This document shows positions 1-38,363 of a DNA stretch of 38,363 nt, piece by piece. Position 1 is the first letter of the stretch, and each line of letters opens with the position of its first letter. A program made the position numbers and the translations under genes. The DNA lies in contig RFFT01000056.1 in assembly GCA_003696795.1 (NCBI GenBank), positions 1 to 38,363 of the forward strand, given 5' to 3'. The notes beneath the pieces were generated by a model. The model made no database searches, was not told the DNA's origin, and was given only the letters and a program-made list of their open reading frames with translations. The DNA comes from Zetaproteobacteria bacterium (GTDB lineage Bacteria > Pseudomonadota > Zetaproteobacteria > Mariprofundales > Mariprofundaceae).

Positions 1-2572
<2,572 letters not shown>

Positions 2573-2573
<1 letters not shown>

Positions 2574-3667
2574 TAAATCCTCATGGGCATGATGACGTAG
2601 CGACTGCGTTCGTCGTGTTCGCCGAAAATCAGTACCGGCGAAAGTTCATCGTTCATTTCCATACAAACCGCATCGGCATGCGCGACGGACAACACATCAC
2701 GCAAATAGCGGCCGTTGAACCCGATCGTCAAAGGCTTTCCTTCATACTGAATCTCCACATCTTCCTCGACTTCTTCCTGATCGGTGTTGTAGGCGGAGAT
2801 GTGCAACTTGTCCGGTTGAAACTCAAGACGAAGATCATGCGTCACCGCATCGGCAATGATCATGCTGCGTCCCAGCGCCTGATCGAACACCTGGCGCGGG
2901 AGAATGGCCCGATTGGGGTTCCCCTGCGGAATGACTTCCTGATAAATTGGAAAACGCGCGTCAATCAGCTTGCTGACCAACAACTCACGCCCCATGATCA
3001 GTCGGATCTGCCGCTCGCCAAAAGCCAGGGTTACCTGCTCATCGTGGCCTTCACACAGCTTGCGAATTTCGTGCACCGCCTTGCGCGGGACAATGCATTG
3101 AATCGTGTCCTCAATGTTCAGGCTGGTTTCGGACATGGCCAGACGATGGCCATCGGTGGTCACCAACCGAAGGTGTGCTCCGGCAAGTTCAAACAGGGTT
3201 CCGGTTAGATACTTCCGGGTTTCATCCGTCGACATCGCAAAGGCGGTGGCGCCAATCATCTCGGCCAACTCGGCCCCCGAAAGATGAACCTGGATCGCGG
3301 AAGGTTCCTCTTGAAGCTCGGGAAAACCATCTGCGGCAAGCGCGGCGAGAAGCGTTTTGAAGCGACCGCTTTGAATGCTGAGTTTATGCTCGGTGCATGA
3401 CATGTGCACCACCGCGTCCGCATCCAGGCAACGGATGATTTCATAAAGCTTGCGCGCCGAAACCGTGGTTGCCCCTGCGGCCTTGATCTCGGCCGGACAA
3501 TGACTGCGGATGCCCACTTCCATATCCGTGGCCGTGATTTGCAATCCTTCTTGATCGGCTTTGAGCAACAGATTCGCGAGAATCGGAACGGTGTGTCTTT
3601 TTTCCACCACACTCTGACACCGTTGCATGGCCTGTAGTAAATCATTGCGTGCGACACTGATGTTCAT
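2573..3667 (-). CDS. dnaN: DNA polymerase III beta sliding clamp
   Basis: This is the ring-shaped clamp that tethers DNA polymerase III to DNA. It has 364 residues, close to the usual 366, and is full length: it opens MNISVARNDLLQAMQ and ends in the family-typical VIMPMRI tail. Internal clamp signatures include HTVPILANLLL, TDGHRLAM and DARFPIYQ. The ATG at 3667 is preceded by an AGAGG ribosome-binding sequence. The stop shares one base with the recF start. The 235 bp upstream, towards dnaA, contains DnaA boxes, so dnaN transcription may be influenced by DnaA. Confidence 0.97.
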
Positions 3668-3712
3668 GGGGTACCTCTTTTACATTCCAAGATTCATCAT
3701 CGTAATCAATGC

Positions 3713-3721
3713 TGTGGATAT
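3713..3721 (-). promoter_or_regulatory. DnaA box (8/9 match)
   Basis: The plus strand reads TGTGGATAT, which is ATATCCACA on the minus strand, one mismatch from TTATCCACA. It lies nearest to dnaN in the candidate origin. Confidence 0.6.
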
Positions 3722-3798
3722 TGTGACTAATCCTGTAACCATTTGATATTCGGATGGTTTTCCGTCCCGTAAGCTTGTTCGCGGTACGGTGGTCGAGC

Positions 3799-3807
3799 TG
3801 TGGATAA
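3799..3807 (-). promoter_or_regulatory. DnaA box (exact)
   Basis: The plus strand reads TGTGGATAA, the exact reverse complement of the consensus TTATCCACA. It has the same orientation as the box at 3713. Confidence 0.75.
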
Positions 3808-3866
3808 GATGTTGACGCATTTTCACGGAGCGCCATCGACCGAACCGATCGTCTGCTTTCAAGATG

Positions 3867-3875
3867 TTATCCACA
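3867..3875 (+). promoter_or_regulatory. DnaA box (exact)
   Basis: Exact TTATCCACA on the plus strand, inverted relative to the other two boxes and 28 bp from the dnaA stop codon. Confidence 0.75.
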
Positions 3876-3902
3876 TGATCTCCCGACTTGCTCGACAACT
3901 TA

Positions 3903-5222
3903 TCATTGGCGCAATGATGCGGAAAGTCGTTCGATTTCCTCGTTGAATTCGGGTGACTGTTTTCGTTTTCCTTCGATCTTGCGCACCGCGTAGAGCACGG
4001 TGGTGTGGTCGCGTCCGCCAAAGGCGGACCCAATTTCCGGTAGCGACTGTTGGGTAAGCTCCTTGCTCAGATACATCGCAACTTGACGCGGGAAGGCTAT
4101 GGTGCGCGTGCGCTTTGCCGAGCGCATTTCCTTGGGATTGATGTTGTAGTAGGTGGCGACGTGGCGTTGAATGTCCTCAATGCTCAAGGAACGGACCTCC
4201 TCATGCAGCAGATCGCGCAGCACATGACGGGCAAAGGCGATGTCGATGGTTTGACCGGTGAGCTGGGCATGAGCGGTCAATCGCGTCAGCGCCCCTTCGA
4301 GTTCACGTACATTGCTGGTAATCCGCGAAGCCAGCAATTGAGCCACATCCTGGTTCAACTGAATGCCGGCCAGCTCCGCCTTGCTGGCCAGAATGGCCAA
4401 GCGGGTTTCAAGGTCGGGCGGCTGAATATCGGCGACCAGCCCCCAATTGAAGCGCGAGCGCAAGCGCTCCATAAGGTTCGTCAGTTCCCTGGGTGAGCGG
4501 TCCGAGGTAAGGATGATTTGCTTCTTTACCTCATACAGGGCATTGAAGGTATGAAAGAATTCTTCCTGCGTCCTGTCTTTCCCGGCGATAAACTGGATGT
4601 CATCCACGATCAGGACGTCGACTCGGCGGTATTGTTCGCGGAACAGATCGGTCGACCCGTTGCGAATTGCCTTGATCAGTTCATTGGTGAAGCGCTCGCC
4701 GGTCCGGTAGGCGATCCGGATGTGATTGGTTGTGATCAGTTCGTTGGCGATGGCATTGATCAGATGGGTTTTGCCCAGACCAACGCCGCCGTAGATATAC
4801 AGGGGATTGTAGATTTCGCCGGGTTTTTCCGCCACCGCTCGGCTGGCCGCATAGCAGAATTCATTGCCGGAGCCGACCACGAAATTCGCGAAGGTGAATC
4901 TTGGGTCGATGTAGCCATCCACATTGGCCTGCTGCTTGCTTTCCGTTGTCGCCGCCGCCGGCTGCTCAAGGTGCTCGTCCACCTCGAAACGCACCTGGAC
5001 ATCGTCGCCAACAATCCTTCTGAACGCGTCCAGAATTTGTGTCCCATACTGGCTGCGCAGACCGTCGAGAAAGAAGCGATTGGCCGCTTTGATCAGGAAG
5101 GTTCCGTCTTGTTGCGCGACATGAACGGGTTGAAACCAGGCATCGAACCTGGATGGCGGAATCTCGTCCTTGAGTCGCGCGCGAACCTTGTCCCATACCG
5201 TACTTTGCTCAACAGTATTCAT
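3903..5222 (-). CDS. dnaA: Chromosomal replication initiator DnaA
   Basis: DnaA is the AAA+ initiator that binds DnaA boxes and melts the origin. From the ATG at 5222 the product is 439 residues. Domain I begins STVWDKVRARLKDEIP, a linker rich in Q, A and E follows (about 85-103), and the AAA+ core has Walker A GGVGLGKTH (145-153) and Walker B VLIVDD (203-208). Domain IV carries the DNA-binding signature GGRDHTTVLYAVRKIE. The frame stays open upstream to a TTG at 5264 and an ATG at 5258, but neither has a better ribosome-binding site and the MNTVEQ start fits family length. It is divergent from rpmH across 113 bp. Confidence 0.97.
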   Translation of the reverse strand: MNTVEQSTVWDKVRARLKDEIPPSRFDAWFQPVHVAQQDGTFLIKAANRFFLDGLRSQYGTQILDAFRRIVGDDVQVRFEVDEHLEQPAAATTESKQQANVDGYIDPRFTFANFVVGSGNEFCYAASRAVAEKPGEIYNPLYIYGGVGLGKTHLINAIANELITTNHIRIAYRTGERFTNELIKAIRNGSTDLFREQYRRVDVLIVDDIQFIAGKDRTQEEFFHTFNALYEVKKQIILTSDRSPRELTNLMERLRSRFNWGLVADIQPPDLETRLAILASKAELAGIQLNQDVAQLLASRITSNVRELEGALTRLTAHAQLTGQTIDIAFARHVLRDLLHEEVRSLSIEDIQRHVATYYNINPKEMRSAKRTRTIAFPRQVAMYLSKELTQQSLPEIGSAFGGRDHTTVLYAVRKIEGKRKQSPEFNEEIERLSASLRQ

Positions 5223-5277
5223 GGCAGAATCATTGCATGATGCACCGCGCGTATCCATATGCAATTTGCTCGATCGC

Positions 5278-5305
5278 TTGACATCAAGGGGTGTCCATCT
5301 AATAT
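5278..5305 (+). promoter_or_regulatory. Sigma70-type promoter of the rpmH operon
   Basis: TTGACA (5278-5283, exact -35) and TAATAT (5300-5305, 5/6 match to the -10) are separated by 16 bp. Transcription would start near 5312, about 24 nt before the rpmH ATG. This is among the best consensus promoters in the window, as expected for a ribosomal protein gene. Confidence 0.7.
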
Positions 5306-5335
5306 CCGCGACCCTTTCGGAATAGGAGTGTGGTG

Positions 5336-5470
5336 ATGAGTTTTACTTACAACCCAAGCAGAATTCGTCGCGCCCGTCGTCACGGCTTTCGTGCGCGCAT
5401 GGCAACGCGATCCGGCCGCGCGATCATTAATCGTCGGCGCGCCAAGGGTCGCAAGCGCTTGTCCGTCTGA
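5336..5470 (+). CDS. rpmH: 50S ribosomal protein L34
   Basis: L34 is a small basic protein of the large ribosomal subunit. The 44-residue product begins [20 protein letters not shown] and then contains [20 protein letters not shown] and ends RLSV, following the L34 pattern (HGFRARMAT, RRRAKGRxRL) over its whole length. An AGGAG ribosome-binding sequence lies at 5324-5328. The TGA stop (5468-5470) overlaps the apparent CTG start of rnpA. It heads the conserved rpmH-rnpA-yidD-yidC-mnmE group. Confidence 0.96.
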
Positions 5471-5808
5471 GTCATCGTTTTCCCAAGACCCTCCGCCTGC
5501 TGCGGCGGGTGGACTTTACCGCCATGCGTTCGGGTAAGCGCATGCGGAGCCGGTGTTTTACGCTTGTATGCCGACGCAATGATTTCGGCCACCCGCGTTT
5601 GGGTATGGCCATCTCGCGGAAGTACGGCAACGCGGTTCAGCGAAACCGCCTGAAACGAATCATTCGGGAGAAGTTTCGTCATGCACAGCATGAGCTTCCA
5701 TCCTGCGACATCCTCTTTATTCCCGTGGTTACGGCGAAACGGGAACAGCATATAAATAGAGACATTGATGCTGCGCTGGCTATGATTCGCCAACGTTTCG
5801 GTCACTGA
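5467..5808 (+). CDS. rnpA: Ribonuclease P protein component (start probably CTG)
   Basis: RnpA is the protein cofactor of RNase P, which matures tRNA 5' ends. The RNP signature is clear: [28 protein letters not shown]. The first standard start in this frame is a GTG at 5509, but using it would remove the segment [13 protein letters not shown], which encodes the conserved N-terminal RL...DF element of the family. The frame is open back to a TAA at 5428 with no ATG, GTG or TTG before 5509. A CTG at 5467, overlapping the rpmH stop as CTGA, gives a 113-residue protein of normal length, so I chose it. If the start is standard, the CDS is 5509-5808 (99 residues). Confidence 0.85.
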
Positions 5809-5809
5809 T

Positions 5810-6019
5810 ATGCGGCGCCTGTTGGTTGCGGCTATCCGTGCCTATCAATTGCTGCTTTCGCCGGTTTTGTCGCCGCGTTGTCGCTTTGAACCGACGTGTT
5901 CGACCTATGCCATTGAGGCCATACGAAAGTACGGTGCGCTTCGCGGGGGCTGGCTGAGTATGAAACGGATATTGCGCTGCCACCCTTTTGCGCGTGGTGG
6001 CTACGATCCGTTGCCGTGA
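5810..6019 (+). CDS. yidD: Membrane protein insertion efficiency factor YidD
   Basis: YidD is a small membrane-associated protein that assists YidC-dependent membrane protein insertion. The 69-residue product has the full family signature: [21 protein letters not shown], with its paired cysteines, then [17 protein letters not shown]. The ATG follows the rnpA TGA by one base. It sits in its usual place between rnpA and yidC and ends 13 bp before the yidC start. Confidence 0.95.
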
Positions 6020-6032
6020 GTTAGGAGAAGAT

Positions 6033-7622
6033 ATGGAACAGAAGAATATGGTGTTGGCTTTTGTCTTGTCGATGCTCGTTCTACTTGGTTGGAGCATCCT
6101 GTTTCCCCAAGCGCCAACCCCCAACGGGGCACCAGGAGGGCAGAAAGAAGCCATTCAGCAGAAGTCCGACGACGTTGAACAAGGTGCAAAACCCGTTGCG
6201 CAGGCTGCGCCGGCTGTTCCAGCGCATGTCGCCAAGGCCGTGAGCCCCACGCTTTCTCCAACGGATATATCTCGCCGCTTTTCCATCAAGAACGACCTTC
6301 TCGTGCTGACCATTGATGGGCGCGGCTGGCTGGTCGGCGCACGGCTGTTAAAGTACAGGGAATCGATCGAGGATGATGCGCCGTTGGTGTCGGTGTTGAA
6401 AATTTCGGATGACGGGCATTCTGTGTTCATGAATACCGGGGTGCTTGGTGCAAGCTTGATCAAACCCTTTGCGCTGGTTGAAAAGAGCGAGTATCGCTTG
6501 CATTTGCGCGCGGAGCTTGAAGGGGGGCGGATCTGGGATCGCTATCTCGAACTCAAGCCCGGCTCGTATGTGGCGGAAGTGCGTGATGAGATCCAGCACG
6601 GCGCGGGATTGAAGATCTATCGTCAGGTCGTGGAAAAACGTCCTGATCGAAAAAAGGACACATTCTATGAGCATATGGGCCCGACCGGCTTTGTTCAGGG
6701 TAAATTGCACGAACCCGATTATGATACCCTTGATGAGAAGGGTGTGATTCGCGGTTCGACCCAAGGCGGTTGGATGGCCATCATGGATCGTTATTTCATT
6801 GCCTCGATTATTGCCAATGAGAACCAGGATTACCCCTACTATTTCAAGGGTGACGGGCGATCCTATCAGGCGGGACTCATCGATGATGGACGTATTCAGG
6901 GAGCGGACGCCAGCTATCATGCACGCATCTATATTGGTCCGAAATCCATCCCGATTCTCAAACCATTGGGCGTTGAGCTGGAGCGCAGCGTGGATTTTGG
7001 GTGGTTTGCGTTTATCGCCAAGCCCATGCACAGTTTCCTGCTTTGGTTGTACCAATATTTGCACAATTTCGGCTGGTGCATCATCGTCCTTGTGGTGTTG
7101 ATCAAATTGCTTTTCTTCTGGCCGACGCAGAAGTCGTATGAGTCGATGGCGGCCATGCGCAAGCTTCAGCCTGAACTGCAGCGCTTGAAAGAGTTGTACG
7201 GCGATGACCGTCAACAGATGAGCCAGGAGATGATGAAGCTATATAAGAAGCACAAGGTGAACCCTCTTGGCGGATGTTTGCCCATTGTGGTTCAGATACC
7301 GGTTTTTTTCGCTCTCTACAAGGTGCTTTTGATTTCGATTGAGATGCGGCAAGCGCCGTTTATCGGTTGGATTCGTGATATGTCCGTTGGAGATCCGTAT
7401 TTTGTGTTGCCGATTTTGATGGGGATTTCGATGCTTATTCAGCAACGTTTGAATCCGAAACCGACCGATCCCATGCAGGCGAAGGTGATGCAGTTTTTAC
7501 CGATTCTTTTCACTGCCATGTTCCTGTTTTTCCCGGCGGGTTTGGTGTTGTATTGGTTGGTGAACAATATCCTTTCCATCTTGCAGCAGTGGTATGTCCT
7601 CAAGGTTAAGAAGGTGATTTGA
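6033..7622 (+). CDS. yidC: Membrane protein insertase YidC
   Basis: YidC is the Oxa1-family insertase that inserts and folds inner-membrane proteins with or without SecYEG. The 529-residue product has the gram-negative layout: an N-terminal membrane segment (about 6-24), a large periplasmic domain, then the conserved membrane core with KVNPLGGCLPIVVQIPVFFALY and the last segments ending in QQWYVLKVKK. The hydrophilic-groove arginine of E. coli YidC is replaced by a lysine (residue 358, in VLIKLLFF), which keeps the positive charge. The ATG at 6033 has a good site (TAGGAGAAG); the frame extends upstream inside yidD but without a ribosome-binding site. Confidence 0.97.
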   Translation: MEQKNMVLAFVLSMLVLLGWSILFPQAPTPNGAPGGQKEAIQQKSDDVEQGAKPVAQAAPAVPAHVAKAVSPTLSPTDISRRFSIKNDLLVLTIDGRGWLVGARLLKYRESIEDDAPLVSVLKISDDGHSVFMNTGVLGASLIKPFALVEKSEYRLHLRAELEGGRIWDRYLELKPGSYVAEVRDEIQHGAGLKIYRQVVEKRPDRKKDTFYEHMGPTGFVQGKLHEPDYDTLDEKGVIRGSTQGGWMAIMDRYFIASIIANENQDYPYYFKGDGRSYQAGLIDDGRIQGADASYHARIYIGPKSIPILKPLGVELERSVDFGWFAFIAKPMHSFLLWLYQYLHNFGWCIIVLVVLIKLLFFWPTQKSYESMAAMRKLQPELQRLKELYGDDRQQMSQEMMKLYKKHKVNPLGGCLPIVVQIPVFFALYKVLLISIEMRQAPFIGWIRDMSVGDPYFVLPILMGISMLIQQRLNPKPTDPMQAKVMQFLPILFTAMFLFFPAGLVLYWLVNNILSILQQWYVLKVKKVI

Positions 7623-7637
7623 TCCGGACATCTTGCG

Positions 7638-8960
7638 ATGCATGGTAAGGATACGATTGCCGCACTGGCGACCGCACCGGGTCGCGCGGGAATCGGCATC
7701 ATTCGGGTTTCTGGGCCCAAGGCCTGTCAACTGGTTGAGAGGTTAGTAGCGGCACCTGTAGCCTGGAAACCGCGCGTGGCCATGATGGCAAGTTGGCGCG
7801 ATGAGGATGGGCAGGTCCTAGACCAGGGTCTGATGCTTTTTTTTCCGGCGCCACATTCATATACCGGCGAGGATGTGGTCGAGCTGCATGCACATGGTAG
7901 CCCGGTTTTGTTGCGCGCCTTGCTATCTCGCCTTTACGCCTTGGGGTGTCGGCCTGCCGAGCCCGGTGAGTTTACCCGTCGTGCGCTGTTGCATGGCAAG
8001 ATGGATCTCTCTCAAGCTGAGGCGGTCATCGCATGTATTGATGCGGCAACCGTGCGGGCCGGAAAGCAGGCACAGCGGCATTTGCAAGGTGTGTTCGGCG
8101 ACAAGGTTGCTCAATTCATGGAGGAAATCACCGAGCTCCTCGCTTATATCGAGGCTTGCCTGGATTTCAGCGAGGAAGAAATCCCGGCTCTTGATCTCGT
8201 TTCCTTGCGACAGCGCGTCCAATCCAAGTTGATAGATCCCATTCAGCGTTTACTCGGTACATCTTCGTTTGGAATGCGCCTGTTTGAAGGCGCCAGGGTG
8301 GCGATCATCGGCGCGCCGAATGTGGGAAAGTCGAGTTTGTTGAATGCGCTCACAGGACAGGAGCGAGCGATTGTCAGTGATGTTCCCGGAACTACGCGTG
8401 ATGTTCTGGATGCGGATTTCGAGATTCATGGAATTCCCGTTCGTTTAGTGGATACCGCAGGCCTGCGCAGGGCGAGCGATCAGGTCGAGCGGGAAGGGAT
8501 TCGTCGCGCGCGTCGCGAAGCCGAACAGGCTGATTTGGTTATCTTCGTTGCGGACGCTGGTAGGGAAGAAACATGGCGGGATGGCGATTCCGCCAGCGTG
8601 AAGGTGATGAATAAGGTCGATCTTTGTCCTGATCTCGCATGCCCTTCTGGCTTTATTCCGATCAGTGTGCGGACCGGTGCGGGAATGAGTCGGCTTCGCT
8701 CCTGTTTGGCCTCGATGCTGGAGGAACGCGACTTCAGTCATGAAGATATATTTGTGACCTGTCAGCGCCATGCGCATTTACTGAACGAGGCATTGCTATA
8801 TTTGCGTGAAGGGGCGGCGTTGCTTGGCGGGGAGGATACCCTTGATCTGGTGGCCAGTCGCTGGCGCTCCGCCTATGGTTCCCTGGGCGAGATTATTGGT
8901 GTGGGTGATGTCGAACGGATTCTCGATCGCGTGTTCTCTCGTTTCTGTATCGGAAAATAG
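7638..8960 (+). CDS. mnmE: tRNA modification GTPase MnmE
   Basis: MnmE acts with MnmG to add carboxymethylaminomethyl groups to wobble uridine 34 of certain tRNAs. The 440-residue protein is complete: an N-terminal folate-binding domain, a helical domain interrupted by a G domain, and the C-terminal catalytic CIGK. G-domain motifs are GAPNVGKSS (225-233), GTTRD (251-255), DTAG (272-275) and NKVD. It begins 15 bp after yidC. Its partner gene mnmG follows but is separated by the phosphoribulokinase gene. Confidence 0.97.
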   Translation: MHGKDTIAALATAPGRAGIGIIRVSGPKACQLVERLVAAPVAWKPRVAMMASWRDEDGQVLDQGLMLFFPAPHSYTGEDVVELHAHGSPVLLRALLSRLYALGCRPAEPGEFTRRALLHGKMDLSQAEAVIACIDAATVRAGKQAQRHLQGVFGDKVAQFMEEITELLAYIEACLDFSEEEIPALDLVSLRQRVQSKLIDPIQRLLGTSSFGMRLFEGARVAIIGAPNVGKSSLLNALTGQERAIVSDVPGTTRDVLDADFEIHGIPVRLVDTAGLRRASDQVEREGIRRARREAEQADLVIFVADAGREETWRDGDSASVKVMNKVDLCPDLACPSGFIPISVRTGAGMSRLRSCLASMLEERDFSHEDIFVTCQRHAHLLNEALLYLREGAALLGGEDTLDLVASRWRSAYGSLGEIIGVGDVERILDRVFSRFCIGK

Positions 8961-8972
8961 GTGCCGATTCTC

Positions 8973-9000
8973 TTGAAAAAGTATTGCATTCACCCATAAT
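8973..9000 (+). promoter_or_regulatory. Sigma70-type promoter of the phosphoribulokinase gene
   Basis: TTGAAA (5/6) at 8973-8978 and CATAAT (5/6) at 8995-9000 with 16 bp between, in the 73-bp spacer after mnmE. Transcription would start about 25 nt before the ATG at 9034. With the terminator at 9924 this suggests a single-gene transcript. Confidence 0.6.
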
Positions 9001-9033
9001 GGTGGGCCATCATGTTATGAAGAGGAGGAGGGC

Positions 9034-9903
9034 ATGTCCGTAAAGCATCCGGTTATTTCCATCACGGGCTCATCAGGCGCGGGGACCAGTACCGCCAAGG
9101 TTGCGCTTGAGCATATTTTTCGGCGCGAGAAGATCACACCGGCCATTGTTGAGGGCGATTGCTTCCATAAGTACGATCGTTATGAGTTTCGTGAGCAGGC
9201 GAAGCGATATGCCGAGCAGGGAAAACGCTTGAGCCACTTTTCGGACAAGGCCAACCTGTTTGATAAAATTGCCGAGTTATTCAAGAGTTATGGCGAAACC
9301 GGCAAGGGATTGGCGCGCACCTATGTGCATGATGAAGAAGAGGCCAAGATTTACGGTGTTGAACCGGGTCGATTTACCGATTGGCGAGAGGTAGGCGAGG
9401 GCTCCGATCTTCTTTTCTACGAGGGTCTGCATGGCGGAATTGAGGAAGTCTTGCCCTATGTTGACCTTCTTGTTGGTATTGTCCCGGTGGTGAATCTGGA
9501 GTGGATTCAGAAAATCCACCGTGACACCTCGATGCGTGGCTACTCCTCAGAGGCTGTGGTGGATAATATTCTTTCTCGTATGCACGACTATGTGCATTTC
9601 ATCACACCTCAGTTTTCGAATACGGATATCAATTTCCAGCGTGTGCCGTTGGTTGATACCTCAAATCCGTTTATTGCTAGGGATGTACCGACACCTGATG
9701 AGAGTTTGGTGGTGATTCGAGTGCGCCAGCCTCAGAAGTTTGGTATTGATTTCCCATGGTTGTTGTCGATGTTGCATGGTTCGTTTATGTCGCGTCGCAA
9801 CACGATTGTCGTGCCGGCGGGTAAAATGTTGTTGGCCATGGAATTGATACTTGCGCCGATTATTCATGATTTGATGGAGAAGTCGAAGAAGGCGCGCGGC
9901 TGA
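9034..9903 (+). CDS. prk: Phosphoribulokinase (Calvin cycle)
   Basis: This enzyme phosphorylates ribulose 5-phosphate with ATP to ribulose 1,5-bisphosphate, the CO2 acceptor of Rubisco. The 289-residue protein matches the proteobacterial (class I) type: P-loop GSSGAGTST (12-20), GDCFHKYDR with the expected catalytic Asp at 42, and FYEGLHGG with the conserved Glu at 130. A strong ribosome-binding sequence (GAGGAGGAGG) precedes the ATG. It has its own promoter and terminator and is unrelated in role to its neighbours mnmE and mnmG. No other Calvin-cycle gene is in the window. Its presence implies autotrophic CO2 fixation. Confidence 0.95.
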
Positions 9904-9923
9904 TAAGCGGGTTGCCAAGGGAA

Positions 9924-9949
9924 GGGGAGGCAGATGCCTCCCCTTTTTT
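9924..9949 (+). terminator. Rho-independent terminator after phosphoribulokinase gene
   Basis: Perfect 8-bp stem GGGGAGGC / GCCTCCCC with a 4-nt loop (AGAT) followed by six T. It lies 21 bp after the phosphoribulokinase stop and only 13-37 bp before the possible mnmG ATG codons. The open frame running through it in phase with mnmG is therefore not coding. Confidence 0.9.
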
Positions 9950-9986
9950 ATGGATTTCTTCGATGTCAGTGCCTACGCTTGCGCGC

Positions 9987-11870
9987 ATGAATGCAAGTGG
10001 GTTTCACGTGAAACATCCTGAAGTTGTGGATGTGATTGTAGTTGGGGCCGGACATGCCGGGGTTGAGGCTGCATGGTTTGCGGCCAAGCGTGGGGCGAGG
10101 GTTCGGTTGATCACTCAAAATCTGGATACTATCGCAAAGATGTCGTGCAACCCGGCTGTCGGTGGGATTGGAAAAGGACATCTTGTGCGGGAAATTGATG
10201 CGCTTGATGGGCTGATGCCGCGCGTTGCCGATCGATCGGCGTTGCAATATCGGCTACTCAACCGAAGTAAAGGACCTGCGGTACGTGCTACACGCGCTCA
10301 GTGCGACCGTCGTATCTACCACATGCGGATGCGTTCCATGCTGGAAAGGTTGGAGCGTGTACAGTTGCACCAGGGAACAGTTCGGCGATTGCTGTTTTCC
10401 GGGGATCGCGTCGTGGGTGTGGTCGATGAATTGGGTATGGCCCACCACGCGCGCGCGGTGATATTGACGACGGGTACGTTTCTTTCGGGCCTGATTCATA
10501 TTGGAGAGCGGAAAATACCCGCCGGACGCGCGGGGGATGCACCCGTGGATGGGTTGACGGATGAGTTGTATCGGCGGGAGTTTCGTCTTGGCCGGATGAA
10601 GACGGGCACGCCGCCAAGATTGGACCGGCGAAGTATTCATTGGGAGCGTCTGCCTAGCCAGCCAGGCGAAGTCGATGTGTTGCCGTTCAGTCATTGGCAT
10701 GCGCGCGTCCCTGAGGATCAATTGTCTTGCGCCATTACCCGGACCAACCCGAAAACCCATGAAATCATCAGGAAGCACTTGCATCGCTCACCGATGTATT
10801 CAGGACAAATTCAAAGTGTGGGTCCACGCTATTGTCCAAGTATTGAGGATAAGGTGCAGCGGTTTGGTGATCGCGATGGGCATCAGATTTTCCTGGAACC
10901 CGAAGGCAGAGATCATCACGAAGTGTATCCCAACGGAATTTCAACCTCGTTGCCAATCGATGTGCAATGGGAAATGGTGCGTTCGATTGAAGGGCTGAAG
11001 GATGCGGTGATAATCCGCCCTGGCTACGCAATCGAGTATGATTATGTTGATCCCACTGAGCTAACTGCGACGCTGGAAACCAAGCGCGTTCGGGGGTTGT
11101 TTCATGCCGGTCAGATCAATGGAACGACGGGCTATGAAGAAGCGGCGGCTCAGGGGATGTTGGCGGGCATCAACGCTGCGGCCAGGGCACTGGATTTGGA
11201 GTCATGGATTCCGGATCGATCCGAGGCTTATCTGGGGGTGATGGTCGATGACCTGGTGACCAAAGGGGTGATGGAACCGTATCGAATGTTTACATCTCGC
11301 GCTGAGTTTCGTTTGCATCTGCGTGAAGATAACGCGGATATCCGCCTGGGGCCTACAGCGATTGCATTGGGGCTATATGATGAGCAGCGCATGCGACGCT
11401 TTGAAGCTCGGCGCTCGCGGATCGAGGATATAATGAATAAGGTGGATAAGACCGAAATCGGTACGGGTTTGACGTGGCGGGAGCGGTTGCGGGCGCTTGG
11501 TCTTCCAACACCAAATCATGCCATCTCGTTTGCCTCTTATTGTCATCGGGGTGATGTCCGCGCGTTGGATGCGCTGCGGTTGATCGATGGGACGGAAAAT
11601 CTCGATGCATTCGATTTGCAGACGGTGATGGCGCAGGTGCACTATGCGGGTTATCTGGATAAGCAGCAGGAGGAAATCGCGCGCTTTCGTCAGTTGGAAC
11701 AGTGTCGCATTCCAGTCGATTTTGATTATGAGAATGTCCAAGGATTGAGCGCGGAATGTCGCCTCCGCCTGCGTGAAGGACGGCCAGCAACACTCGGTCA
11801 AGCGGCACGTCTATCGGGGGTGACTCCGGCGGCGATTACCGCATTGCTTATTCATTTGCGGGATCGCTGA
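9987..11870 (+). CDS. mnmG: tRNA uridine-34 modification enzyme MnmG (GidA)
   Basis: MnmG is the FAD- and NADH-dependent partner of MnmE in wobble-uridine modification. The N-terminal dinucleotide fold ([15 protein letters not shown]), the [22 protein letters not shown] block, LKTGTPPR-like [20 protein letters not shown], and [12 protein letters not shown] are all present, and the C-terminal [15 protein letters not shown] is intact. From the ATG at 9987 it has 627 residues, the normal length. Start choice is uncertain: ATG 9963, ATG 9987 and GTG 10008 are all in frame and none has a strong ribosome-binding site. A parS sequence spans the 5' end (codons for FHVKH). The stop overlaps rsmG (TGATG). 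Confidence 0.95.
10000..10015. promoter_or_regulatory. parS centromere-like site 1
   Basis: The 14-bp core GTTTCACGTGAAAC is a perfect palindrome, and the 16-mer differs from the consensus TGTTTCACGTGAAACA only at its first base. It lies in the 5' coding end of mnmG. An 18-bp stretch is identical to the second site at 12419. ParB encoded nearby is the expected binder. Confidence 0.93.
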
Positions 11871-12430
11871 TGACTCAGCGCGCGATGCATGTTTTTTGTC
11901 GCGAGATCCTTCGCTTTCGTAAGGCGCTCAATCTCACTGCGGTTGATGATGAGCAGGTATTGTTCGAGCGTTTCATTACCCCTTCGCTCGCGCTTGGCCA
12001 ATGGATCCCTAAGGGTCCATTGATTTTGCTGGATTTGGGTAGTGGTATGGGGATTCCCGGCATCCCGCTTCTTTTGGTGCGATCAGACGTGCAAGGGGTA
12101 TTGGTGGAGCGGCGACGGAAGCGAGCCGAGTTTTTACGACACCTTGTGCGAACCTTGGACTTGAACGCAATGGTTCTGGATCGTGATATTCGTGAGTTGC
12201 CTCCGCAGCATGCCGATGTTTGTGTTGCACGTGCCGTGGCAAGTCAAGATCAGTTGTTGACCATGTTTGAGCCGCACTTGACAATGAATGGACGCGTCAT
12301 CTTACCTGTGCCGCGCGACTCGAAACCCGTAAAGCGTGATGGATGGCATGTGCTGGGTGAGGATAGGGTTGGTGCTGGGGAAGAGCAGTTGGTTCGATGT
12401 TATATTTACCGGCCGGGAGGTTTCACGTGA
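11870..12430 (+). CDS. rsmG: 16S rRNA (guanine-527-N7)-methyltransferase RsmG
   Basis: RsmG (GidB) methylates N7 of G527 in 16S rRNA using S-adenosylmethionine. The SAM-binding segment LLDLGSGMGIPGIPLLL matches the family DxGTGxGxPGIPL motif, followed by VERRRKRAEFLRHL. At 186 residues it is somewhat shorter than E. coli RsmG (about 207), mainly at the N-terminus, but an intact frame and the conserved order mnmG-rsmG-parA support it as functional. Its ATG shares a base with the mnmG stop. Its TGA stop lies inside parS site 2 and overlaps the parA GTG. Confidence 0.93.
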   Translation: MTQRAMHVFCREILRFRKALNLTAVDDEQVLFERFITPSLALGQWIPKGPLILLDLGSGMGIPGIPLLLVRSDVQGVLVERRRKRAEFLRHLVRTLDLNAMVLDRDIRELPPQHADVCVARAVASQDQLLTMFEPHLTMNGRVILPVPRDSKPVKRDGWHVLGEDRVGAGEEQLVRCYIYRPGGFT

Positions 12431-12434
12431 AACA
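12419..12434. promoter_or_regulatory. parS centromere-like site 2
   Basis: Same 16-mer as site 1: perfect 14-bp core with one mismatch to the consensus at the first base. It spans the parA ribosome-binding sequence end, the parA GTG (12427) and the rsmG TGA (12428-12430). Confidence 0.93.
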
Positions 12435-13233
12435 TCAAGGTTTGGGACCTGTGCTGGCAATTGCCAATCAAAAAGGGGGGGTTGGAAAAACCACAACCAG
12501 CGTCAATCTTGCGGCATCGTTGGCGGCTTTGGAAAAAAAGGTTCTATTGCTTGATCTCGATCCCCAAGGTAATGCCAGTTCAGGTCTAGGTATTGATAAG
12601 CAGGAAGCAAACATCAGTCTATATGATGTGCTGGTGGGGGACTGCTCCCTGGTGGAAGCCATGCGACATACCAACTTTGAAGGCTTGAGTATCGTGCCGG
12701 CATCGATGGACCTGGCCGGCGCAGAGGTTGAGTTGGTTGGCATGGCACAGCGGGAATATCGGCTTAGCCATGCATTTAGCGCATATCAAGGAAATGAGCG
12801 CTTCGATTATGTGATTATCGACTGTCCGCCAGCACTCAATCTGTTGACCGTCAATGCGCTCACCGCTGCGGACAGGGTGATGATAACGCTACAAACGGAG
12901 TTCTATGCGCTTGAGGGCTTGACCCAGCTGCTGGAAACCATACGTCGCATTCGACAGGCATTGAACCCTAACCTGGATATGGATGGTATCTTGCTGACCA
13001 TGGTGGATCGGCGCAATAAACTCGCGGTTCAGGTGGAACAGGAGGTACGCGATTATTTCGGGGCACAGGTCTATGAAACCATCATTCCCCGCAATGTCCG
13101 CTTATCGGAAGCGCCAAGCTTTGGTATACCCGCGCTGCAGCACGATATCCGATCCAAGGGAGCACAGGCATATCTTGCGTTGGCGCGGGAAATGTTGCTT
13201 CGCCATTCCGCACCGCAGGCAATGGAGGTTTGA
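12427..13233 (+). CDS. parA: Chromosome partitioning ATPase ParA (Soj)
   Basis: ParA is the Walker-type ATPase that drives origin segregation with ParB-parS. The product is 268 residues with the deviant Walker A KGGVGKTTT (16-24), LLLDLDPQGNASSGLG and VIIDCPPALNLLTVNAL. It lacks the extra N-terminal DNA-binding domain of plasmid type Ia ParA, as expected for a chromosomal Soj. I chose the GTG at 12427 because GGGAGG lies 6 nt upstream; an ATG at 12397 is in frame inside rsmG but lacks a site. It overlaps rsmG as GTGA and precedes parB by 2 bp. Confidence 0.96.
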   Translation: MKHQGLGPVLAIANQKGGVGKTTTSVNLAASLAALEKKVLLLDLDPQGNASSGLGIDKQEANISLYDVLVGDCSLVEAMRHTNFEGLSIVPASMDLAGAEVELVGMAQREYRLSHAFSAYQGNERFDYVIIDCPPALNLLTVNALTAADRVMITLQTEFYALEGLTQLLETIRRIRQALNPNLDMDGILLTMVDRRNKLAVQVEQEVRDYFGAQVYETIIPRNVRLSEAPSFGIPALQHDIRSKGAQAYLALAREMLLRHSAPQAMEV

Positions 13234-13235
13234 TC

Positions 13236-14078
13236 ATGGCAGCAAGGAATAAACGCGGGTTGGGTCGAGGGCTTAGCGCGCTGTTTTCGGACGAGCCCAA
13301 CAAGGAACTGATGCAGCAGGCGAATCCGATTGCCATATCCAGCATCAAACCGAACCGTTACCAGCCAAGAAAGCGGTTCTCCACAGAGCAGTTGAAGACA
13401 TTGACCGAATCCATTCGGCGCGACGGCGTATTGACCCCCATTCTTGTACGCCCCATGGGTAATGGCTACGAATTGATTGCCGGCGAGCGCCGCTGGCGCG
13501 CTGCACAGGCGGCGGGACTGGTCGAGATACCGGCTGTGGTTCGGGAGGTGGATGACCTTCAAGCGCTGGAATTTGCGATCGTAGAGAATGAACAACGCGA
13601 TGATCTTACCGCGATCGAGTCTGCGCGTGCTTACCAACGCATGATTGAGGAATTTGGCTGTACCCAGCAGCAGGTCGCCGAGCGTATAGGTGTCTCTAGG
13701 GTGCAGGTGAGCAATACGATTCGGTTGCTGCAACTGCCCGAGAGCATCCAGGCGATGGTCGAAAAGCGAGAGTTGTCGATGGGCCAGGCTCGGCCCTTGG
13801 TGGGCTTGGAACGAGCGGTTGCCGAGGAGTTGGCCCGTGCATGCGTCGAGCAGGGCTGGAGCGCGCGGCAGATGGAGAAGGCCGCAAAGCGCGCGCAGAC
13901 AAGCAAGCGAGCAAAACGTGAGCCAGATGCGGATGTGCTCGCCTTGCAGGAAGAGTTGCAGCGGAAGCTTGGTTTGCCGGTTCTGTTGACCTACCGAAAG
14001 GATGGATCGGGCACGCTCAAAATTTCCTATAGCCGCCCCGACGAGTTGGACGGGGTGTTGCGGAAGCTGAGAAGCTGA
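13236..14078 (+). CDS. parB: Chromosome partitioning protein ParB (Spo0J)
   Basis: ParB is the parS-binding CTPase clamp. The 280-residue protein shows the N-terminal ParA-contact motif GLGRGLSALF (8-17), the CTP-binding motif GERRWRAAQAAG (83-94), ENEQRDDL, and a helix-turn-helix FGCTQQQVAERIGVSRVQVSN (140-160). The C-terminal dimerisation segment is present. GGAGG lies 7 nt before the ATG at 13236. The stop shares one base with the mtnA start (TGATG). The two parS sites upstream are its probable targets. Confidence 0.97.
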   Translation: MAARNKRGLGRGLSALFSDEPNKELMQQANPIAISSIKPNRYQPRKRFSTEQLKTLTESIRRDGVLTPILVRPMGNGYELIAGERRWRAAQAAGLVEIPAVVREVDDLQALEFAIVENEQRDDLTAIESARAYQRMIEEFGCTQQQVAERIGVSRVQVSNTIRLLQLPESIQAMVEKRELSMGQARPLVGLERAVAEELARACVEQGWSARQMEKAAKRAQTSKRAKREPDADVLALQEELQRKLGLPVLLTYRKDGSGTLKISYSRPDELDGVLRKLRS

Positions 14079-15109
14079 TGCGGGTCCACGGACGATCTTG
14101 GCAGGCTGTCGGTTGGGATGTGACCAACCGAGCGGTATATTGGATAGATCAGCGCCTGCTACCCCATACATTTGAGGTGTTGCGTACCCGAAACCCGGAA
14201 AGGATTGCGCGGGCCATCGAAACCATGGCCATCCGCGGTGCGCCTTCGATCGGCGCGGCTGCCGCGTTTGGACTTGCACTGGCGTGGAAAGCGGATCCGC
14301 CAAGGTTTTTCGAGCATTGGCTGCCGCGCTTTCGCAAGACAAGGCCCACGGCGGTGAATTTGTTTCATGCATGCGACTGGATGGAGTCATTGGCAAAGGA
14401 AAGCGAGGATTTCGATTCGTTGATTGATGCTGCGCAACAGTATGCGGAGCGAGAAGTGGCGGCGAACCGAAAAATTGGAGCGCGGATGGCGGAATTACTT
14501 GCACGCGGAGAACGGAGAATTCTGACGCATTGCAACGCCGGTTGGTTGGCTGCGGTGGATTGGGGTACAGCCACGGCGGGTATATACGAGTTGCAGCGCG
14601 CGGGCGAGGCACCGTTTGTATGGGTGGACGAAACGCGACCGCGTTTGCAGGGAGCGCGGCTTACCGCATGGGAATTGCAGCAAGAAGGGGTAGCCTGCGC
14701 GCTACAGGCCGACGCGGCGGCGGCATGGATGATGGCATCCGGTAAGGTCGATGCGGTCGTGGTTGGGGCGGATCGCATCGCGCGCAATGGCGATGTCGCG
14801 AACAAGATCGGCACCTACGCCTTGAGCCTAGCGGCGCGCGCTCATGGGGTGCCTTTTTATGTGGCCGCACCATCCTCGACGTTCGATGCGCGGGCGGAAT
14901 CCGGTGCGGATATTCCGATCGAACATCGGAATGCGGATGAGTTATCGCGGATTGATGGGGTGGATGACAGCGGCGATATTCAGCACATTCGCATTGCCGC
15001 CGATGTGCCGGCAAACAATCCCGCATTCGATGTGACACCGTTCGACCATGTCACCGCGATCATCAGCGAGCAGGGCGAATACATTCCGCCTTCGCAGGAG
15101 GAGCACTAA
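14078..15109 (+). CDS. mtnA: S-methyl-5-thioribose-1-phosphate isomerase
   Basis: MtnA isomerises methylthioribose 1-phosphate to methylthioribulose 1-phosphate in methionine salvage from methylthioadenosine. The 343-residue protein has the family motifs AIRGAPSIGAAAA near the N-terminus, ILTHCNAGWLA, GADRIARNGDVANKIGTY and NPAFDVTP, giving good confidence over related eIF2B-like proteins. It overlaps parB by one base, so it is probably transcribed with parAB, an odd functional neighbour. Its last 4 bp overlap the lspA 3' end on the opposite strand. No other methionine-salvage gene is in the window. Confidence 0.94.
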   Translation: MRVHGRSWQAVGWDVTNRAVYWIDQRLLPHTFEVLRTRNPERIARAIETMAIRGAPSIGAAAAFGLALAWKADPPRFFEHWLPRFRKTRPTAVNLFHACDWMESLAKESEDFDSLIDAAQQYAEREVAANRKIGARMAELLARGERRILTHCNAGWLAAVDWGTATAGIYELQRAGEAPFVWVDETRPRLQGARLTAWELQQEGVACALQADAAAAWMMASGKVDAVVVGADRIARNGDVANKIGTYALSLAARAHGVPFYVAAPSSTFDARAESGADIPIEHRNADELSRIDGVDDSGDIQHIRIAADVPANNPAFDVTPFDHVTAIISEQGEYIPPSQEEH

Positions 15110-15597
15110 GCCTTGCGCATGAGCTGCAAGATCAGGAGCGCGACAACGGCCACCGAAATGCACGCATCGGCGATATTGAACGCAGGCCAATAGTACTGCT
15201 TGCCGTTGATCGCAATATGCCATTGAATGAAATCAACCACATAACCCAACTGCAGGCGATCCCAGATATTACCCACGGCACCGGCAAGAATGCAGGTGAG
15301 TAACCATGAAACCGCTCCCTTTCGCCCTTGCTCGCGACACCACCACAGCGCAACCATCGACGCGATGCCGATGGTGAGGCCGAGCAGCATCCCTGTGCGC
15401 CACTGATGGTTCCAGTCGGCGAGGATCGAAAAGGCAACGCCGAAATTATGGGCCTTGACGAGGTCGAAAAAACCTGGAATCACCGTCAATTGCCAAAACG
15501 GGGGTTGCTGCTCGATCCACCATTTGCTGACTTGATCCGCGACAAGCAACAACGAGAACAGCAGCAGTTGCCCTCTGATGCGGCGCATCCTGGTCAT
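15106..15597 (-). CDS. lspA: Lipoprotein signal peptidase (signal peptidase II)
   Basis: LspA is the inner-membrane aspartyl protease that removes signal peptides from prolipoproteins. The 163-residue protein has four hydrophobic segments and the two catalytic aspartates in their usual motifs, VVDFI (Asp122) and FNIADACI (Asp144), plus AGAVGNIWDRL. The ATG at 15597 lies one base after the ileS stop; a second in-frame ATG is 9 nt on. ileS-lspA adjacency is conserved in gammaproteobacteria. Tail-to-tail overlap with mtnA leaves no room for a terminator between them. Confidence 0.95.
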   Translation of the reverse strand: MTRMRRIRGQLLLFSLLLVADQVSKWWIEQQPPFWQLTVIPGFFDLVKAHNFGVAFSILADWNHQWRTGMLLGLTIGIASMVALWWCREQGRKGAVSWLLTCILAGAVGNIWDRLQLGYVVDFIQWHIAINGKQYYWPAFNIADACISVAVVALLILQLMRKA

Positions 15598-15598
15598 T

Positions 15599-18379
15599 TC
15601 ACGACCCGGTCACGACTGCAAAGCAGCGCGCGCAAAGTGCGGGGTGCTCGGGGTGATCCGCTTGGGCTGGAGTGCCCACATTCCAGCAGCGCGGACACTT
15701 CACCCCATCTGCAGGGATAATCTCAAGCCGTGTTCCAGAGGTCACCCGGGCTGCAATCAGCAGTTGCTCATACGGTTCGTCGATGGCGGCGGGGAAGTCG
15801 GGATCCAAATCGGGTACCGAAATCCATGCCGCTAGGGAAGAGCCGATGATTTTCTCTTTCTTTGCTTGATCAAGGGCGATATTGACCCGCTCCCGCATGG
15901 CAAAGAAACGTTGCCATGCATCCAGATCGACAACCACCTGCTGATCGAGGTTCAGGAAGGTCTGTAGATGCACGCTATCGCCTTCAGCTCCGGGCAGATG
16001 TTCCCAGATTTCGTCGGCGGTCATCGGTAAAATAGGTGCCAGCAGCCGCACCATCGCATGCGCGATATCATACAGCGTGCTTTGGCTGGAACGGCGGCGG
16101 GGTGCATTCGGGGCGTCACAGTACAGCCGGTCCTTGATCACATCGAGGTAAAATCCACCCATGTCCACCGCAAAGAAATGGTGAATTTCTTGTTGCACCA
16201 AATGGAACTGATAGTCCCGATAGGCTTGCTGCACATGCTCGGCCACCTCGCGCAACCGGTACATGGCCCATTGGTCGAGCGGACGACGCGATGACAGAGG
16301 GACATATTGAGTCGAATCGAAATCGGCAAGGTTGCCGAGCAAAAAGCGCATGGAGTTGCGGATGCGACGATAAGACTCGGCCAGTTGTTTCAGGATCTCA
16401 TCGGAGATACGGATGTCGCCGGCGTAATCGGAGGCTGCGATCCACAGGCGAAGGATATCCGCCCCCCATTGTTGAATGACGTTTTGAGGCGCAATCACAT
16501 TGCCACGCGATTTAGACATTTTGTTGCCGTGTTTATCGACCACGAATCCGTGGGTGAGTACGCCTTTGAATGGGGCTCGTCCCCGTGTTCCGATGCTTTC
16601 CAGCAATGAGGATTGAAACCAGCCGCGATGCTGGTCGCTGCCTTCGAGGTAAAGATCGGCGGGACTGCCGAGTTCAGCCCGTTTTTCGAGTACGCAGGCA
16701 TGGGTGGATCCGGAATCGAACCAGACATCGAGAATGTCGGTTTCCTTGACGAATCGCGTTCCACCACAATCCGGACAGCGACTGCCTTCGGGAAGGAAGG
16801 TCGTCAAGGGCTCGATGAACCAGACATCGGCGCCATGCTGTTCCACCGCGCTGGCGACACGTTCGATGAGTGCGGGCGTGGTCACCGCATGCGAGCCACA
16901 ATCGCGACAGCTGATGATAGTGATCGGAACCCCCCAGTTGCGCTGCCGGGAAACGCACCAGTCAGGCCGGTTTTCGATCATCGAACGAATGCGCCGCTCA
17001 CCCCAACTGGGTGTCCATTGCACTGTGCCTATGGCCTTCAGGGCTTGTGCACGAAGCCCATTGCGTTCCATGGAAATGAACCATTGCGGTGTTGCGCGGA
17101 AGATCAGCGGTTTGTGGCAACGCCAGCAATGGGGGTAAGCGTGGCGGATTTCGCCACTGCTCAACAAGGCGCCGCAGCTCTGCAGGTGTTCGATCACCAG
17201 TTCGTTGGCGTGATGAACATGATGCCCCTCGACGATGGGAGTTCCGGGTTCAAACACACCGCGATCATCGACGGGGTTGAACGCGCGCAAGCCGTACTTG
17301 AGCCCGACCTCATAGTCCTCTTGTCCATGACCGGGCGCGGTATGCACGCAGCCCGTACCGGCATCCAAGGTGACGTGCGTACCGAGCAGAATGGGTGCCT
17401 CCTGGTCAAGGTATGGGTGCCGGAAACGGCGATGTTCAAGCACATGGCCAGGCATATGCGCGATCGCTTCCCCTTTTGCGCCGATTGCCGCCAGCGTCGC
17501 ATCACTTCGTTCGCTGGCAAGAAGCAGGATCTCACCTTCGCGCAGGTTGGGATTGCCACCTGAATCGGTAATGCGCACGGCTGCGTACTCGATATCCGGC
17601 CCAAGCGCGATGGCAAGATTGGCGGGAATGGTCCACGGGGTCGTGGTCCAGATCACGATGGATATCGATTTATCCAGGGCCGGGTCAATATCCGCAAGCG
17701 ATTGCGCGGCGGGAAATTTCACATAGATCGAGCGCGAGGTGTGCTCCTCGTATTCCACCTCGGCTTCCGCCAGCGCGGTGGCGCAGGAGACACACCAGTG
17801 TACGGGTTTGGCGCCTTTGTAGAGTCCGCCGTTGACCAGGAAACGCCCGATTTCACGCACAGTGTCGGCCTCGAACGTATAATCCATGGTGATGTAGGGG
17901 TTGTCCCAGTCGCCGATGACGCCGAGCCGCTTGAATTCCGCGCGCTGGATTTCGATCTGACCTTGGGCATATTCGCGGCATGCCCTGCGAAATTCGGCAT
18001 CGCTGATGTTTTCCTTGCGTCGCTTTTTCTTTTTGAACGCCTCCTCAACTTTCAGCTCAATGGGAAGGCCGTGGCAGTCCCAGCCGGGAACATAGGGGGC
18101 GTCATAGCCCATCATCGACCGTGAACGGACGATAAAGTCCTTGAGGACTTTGTTGACCGCGTGGCCGATATGAATATGACCGTTGGCGTAGGGTGGGCCA
18201 TCGTGAAGGATGAACTTGGGGGCGCCCTTGCGCATGGCGCGCAGTCGCTCATACAACTTCAGATCATCCCATTTGGCAAGCCGTTTCGGCTCGTTGCGCG
18301 GCAGGTTCCCGCGCATGGGGAAGTCGGTTTTGGGTAGAAAAACCGTGTTTCGGTAATCGAAATGTTCCTTCTCGGTCAC
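15599..18379 (-). CDS. ileS: Isoleucyl-tRNA synthetase
   Basis: This class I synthetase charges tRNA-Ile. The 926-residue length is typical for the bacterial type. The HIGH motif appears as HIHIGH (68-73), KMSKS as NKMSKSRGN near residue 620, and the C-terminal zinc ribbon keeps its cysteines (CPRCWNVG ... CARCF). The editing domain includes [13 protein letters not shown]. It lies between ribF and lspA, the conserved ribF-ileS-lspA order. No truncation or frameshift is seen. Confidence 0.97.
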
Positions 18380-18426
18380 GTCAGGCTCCCATTGTCATCG
18401 GATGGCGCTGAAGGATAAGAGAAAGA

Positions 18427-19359
18427 TCAGGTATTGTCCCGTTGCGCAAGGATGGCACGTGCGGCGGCGCAATCCTTTTCGATTTGCCTGGCTAATGCTT
18501 CGGGGTTGGGAAAAGCGCGGTCTTCACGCACGCGCTCGACAAAGGTGACTTTGAGGCGTTGCTTGTACAGGTTTGGATTATCGTCGAAAACATGGGTTTC
18601 CAAGATCAAGGTGCGTCCCTGGAACGTCGGACGATAACCGAAATAAGCCGCCCCATGCCAGCGCTGCCGGCGCGTCTCGGCGATGACAGCATAGACGCCC
18701 GCCGGTGGATGAGCGAGGTCGCGCACGTTCAGGTTGGCGGTGGGAAAGCCCAGTTTGCGACCACGGGCGTCTCCCCTTCCGACATGACCGGAGATGCTGT
18801 AGGGGCGACCCAGGAGGCGTTCGACAAGCTTGAAGTCCGCCGCCTCGATGGCGGATCTGATGCGGCTGGAGGAAACCACCGCGCCTTCCAATTCGAAGGC
18901 CTCGGCAATACTGACCGTGAAACCCAACTGCCCGCCGATTCGCCGCAACAGAGAAGCATCGCCGCTTCGACCATGGCCGAAGGCGAAATCATAGCCGGCA
19001 TGGATGTGACGGAAGGCGAGGGTTTCATGCAGTCGGCGCACGAAGGATTCCGCGCTCCATGCGGCCAGATTATGATCGAAATGCAACAGCAACACTGCAT
19101 CCAGGCCGCATTGATTCAGGCGTTCAAGGCGTTCGTGCAGGTGGCAGAGACGCCGGGGTGCTTCGTGTGGAAACAGAATGGCGCGGGGGTGGGGCTCAAA
19201 GGTGACCGCAAGGGCCGGACCGTTGACAGCCAGCGCATGGCCGCGGGTTTCGGCGATGATTTGTTCGTGGCCGAGATGAACGCCATCGAAATTGCCCACG
19301 GTGATTGCGCCGTGCCGAAAGGGGGCCGGCACCGCATGCCAGGAACGAAAAATCTTCAT
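18427..19359 (-). CDS. ribF: Bifunctional riboflavin kinase / FAD synthetase
   Basis: RibF phosphorylates riboflavin to FMN and adenylates FMN to FAD. The 310-residue protein has the nucleotidyltransferase signature TVGNFDGVHLGHEQI near residue 21, VSSSRIRSAI, and the C-terminal flavokinase motif GRGDARGRKLGFPTANL with the later GVYAV. It is 47 bp upstream of ileS on the same strand. Nothing is unusual. Confidence 0.96.
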   Translation of the reverse strand: MKIFRSWHAVPAPFRHGAITVGNFDGVHLGHEQIIAETRGHALAVNGPALAVTFEPHPRAILFPHEAPRRLCHLHERLERLNQCGLDAVLLLHFDHNLAAWSAESFVRRLHETLAFRHIHAGYDFAFGHGRSGDASLLRRIGGQLGFTVSIAEAFELEGAVVSSSRIRSAIEAADFKLVERLLGRPYSISGHVGRGDARGRKLGFPTANLNVRDLAHPPAGVYAVIAETRRQRWHGAAYFGYRPTFQGRTLILETHVFDDNPNLYKQRLKVTFVERVREDRAFPNPEALARQIEKDCAAARAILAQRDNT

Positions 19360-19413
19360 GGCGAAAGCCTACTCCGCCTCGCCATGGCGGACCATAAGGA
19401 CGTGCGGCGCGGT

Positions 19414-21495
19414 TTAGATGGGGGTGAGCGGTGCGTATTTCAACATCAGTCGTTTGGTGCCTGAGGTGCGAAATTGAACCGTTACGCGCGTGGCGGCACC
19501 GGCGCCTTCTATCCCCAGGATGACGCCCTCTCCAAAAGTCGGGTGATGGACGGCAGTTCCGACATCCAATGTTTCGCTCCGGGTGGGGGGTGATGCGCGC
19601 ATTTCGACCGGGCGCGCAAGCAGCGATTCCGGCAGGTTGGCGATGAATCGACTGGGTTTTGGAAAGGCATATTCACCGAATATGGTGCGTTGACGAGCTG
19701 TGGTCAGGAAGAGGGCATTGCGTGCGCGCGTGATGCCGACATAAAGCAGACGGCGCTCCTCGGCGATCCCGCTTTCGCCCTCATCCATGGCCCGCTGATG
19801 CGGCAGAAGGCCTTCCTCGACGCCGCACAGAACGACGGTATCAAATTCCAGTCCCTTGGCGCGGTGCAGAGTCATCAATTGCACCGCATTGCCGTCATCT
19901 TGCTCCTCTCCATGCTGCAAAAGGGCCGCTTGGTCCATGAACTCCATTGGCGTCAGTCCATGAGCCATGGCCTGCTCGATGTATGCGCGTAATGTGTTCA
20001 GGTTTTCCTCCCGTGTTGCGGCTTCGAGTTCGCCCAAGCCTTGGAGGCTTTGCAAATAACCGCTTCGCTCGAGCAGCGGCCACAAGCCGCGATCGGGCAT
20101 ATGCTCGCAATCGTGGCGTAGCTCCTGAATGAGCTGGGCAAGCGCTCGCAGACGGTTGGCTGGCGCCGGACATGAGGGATCCACGCATTGATCCAGCCAA
20201 TCTGCGGCGCGCGTTCCGGTAGCGGCGAGCATGGCCGCAATACGTTCCTGCCCTTTGGCACCGATACCACGCTTGGGCTTGTTGGCGATGCGCAACAAAT
20301 GCATGGCATCGGCACAGCGATTCAACAAGGCCCAGAAGGCCAGGGCGTCCTTGACCTCCATGCGCTCGAAGAAGCCCACACCGCCAATGACGCGGTACGG
20401 GATGCGTGCTTCGCGGAGGGCCTGTTCCAAAGGTAATGATTGGCGATTGGAACGATATAAAATGGCCATCTCGCGCCAGTCAACGCCCTGTCGATGTCCA
20501 TGCCGCAAAAGCTCGATAATACGCCGAGCTTCATCGTATTCGTCATGACAGACAAGCAAGGCAGGTGTTGCTCCGGAGGTGCGTGTTGCGCGCAACTGTT
20601 TGACGTGACGCTCTGGGTTTTGCTGAATTACGGCGTTGGCCAGCTTGAGAATGGGCTCGCTAGAGCGGTAATTGAGCTCCAGGCGGTGAATCCCGGTATG
20701 GGGCCATAGCCGCTCAAAATCGAGAATGTGACGAATATCCGCTCCTCGCCAACCATAAATGCTTTGATCATCGTCGCCGACCACGGTCAGGTTGCGATGA
20801 TCCTTGCATAGCAGCATCAGCCATTCGTGCTGCACAGGATTGGTGTCCTGATATTCGTCGACAAGCACATGATCGAAACGCGCGCGAATGGCTGCTCCGA
20901 TGGAGGGTTCTTCACGCATGAGGCGCACCACGTTCAGGATGAGGTCGGAAAAATCCATGCGCTGCAATTGTTGCAGCTGCTGCTGATAGGCTTCATATAA
21001 CGGATTCAGACAGATGTCGTTGCATCGCTGTTCGGGCGCCTGCGATGGGGTTAAACCCGCGTGTTTGCAGTGTTCGATCCAGCCAAGCAGGTAGCTGGGA
21101 TGCAGCCGGTCCTTATCGAGGTTGTGGGTCTTGAGCAATGTTTTGATCAGCCGGAGCTGATCGTCGCGATCGACCACCTGGAAGTCTCTGGGATAGCCGA
21201 GCGCCTCAGCGTAACGGCGCAACAAGCGCAAGGAAATGGCATGAAAGGTACCCGATACCACACCGCCGCCATCGTCGCCAATCAACTGGGTCAGGCGCAT
21301 CTTCAACTCATCTGCCGCCTTGTTGGTGAAGGTCACCGCGAGAATGCGGTGCGGGGCAAAGCCCGCTTCTGCGATGAGATGCCCGATGCGATGTACGATC
21401 GTACGTGTTTTGCCGGTGCCGGCGCCGGCGAGAATTAGCTGGGGCCCATTGCCGGCCTTGACGGCGGCCAGTTGTTGGGGGTTGAGACTATCCAT
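19414..21495 (-). CDS. uvrD: ATP-dependent DNA helicase UvrD/PcrA type
   Basis: This superfamily 1A 3'-5' helicase serves excision and mismatch repair. The 693-residue product begins MDSLNPQQLAAV and contains LAGAGTGKTRT (Walker A), VDEYQDTN (motif II), VVGDDDQSIYGWRGA, LELNYRSS, LMTLHRAKGLEFD and RRLLYVGITRAR. A C-terminal Tudor-like segment (VGTAVHHPTFGEGVILGI...) favours UvrD/PcrA over Rep. The frame extends upstream to 21576, but MDSLNP fits the family start and has GAGGA upstream. The first 8 bp overlap the end of the chloride channel gene. Confidence 0.95.
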   Translation of the reverse strand: MDSLNPQQLAAVKAGNGPQLILAGAGTGKTRTIVHRIGHLIAEAGFAPHRILAVTFTNKAADELKMRLTQLIGDDGGGVVSGTFHAISLRLLRRYAEALGYPRDFQVVDRDDQLRLIKTLLKTHNLDKDRLHPSYLLGWIEHCKHAGLTPSQAPEQRCNDICLNPLYEAYQQQLQQLQRMDFSDLILNVVRLMREEPSIGAAIRARFDHVLVDEYQDTNPVQHEWLMLLCKDHRNLTVVGDDDQSIYGWRGADIRHILDFERLWPHTGIHRLELNYRSSEPILKLANAVIQQNPERHVKQLRATRTSGATPALLVCHDEYDEARRIIELLRHGHRQGVDWREMAILYRSNRQSLPLEQALREARIPYRVIGGVGFFERMEVKDALAFWALLNRCADAMHLLRIANKPKRGIGAKGQERIAAMLAATGTRAADWLDQCVDPSCPAPANRLRALAQLIQELRHDCEHMPDRGLWPLLERSGYLQSLQGLGELEAATREENLNTLRAYIEQAMAHGLTPMEFMDQAALLQHGEEQDDGNAVQLMTLHRAKGLEFDTVVLCGVEEGLLPHQRAMDEGESGIAEERRLLYVGITRARNALFLTTARQRTIFGEYAFPKPSRFIANLPESLLARPVEMRASPPTRSETLDVGTAVHHPTFGEGVILGIEGAGAATRVTVQFRTSGTKRLMLKYAPLTPI

Positions 21496-23293
21496 GAAGT
21501 AGGTTGCTTTCCTCACCATGTTGGATGATGAGTTTGTGATAGGTTTGGAACACCGCATTGCGAGCCAATACGCCAAGTACCTTGCGCGGATTGTCTGCGG
21601 AGACCACGGGGATTTGTTCGAAATGTTCCTTGTCGAAGGTGCGGATGGCTTCCAGCAGGCTTCCTTCCTCGGAAATCACGCGCACATTACGGTTGGCGAC
21701 TTCGGCGGCAATCACCGCCTGGTCGAGGGACTGATCGAGCAACCAGTCTTGCAGGTCGGCGAAGGTGACGATGCCGACCATCAACCCATCGTCATCGACC
21801 ACCTGAACACACCCCTTTCCGGAACGAACATAGATTTTTTTTAGCTCGGCCAGTGACGTGTTTTGATGCACGCTGGGAATCGATCGCCAGGGGATTTGCC
21901 CAACTTTGACCGATCGCATCCATGATTGTTCGCGTCCCCATTGGGTATTGATGCCGCGCTCCTCGAGCGATTCGGTGAATACCGATGCGCGCCCAAACGC
22001 TCGGCTTACCAATGTCGCGACACTGCATGCCGCCATCAACGGCAACATGATGTGGTAATCGGCGGTCATTTCGAAGACCATCAGCATAATGGTGATCGGT
22101 GCTTGCAGCGCGGCTGCCGTCAATGCGCCGCAGCCAACGAGCGCGTAAGCCCCATAGCTTTCCGAGTAGGCAGGCATGAGCGCATGCACCGCTCCACCAA
22201 ACATGGCGCCCACAGCGGCGCCAAGAAACAGCGAAGGGCCAAGCAGTCCGCCCGGGAACCCCCCTGCGGAACAGATGATCGTGGCGAAAAGCTTGCCGAT
22301 CAGAATGATGGTCAGAAAGATGCCGAGTGGGAGTGTGAAATGGAGCAGGTTTGGTTCGATGTTTTCCAGCATGATGGAGGCAACGGTCTCGTAGCCGATG
22401 GACATAACCTGGGGGATAAGCAGGCCGAGCAGACCAAGGGCCAAGCCGGCCAGGGCGGGGCGGAAGCGGCGATCGGGGGATAGGCGCGCAATCCATGCGC
22501 GCATGGGTGCCAGCGACTTGATCAAGATCGAAGCAACGAGACCACAGATGACCCCCATTATGATATAGGCGGGGATCTCCCAAGCGCTGATCAATTGGAA
22601 TTCCGGAATGGTGAAGGCGGGAAAGTTGCCCAGCTCCGCACGGGTGATCACGGTTGCCAGTACGGAGGCGATGACGATAGGGCTGAAGGTGGCAATCGTG
22701 TAGTCGGCGAGAATGACCTCCAACGCAAACAATACCCCCGCAATCGGGGTGTTGAAGGAGGAGGCGATGCCGGCCGCGATCCCGCAGCCGATGAGGGTTC
22801 GAATTTGTTGCTCGGTCAAACGTAGGCGCTGGCCGACTTCGGATGCGATCAGCGCACCGAGCGCAACCGTTGGTCCTTCGCGTCCCAGGCTTGCACCACT
22901 ACCGACTGCTACCGCCGTGCCGATGGTTTCTGTCACCATCTGATGATTGTTGATGTGCCCGTTGCGTTCGACGAGGTCGGCCAATACCCCGGGAACCCCT
23001 CTTAACTCGCCGCCGGGAAGAAAACGGGACACGAGCCAGCCGACGATCAAGCCCGCGGTGGTGGGCGCCAGCACATAAATGTACCAAGGGAGGGATTGGA
23101 TCGCGTTTTCCCATGTGCGCTCGCCCACCCAAAGCAAGCTCACCCATTCAATGCTAAAGCGCAGAAACAGCGCAGCGTAGCCCGATAGAATGCCGACAAC
23201 GACCGCCAGCATGACCAGGTACAGCGCTTCCTGCCCGTGCATCCAGGTTAACGCCTTAAGTTGCCATTTGCGGAACCATTCCCAGATCGCCAC
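21488..23293 (-). CDS. CLC-family chloride channel/antiporter with CBS domains
   Basis: This is an integral membrane CLC protein that conducts or exchanges chloride, probably against protons. The 601-residue product has a multi-segment membrane domain with GSGASLGREGPT (gating glutamate at about 139) and GGFPGGLLGPSLFLGA, then a cytoplasmic region with two CBS-type repeats (about 460-595). The first ion-binding motif GSGIP is replaced by RGVPG, a variant also seen in other bacterial CLCs. Start is GTG with GGAG about 7 nt upstream. In E. coli, CLC exchangers support extreme acid resistance, so a role in pH or chloride balance is plausible but inferred. Confidence 0.92.
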   Translation of the reverse strand: MAIWEWFRKWQLKALTWMHGQEALYLVMLAVVVGILSGYAALFLRFSIEWVSLLWVGERTWENAIQSLPWYIYVLAPTTAGLIVGWLVSRFLPGGELRGVPGVLADLVERNGHINNHQMVTETIGTAVAVGSGASLGREGPTVALGALIASEVGQRLRLTEQQIRTLIGCGIAAGIASSFNTPIAGVLFALEVILADYTIATFSPIVIASVLATVITRAELGNFPAFTIPEFQLISAWEIPAYIIMGVICGLVASILIKSLAPMRAWIARLSPDRRFRPALAGLALGLLGLLIPQVMSIGYETVASIMLENIEPNLLHFTLPLGIFLTIILIGKLFATIICSAGGFPGGLLGPSLFLGAAVGAMFGGAVHALMPAYSESYGAYALVGCGALTAAALQAPITIMLMVFEMTADYHIMLPLMAACSVATLVSRAFGRASVFTESLEERGINTQWGREQSWMRSVKVGQIPWRSIPSVHQNTSLAELKKIYVRSGKGCVQVVDDDGLMVGIVTFADLQDWLLDQSLDQAVIAAEVANRNVRVISEEGSLLEAIRTFDKEHFEQIPVVSADNPRKVLGVLARNAVFQTYHKLIIQHGEESNLLHG

Positions 23294-23390
23294 ACTTGCT
23301 CCAAGTCGAGAAACGCTGTGTGCCGAGAATAGCAGAACCCGGACGGGGCGTAAGCTGGTTTTTCGCGTTGGCGCTGTTTAGTTTGCCTGC

Positions 23391-24314
23391 ATGGAACACG
23401 TGTTGTGGGCGATGGCGTTGATTATCGCTGCGGGAGTGGTGTTTCGCCACCGGCTGGGGGTGGAGCGGGCCGAGCGCATACGTTTGTCTCTGACCCAGAG
23501 CGTTTACCAACTGTTTCTTCCCGCGCTGGTTTTGCAGGTGCTGTGGCGAACGCCGGTGGACGCGAACACGCTCCGTATTCCACTGATTGCGTCCGTGTCG
23601 GTTGTCTCTTCCATGTTGCTTGCCTATGGTCTCTATGACCGCTGGGGGACGATGCGTCGCCGCTTGGCGGGTTCCGCTGTAGGCGCGTTGTTGCTTGCAT
23701 CCGCGTTTGGCAACTTTACCTATCTCGGTCTGCCTGTCCTGGCGGAAAGCTTTGGCGCCTGGGCGCGGTATATCGCCATCGATTTCGATCTGCTGGCAAG
23801 CACGCCGTTGTTGTTTTCGCTTGGTGTGGTCACGGCTCGTTATTATGGCTTACGTGCGGGTGGGCGCCCGTTTGTCGATTTGTTGCGTGTTCCCGCGTTG
23901 TGGGCGGCGATTCTCGGTTTGGCTTGTAGTCTGACGCATGTCCCGATGCCGGTGTGGCTGGAGCGCGCTTGTAGTATGCTGGGTGGTGCGGTGGTGCCGT
24001 TGATGCTGTTGTCGGTGGGCATGGCCTTGTGTTGGCAGGCTAGCTGGTGGCAGCGGGTGCCGCTGTTGTTGCCGATGCTTTTCATTCAGTTGTTGTTTAT
24101 GCCCATCGTCGCATGGGGTGCTGCGTGGGCGCTCACTTTGCCGACCGAGCTGTTGGCGCCTGTCGTGATCGAAGGCGCCATGCCGTCCATGGTCCTGGGG
24201 CTGGTGATATGCGATCGCTTCCGCTTGGATGCCTCGCTTTATGCCGAGGCGGTGACGCTATCCACGCTGCTTTCCCTGTTTACCTTGCCCCTGTGGTTGC
24301 AATGGTTGCGTTAA
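23391..24314 (+). CDS. AEC-family permease (auxin efflux carrier type)
   Basis: A 307-residue, strongly hydrophobic protein with about ten membrane segments. It resembles the AEC transporter family in its opening segments (LSLTQSVYQLFLPALVLQVL), the middle SAFGNFTYLGLPVL, the VPLMLLSVGMAL segment and the closing GAMPSMVLGLVICDRF. AEC members move organic acids or other small metabolites; the substrate here cannot be inferred. It is divergent from the CLC gene (97 bp spacer) with only a weak ribosome-binding site. Its stop codon overlaps that of the opposing glucosaminidase-like gene in TTAA. Confidence 0.88.
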   Translation: MEHVLWAMALIIAAGVVFRHRLGVERAERIRLSLTQSVYQLFLPALVLQVLWRTPVDANTLRIPLIASVSVVSSMLLAYGLYDRWGTMRRRLAGSAVGALLLASAFGNFTYLGLPVLAESFGAWARYIAIDFDLLASTPLLFSLGVVTARYYGLRAGGRPFVDLLRVPALWAAILGLACSLTHVPMPVWLERACSMLGGAVVPLMLLSVGMALCWQASWWQRVPLLLPMLFIQLLFMPIVAWGAAWALTLPTELLAPVVIEGAMPSMVLGLVICDRFRLDASLYAEAVTLSTLLSLFTLPLWLQWLR

Positions 24315-25048
24315 CTGTCATGCATCAGTCGGCGATTTTGGCGAATCATGGCCTGTAGCGTGCGAACATAGGCCTTGCCCCTGGCCGAATAATGTACCAG
24401 GCCTTCGGCCAATTGTTCGGCTTGTGGCCGCTGTCCGCGGGCGCGTGCCTGCGCGCGCAGGCGCCGCAACGCGCGGTAGGCGCCTAGCGTGTTCAGGTTA
24501 TGCATATAGCTGGCCACCGAAGCCTCAACGGAGTCGAATCGGGCAACTTCATGGGTCGCGCCAGGCGCCCGATGTTTGGGCACCATCCCGCATCCTTTTC
24601 GGTAACACCATTGACCGAAATAGTTGTTGCCCAGGCGCGCGAAACGCGAGGTGCCCCAGGCCGATTCATTGGCGGCTTGCGCCAACACCAGCTCGACCGG
24701 AATTTCGTCGACGCGACGCAACAAGGTTTGCCAATCGGTTTCTTTGCGGACATCGAACGCCGGCATGCGATAGCGAGTGGCTAGCTCCATCAACCAGCGC
24801 TTGTCTGCTCCAGCCAACCAGGCTTTGTGTCTGTGAAGGCGTAGGACCCGTTGACGATCCTTGCTGATGCGGGCGTTTTCGGCCAGTACGATGGGGCGCA
24901 GGCGGGCGAAGAATTGCTGCTTTTTGATGGCTTGCGACGATGTTGTCGCCGGTGCGGGCGCGGGGACGGGTGATGGCTTGGTCGCGCAGCCAATGGGCAG
25001 GAAGCTGGCGCAGATCAGGATCGGAATGAAGCGCATGGCTGGTTTCAT
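24311..25048 (-). CDS. Bax-like glucosaminidase family protein, secreted or lipoprotein
   Basis: A 245-residue protein starting with a signal sequence (MKPAMRFIPILICASFLPIGCAT). The cysteine could be lipidated, though proline at -3 makes a poor lipobox. The core PVELVLAQAANESAWGTSRFARLGNNYFGQWCY matches the Bax/mannosyl-glycoprotein endo-beta-N-acetylglucosaminidase domain, with the conserved Glu in NESAWG, so a peptidoglycan-cleaving role is likely. The ATG at 25048 has GAGAGG upstream; the open frame continues to 25117 without such a site. It is divergent from bcsA over 203 bp and converges with the AEC gene. Confidence 0.88.
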   Translation of the reverse strand: MKPAMRFIPILICASFLPIGCATKPSPVPAPAPATTSSQAIKKQQFFARLRPIVLAENARISKDRQRVLRLHRHKAWLAGADKRWLMELATRYRMPAFDVRKETDWQTLLRRVDEIPVELVLAQAANESAWGTSRFARLGNNYFGQWCYRKGCGMVPKHRAPGATHEVARFDSVEASVASYMHNLNTLGAYRALRRLRAQARARGQRPQAEQLAEGLVHYSARGKAYVRTLQAMIRQNRRLMHDS

Positions 25049-25175
25049 CGTTTGCCTCTCTGTTTTTTTCCAAATCGTGCCGAGTTGCGGCTCGCCGTCC
25101 GTGTCGCGCATCACCAAAGGCGGATATCAGGGGATGGATGAGTTTTCCAAGCTATCTCCTCCATTTGTCTGTGGT

Positions 25176-25203
25176 TTGACAGGGGTGAAAAGTGTGCTTT
25201 ACT
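25176..25203 (+). promoter_or_regulatory. Putative sigma70-type promoter of the bcs operon
   Basis: TTGACA (25176-25181, exact -35) and TTTACT (25198-25203, 4/6 to the -10) with 16 bp between. Predicted start near 25210, about 40 nt before the bcsA GTG and directly before the palindrome at 25214. The -10 is weak, so an activator or another register is possible. Confidence 0.5.
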
Positions 25204-25213
25204 TGGCATGAAA

Positions 25214-25229
25214 TGTGACCCATATCACA
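25214..25229. promoter_or_regulatory. CRP/FNR-family type operator upstream of bcsA
   Basis: TGTGA-CCCATA-TCACA: two perfect inverted half-sites with the 6-bp spacing of the CRP consensus, flanked by AAA on the left and AAG on the right. It lies 22 bp before the bcsA start and just downstream of the predicted transcription start. Confidence 0.7.
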
Positions 25230-25251
25230 AAGCAGGGGTAGGGAGAGCTGC

Positions 25252-27546
25252 GTGCTACACACGTTGAAGCGACATATGCCGTTTTTTATCTGGGCGCCGG
25301 GCGCGGCGCTGCTTGTCTATATTGCGGGTGTTGATCTGTATCCTGCAGAGCAGCTGATTGTAGCTGTGTTGTGCGTATCGTTGATGGTGGGGGCGTGGTG
25401 GCGCTATATCCGGACGCTGGACAATCATTATATGCTGCGCACGGCGCGCCTGTTTTTGATGGTCATCGCCGGTTTTCTTGCGATCCGTTATATTATCTGG
25501 CGCTTCGAATATTCGATTCCCTGGTATGAAAGCACGTTCGACATCGCCTGTGCCCTGATGCTGCTGTTTGCCGAGTGTATTGCGGTTGCGCTCTATTTCG
25601 GTGGCGCGTTCGTGAACCTTCATCCCTTGCGTCGTCATCCGGACCCGGTGGATATGAAGGATCCCAATCTTCCAACCGTCGATGTATTCATCCCGACCTA
25701 CAATGAGGATGCCGACTTGTTACGCACCACCTTGCTGGCGGCGACCGATATGATATATCCGCGTGACAAGCTGAGGGTGTATCTGCTGGACGACGGTGGC
25801 ACGGAGGCGAAATGCGCGCAGCGCGGAAAGAAGGGAGAACAAGCGTGCCTTAGGCGCAAGGAGCTGCAAGACCTCTGCTTTGAGGTTGGTTGCTTCTATA
25901 TGACCCGTAAGGACAACCGGGACGCCAAGGCGGGGAACATCAATGCCGCCCTGGCACGCACGGATGGCGAACTGATCGTTATTTTCGATGCCGACCATAT
26001 TCCCACGTCCGATTTCCTGAAAAACACGGTCGGCACATTGATCGCGGACGAGCGCAAGGCTTTCGTGCAAACGCCACATTTCGTGATCAATCAGGATCCG
26101 TTCGAAAAGAACCTTCAGGCCAGCCGCGAGATGCCCAATGAGGCCGAGATGTTTTATACCATGAACTTGCGTGGCATGGATAATTGGGGGGCCGGCTTTT
26201 TCTGCGGATCCGGTGCGGTCATGCGGCGTAAGGCGTTGGAGGAGATCGGTGGCATTTTGACCGATACGATCGTGGAGGATGCCGAAACTTCGATTGAGCT
26301 CGTGCGCCGCGGCTGGAAGACGGCATACCTGCATCTTCCCATGCTGTGTGGCTTAAACCCGGAGAGTACCGAGGCGTATGTGCATCAGCGGCGGCGTTGG
26401 GCTACCGGGATGTGTCAGTTGTTGTGGGAGAAGAATCCCTTGTTTGTGCCCGGACTGAACATTGCGCAGCGGATAAGTTATTTTAACTGTATTTTGTTCT
26501 GGATTTTTTCGCTCTCGCGTATCGTATTCATCATTTGTCCGTTGCTGGCGTTGATCGGCGGCGTGACCCTGTTCGCCGCGCCGCCGGTAGAGATTCTGTT
26601 GTACATGGTGCCTTACTTGATTGGCCTGGGGTTGGTGGTGAATGCGCTGTATGGCCGAGTACGGTGGCTGTTTGTCTCCGAGATCTATGAGACGCTGAGC
26701 TCGATGTTCTTGTTCAAGAATATTATCAAAACCATCCTCTTCCCGAAGCACGAGCCGTTCATTGTGACCCCGAAAGGGGAGCGGATGGAGTATGACAAGC
26801 TGTCATATCTGGCACCGCGCTTTTATTTGGTGATCGCACTGCAGTTCCTGGCCATCGTCGCGGGTTATTATCAACTATCGACGGATCCAACCACGCTGAA
26901 TTCAGTAACCTTCTCGATGGGGTGGAATTTGTACAATATGATTTTCACTCTGGCCGCGCTTGGCGTGCTGATTGAGCGACGCCAGGTTCGTAGCCGACCT
27001 CGCGTGCCTATTCACGAGATGGCGAAGGTGAAGTTCAACAACAAGTTCGTGCCGTGTGAAATTGTCGATATGACTGAAGATGGTGCGCTTCTCCGTTTGC
27101 CGGGCTGGATTGAACGTCTTGATGCCAAGGAGGGCGCGCTGGAGTTTGCCCAAAACCATATCCCCAAGGAAGAGCTCTCGCTAACCAGGGTGTTGGAAAA
27201 CTTGAATCGGGTGGGTTTCCAAGTGACCAGCGTGCGCGAGCAGAAGAAAGGCGAGGAGGAGCGGAACCTTTTGGTCGGTGTACGCTTTCGCTATGAGGAT
27301 GAAATCCAGCGTGTGGCTGTGGTGTCCTTTGTCTATGGCAGCTCGGAGCGGTGGAAGCGGTGGCTGATGCAGCGCAATAAGCATTCCCGGATTATGCAGG
27401 GTGTGGTATTCGCTGTCCGTGCTGCCTCTATGGGGGTTTTTCATATCGCGATGGCGTTCAAAGGCCTGCAGCATGTCTTGCTTGCGTCCAGATTGCTGTC
27501 TCGGCGACGAAACGCATCTAGGGTTACAGAGGGAGAGAAGGCATGA
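25252..27546 (+). CDS. bcsA: Cellulose synthase catalytic subunit with PilZ domain
   Basis: BcsA polymerises UDP-glucose into beta-1,4-glucan and passes it through the inner membrane with BcsB. The 764-residue protein has N-terminal membrane segments, a GT2 domain with DDGGT (180-184), DAD (246-248), FFCGS (316-320), VEDAET (341-346; TED is more usual) and QRRRW (379-383), the gating loop FIVTPK (503-508), further membrane segments and a PilZ domain. PilZ keeps RxxxR (RRQVR, 576-580) and DMTEDG (606-611), where the usual DxSxxG serine is threonine, so c-di-GMP activation is likely. The GTG start follows GGGAGAG. It overlaps bcsB as ATGA. Confidence 0.97.
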   Translation: MLHTLKRHMPFFIWAPGAALLVYIAGVDLYPAEQLIVAVLCVSLMVGAWWRYIRTLDNHYMLRTARLFLMVIAGFLAIRYIIWRFEYSIPWYESTFDIACALMLLFAECIAVALYFGGAFVNLHPLRRHPDPVDMKDPNLPTVDVFIPTYNEDADLLRTTLLAATDMIYPRDKLRVYLLDDGGTEAKCAQRGKKGEQACLRRKELQDLCFEVGCFYMTRKDNRDAKAGNINAALARTDGELIVIFDADHIPTSDFLKNTVGTLIADERKAFVQTPHFVINQDPFEKNLQASREMPNEAEMFYTMNLRGMDNWGAGFFCGSGAVMRRKALEEIGGILTDTIVEDAETSIELVRRGWKTAYLHLPMLCGLNPESTEAYVHQRRRWATGMCQLLWEKNPLFVPGLNIAQRISYFNCILFWIFSLSRIVFIICPLLALIGGVTLFAAPPVEILLYMVPYLIGLGLVVNALYGRVRWLFVSEIYETLSSMFLFKNIIKTILFPKHEPFIVTPKGERMEYDKLSYLAPRFYLVIALQFLAIVAGYYQLSTDPTTLNSVTFSMGWNLYNMIFTLAALGVLIERRQVRSRPRVPIHEMAKVKFNNKFVPCEIVDMTEDGALLRLPGWIERLDAKEGALEFAQNHIPKEELSLTRVLENLNRVGFQVTSVREQKKGEEERNLLVGVRFRYEDEIQRVAVVSFVYGSSERWKRWLMQRNKHSRIMQGVVFAVRAASMGVFHIAMAFKGLQHVLLASRLLSRRRNASRVTEGEKA

Positions 27547-30323
27547 ATACTTATTGGAAAAGTGGGATGATCTTGTGCTTGAGCATCGCTCTATTGACAA
27601 CGGCCTATGCAGCGAGTGAGCCGACTCAGGGGGGAGCGGCAATTTCTGCCAAGCAGGCTGCGTCGAGTAAGACGGATGTTGGTAAGGCTACTGCCCACAA
27701 GGTGCAGGCGGAGGCGAAACAGCCGGCTTCGGCTGCGAAGCAAGCTGTGTCGGGCAAGACGGATGCTGCCAAGACTGCCGCCCACAAGGTGCAGGCGGAG
27801 GCGAAACAGCCGGCTTCGGCTGTGAAACAGGCTGTGTCGGGCAAGACGGATGCTGCCAAGACTGTCACCCGCAAGGTGCAGGCGCAGGCGAAACAGCCGG
27901 CTTCGGCTGCGAAACAAGCTGTGTCGGGCAAGACGGATGCTGCCAAGACTGTCGCCCACAAGGTGCAGGCGGAGGCGAAACAGCCGGCCTCGGCTGCGAA
28001 ACAAGCTGTGTCGGGCAAGACGGATGCTGCCAAGACTGTCGCCCGCAAGGTGCAGGCGGAGGTCAAGAGACCCTCTCGGGTGGCAGCAGCCAATATGCCG
28101 GAAGAAAAACGGTCGGCATATGTCCCTGTCCCGGTGCCGGCCCAGCCCCTCCAAGCGGTCAAGGTCCGCAAGCCTTTGCGCGGGTTCATTCATGACCACG
28201 CCCGCCGCTTTATCGTGTTGCGTCAGTCCGAGGCGTCTTACCCGCTTGATGTTCCGCTCTCCTATCGCGTCGAGCCCTCCGCCATTCGCGTGCATTTGGT
28301 GTTCACCAATTCCAACGCCTTGCTTAAAGGGCGGTCGCAATTGCGCTTGCGCTGGAATGGCGGTGTTTTTGCCCAGGCGCCGTTGGATCCTGCCTATCCG
28401 GATGGTGCTATTGATGTTCAGGTTCCGCTTGAGTTGACCAAGAGCGGGGGCAATGAATTGGCGATCGAGGTGTCGCAGCATTATCTGTCCGAGTGCGAGG
28501 ATCCGGGAAGCCCGGAGCTGTGGACGATGGTGGATATGGATTCCTCATACATCGAACTGGATGGCACGATGCGTCCATTGCAGCCAACCTTGCGCGCCTT
28601 CGACAACTTGCTTGCCTCTGCGAATTGGGGTGACCTGCATGTGATGATGGTGCCTTTGAGCAAGTCGGAAGAGCATCTGCATGCCGGAACGTTGCTGGCG
28701 GAAAGCATTGCAAATCGCGCCGGCAAGCAGACAGTTATTATTGATAGTGTTGAGCTGGCGCAGACCGTCGGCAGCACTGGAGTAGGGCATGACCTGATCG
28801 TATTTGGCACCTATAAGGAAGCCGAGCGTTTGCTGGGGCCGGTAGATGTGAAGGGTGATGCGAAGGGTCATATTTTTGTGCGTGCCCGACAAAACGATCC
28901 CGGTCATTTCTTACTTGCAGTGCTGGGCAGAACGCCAGGTGATCTGGTCAAGGCCGCGTCGGCCTTCGCTTGGGCCACCCTGCCGCTGGCGGACGAGGCG
29001 AGCATGGATGTGTTCGACGTGAAGGTGCCTGAAGCGATGGCCTACTCGTCTTTGCATGCGGTGCAAGAAGGGCGCGAGTACAATTTCTCCGACCTTGGGT
29101 TTCAAACAACGACGATGAAGGGGCTGCAGGACAAAGCCACGGTAAGCTTGTGGTTGCCGCCCGATCTGTTTTCCAAGAATCATGCGCGGGTGGAAATGCG
29201 CCTGCACTTCAGCTATGGCGCGGCATTGCGCCCGGATTCGGTGTTGAATATTTATCATAACGGGCAGTTTCTACGCGGCATTTCGCTCTCCGATCCGCGT
29301 GGATTGTTGGTGCGCGACTATCGCATCTGGATTCCGTTGTACGCCTTCCGACCGGGCTTGAACGAGTTCCGCTTTGAAAGTCGTATGCATGCAAATACCG
29401 GAACCAACTGCACCACCGGCAATACAGACAACCTGTTGCTCACCCTGTTTGATGATTCGACGTTTACGATTCCGGACACCTCGCATTATGTTGCGATGCC
29501 CGATCTCAATTACTTGGTCAATACGGGATACCCTTATCTCGGCGATCTTGGCGATACCCCAGTCATCCAGATTCCAAAACTGAATGCGAGGATGTTGGCC
29601 AGTGCCTGGACGTTGGCCGCGCGCCTGGGGCAGCTGAAGGGAAGTCCGATCCAGCGCTTGACGATTGCCGATCATGCGGGGAGGGCGTCGAATATTATTC
29701 GACTGGATACCTTCGCTAATATAGAGGATTCGATCTGGGCCGCAGCGCCGGTCAACCTTGGGCGCAACGGTTTCATCAATCATCCGAGTCTGGCCAACCC
29801 GAGCGTGCTGGGGCATGAGCCACTGACATGGCGCAAGAAACTGAACATGTTGCTTTCCGGTTCGGAGTATGAGTCGCCTGAGACGGTAGGGCCACGCTAT
29901 CATAGCGTTGGCATTCGCCAGTCCTTCAGCTTGAAGAACCAAGGTGCCTTGATGCAGTTCGAGAATCCGAAGGTGGATGGTGGGACGATGACCCTGCTTG
30001 TTTCGGACAGCGAGCATCAGTTGGCGGAAGCCGTGGAACACCTCGTTCAACTGTGGCCGCAAATGCAGGATTCCCATGGCGATCTATTGTTGTGGGGCAC
30101 CTCGGTGGAGAAAGGGCAGCCCGACTTCTGGTCCGGCGAGGTGGGTTCCAATGTGTATCATATTGGCAACATGCCCTATTTGGAGCGGATTACGTATTTC
30201 GCCATCCAATATCCCGTGTTTCTGCTCGTCGTGCTGGTGCTGATGTTCCTGTTCATGGTGATCCTGACGCGGGCGCTGTTGATTATGTATCGGCACCAAA
30301 CGCATCCGCATATCGAACCATGA
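27543..30323 (+). CDS. bcsB: Cellulose synthase subunit BcsB with N-terminal 29-residue repeats
   Basis: BcsB is the periplasmic, membrane-anchored partner of BcsA that guides the glucan. The 926-residue protein has a signal peptide (cleavage near AYA-A, residue 23), then five 29-residue Ala/Lys/Gln-rich repeats (35-179), a proline/valine linker (PVPVPAQ), the conserved BcsB region with carbohydrate-binding and flavodoxin-like modules (from about 220), and a C-terminal membrane helix (YPVFLLVVLVLMFLFMVILT) that normally packs on BcsA. The Lys-rich repeat region is not part of the usual BcsB and explains the excess over about 780 residues. The ATG overlaps the bcsA stop; bcsZ starts 7 bp downstream. 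Confidence 0.95.
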   Translation: MNTYWKSGMILCLSIALLTTAYAASEPTQGGAAISAKQAASSKTDVGKATAHKVQAEAKQPASAAKQAVSGKTDAAKTAAHKVQAEAKQPASAVKQAVSGKTDAAKTVTRKVQAQAKQPASAAKQAVSGKTDAAKTVAHKVQAEAKQPASAAKQAVSGKTDAAKTVARKVQAEVKRPSRVAAANMPEEKRSAYVPVPVPAQPLQAVKVRKPLRGFIHDHARRFIVLRQSEASYPLDVPLSYRVEPSAIRVHLVFTNSNALLKGRSQLRLRWNGGVFAQAPLDPAYPDGAIDVQVPLELTKSGGNELAIEVSQHYLSECEDPGSPELWTMVDMDSSYIELDGTMRPLQPTLRAFDNLLASANWGDLHVMMVPLSKSEEHLHAGTLLAESIANRAGKQTVIIDSVELAQTVGSTGVGHDLIVFGTYKEAERLLGPVDVKGDAKGHIFVRARQNDPGHFLLAVLGRTPGDLVKAASAFAWATLPLADEASMDVFDVKVPEAMAYSSLHAVQEGREYNFSDLGFQTTTMKGLQDKATVSLWLPPDLFSKNHARVEMRLHFSYGAALRPDSVLNIYHNGQFLRGISLSDPRGLLVRDYRIWIPLYAFRPGLNEFRFESRMHANTGTNCTTGNTDNLLLTLFDDSTFTIPDTSHYVAMPDLNYLVNTGYPYLGDLGDTPVIQIPKLNARMLASAWTLAARLGQLKGSPIQRLTIADHAGRASNIIRLDTFANIEDSIWAAAPVNLGRNGFINHPSLANPSVLGHEPLTWRKKLNMLLSGSEYESPETVGPRYHSVGIRQSFSLKNQGALMQFENPKVDGGTMTLLVSDSEHQLAEAVEHLVQLWPQMQDSHGDLLLWGTSVEKGQPDFWSGEVGSNVYHIGNMPYLERITYFAIQYPVFLLVVLVLMFLFMVILTRALLIMYRHQTHPHIEP
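27645..28079 (+). repeat. Five tandem 87-bp coding repeats in bcsB
   Basis: Five 87-bp units in frame, each encoding a variant of AAKQAVSGKTDAAKT followed by (A/V)(A/T)(H/R)KVQAEAKQPAS. Units 2-4 differ at a few positions only; unit 1 and the end of unit 5 are more diverged. The near identity at DNA level suggests recent duplication and possible copy-number variation between strains. Confidence 0.93.
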
Positions 30324-30330
30324 GCTTGAT

Positions 30331-31368
30331 GTGGGCAAGGTTCTGCTGATGGCGGCGCTGGCGCTTGTGCTGTCCTCGTGCAGCCGCGCGCCGGCGCCGG
30401 TGCTGAATCCGGCGGATTGGTCGGCATTCAAGGCGCGTTTTATCCGCGCGGATGGGCGGGTGGTTGATGATGCGAAGGGTGGCCGAACCCATTCGGAAGG
30501 GCAGGGCTACGGGATGCTGTTTGCCGTCGCGTTCGACGACCGCGCGACATTTGAGCGGATTTGGCGCTGGACGCAGAAGCATTTACAGGTGCGCGACGAT
30601 TATCTGTTCGCCTGGCTGTGGGATGACCAAGAGGGGCGGGTGATCGACACCAATAACGCTACCGATGCGGACCTGATCATTGGGTGGGCCTTGATGCGCG
30701 CCGCACGCCATTGGAGTGCGCAAGAATATCGGCTGGCGGCGTCCCGGATTTTTGATTCGCTGGCTTCTTTGCGTATCCGGGTCAACGGTCGCTTGTTTCT
30801 GTTGCCGGCGGCTAAGGGTTTTTATGATGCCGACAAGCTTGTGCTCAATCCGTCCCATTTCGTGCTGCCTGCCTACCGCGAGCTGGCCGAAGTGGACACG
30901 CATTTGGATTGGCATGCGTTGTATGTGGATGCCCTGGCTTTACTCAAGGCCAGCCGATGGGGCGAATGGCAGCTGCCGCCGGACTGGCTTGATTTACGCC
31001 AGGGTGGAAGACCCTGGAAGAAACGGCCGCCGTATTTCAGTTATGACGCGATACGCATTCCACTATTTGCTGCCTGGGCGGGCGAGACGGAGCTGTTGCA
31101 GCCTTATTTGGAGCTGTGGGCGCCGTTTTCAATGCGTGTCAGGCAGCCGGACATTGTGGATTTGGAGACCGGGTTCGTGCATTTACGGCAAGGATTCCAT
31201 GCGGTGGATGCAATCCGGCGATTGTGCCAGCATGCCGCAAAAGGGGATGCCGAGCCGGGTGGTTTCCGCTGGGACAAACATGCGAGCTATTACAGTGCCA
31301 GCTTGTACTTGCTGAGCCAAATGGCTTGGAACGAGCTGGATTTGAATCGTGGGAGTGAGGGACGATGA
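30331..31368 (+). CDS. bcsZ: Cellulose operon endo-beta-1,4-glucanase (GH8), lipoprotein-like
   Basis: BcsZ is the family 8 endoglucanase that trims nascent cellulose in the periplasm. The 345-residue protein has the acid residue in SEGQGYGM (Glu56) and the general base in SYDAIRIP (Asp239), plus DADLIIGWALM and FYDADKLVLNPSHFVLPAY. Unlike E. coli BcsZ, its N-terminus ends in a good lipobox (LSSC, Cys17), so it is predicted to be a lipoprotein. Start is a GTG at 30331 with a weak site; an ATG at 30349 (MAALAL) is a possible alternative that keeps the lipobox. It overlaps bcsC as ATGA. Confidence 0.94.
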   Translation: MGKVLLMAALALVLSSCSRAPAPVLNPADWSAFKARFIRADGRVVDDAKGGRTHSEGQGYGMLFAVAFDDRATFERIWRWTQKHLQVRDDYLFAWLWDDQEGRVIDTNNATDADLIIGWALMRAARHWSAQEYRLAASRIFDSLASLRIRVNGRLFLLPAAKGFYDADKLVLNPSHFVLPAYRELAEVDTHLDWHALYVDALALLKASRWGEWQLPPDWLDLRQGGRPWKKRPPYFSYDAIRIPLFAAWAGETELLQPYLELWAPFSMRVRQPDIVDLETGFVHLRQGFHAVDAIRRLCQHAAKGDAEPGGFRWDKHASYYSASLYLLSQMAWNELDLNRGSEGR

Positions 31369-34004
31369 GTAAATCATTGCTTGGAGCAACACTGATGCTG
31401 GCATTGCTAAGTGCCATGCCCCCCGTCAGCCAGGCGGAAGTCAAGCCTGCGGATGTCGTGGTCAAAAGCAGTAATCGTTCAAGTGCGGTGACCGTGCACC
31501 GCTCGACCAAGTCGGTGGTTGCGCCGGTTGGACGTAAACAGCAAAACAACACGAGTGCTGCCAAACCGCGCGCGGCCAGTACGGTGAAGGAGGTGCGGGG
31601 AGAGCAAATGGTGGATGAGGGTGTGATTTGGGCCCTGATCCGCAACGAGCAGTATGAGTCCGCCTATGCCACGATCGAGAAAACCCGTAAGGAAAAGCCC
31701 GGTTGGAAGCCTTCCGCTAAGTTGCTGGAGGTGCTCGCGAATAATCATACGGATTATCTGATCAACCAGGGTCGGGAACGCAAACAATGGGATAGGGTAA
31801 TCGAAGCCAATCGCCGCTATCCGGAGCGTTTCGACTGCGCGCACAATTATCGTCGCCTGGCCTTGGCTGAGGCCAGGGTTCATTTGCGCCAGTTTTCGAA
31901 AGCGAGTCAGGAATATCGGGCCATTTTGGAACAATGTGCCGAGCCGCAGCGTATGGAGGCGATGGACCATGCGGCCTTGCATTTGCCTGCAACACATTAT
32001 CATCGCTTGCTGGCAGCCGCGCGCAAGCTGCACTGGTCGGCACGCGGAAGGGCAAGGCTTGCAGCAGCCGAGGTGGGGCAGCTCTTGCAAGGCAAGCCGA
32101 CGGCAGAGGAGCTGGACAAGTTGACCGCGCGCGAGAAGGAGCTGTTGGCGACGAGGGATGTGGGCGTGGCCAACGCGTTGGCTTGGGCCAATTTGGAGCA
32201 CGGGCGGACAGCGCATGCGCTTGAACTGTTCCGCATGAGCCGCGGCTGGAAGGACAACGATGAGGCATTGAAGGGGGAGATTCTTGCCTTGCATCGGCTG
32301 CAACGCCCGGATGAGGCGCTTACGCTGATCAAGGAGCAACAGCATCGTATCAAGGCGCATGATATGGAGAAAGATGTGCTGCCCTTGCAGGCGGCGGCAT
32401 GTGGTGCGCGGAAGGATTACGCTTGTCAGGCAGAGGCGCTGGAACGGCTGGCTACCCTACGCCCTCTGCAATTGGGTGAGCGCGAGGCGCTGGCTTGGGC
32501 GCACTTTCAATTGCGCAAGTATGCTTCTGCCGAGCATCAATTTGAGGCTTTGTACCGTGATCAGCCCAACGAGAATCATGCCGAGGGTTTATATTTGAGC
32601 CTGCAGCGCCAAGGTAAGGAGGCAAGGGCGCGCCAGCTTGCGCGCGAGCTGGGGGGACCGCTCACCAAACACCTGGCGCGGCTGGACAAGCAATATCGCA
32701 GCAGTGAGGCGGCGCAGTATTTCGGGCGCAAGCTGTTCCACTCCGCGCAACGTGCTGATGAGAGCTATGACAATGCGCTGCCGCACCTCGATACTCCGTT
32801 TGTGCGTTTTGGCGGCATGAACCGCATTCGTTCCGGTGTTGGCGCGCAGCCCATGATTCATACCCTGAAGCTCACCAAGTTCTATCTGGAGGGTGGATAT
32901 TTCCTGGACCGGGAACAATCCCTGACGGCGAAGGTGGAACGCGTATTCATTGATGCGGGGTCACCGTTGGCTGAAGGGCTGAGTATTGGCACGCTGCCTG
33001 CCTTACCGGTACTGCCGCAGGTGCCGATAGCCGCGATACCAACCTACCTCAATGGGTATGAGTGGGACGTGGAGTACCAGCGCGAGGGATGGCAAAGTTA
33101 TTACCTCGATCTCGGCCAGACCTTTATTGGCGGCGGAATCAAGGCCACCTGGAAGGGATTGCTCGGCACGACACGCCAATATGATCGAGGGTTCTTCGGT
33201 GCCGAGGTCTATCGTCAACCGATTCGCGAGAAGCTGTTGCCTTATGCTGGATTGCTCGACCCCTACACGGGGCAATATTGGGGTCGGGTCACCCGCAACG
33301 GGGTCAAGGTGATCGGTTATCACGGGCTGTGGGACGACATCCCCGCCACTTTCGACGAGCGTACTGGCTTTGGCGTATTTTATGAGGCAGGGGCAGAGGT
33401 GATTAATGGTGTCGGCGTGAAGGCGAACAGCCATTATTATGCCGGCCTGGCCCTTCCATGGACTTTCGATGTCGATATCCCCTGGGGCGCCAAGGTCAGC
33501 GTTGCGCCGTTGATTCGCTATGAGCACTACAAGCAGGATCAGAACCATTTCACTTATGGCCATGGTGGTTATTTCAGTCCCCAGTACTCGCTCACACCGG
33601 GGGTGAACCTGCATGTGGAGTCGCATGAAAGCGAAGTGGTGAATTACATGTTTAACGGCTTCATCGGCCACCATACGCATCGGCACAACGCCTCTCCGGT
33701 ATTACCATTTACGCCCGGGGTTCCAACCATTGAGGGCATCAATTACCTTGGTTCTATTGTCCAGGAATGGACATGGAGCGTGCGTGCTGCGGCTGTGACC
33801 GAACTCTCCGAAAATTGGCGCTTAGGCGGTGAGGTTGGCTATGCACGTAGCAACGATTCGCAACTGGGGGTACCGATCCAGACCAAGGACCTATCCTACT
33901 TGATTTACCTGACTTGGAATCTGGATGCGCGGCAGGATACGTTGAGCTCAGATCGGGCTGCCTATGGCATGCGCCAGCGATACGGCACGCAACCGCTGTT
34001 TTAA
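31365..34004 (+). CDS. bcsC: Cellulose synthase outer-membrane subunit BcsC
   Basis: BcsC provides periplasmic TPR repeats and an outer-membrane beta barrel for cellulose export. The 879-residue protein has a signal peptide (cleavage near SQA-E, residue 24), a Ser/Lys-rich linker (to about 80), a helical TPR-like region with AEHQFEALYRDQP-type repeats (about 85-450), then a C-terminal beta-rich domain (about 480-879) ending in LSYLIYLTWNLDARQ and GTQPLF. It is shorter than E. coli BcsC (about 1157), mainly through fewer TPRs. It is the last gene of the bcs operon and converges with the GMC dehydrogenase gene over 29 bp with no clear terminator. Confidence 0.93.
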   Translation: MSKSLLGATLMLALLSAMPPVSQAEVKPADVVVKSSNRSSAVTVHRSTKSVVAPVGRKQQNNTSAAKPRAASTVKEVRGEQMVDEGVIWALIRNEQYESAYATIEKTRKEKPGWKPSAKLLEVLANNHTDYLINQGRERKQWDRVIEANRRYPERFDCAHNYRRLALAEARVHLRQFSKASQEYRAILEQCAEPQRMEAMDHAALHLPATHYHRLLAAARKLHWSARGRARLAAAEVGQLLQGKPTAEELDKLTAREKELLATRDVGVANALAWANLEHGRTAHALELFRMSRGWKDNDEALKGEILALHRLQRPDEALTLIKEQQHRIKAHDMEKDVLPLQAAACGARKDYACQAEALERLATLRPLQLGEREALAWAHFQLRKYASAEHQFEALYRDQPNENHAEGLYLSLQRQGKEARARQLARELGGPLTKHLARLDKQYRSSEAAQYFGRKLFHSAQRADESYDNALPHLDTPFVRFGGMNRIRSGVGAQPMIHTLKLTKFYLEGGYFLDREQSLTAKVERVFIDAGSPLAEGLSIGTLPALPVLPQVPIAAIPTYLNGYEWDVEYQREGWQSYYLDLGQTFIGGGIKATWKGLLGTTRQYDRGFFGAEVYRQPIREKLLPYAGLLDPYTGQYWGRVTRNGVKVIGYHGLWDDIPATFDERTGFGVFYEAGAEVINGVGVKANSHYYAGLALPWTFDVDIPWGAKVSVAPLIRYEHYKQDQNHFTYGHGGYFSPQYSLTPGVNLHVESHESEVVNYMFNGFIGHHTHRHNASPVLPFTPGVPTIEGINYLGSIVQEWTWSVRAAAVTELSENWRLGGEVGYARSNDSQLGVPIQTKDLSYLIYLTWNLDARQDTLSSDRAAYGMRQRYGTQPLF

Positions 34005-34033
34005 TCGGGGCGTGTCGGCCCTCCGCTTCGCTT

Positions 34034-35620
34034 TTAGCCGCGCTTCAGGTGCTCGGCCAGTCTGAGACTGAGAGCGGCAATGGTGAGTGTCGGGTTGGCT
34101 GTGCCCATGGAAGGAAACACATGCCCGCCGACAAGATACAGGTTGGGATGATCATGGGCGCGGCAATTGGCATCCACCACCGAGTTCCTGGGATTTGTCC
34201 CCATGCGTGTGGTTCCCGTCGGATGATGGGATGAGGTGGATACCACCGAGCGGACGATTCGCCCATCCATGTGGCCAATCATATCGGCCACGCGCTGCTG
34301 CCAAACCCTGAGTCCGTCTTGGGTGTATTTGGTGGACTGAAAGTAGATCGTGGGCAATGGCAGCCCCAAAGGGTCGAGACGCTGTCCGTCCAACTCGATG
34401 CGGTTGTTCGGGTCAGGCAGTTGTTCAATCTCGGCACCGATATGCCCTGTATGGATCACCCGATCCCGAAGCAATTCCAGCGCTTCGGGCCACATGGCCT
34501 GATGATCGAGAATCTCGGACATGTGTCGATGGATATTCACGTCGTTGGAGATGAAGAGCTTGGCAGCGGCATGGTGTTTGCGAAAGGGTCCATCGCGACC
34601 CAGGCGCAAGGTGGCGATGCTTTGCGGCCCTCGCCCGGCGTAGAGGGGTTCGGGCAGACGGAAAGTGGTCAGGAAAATGGTGTGATCCATCAGGTTGCGT
34701 CCCACTAGGCCGGAGCTGTTGGCGATACCGTTGGGGTGGCGCTTGTCCCGGCTCAGCAGCAACAGACGCGCGCTTTCGATCGTGTTGCAGGCGACCACCA
34801 CGCGTCGTGCGCGCAGCACATGATCTGAGCGATCCGGTGCGCGGTAATGCACTTCATGAATCGTGCCATCCGCGGCGGCGACCAGACGATGGGCCACCGC
34901 GCGGGTGATAATACGGGCGCCCAGGCGCTCCGCCTTACGCACATGGTGGTCGGCGCTGTAGGACGCCCCAATGGGACAAAGCGGAGTGCAGGTTCCGTTG
35001 CCACGGCAGGCCGGCCTCCCATCGTAGGGGCGGCTGTTGCGCGCGGCGGGGAAGGGTGAAACCCGGATCCCGATCGCATCCAGCTTCTGTGCGATCCGGC
35101 GGTCACTGTAGGCCAGCGGGATCGGTGGCAGTGGGTAGGGTGCGCTGCGTGGCGAGCCATGATCATCCTCGCTGTCTCCGGCAACCCCCAGCGCATGCTC
35201 GGCGCGCACGTAGAAGGGCTCGAGTTCGTCATAACCGATGGGCCAGTCCACTCCGACGCCATAGTTGCTGTACAATGCAAAATCGGTGGGCAGAAAACGT
35301 GGCGTGATTCCGGTCCAGTGCCAGGTCGTGCCTCCAACGCGCTTCAGAAACAGAGGGTTGAATGCCTGCCCCACATAGGGTCCATAATAAGAGGATGGCT
35401 TTTCCGGATCAGGTTCCATGGTCCAAGGCTGCTGTCGATAGGGCGCGGCGAGATTGCGGTTCCAGGCTTGGCGATAGCGCTCCGTGGCGACATGGCGATG
35501 CACACGCTCGCCGGCTTCAAGCACAATCACCTTATCGCCATGGGCGGCAAGCTCATGGGCCAACAATGCGCCAGCCACGCCGGAGCCGATGATCAGTGTG
35601 TCGCAGTCCAGTTGCATCAT
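34034..35620 (-). CDS. GMC-family FAD dehydrogenase with predicted Fe-S motif
   Basis: A 528-residue flavoprotein of the glucose-methanol-choline family. The FAD-binding motif is IIGSGVAGALLAHELA near the N-terminus; the C-terminal GMC domain has HHPTGTTRMG, NLYLVGGHVFPSMGTANPT. The segment ACRGNGTCTPLCPIGA gives C-x5-C-x3-C, the pattern that binds a [3Fe-4S] cluster in FAD-dependent glucose/fructose dehydrogenases. It is therefore probably the catalytic subunit of a membrane-linked sugar or sugar-acid dehydrogenase that passes electrons to cytochrome. It has no signal of its own and would be co-exported with the adjacent Tat-signal subunit, with which it overlaps as ATGA. The cytochrome subunit was not found in the window; substrate unknown. 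Confidence 0.9.
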   Translation of the reverse strand: MMQLDCDTLIIGSGVAGALLAHELAAHGDKVIVLEAGERVHRHVATERYRQAWNRNLAAPYRQQPWTMEPDPEKPSSYYGPYVGQAFNPLFLKRVGGTTWHWTGITPRFLPTDFALYSNYGVGVDWPIGYDELEPFYVRAEHALGVAGDSEDDHGSPRSAPYPLPPIPLAYSDRRIAQKLDAIGIRVSPFPAARNSRPYDGRPACRGNGTCTPLCPIGASYSADHHVRKAERLGARIITRAVAHRLVAAADGTIHEVHYRAPDRSDHVLRARRVVVACNTIESARLLLLSRDKRHPNGIANSSGLVGRNLMDHTIFLTTFRLPEPLYAGRGPQSIATLRLGRDGPFRKHHAAAKLFISNDVNIHRHMSEILDHQAMWPEALELLRDRVIHTGHIGAEIEQLPDPNNRIELDGQRLDPLGLPLPTIYFQSTKYTQDGLRVWQQRVADMIGHMDGRIVRSVVSTSSHHPTGTTRMGTNPRNSVVDANCRAHDHPNLYLVGGHVFPSMGTANPTLTIAALSLRLAEHLKRG

Positions 35621-36156
35621 CGGTTCGAGGCTGTCGGGCGGGGCGGTTCCTGCCAGAAACCGAACGGCTCAGTGCTCATGCCCGGCACAGGTCGAATATC
35701 TTTCAATGCCTCGAACATCAACGCGTGTTCATAACTGATCGTGCGGTTTCCAATTTCATGGTAATAGATGCCCGTCATCCAGGTGGTTAGGATGTGTCCG
35801 GCAAACCATCGTTCCGCATCATCCAGATTGCGAGGGACAAGCAAGGGAGTGCGTGGACGCATGGATTGTGGATAGTCGGGGAAGAGCTTATGCATCAAAC
35901 GCTGCATATGTTCTTTGCCCCAGGGCTCTTGTATCAGGGCAGCGAAGATGTCGCGCAGCATGCCTGGATCCAGCGCGCTTTGACCAGTCAAATAGGTGCT
36001 CAGGATACGAAACTGTTCGAGGCTGATGTGATCCTTTCGTTCCCCCCCGGCCAGAGTCGGTTTGGGCAGCAGGGTTAATCCCGCAAACAGCAGCGCGAGT
36101 GCCTTGCTCATTTGACGCCGTGTCGGATCGAAATGGATCGCCGCTCGTTTGCGCAT
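35617..36156 (-). CDS. Tat-targeted small subunit of sugar dehydrogenase (FAD-SLDH type)
   Basis: A 179-residue protein with a twin-arginine signal (PTRRQMSKALALLFAG, cleavage near TLAGG). The C-terminal region TGIYYHEIGNRTISYEHALMF and PGMSTEPFGFWQEPP resembles the small subunit of acetic-acid-bacterial sorbitol/fructose dehydrogenases and gluconate dehydrogenase subunit 3. In those systems it is needed for Tat export and stability of the large flavoprotein subunit. The frame opens at 36213, but that start falls in the divergent promoter; 36156 is more likely, though neither has a clear ribosome-binding site. It is divergent from arsR. Confidence 0.82.
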   Translation of the reverse strand: MRKRAAIHFDPTRRQMSKALALLFAGLTLLPKPTLAGGERKDHISLEQFRILSTYLTGQSALDPGMLRDIFAALIQEPWGKEHMQRLMHKLFPDYPQSMRPRTPLLVPRNLDDAERWFAGHILTTWMTGIYYHEIGNRTISYEHALMFEALKDIRPVPGMSTEPFGFWQEPPRPTASNR

Positions 36157-36198
36157 GGGGCAATTGAAGTGTATTTCGTCGGTAAAGACAAGTTGCGC

Positions 36199-36226
36199 TT
36201 GACTTATCATCATATTCTAATATATT
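36199..36226 (+). promoter_or_regulatory. Putative arsR promoter giving a leaderless transcript
   Basis: TTGACT (36199-36204, 5/6) and TATATT (36221-36226, 5/6) with 16 bp between. A start about 7 nt after the -10 would fall at the arsR ATG (36233), and no ribosome-binding sequence is visible before that ATG. Confidence 0.5.
36206..36223. promoter_or_regulatory. Candidate ArsR operator 1
   Basis: Contains a perfect 12-bp palindrome ATATT-CT-AATAT (36212-36223) between the -35 and -10 of the arsR promoter. On the minus strand, 36206-36218 reads AGAATATGATGAT, shared with 11 of 13 bases at 36563. Position fits autorepression. Confidence 0.5.
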
Positions 36227-36232
36227 CGCCCC

Positions 36233-36535
36233 ATGCAGATGATTCCCACCAAGAATATCAAGGAGGCCTCGCAGGGGCTGCGCGCGCTGGCGCACGAGAC
36301 GCGCCTGGCGGTGTTGTGCCATTTGTTGCAGGGGCCGATGTGCGTACAGGAGCTCATGGCGGCAACCGGCGCATCACAGTCGAATCTGTCACAACATCTG
36401 AGCAAAATGCGTTTGATGGGCATCCTGGAAAGCGAGAAGCGGGGTCAGCATGTCTATTATCGCATTGCGAATCCGGATTTCGGGGAGTTGGTGCTGGCGC
36501 TAAAGCGCATCTATTGCCCCGACATGTGCAGCTAA
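36233..36535 (+). CDS. ArsR-family regulator, BigR/SqrR/YgaV-like
   Basis: A 100-residue winged-helix regulator: LRALAHETRLAVLCHLLQG at the N-terminus, the recognition segment ELMAATGASQSNLSQHLSKMR (40-60) and the wing RGQHVYYRIA. Cysteines at 29 (RLAVLC) and 95 (KRIYC) match the positions of the dithiol pair in the reactive-sulfur sensors BigR, SqrR and YgaV; the canonical ArsR metal site (ELCVCDL) is absent, although Cys37 lies nearby. It therefore probably senses persulfide or redox signals. It likely controls itself, the MMPL gene 59 bp downstream, and perhaps the divergent dehydrogenase. ATG 36239 is an alternative start. Confidence 0.88.
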   Translation: MQMIPTKNIKEASQGLRALAHETRLAVLCHLLQGPMCVQELMAATGASQSNLSQHLSKMRLMGILESEKRGQHVYYRIANPDFGELVLALKRIYCPDMCS

Positions 36536-36562
36536 ATTTTTTGCCTAAAATATGAGAATACA

Positions 36563-36575
36563 AGAATATTATTAT
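36563..36575 (+). promoter_or_regulatory. Candidate ArsR operator 2, before the MMPL gene
   Basis: AGAATATTATTAT, 11 of 13 bases identical to the motif at 36206-36218 on the opposite strand. It lies in the AT-rich arsR-MMPL spacer and overlaps a possible -10 (TATTAT, 36567-36572). Confidence 0.4.
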
Positions 36576-36594
36576 TGTTGACTGGAGGCTTTGC

Positions 36595-38363
36595 GTGAAA
36601 TCATTCATCACCTGGATCGAGGAGCATCGCAAGTGGGTGTATGCGGCGCTGTTGCTGATGGTGGCTGTCGCGGGTGCGCAGTTTCCTAGCATCAAGATCG
36701 ACACGGATCCCGAGAACATGCTGCCGGCGGACGAGCCGGTGCGGGTGGCGCATCATCAGCTGAAAAAAGATTTCAAACTATCGGACATGATTGCGGTCGG
36801 CGTCGTCGATGAGACGAATCCGCACGGGGTTTGGACACCGCAGACGCTCAAGCATGTCTGGGAGATCGCGCAGCGCATTCGGAAGATCGATGGTGTGATC
36901 GCGGTCGATTTGATGAGTCTGGCAACCTCGGACACGATCGAGTCCGGCGGCGGTTTGCTAGACATTCACACGATCATGCCGACTCCGCCCACGACCCAGC
37001 AAGAAGCCGACCGCCTGCGCGCTCAGGTGCTAGGAAATCCGCTGCTGGTGGAGAAATTGGCCAGCGGGGATGGTAAGGGACTCGGCATTTATGTGCCGAT
37101 CAAGGAAAAGATGATCTCGTTCCGCGTTTCCGAGGAGATCCGCAAGATCATCGCCGACGTGGCGGGCGCCCATCCGGCCGAGCAGTACCACATCGCAGGT
37201 TTGCCGGTGGCTGAGGATACGTTCGGACATGACATGTTCATGCAGATGGCCATTTCCGCCCCACTGGCGGGCCTGGTGCTGTGTATCATGCTGTGGTGGT
37301 TCTTCCGTCACTGGGCGTTTGTGGCCGGTCCCATGATGGTCGCCATGGTGGCGGTGATCGTCACCATGGGAGCAATGATCGGATTGGGCTTTACGGTGCA
37401 CATCATGAGCTCAATGATCCCGATCTTCCTGATGCCGATTGCGGTGGTGAATTCGGTGCACATCCTGTCGCATTTCTTCGACCACTATCAACGCAGTCGC
37501 CATTGCATGAACACGCTGAATCAGATTGTTGGCGATTTGTTCAAGCCGATGCTGTACACGACGCTGACCACGGTCGCGGGCTTCGGTTCGCTGGCGCTGA
37601 CGCCGATTCCGCCGGTGCAGGCTTTCGGCTCGTTCGTGGCCTTTGGCGTGCTGCTGTCCTGGGCCGTGACGATCGTGTTGTTGCCGGCGTTTCTGATCGG
37701 CTTGGGCGATGAGCGGTTGGGGCGCATTTGTAGCAAGCTTGGCAATAGCGATGAGCAAGGCATGGGGCGCTGGCTGGCGCAAGTGGGGCGTTTGTCCACC
37801 GCGCGTGCCGGAGTGATCGGCTTTGCCTTCGCGGCGCTGTTTGTCATCAGCTTCTATGGCATGAGCAGAATCGTGATCAACGACAATCCGGTCAACTGGT
37901 TCAAGCAGGGCGAGCCGGTCCGCGTGGCCGACAAGGTCATGAACCGCCATTTCGCAGGGACCTATAGCGTATTCCTGCGCCTGGATGGTCCTGCCGAATC
38001 CATGAAGTCCCCGGAGGTTGCGCGCTGGATCGGAGCGCTGCAGCAGGCGTTGGAGGCGGACAAGAGCGTGGGCAAGTCGACCAGTTATGTCGATTTGGTC
38101 AAGCGTGTGAACTGGGCGATGCACGATGGCAATGATGCGTGGTTCCGCATTCCAGACACGCGGGATGAGGTCGCGCAATACCTGTTCCTGTTTGGTATGA
38201 GCGGCAATCCGCGCGATCTGGATCATTTCCTGGATTATCAGGCGAAAAGCGCCAATGTCTGGTTGCAGCTGTCCAGCGGTGATAACCAGAACATGAACCG
38301 TGTGTACGACCTGGCCGAGCGATGGATCGCTGCGCATCCGGCGCCGATGGGAGTGCGTCACAC
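36595..38363 (+). CDS. MMPL/RND-superfamily exporter, N-terminal part (cut by window edge)
   Basis: The frame is open from a GTG at 36595 to the right edge (589 complete codons). GGAGG lies 6 nt upstream. The protein begins with a membrane segment (about 14-30), then a periplasmic part starting IDTDPENMLPADEPVR, and a cluster of membrane segments from about 220 to 380 (MAISAPLAGLVLCIMLWWFF, MSSMIPIFLMPIAVVNSVHI, TTLTTVAGFGSLAL), then a second periplasmic loop (INDNPVNWFKQGEPVRVADK). This is the layout of MMPL-type RND proteins that move lipids or hydrophobic compounds. Substrate unknown. Downstream of an ArsR gene it may belong to a stress-responsive operon. Confidence 0.88.
   Translation, partial: MKSFITWIEEHRKWVYAALLLMVAVAGAQFPSIKIDTDPENMLPADEPVRVAHHQLKKDFKLSDMIAVGVVDETNPHGVWTPQTLKHVWEIAQRIRKIDGVIAVDLMSLATSDTIESGGGLLDIHTIMPTPPTTQQEADRLRAQVLGNPLLVEKLASGDGKGLGIYVPIKEKMISFRVSEEIRKIIADVAGAHPAEQYHIAGLPVAEDTFGHDMFMQMAISAPLAGLVLCIMLWWFFRHWAFVAGPMMVAMVAVIVTMGAMIGLGFTVHIMSSMIPIFLMPIAVVNSVHILSHFFDHYQRSRHCMNTLNQIVGDLFKPMLYTTLTTVAGFGSLALTPIPPVQAFGSFVAFGVLLSWAVTIVLLPAFLIGLGDERLGRICSKLGNSDEQGMGRWLAQVGRLSTARAGVIGFAFAALFVISFYGMSRIVINDNPVNWFKQGEPVRVADKVMNRHFAGTYSVFLRLDGPAESMKSPEVARWIGALQQALEADKSVGKSTSYVDLVKRVNWAMHDGNDAWFRIPDTRDEVAQYLFLFGMSGNPRDLDHFLDYQAKSANVWLQLSSGDNQNMNRVYDLAERWIAAHPAPMGVRH

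Follow-up and report, generated by a model that had tools for sequence, protein, structure and literature searches.

The bcs operon and its surroundings

The window analysed here comprises 38,363 nucleotides, one contig (C64) of a 1.55 Mb genome that is 97.5% complete in 107 contigs. The host belongs to the Zetaproteobacteria and is Mariprofundaceae-like, an uncultured relative of the marine iron-oxidisers. An intact bcsA-bcsB-bcsZ-bcsC operon lies in the window with all genes on the forward strand, each recognised by curated profiles, and its bcsB product carries a tandem repeat array between the signal peptide and the conserved fold. The features are as follows.

25252..27546, + strand: bcsA, cellulose synthase catalytic subunit with PilZ domain (TIGR03030 CelA, 733 bits, over the cut-off; PilZ PF07238)
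27543..30323, + strand: bcsB with repeat arm, 926 aa (PF03170 BcsB, 281 bits, residues 224-739; translation)
27543..27611, + strand: likely signal peptide, approximately residues 1-23 (sequence judged by eye)
27645..27731, + strand: repeat copy 1, diverged, with 17-22 of 29 residues in common with the others
27732..27818, + strand: repeat copy 2
27819..27905, + strand: repeat copy 3
27906..27992, + strand: repeat copy 4
27993..28079, + strand: repeat copy 5, diverged at its 3' end
28119..28211, + strand: juxta-domain segment, starting with YVPV, which links the arm to the BcsB fold and is conserved in the genus (alignment)
28212..29720, + strand: BcsB core (PF03170 match)
30331..31368, + strand: bcsZ, GH8 endoglucanase (PF01270, 186 bits)
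31365..34004, + strand: bcsC, outer-membrane exporter (PF05420, 125 bits)

The bcsB frame starts with the ATG at 27543, in overlap with the bcsA stop, and stays open to 30323. Its product scores 281 bits against a PF03170 cut-off of 21 and covers profile positions 17-547 of 606, and bcsA, bcsZ and bcsC are its neighbours. The nearest solved structures by sequence are PDB 7L2Z and 6YG8 (E ~1e-24). With E. coli-type BcsB the window protein shares the PF03170 core, a probable C-terminal membrane anchor and the same gene neighbours, but it adds a lysine-rich repeat arm of 169 residues, whereas the linkers in our phylum sample are almost without lysine. The window protein is a standard BcsB, and it is the N-terminal linker that varies across the family. 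The AlphaFold model (three sequences) is too poor to show the CBD-FD-CBD-FD fold of BcsB, with a mean pLDDT of 35, and only a C-terminal helix at residues 891-920 is moderately confident.

Several other features of the neighbourhood were observed. A gene with a Glucosaminidase domain (PF01832; 24311-25117, reverse strand) is divergent from bcsA; it has a counterpart in place in one congener (G001), and the stretch examined from the other (G002) showed none. At the N-terminus, zetaproteobacterial BcsC proteins have a short basic stretch in common, of the form VQRxxxS (31365-31610 in the window), and those of G009 and G063 hold about 200 additional residues of repeated 'DE..LW..' / 'W.PS' units (L076 3748-6906 and L083 3235-6417, both reverse strand). 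Convergent to the window bcsC, at 34034-36213 on the reverse strand, are a FAD-SLDH-like small subunit and a GMC oxidoreductase. The same pair directly follows bcsC on the same strand in G016, G009, G063, G010 and G084 (L075 7246-9374; L076 1604-3726; L083 1099-3221; L078 10498-12669; L081 2-2163), and a GMC fragment is convergent to bcsC in G001 and G002. This recurrent placement suggests that cellulose export is linked to an oxidase or dehydrogenase, which might oxidise the polymer. A literature search on such a bcsC-adjacent oxidoreductase found nothing.

The repeat array

The first-pass annotation described five near-identical 29-residue repeats at 27645-28079. The array, which takes up BcsB residues 35-179, is real and these coordinates are exact: Tandem Repeats Finder reports one 87-bp array (27646-28062, 4.8 copies, 92% matches), an in-register cut from 27645 gives five copies of 29 codons, 87 bp each, that end exactly at 28079, and the 29-mer that follows copy 5 has just 1-2 of 29 residues in common with any copy. 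Near-identity is limited to copies 2-4 (80-84 of 87 bp), while copies 1 and 5 have drifted; across all pairs, 62-84 of 87 bases and 17-28 of 29 residues are identical. The 87-bp repeat was sought across its own genome and occurs at no second place.

The source assembly is fragmented, and a repeat number produced by the assembly therefore deserves consideration. The longest exact repeat within 27501-28200 is 55 bp, short enough for ordinary short reads, and hence collapse or expansion of the array is unlikely. The copies are moreover distinguishable and in frame, and the contig continues through the operon. We regard an artefact, which the first-pass annotation had allowed for, as highly improbable.

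Following the likely signal cleavage (cleavage sites were placed by eye), the arm proper comprises 169 residues with a net charge of +19, 28% Ala, 15% Lys, a single Ile and no Phe, Trp, Tyr, Cys or Leu. Each 29-mer has a Pro and a Gly, except that copy 1 is without Gly at that place. The position of the repeats after a signal-peptide-like N-terminus and before the PF03170 match, as well as their basic, Ala/Lys/Gln/Thr-rich composition, agree with the earlier description. The proposed likeness to LEA proteins was not borne out, as no LEA family matched the arm at E values up to 1.

No Pfam family exceeded its cut-off against the arm. The best match was the histone H1-like HC2 family (PF07382; 18.7 bits against a cut-off of 40, E 0.002), which reflects composition: HC2 proteins have similar Lys/Ala repeats, but their compartment and context differ. 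SH3 families were found neither in the window BcsB (E 0.001) nor in the arm (E 1), and a search of solved structures with the arm gave one sub-significant match, to a leucine-rich-repeat protein (E 0.084). The arm is not clearly amphipathic, since 18 of 200 and 22 of 200 shuffles reach the maximal helical moment of the arm (windows of 18 and 11). The poor AlphaFold model draws the arm as unstructured, without helix. At the level of records, our literature look-up found no description of such a BcsB arm.

Arms of similar composition within the genus

Three of the four genomes of the genus possess bcsB; none was found in G003, which is 86% complete. The first-pass annotation would have taken absence of the region from relatives as a refutation; the repeat is indeed absent from both bcsB-bearing congeners, but the arm is present. 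Since neither has this repeat, the earlier suggestion of a copy number varying between strains gains no support from them. In G001 (L013) the arm has its own 54-bp repeats of the type KAADAKAAAK and a net charge of +10 over 124 residues, and in G002 (L014) it has no tandem repeat and a net charge of +8 over 110 residues. Both are Ala/Lys-rich and lie at the same site as the window arm, and all three arms of the genus have 15-17% Lys and net charges of +8 to +19. Their alignments are not convincingly above shuffled sequences in any of the three pairs (289, 41 and 379 of 500 shuffles match the real score). Within the genus the arms thus agree in composition and place but differ in sequence and repeat unit.

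The BcsB body is conserved in the genus (pN/pS 0.16-0.17), the arm has a pN of 0.47-0.55, and the pooled pN/pS among the five copies of the window is 0.50; frame and composition, rather than individual residues, are therefore kept. The composition shared by three related genomes may have been inherited rather than selected.

BcsB N-termini in the class and the phylum

The class sample contained 78 genomes, 32 of them with a PF03170 match, and the phylum sample 398 genomes. Of 63 BcsB places handled, 55 arms were kept (11 zetaproteobacterial and 44 other), after those cut by contig ends (G022, G084, G094, G381, G270, G263) and those in a single frame with bcsA, whose arm was not parsed (G005, G102), had been dropped; the arm of G203 was counted as 69 aa with a net charge of +1. 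Weak or partial PF03170 matches were left out (G185, G252, G278, G231, G352, G392, G148, the second of G314 and the Sfz1-like proteins), as was the second BcsB place of G373.

In most BcsB proteins of the phylum sample the fold comes after a low-complexity linker, 0-200 residues long. The 44 parsed arms from outside the Zetaproteobacteria have a median length of 53 residues, at most 3 Lys each and a net charge of at most +4. A low-complexity N-terminal linker is ordinary in BcsB, and a lysine-rich one is the exception. The view that the repeats resemble no BcsB module is hence weakened: no curated domain lies there, but low-complexity and tandem-repeat linkers are common at this place, and the richness in lysine alone is unusual. 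Outside the class, for instance, G211 has an acidic arm of 204 residues with 36-bp repeats (L070 922-1107), an independent repeat expansion at the BcsB N-terminus.

Other genera of Zetaproteobacteria show different arrangements at the same site. BcsB N-termini are short or acidic in G029, G016, G009, G013 and G072. Because such relatives keep bcsZ and bcsC beside bcsB (G029, G016, G009 and G072), a bcs system as such can do without the arm. G063 has a net acidic arm of 57-bp (19-residue) repeats, and G010 has a coiled-coil-like arm of about 630 (633) residues, rich in Lys, Glu and Gln, before its PF03170 core (L078 2538-4517). In G084 the N-terminus holds 36-bp repeats with TolA-like AEAKKLAEAK text (L081 8326-8433), the contig ending inside the array, and G094 has similar text in an arm cut by the contig end (L082 2-328). 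The central helical region of TolA and other Lys/Ala-rich segments span the periplasm. The window arm is likewise Ala/Lys-rich, low in complexity and periplasmic, and the arms of G084 and G094 are TolA-like by eye; the window 29-mer differs by its Pro and Gly, and no TolA Pfam match was found among seven arms scanned. Arm length does not compensate for a short BcsC, as both are short in G016 and the longer BcsC proteins of G009 and G063 accompany arms of 72 and 104 residues.

Sfz1-like relatives with an SH3b-like segment

A second group of BcsB-like proteins in the class resembles Sfz1 of the stalk cluster, which is described as having BcsB-like domains, a signal at its N-terminus and a membrane segment at its C-terminus (PMC8250860). 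The same paper assigns an SH3 domain to Sfz6, and its passages describing Sfz1 do not mention SH3. We inspected 16 Sfz1-like loci (L030-L045), assigned to Sfz1 by architecture. Their PF03170 matches are weak, and complete frames run to about 800 aa. Four stretches (G081, G086, G034, G038) were checked for neighbours, and each also contains a frame whose similarity to BcsA is weak and of the glycosyltransferase type.

All 16 loci have a conserved segment of about 70 residues, which follows the signal peptide or, in fragments, opens the sequence. At E values up to 0.1 this segment matches SH3_3 in 12 and SH3_4 in 11 of them; in full-length scans the SH3 scores fall under the curated cut-off, and solved structures gave no match at E 0.1. 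We consider it probably an SH3b-like domain, an assignment with good but not final support from sequence. After the segment comes a linker, in most cases basic (net 0 to +13; linker ends were set by motif, and the charges are approximate in the 6 of 16 rows where a default of 60 residues was used). Both Sfz1-like proteins and the window BcsB thus place a BcsB-like core behind an N-terminal appendage, usually basic in the former, within the same class. They differ in that the Sfz1-like proteins have the SH3b-like domain and a weak two-part PF03170 match, whereas the window BcsB has a canonical one-piece match and no SH3b-like domain.

A putative tether and its alternatives

We tentatively interpret the array as a length-adjustable, unstructured-to-helical cationic arm, a putative tether from the BcsB crown to anionic polymers of the envelope, with a probability of roughly 0.4. 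In E. coli the crown has six BcsB per BcsA, with BcsB about 70 Angstrom tall, and the first TPR of BcsC docks on the last BcsB, between its CBD-1 and FD-1 (PMC11379886); a BcsB crown is also described in PMC11470070. When TPR#1-4 of BcsC are fused to the BcsB N-terminus, with BcsB resuming at residue 55, they still dock in the groove (PMC11379886). The N-terminus of BcsB is therefore expected to lie near the BcsC docking site, at the distal tip.

By homology to E. coli, we infer that several BcsB copies per synthase form a periplasmic crown in this organism too, and that each N-terminus leaves it near the BcsC-TPR groove, at the tip facing away from the inner membrane. The computed span of a 169-residue arm goes from about 10 nm for a coil to 25 nm for a full helix. 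Such an arm could extend as far as the peptidoglycan or the outer membrane's inner face, and several lysine-rich arms per complex may bind anionic groups there, with the presumed benefit of holding the crown in register under the exporter.

That the arm may reach the wall, as the first-pass annotation proposed, is an argument from analogy, favoured mainly on account of the Sfz1-like proteins, whose SH3b-like domain and usually basic linker occupy this site in the same class. Bacterial SH3 domains are cell-wall-binding modules. The SH3b-like segment is nevertheless a different module in a distant relative, the quality of the AlphaFold model is too low to show where the arm lies, and bcs systems without a basic arm are found in other genera. 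In favour of a tether, lysine-rich arms are exceptional, and the arms of the congeners are alike in composition without homology beyond it.

The closest rival, nearly as likely as the tether, is that the arm is a passive spacer, a weakly constrained disordered linker that was expanded by slippage and drifts in length and composition with no specific partner. The linkers before most BcsB folds, including the tandem-repeat acidic arm of G211, would fit this well, as would the lack of the window repeat in the congeners and the fact that most differences between the copies change an amino acid (between copies 1 and 3, 11 codons differ non-synonymously and 1 synonymously). Mere drift accounts less readily for three genus arms so rich in lysine and so strongly positive when none of 44 linkers outside the class has more than 3 Lys, or for a pooled pN/pS below 1 among the copies.

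It is quite unlikely, in our judgement, that the basic arm instead folds onto the acidic BcsB bodies, its own or a neighbour's in the crown, or onto BcsC, and so stabilises the polymer. The core of the window BcsB has a net charge of -20 against +19 for the arm, and the E. coli N-terminus lies close to the BcsC docking groove (PMC11379886). Arm and core charge do not covary, however, as the core is acidic also in proteins without a basic arm (G009 -30, G029 -13, G072 -15), and the N-terminal linker and repeat region of the window BcsC, each with a net charge of +7, would repel the arm. Slightly less likely again is that the arm binds or guides the exported glucan. Because it contains no aromatic residues, stacking on neutral cellulose is unlikely, which weakens the earlier suggestion of binding to the growing glucan; this reading would require an acidic polymer, such as one that the adjacent GMC oxidoreductase had oxidised. 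The oxidoreductase pair does adjoin bcsC in the window and in five other Zetaproteobacteria, but G016 has the same neighbour without this arm.

A broader extension of the tether is speculative and on balance improbable: the N-terminus of zetaproteobacterial BcsB-type co-polymerases could be a hot spot for independently installed, envelope-reaching appendages that dock the exporter to the cell wall and perhaps fix the site where a polymer or stalk is extruded. Such appendages would include the SH3b-like domain with basic linker of Sfz1-like proteins, the Ala/Lys arms, the TolA-like helices and the coiled-coil-like arm of about 630 residues.

Implications

Because the N-terminal pattern is class-wide, the finding is slightly more interesting than a lone repeat, and represents a modest twist on a known machine. 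To our knowledge, it is not settled how iron-oxidising Zetaproteobacteria hold their polysaccharide exporters while extruding directed fibres. If wall anchoring is indeed the role of the BcsB arms and of the SH3b-like segment in Sfz1-like proteins, the outcome would be a natural series of tether lengths for the positioning of the cellulose synthase crown across the periplasm.
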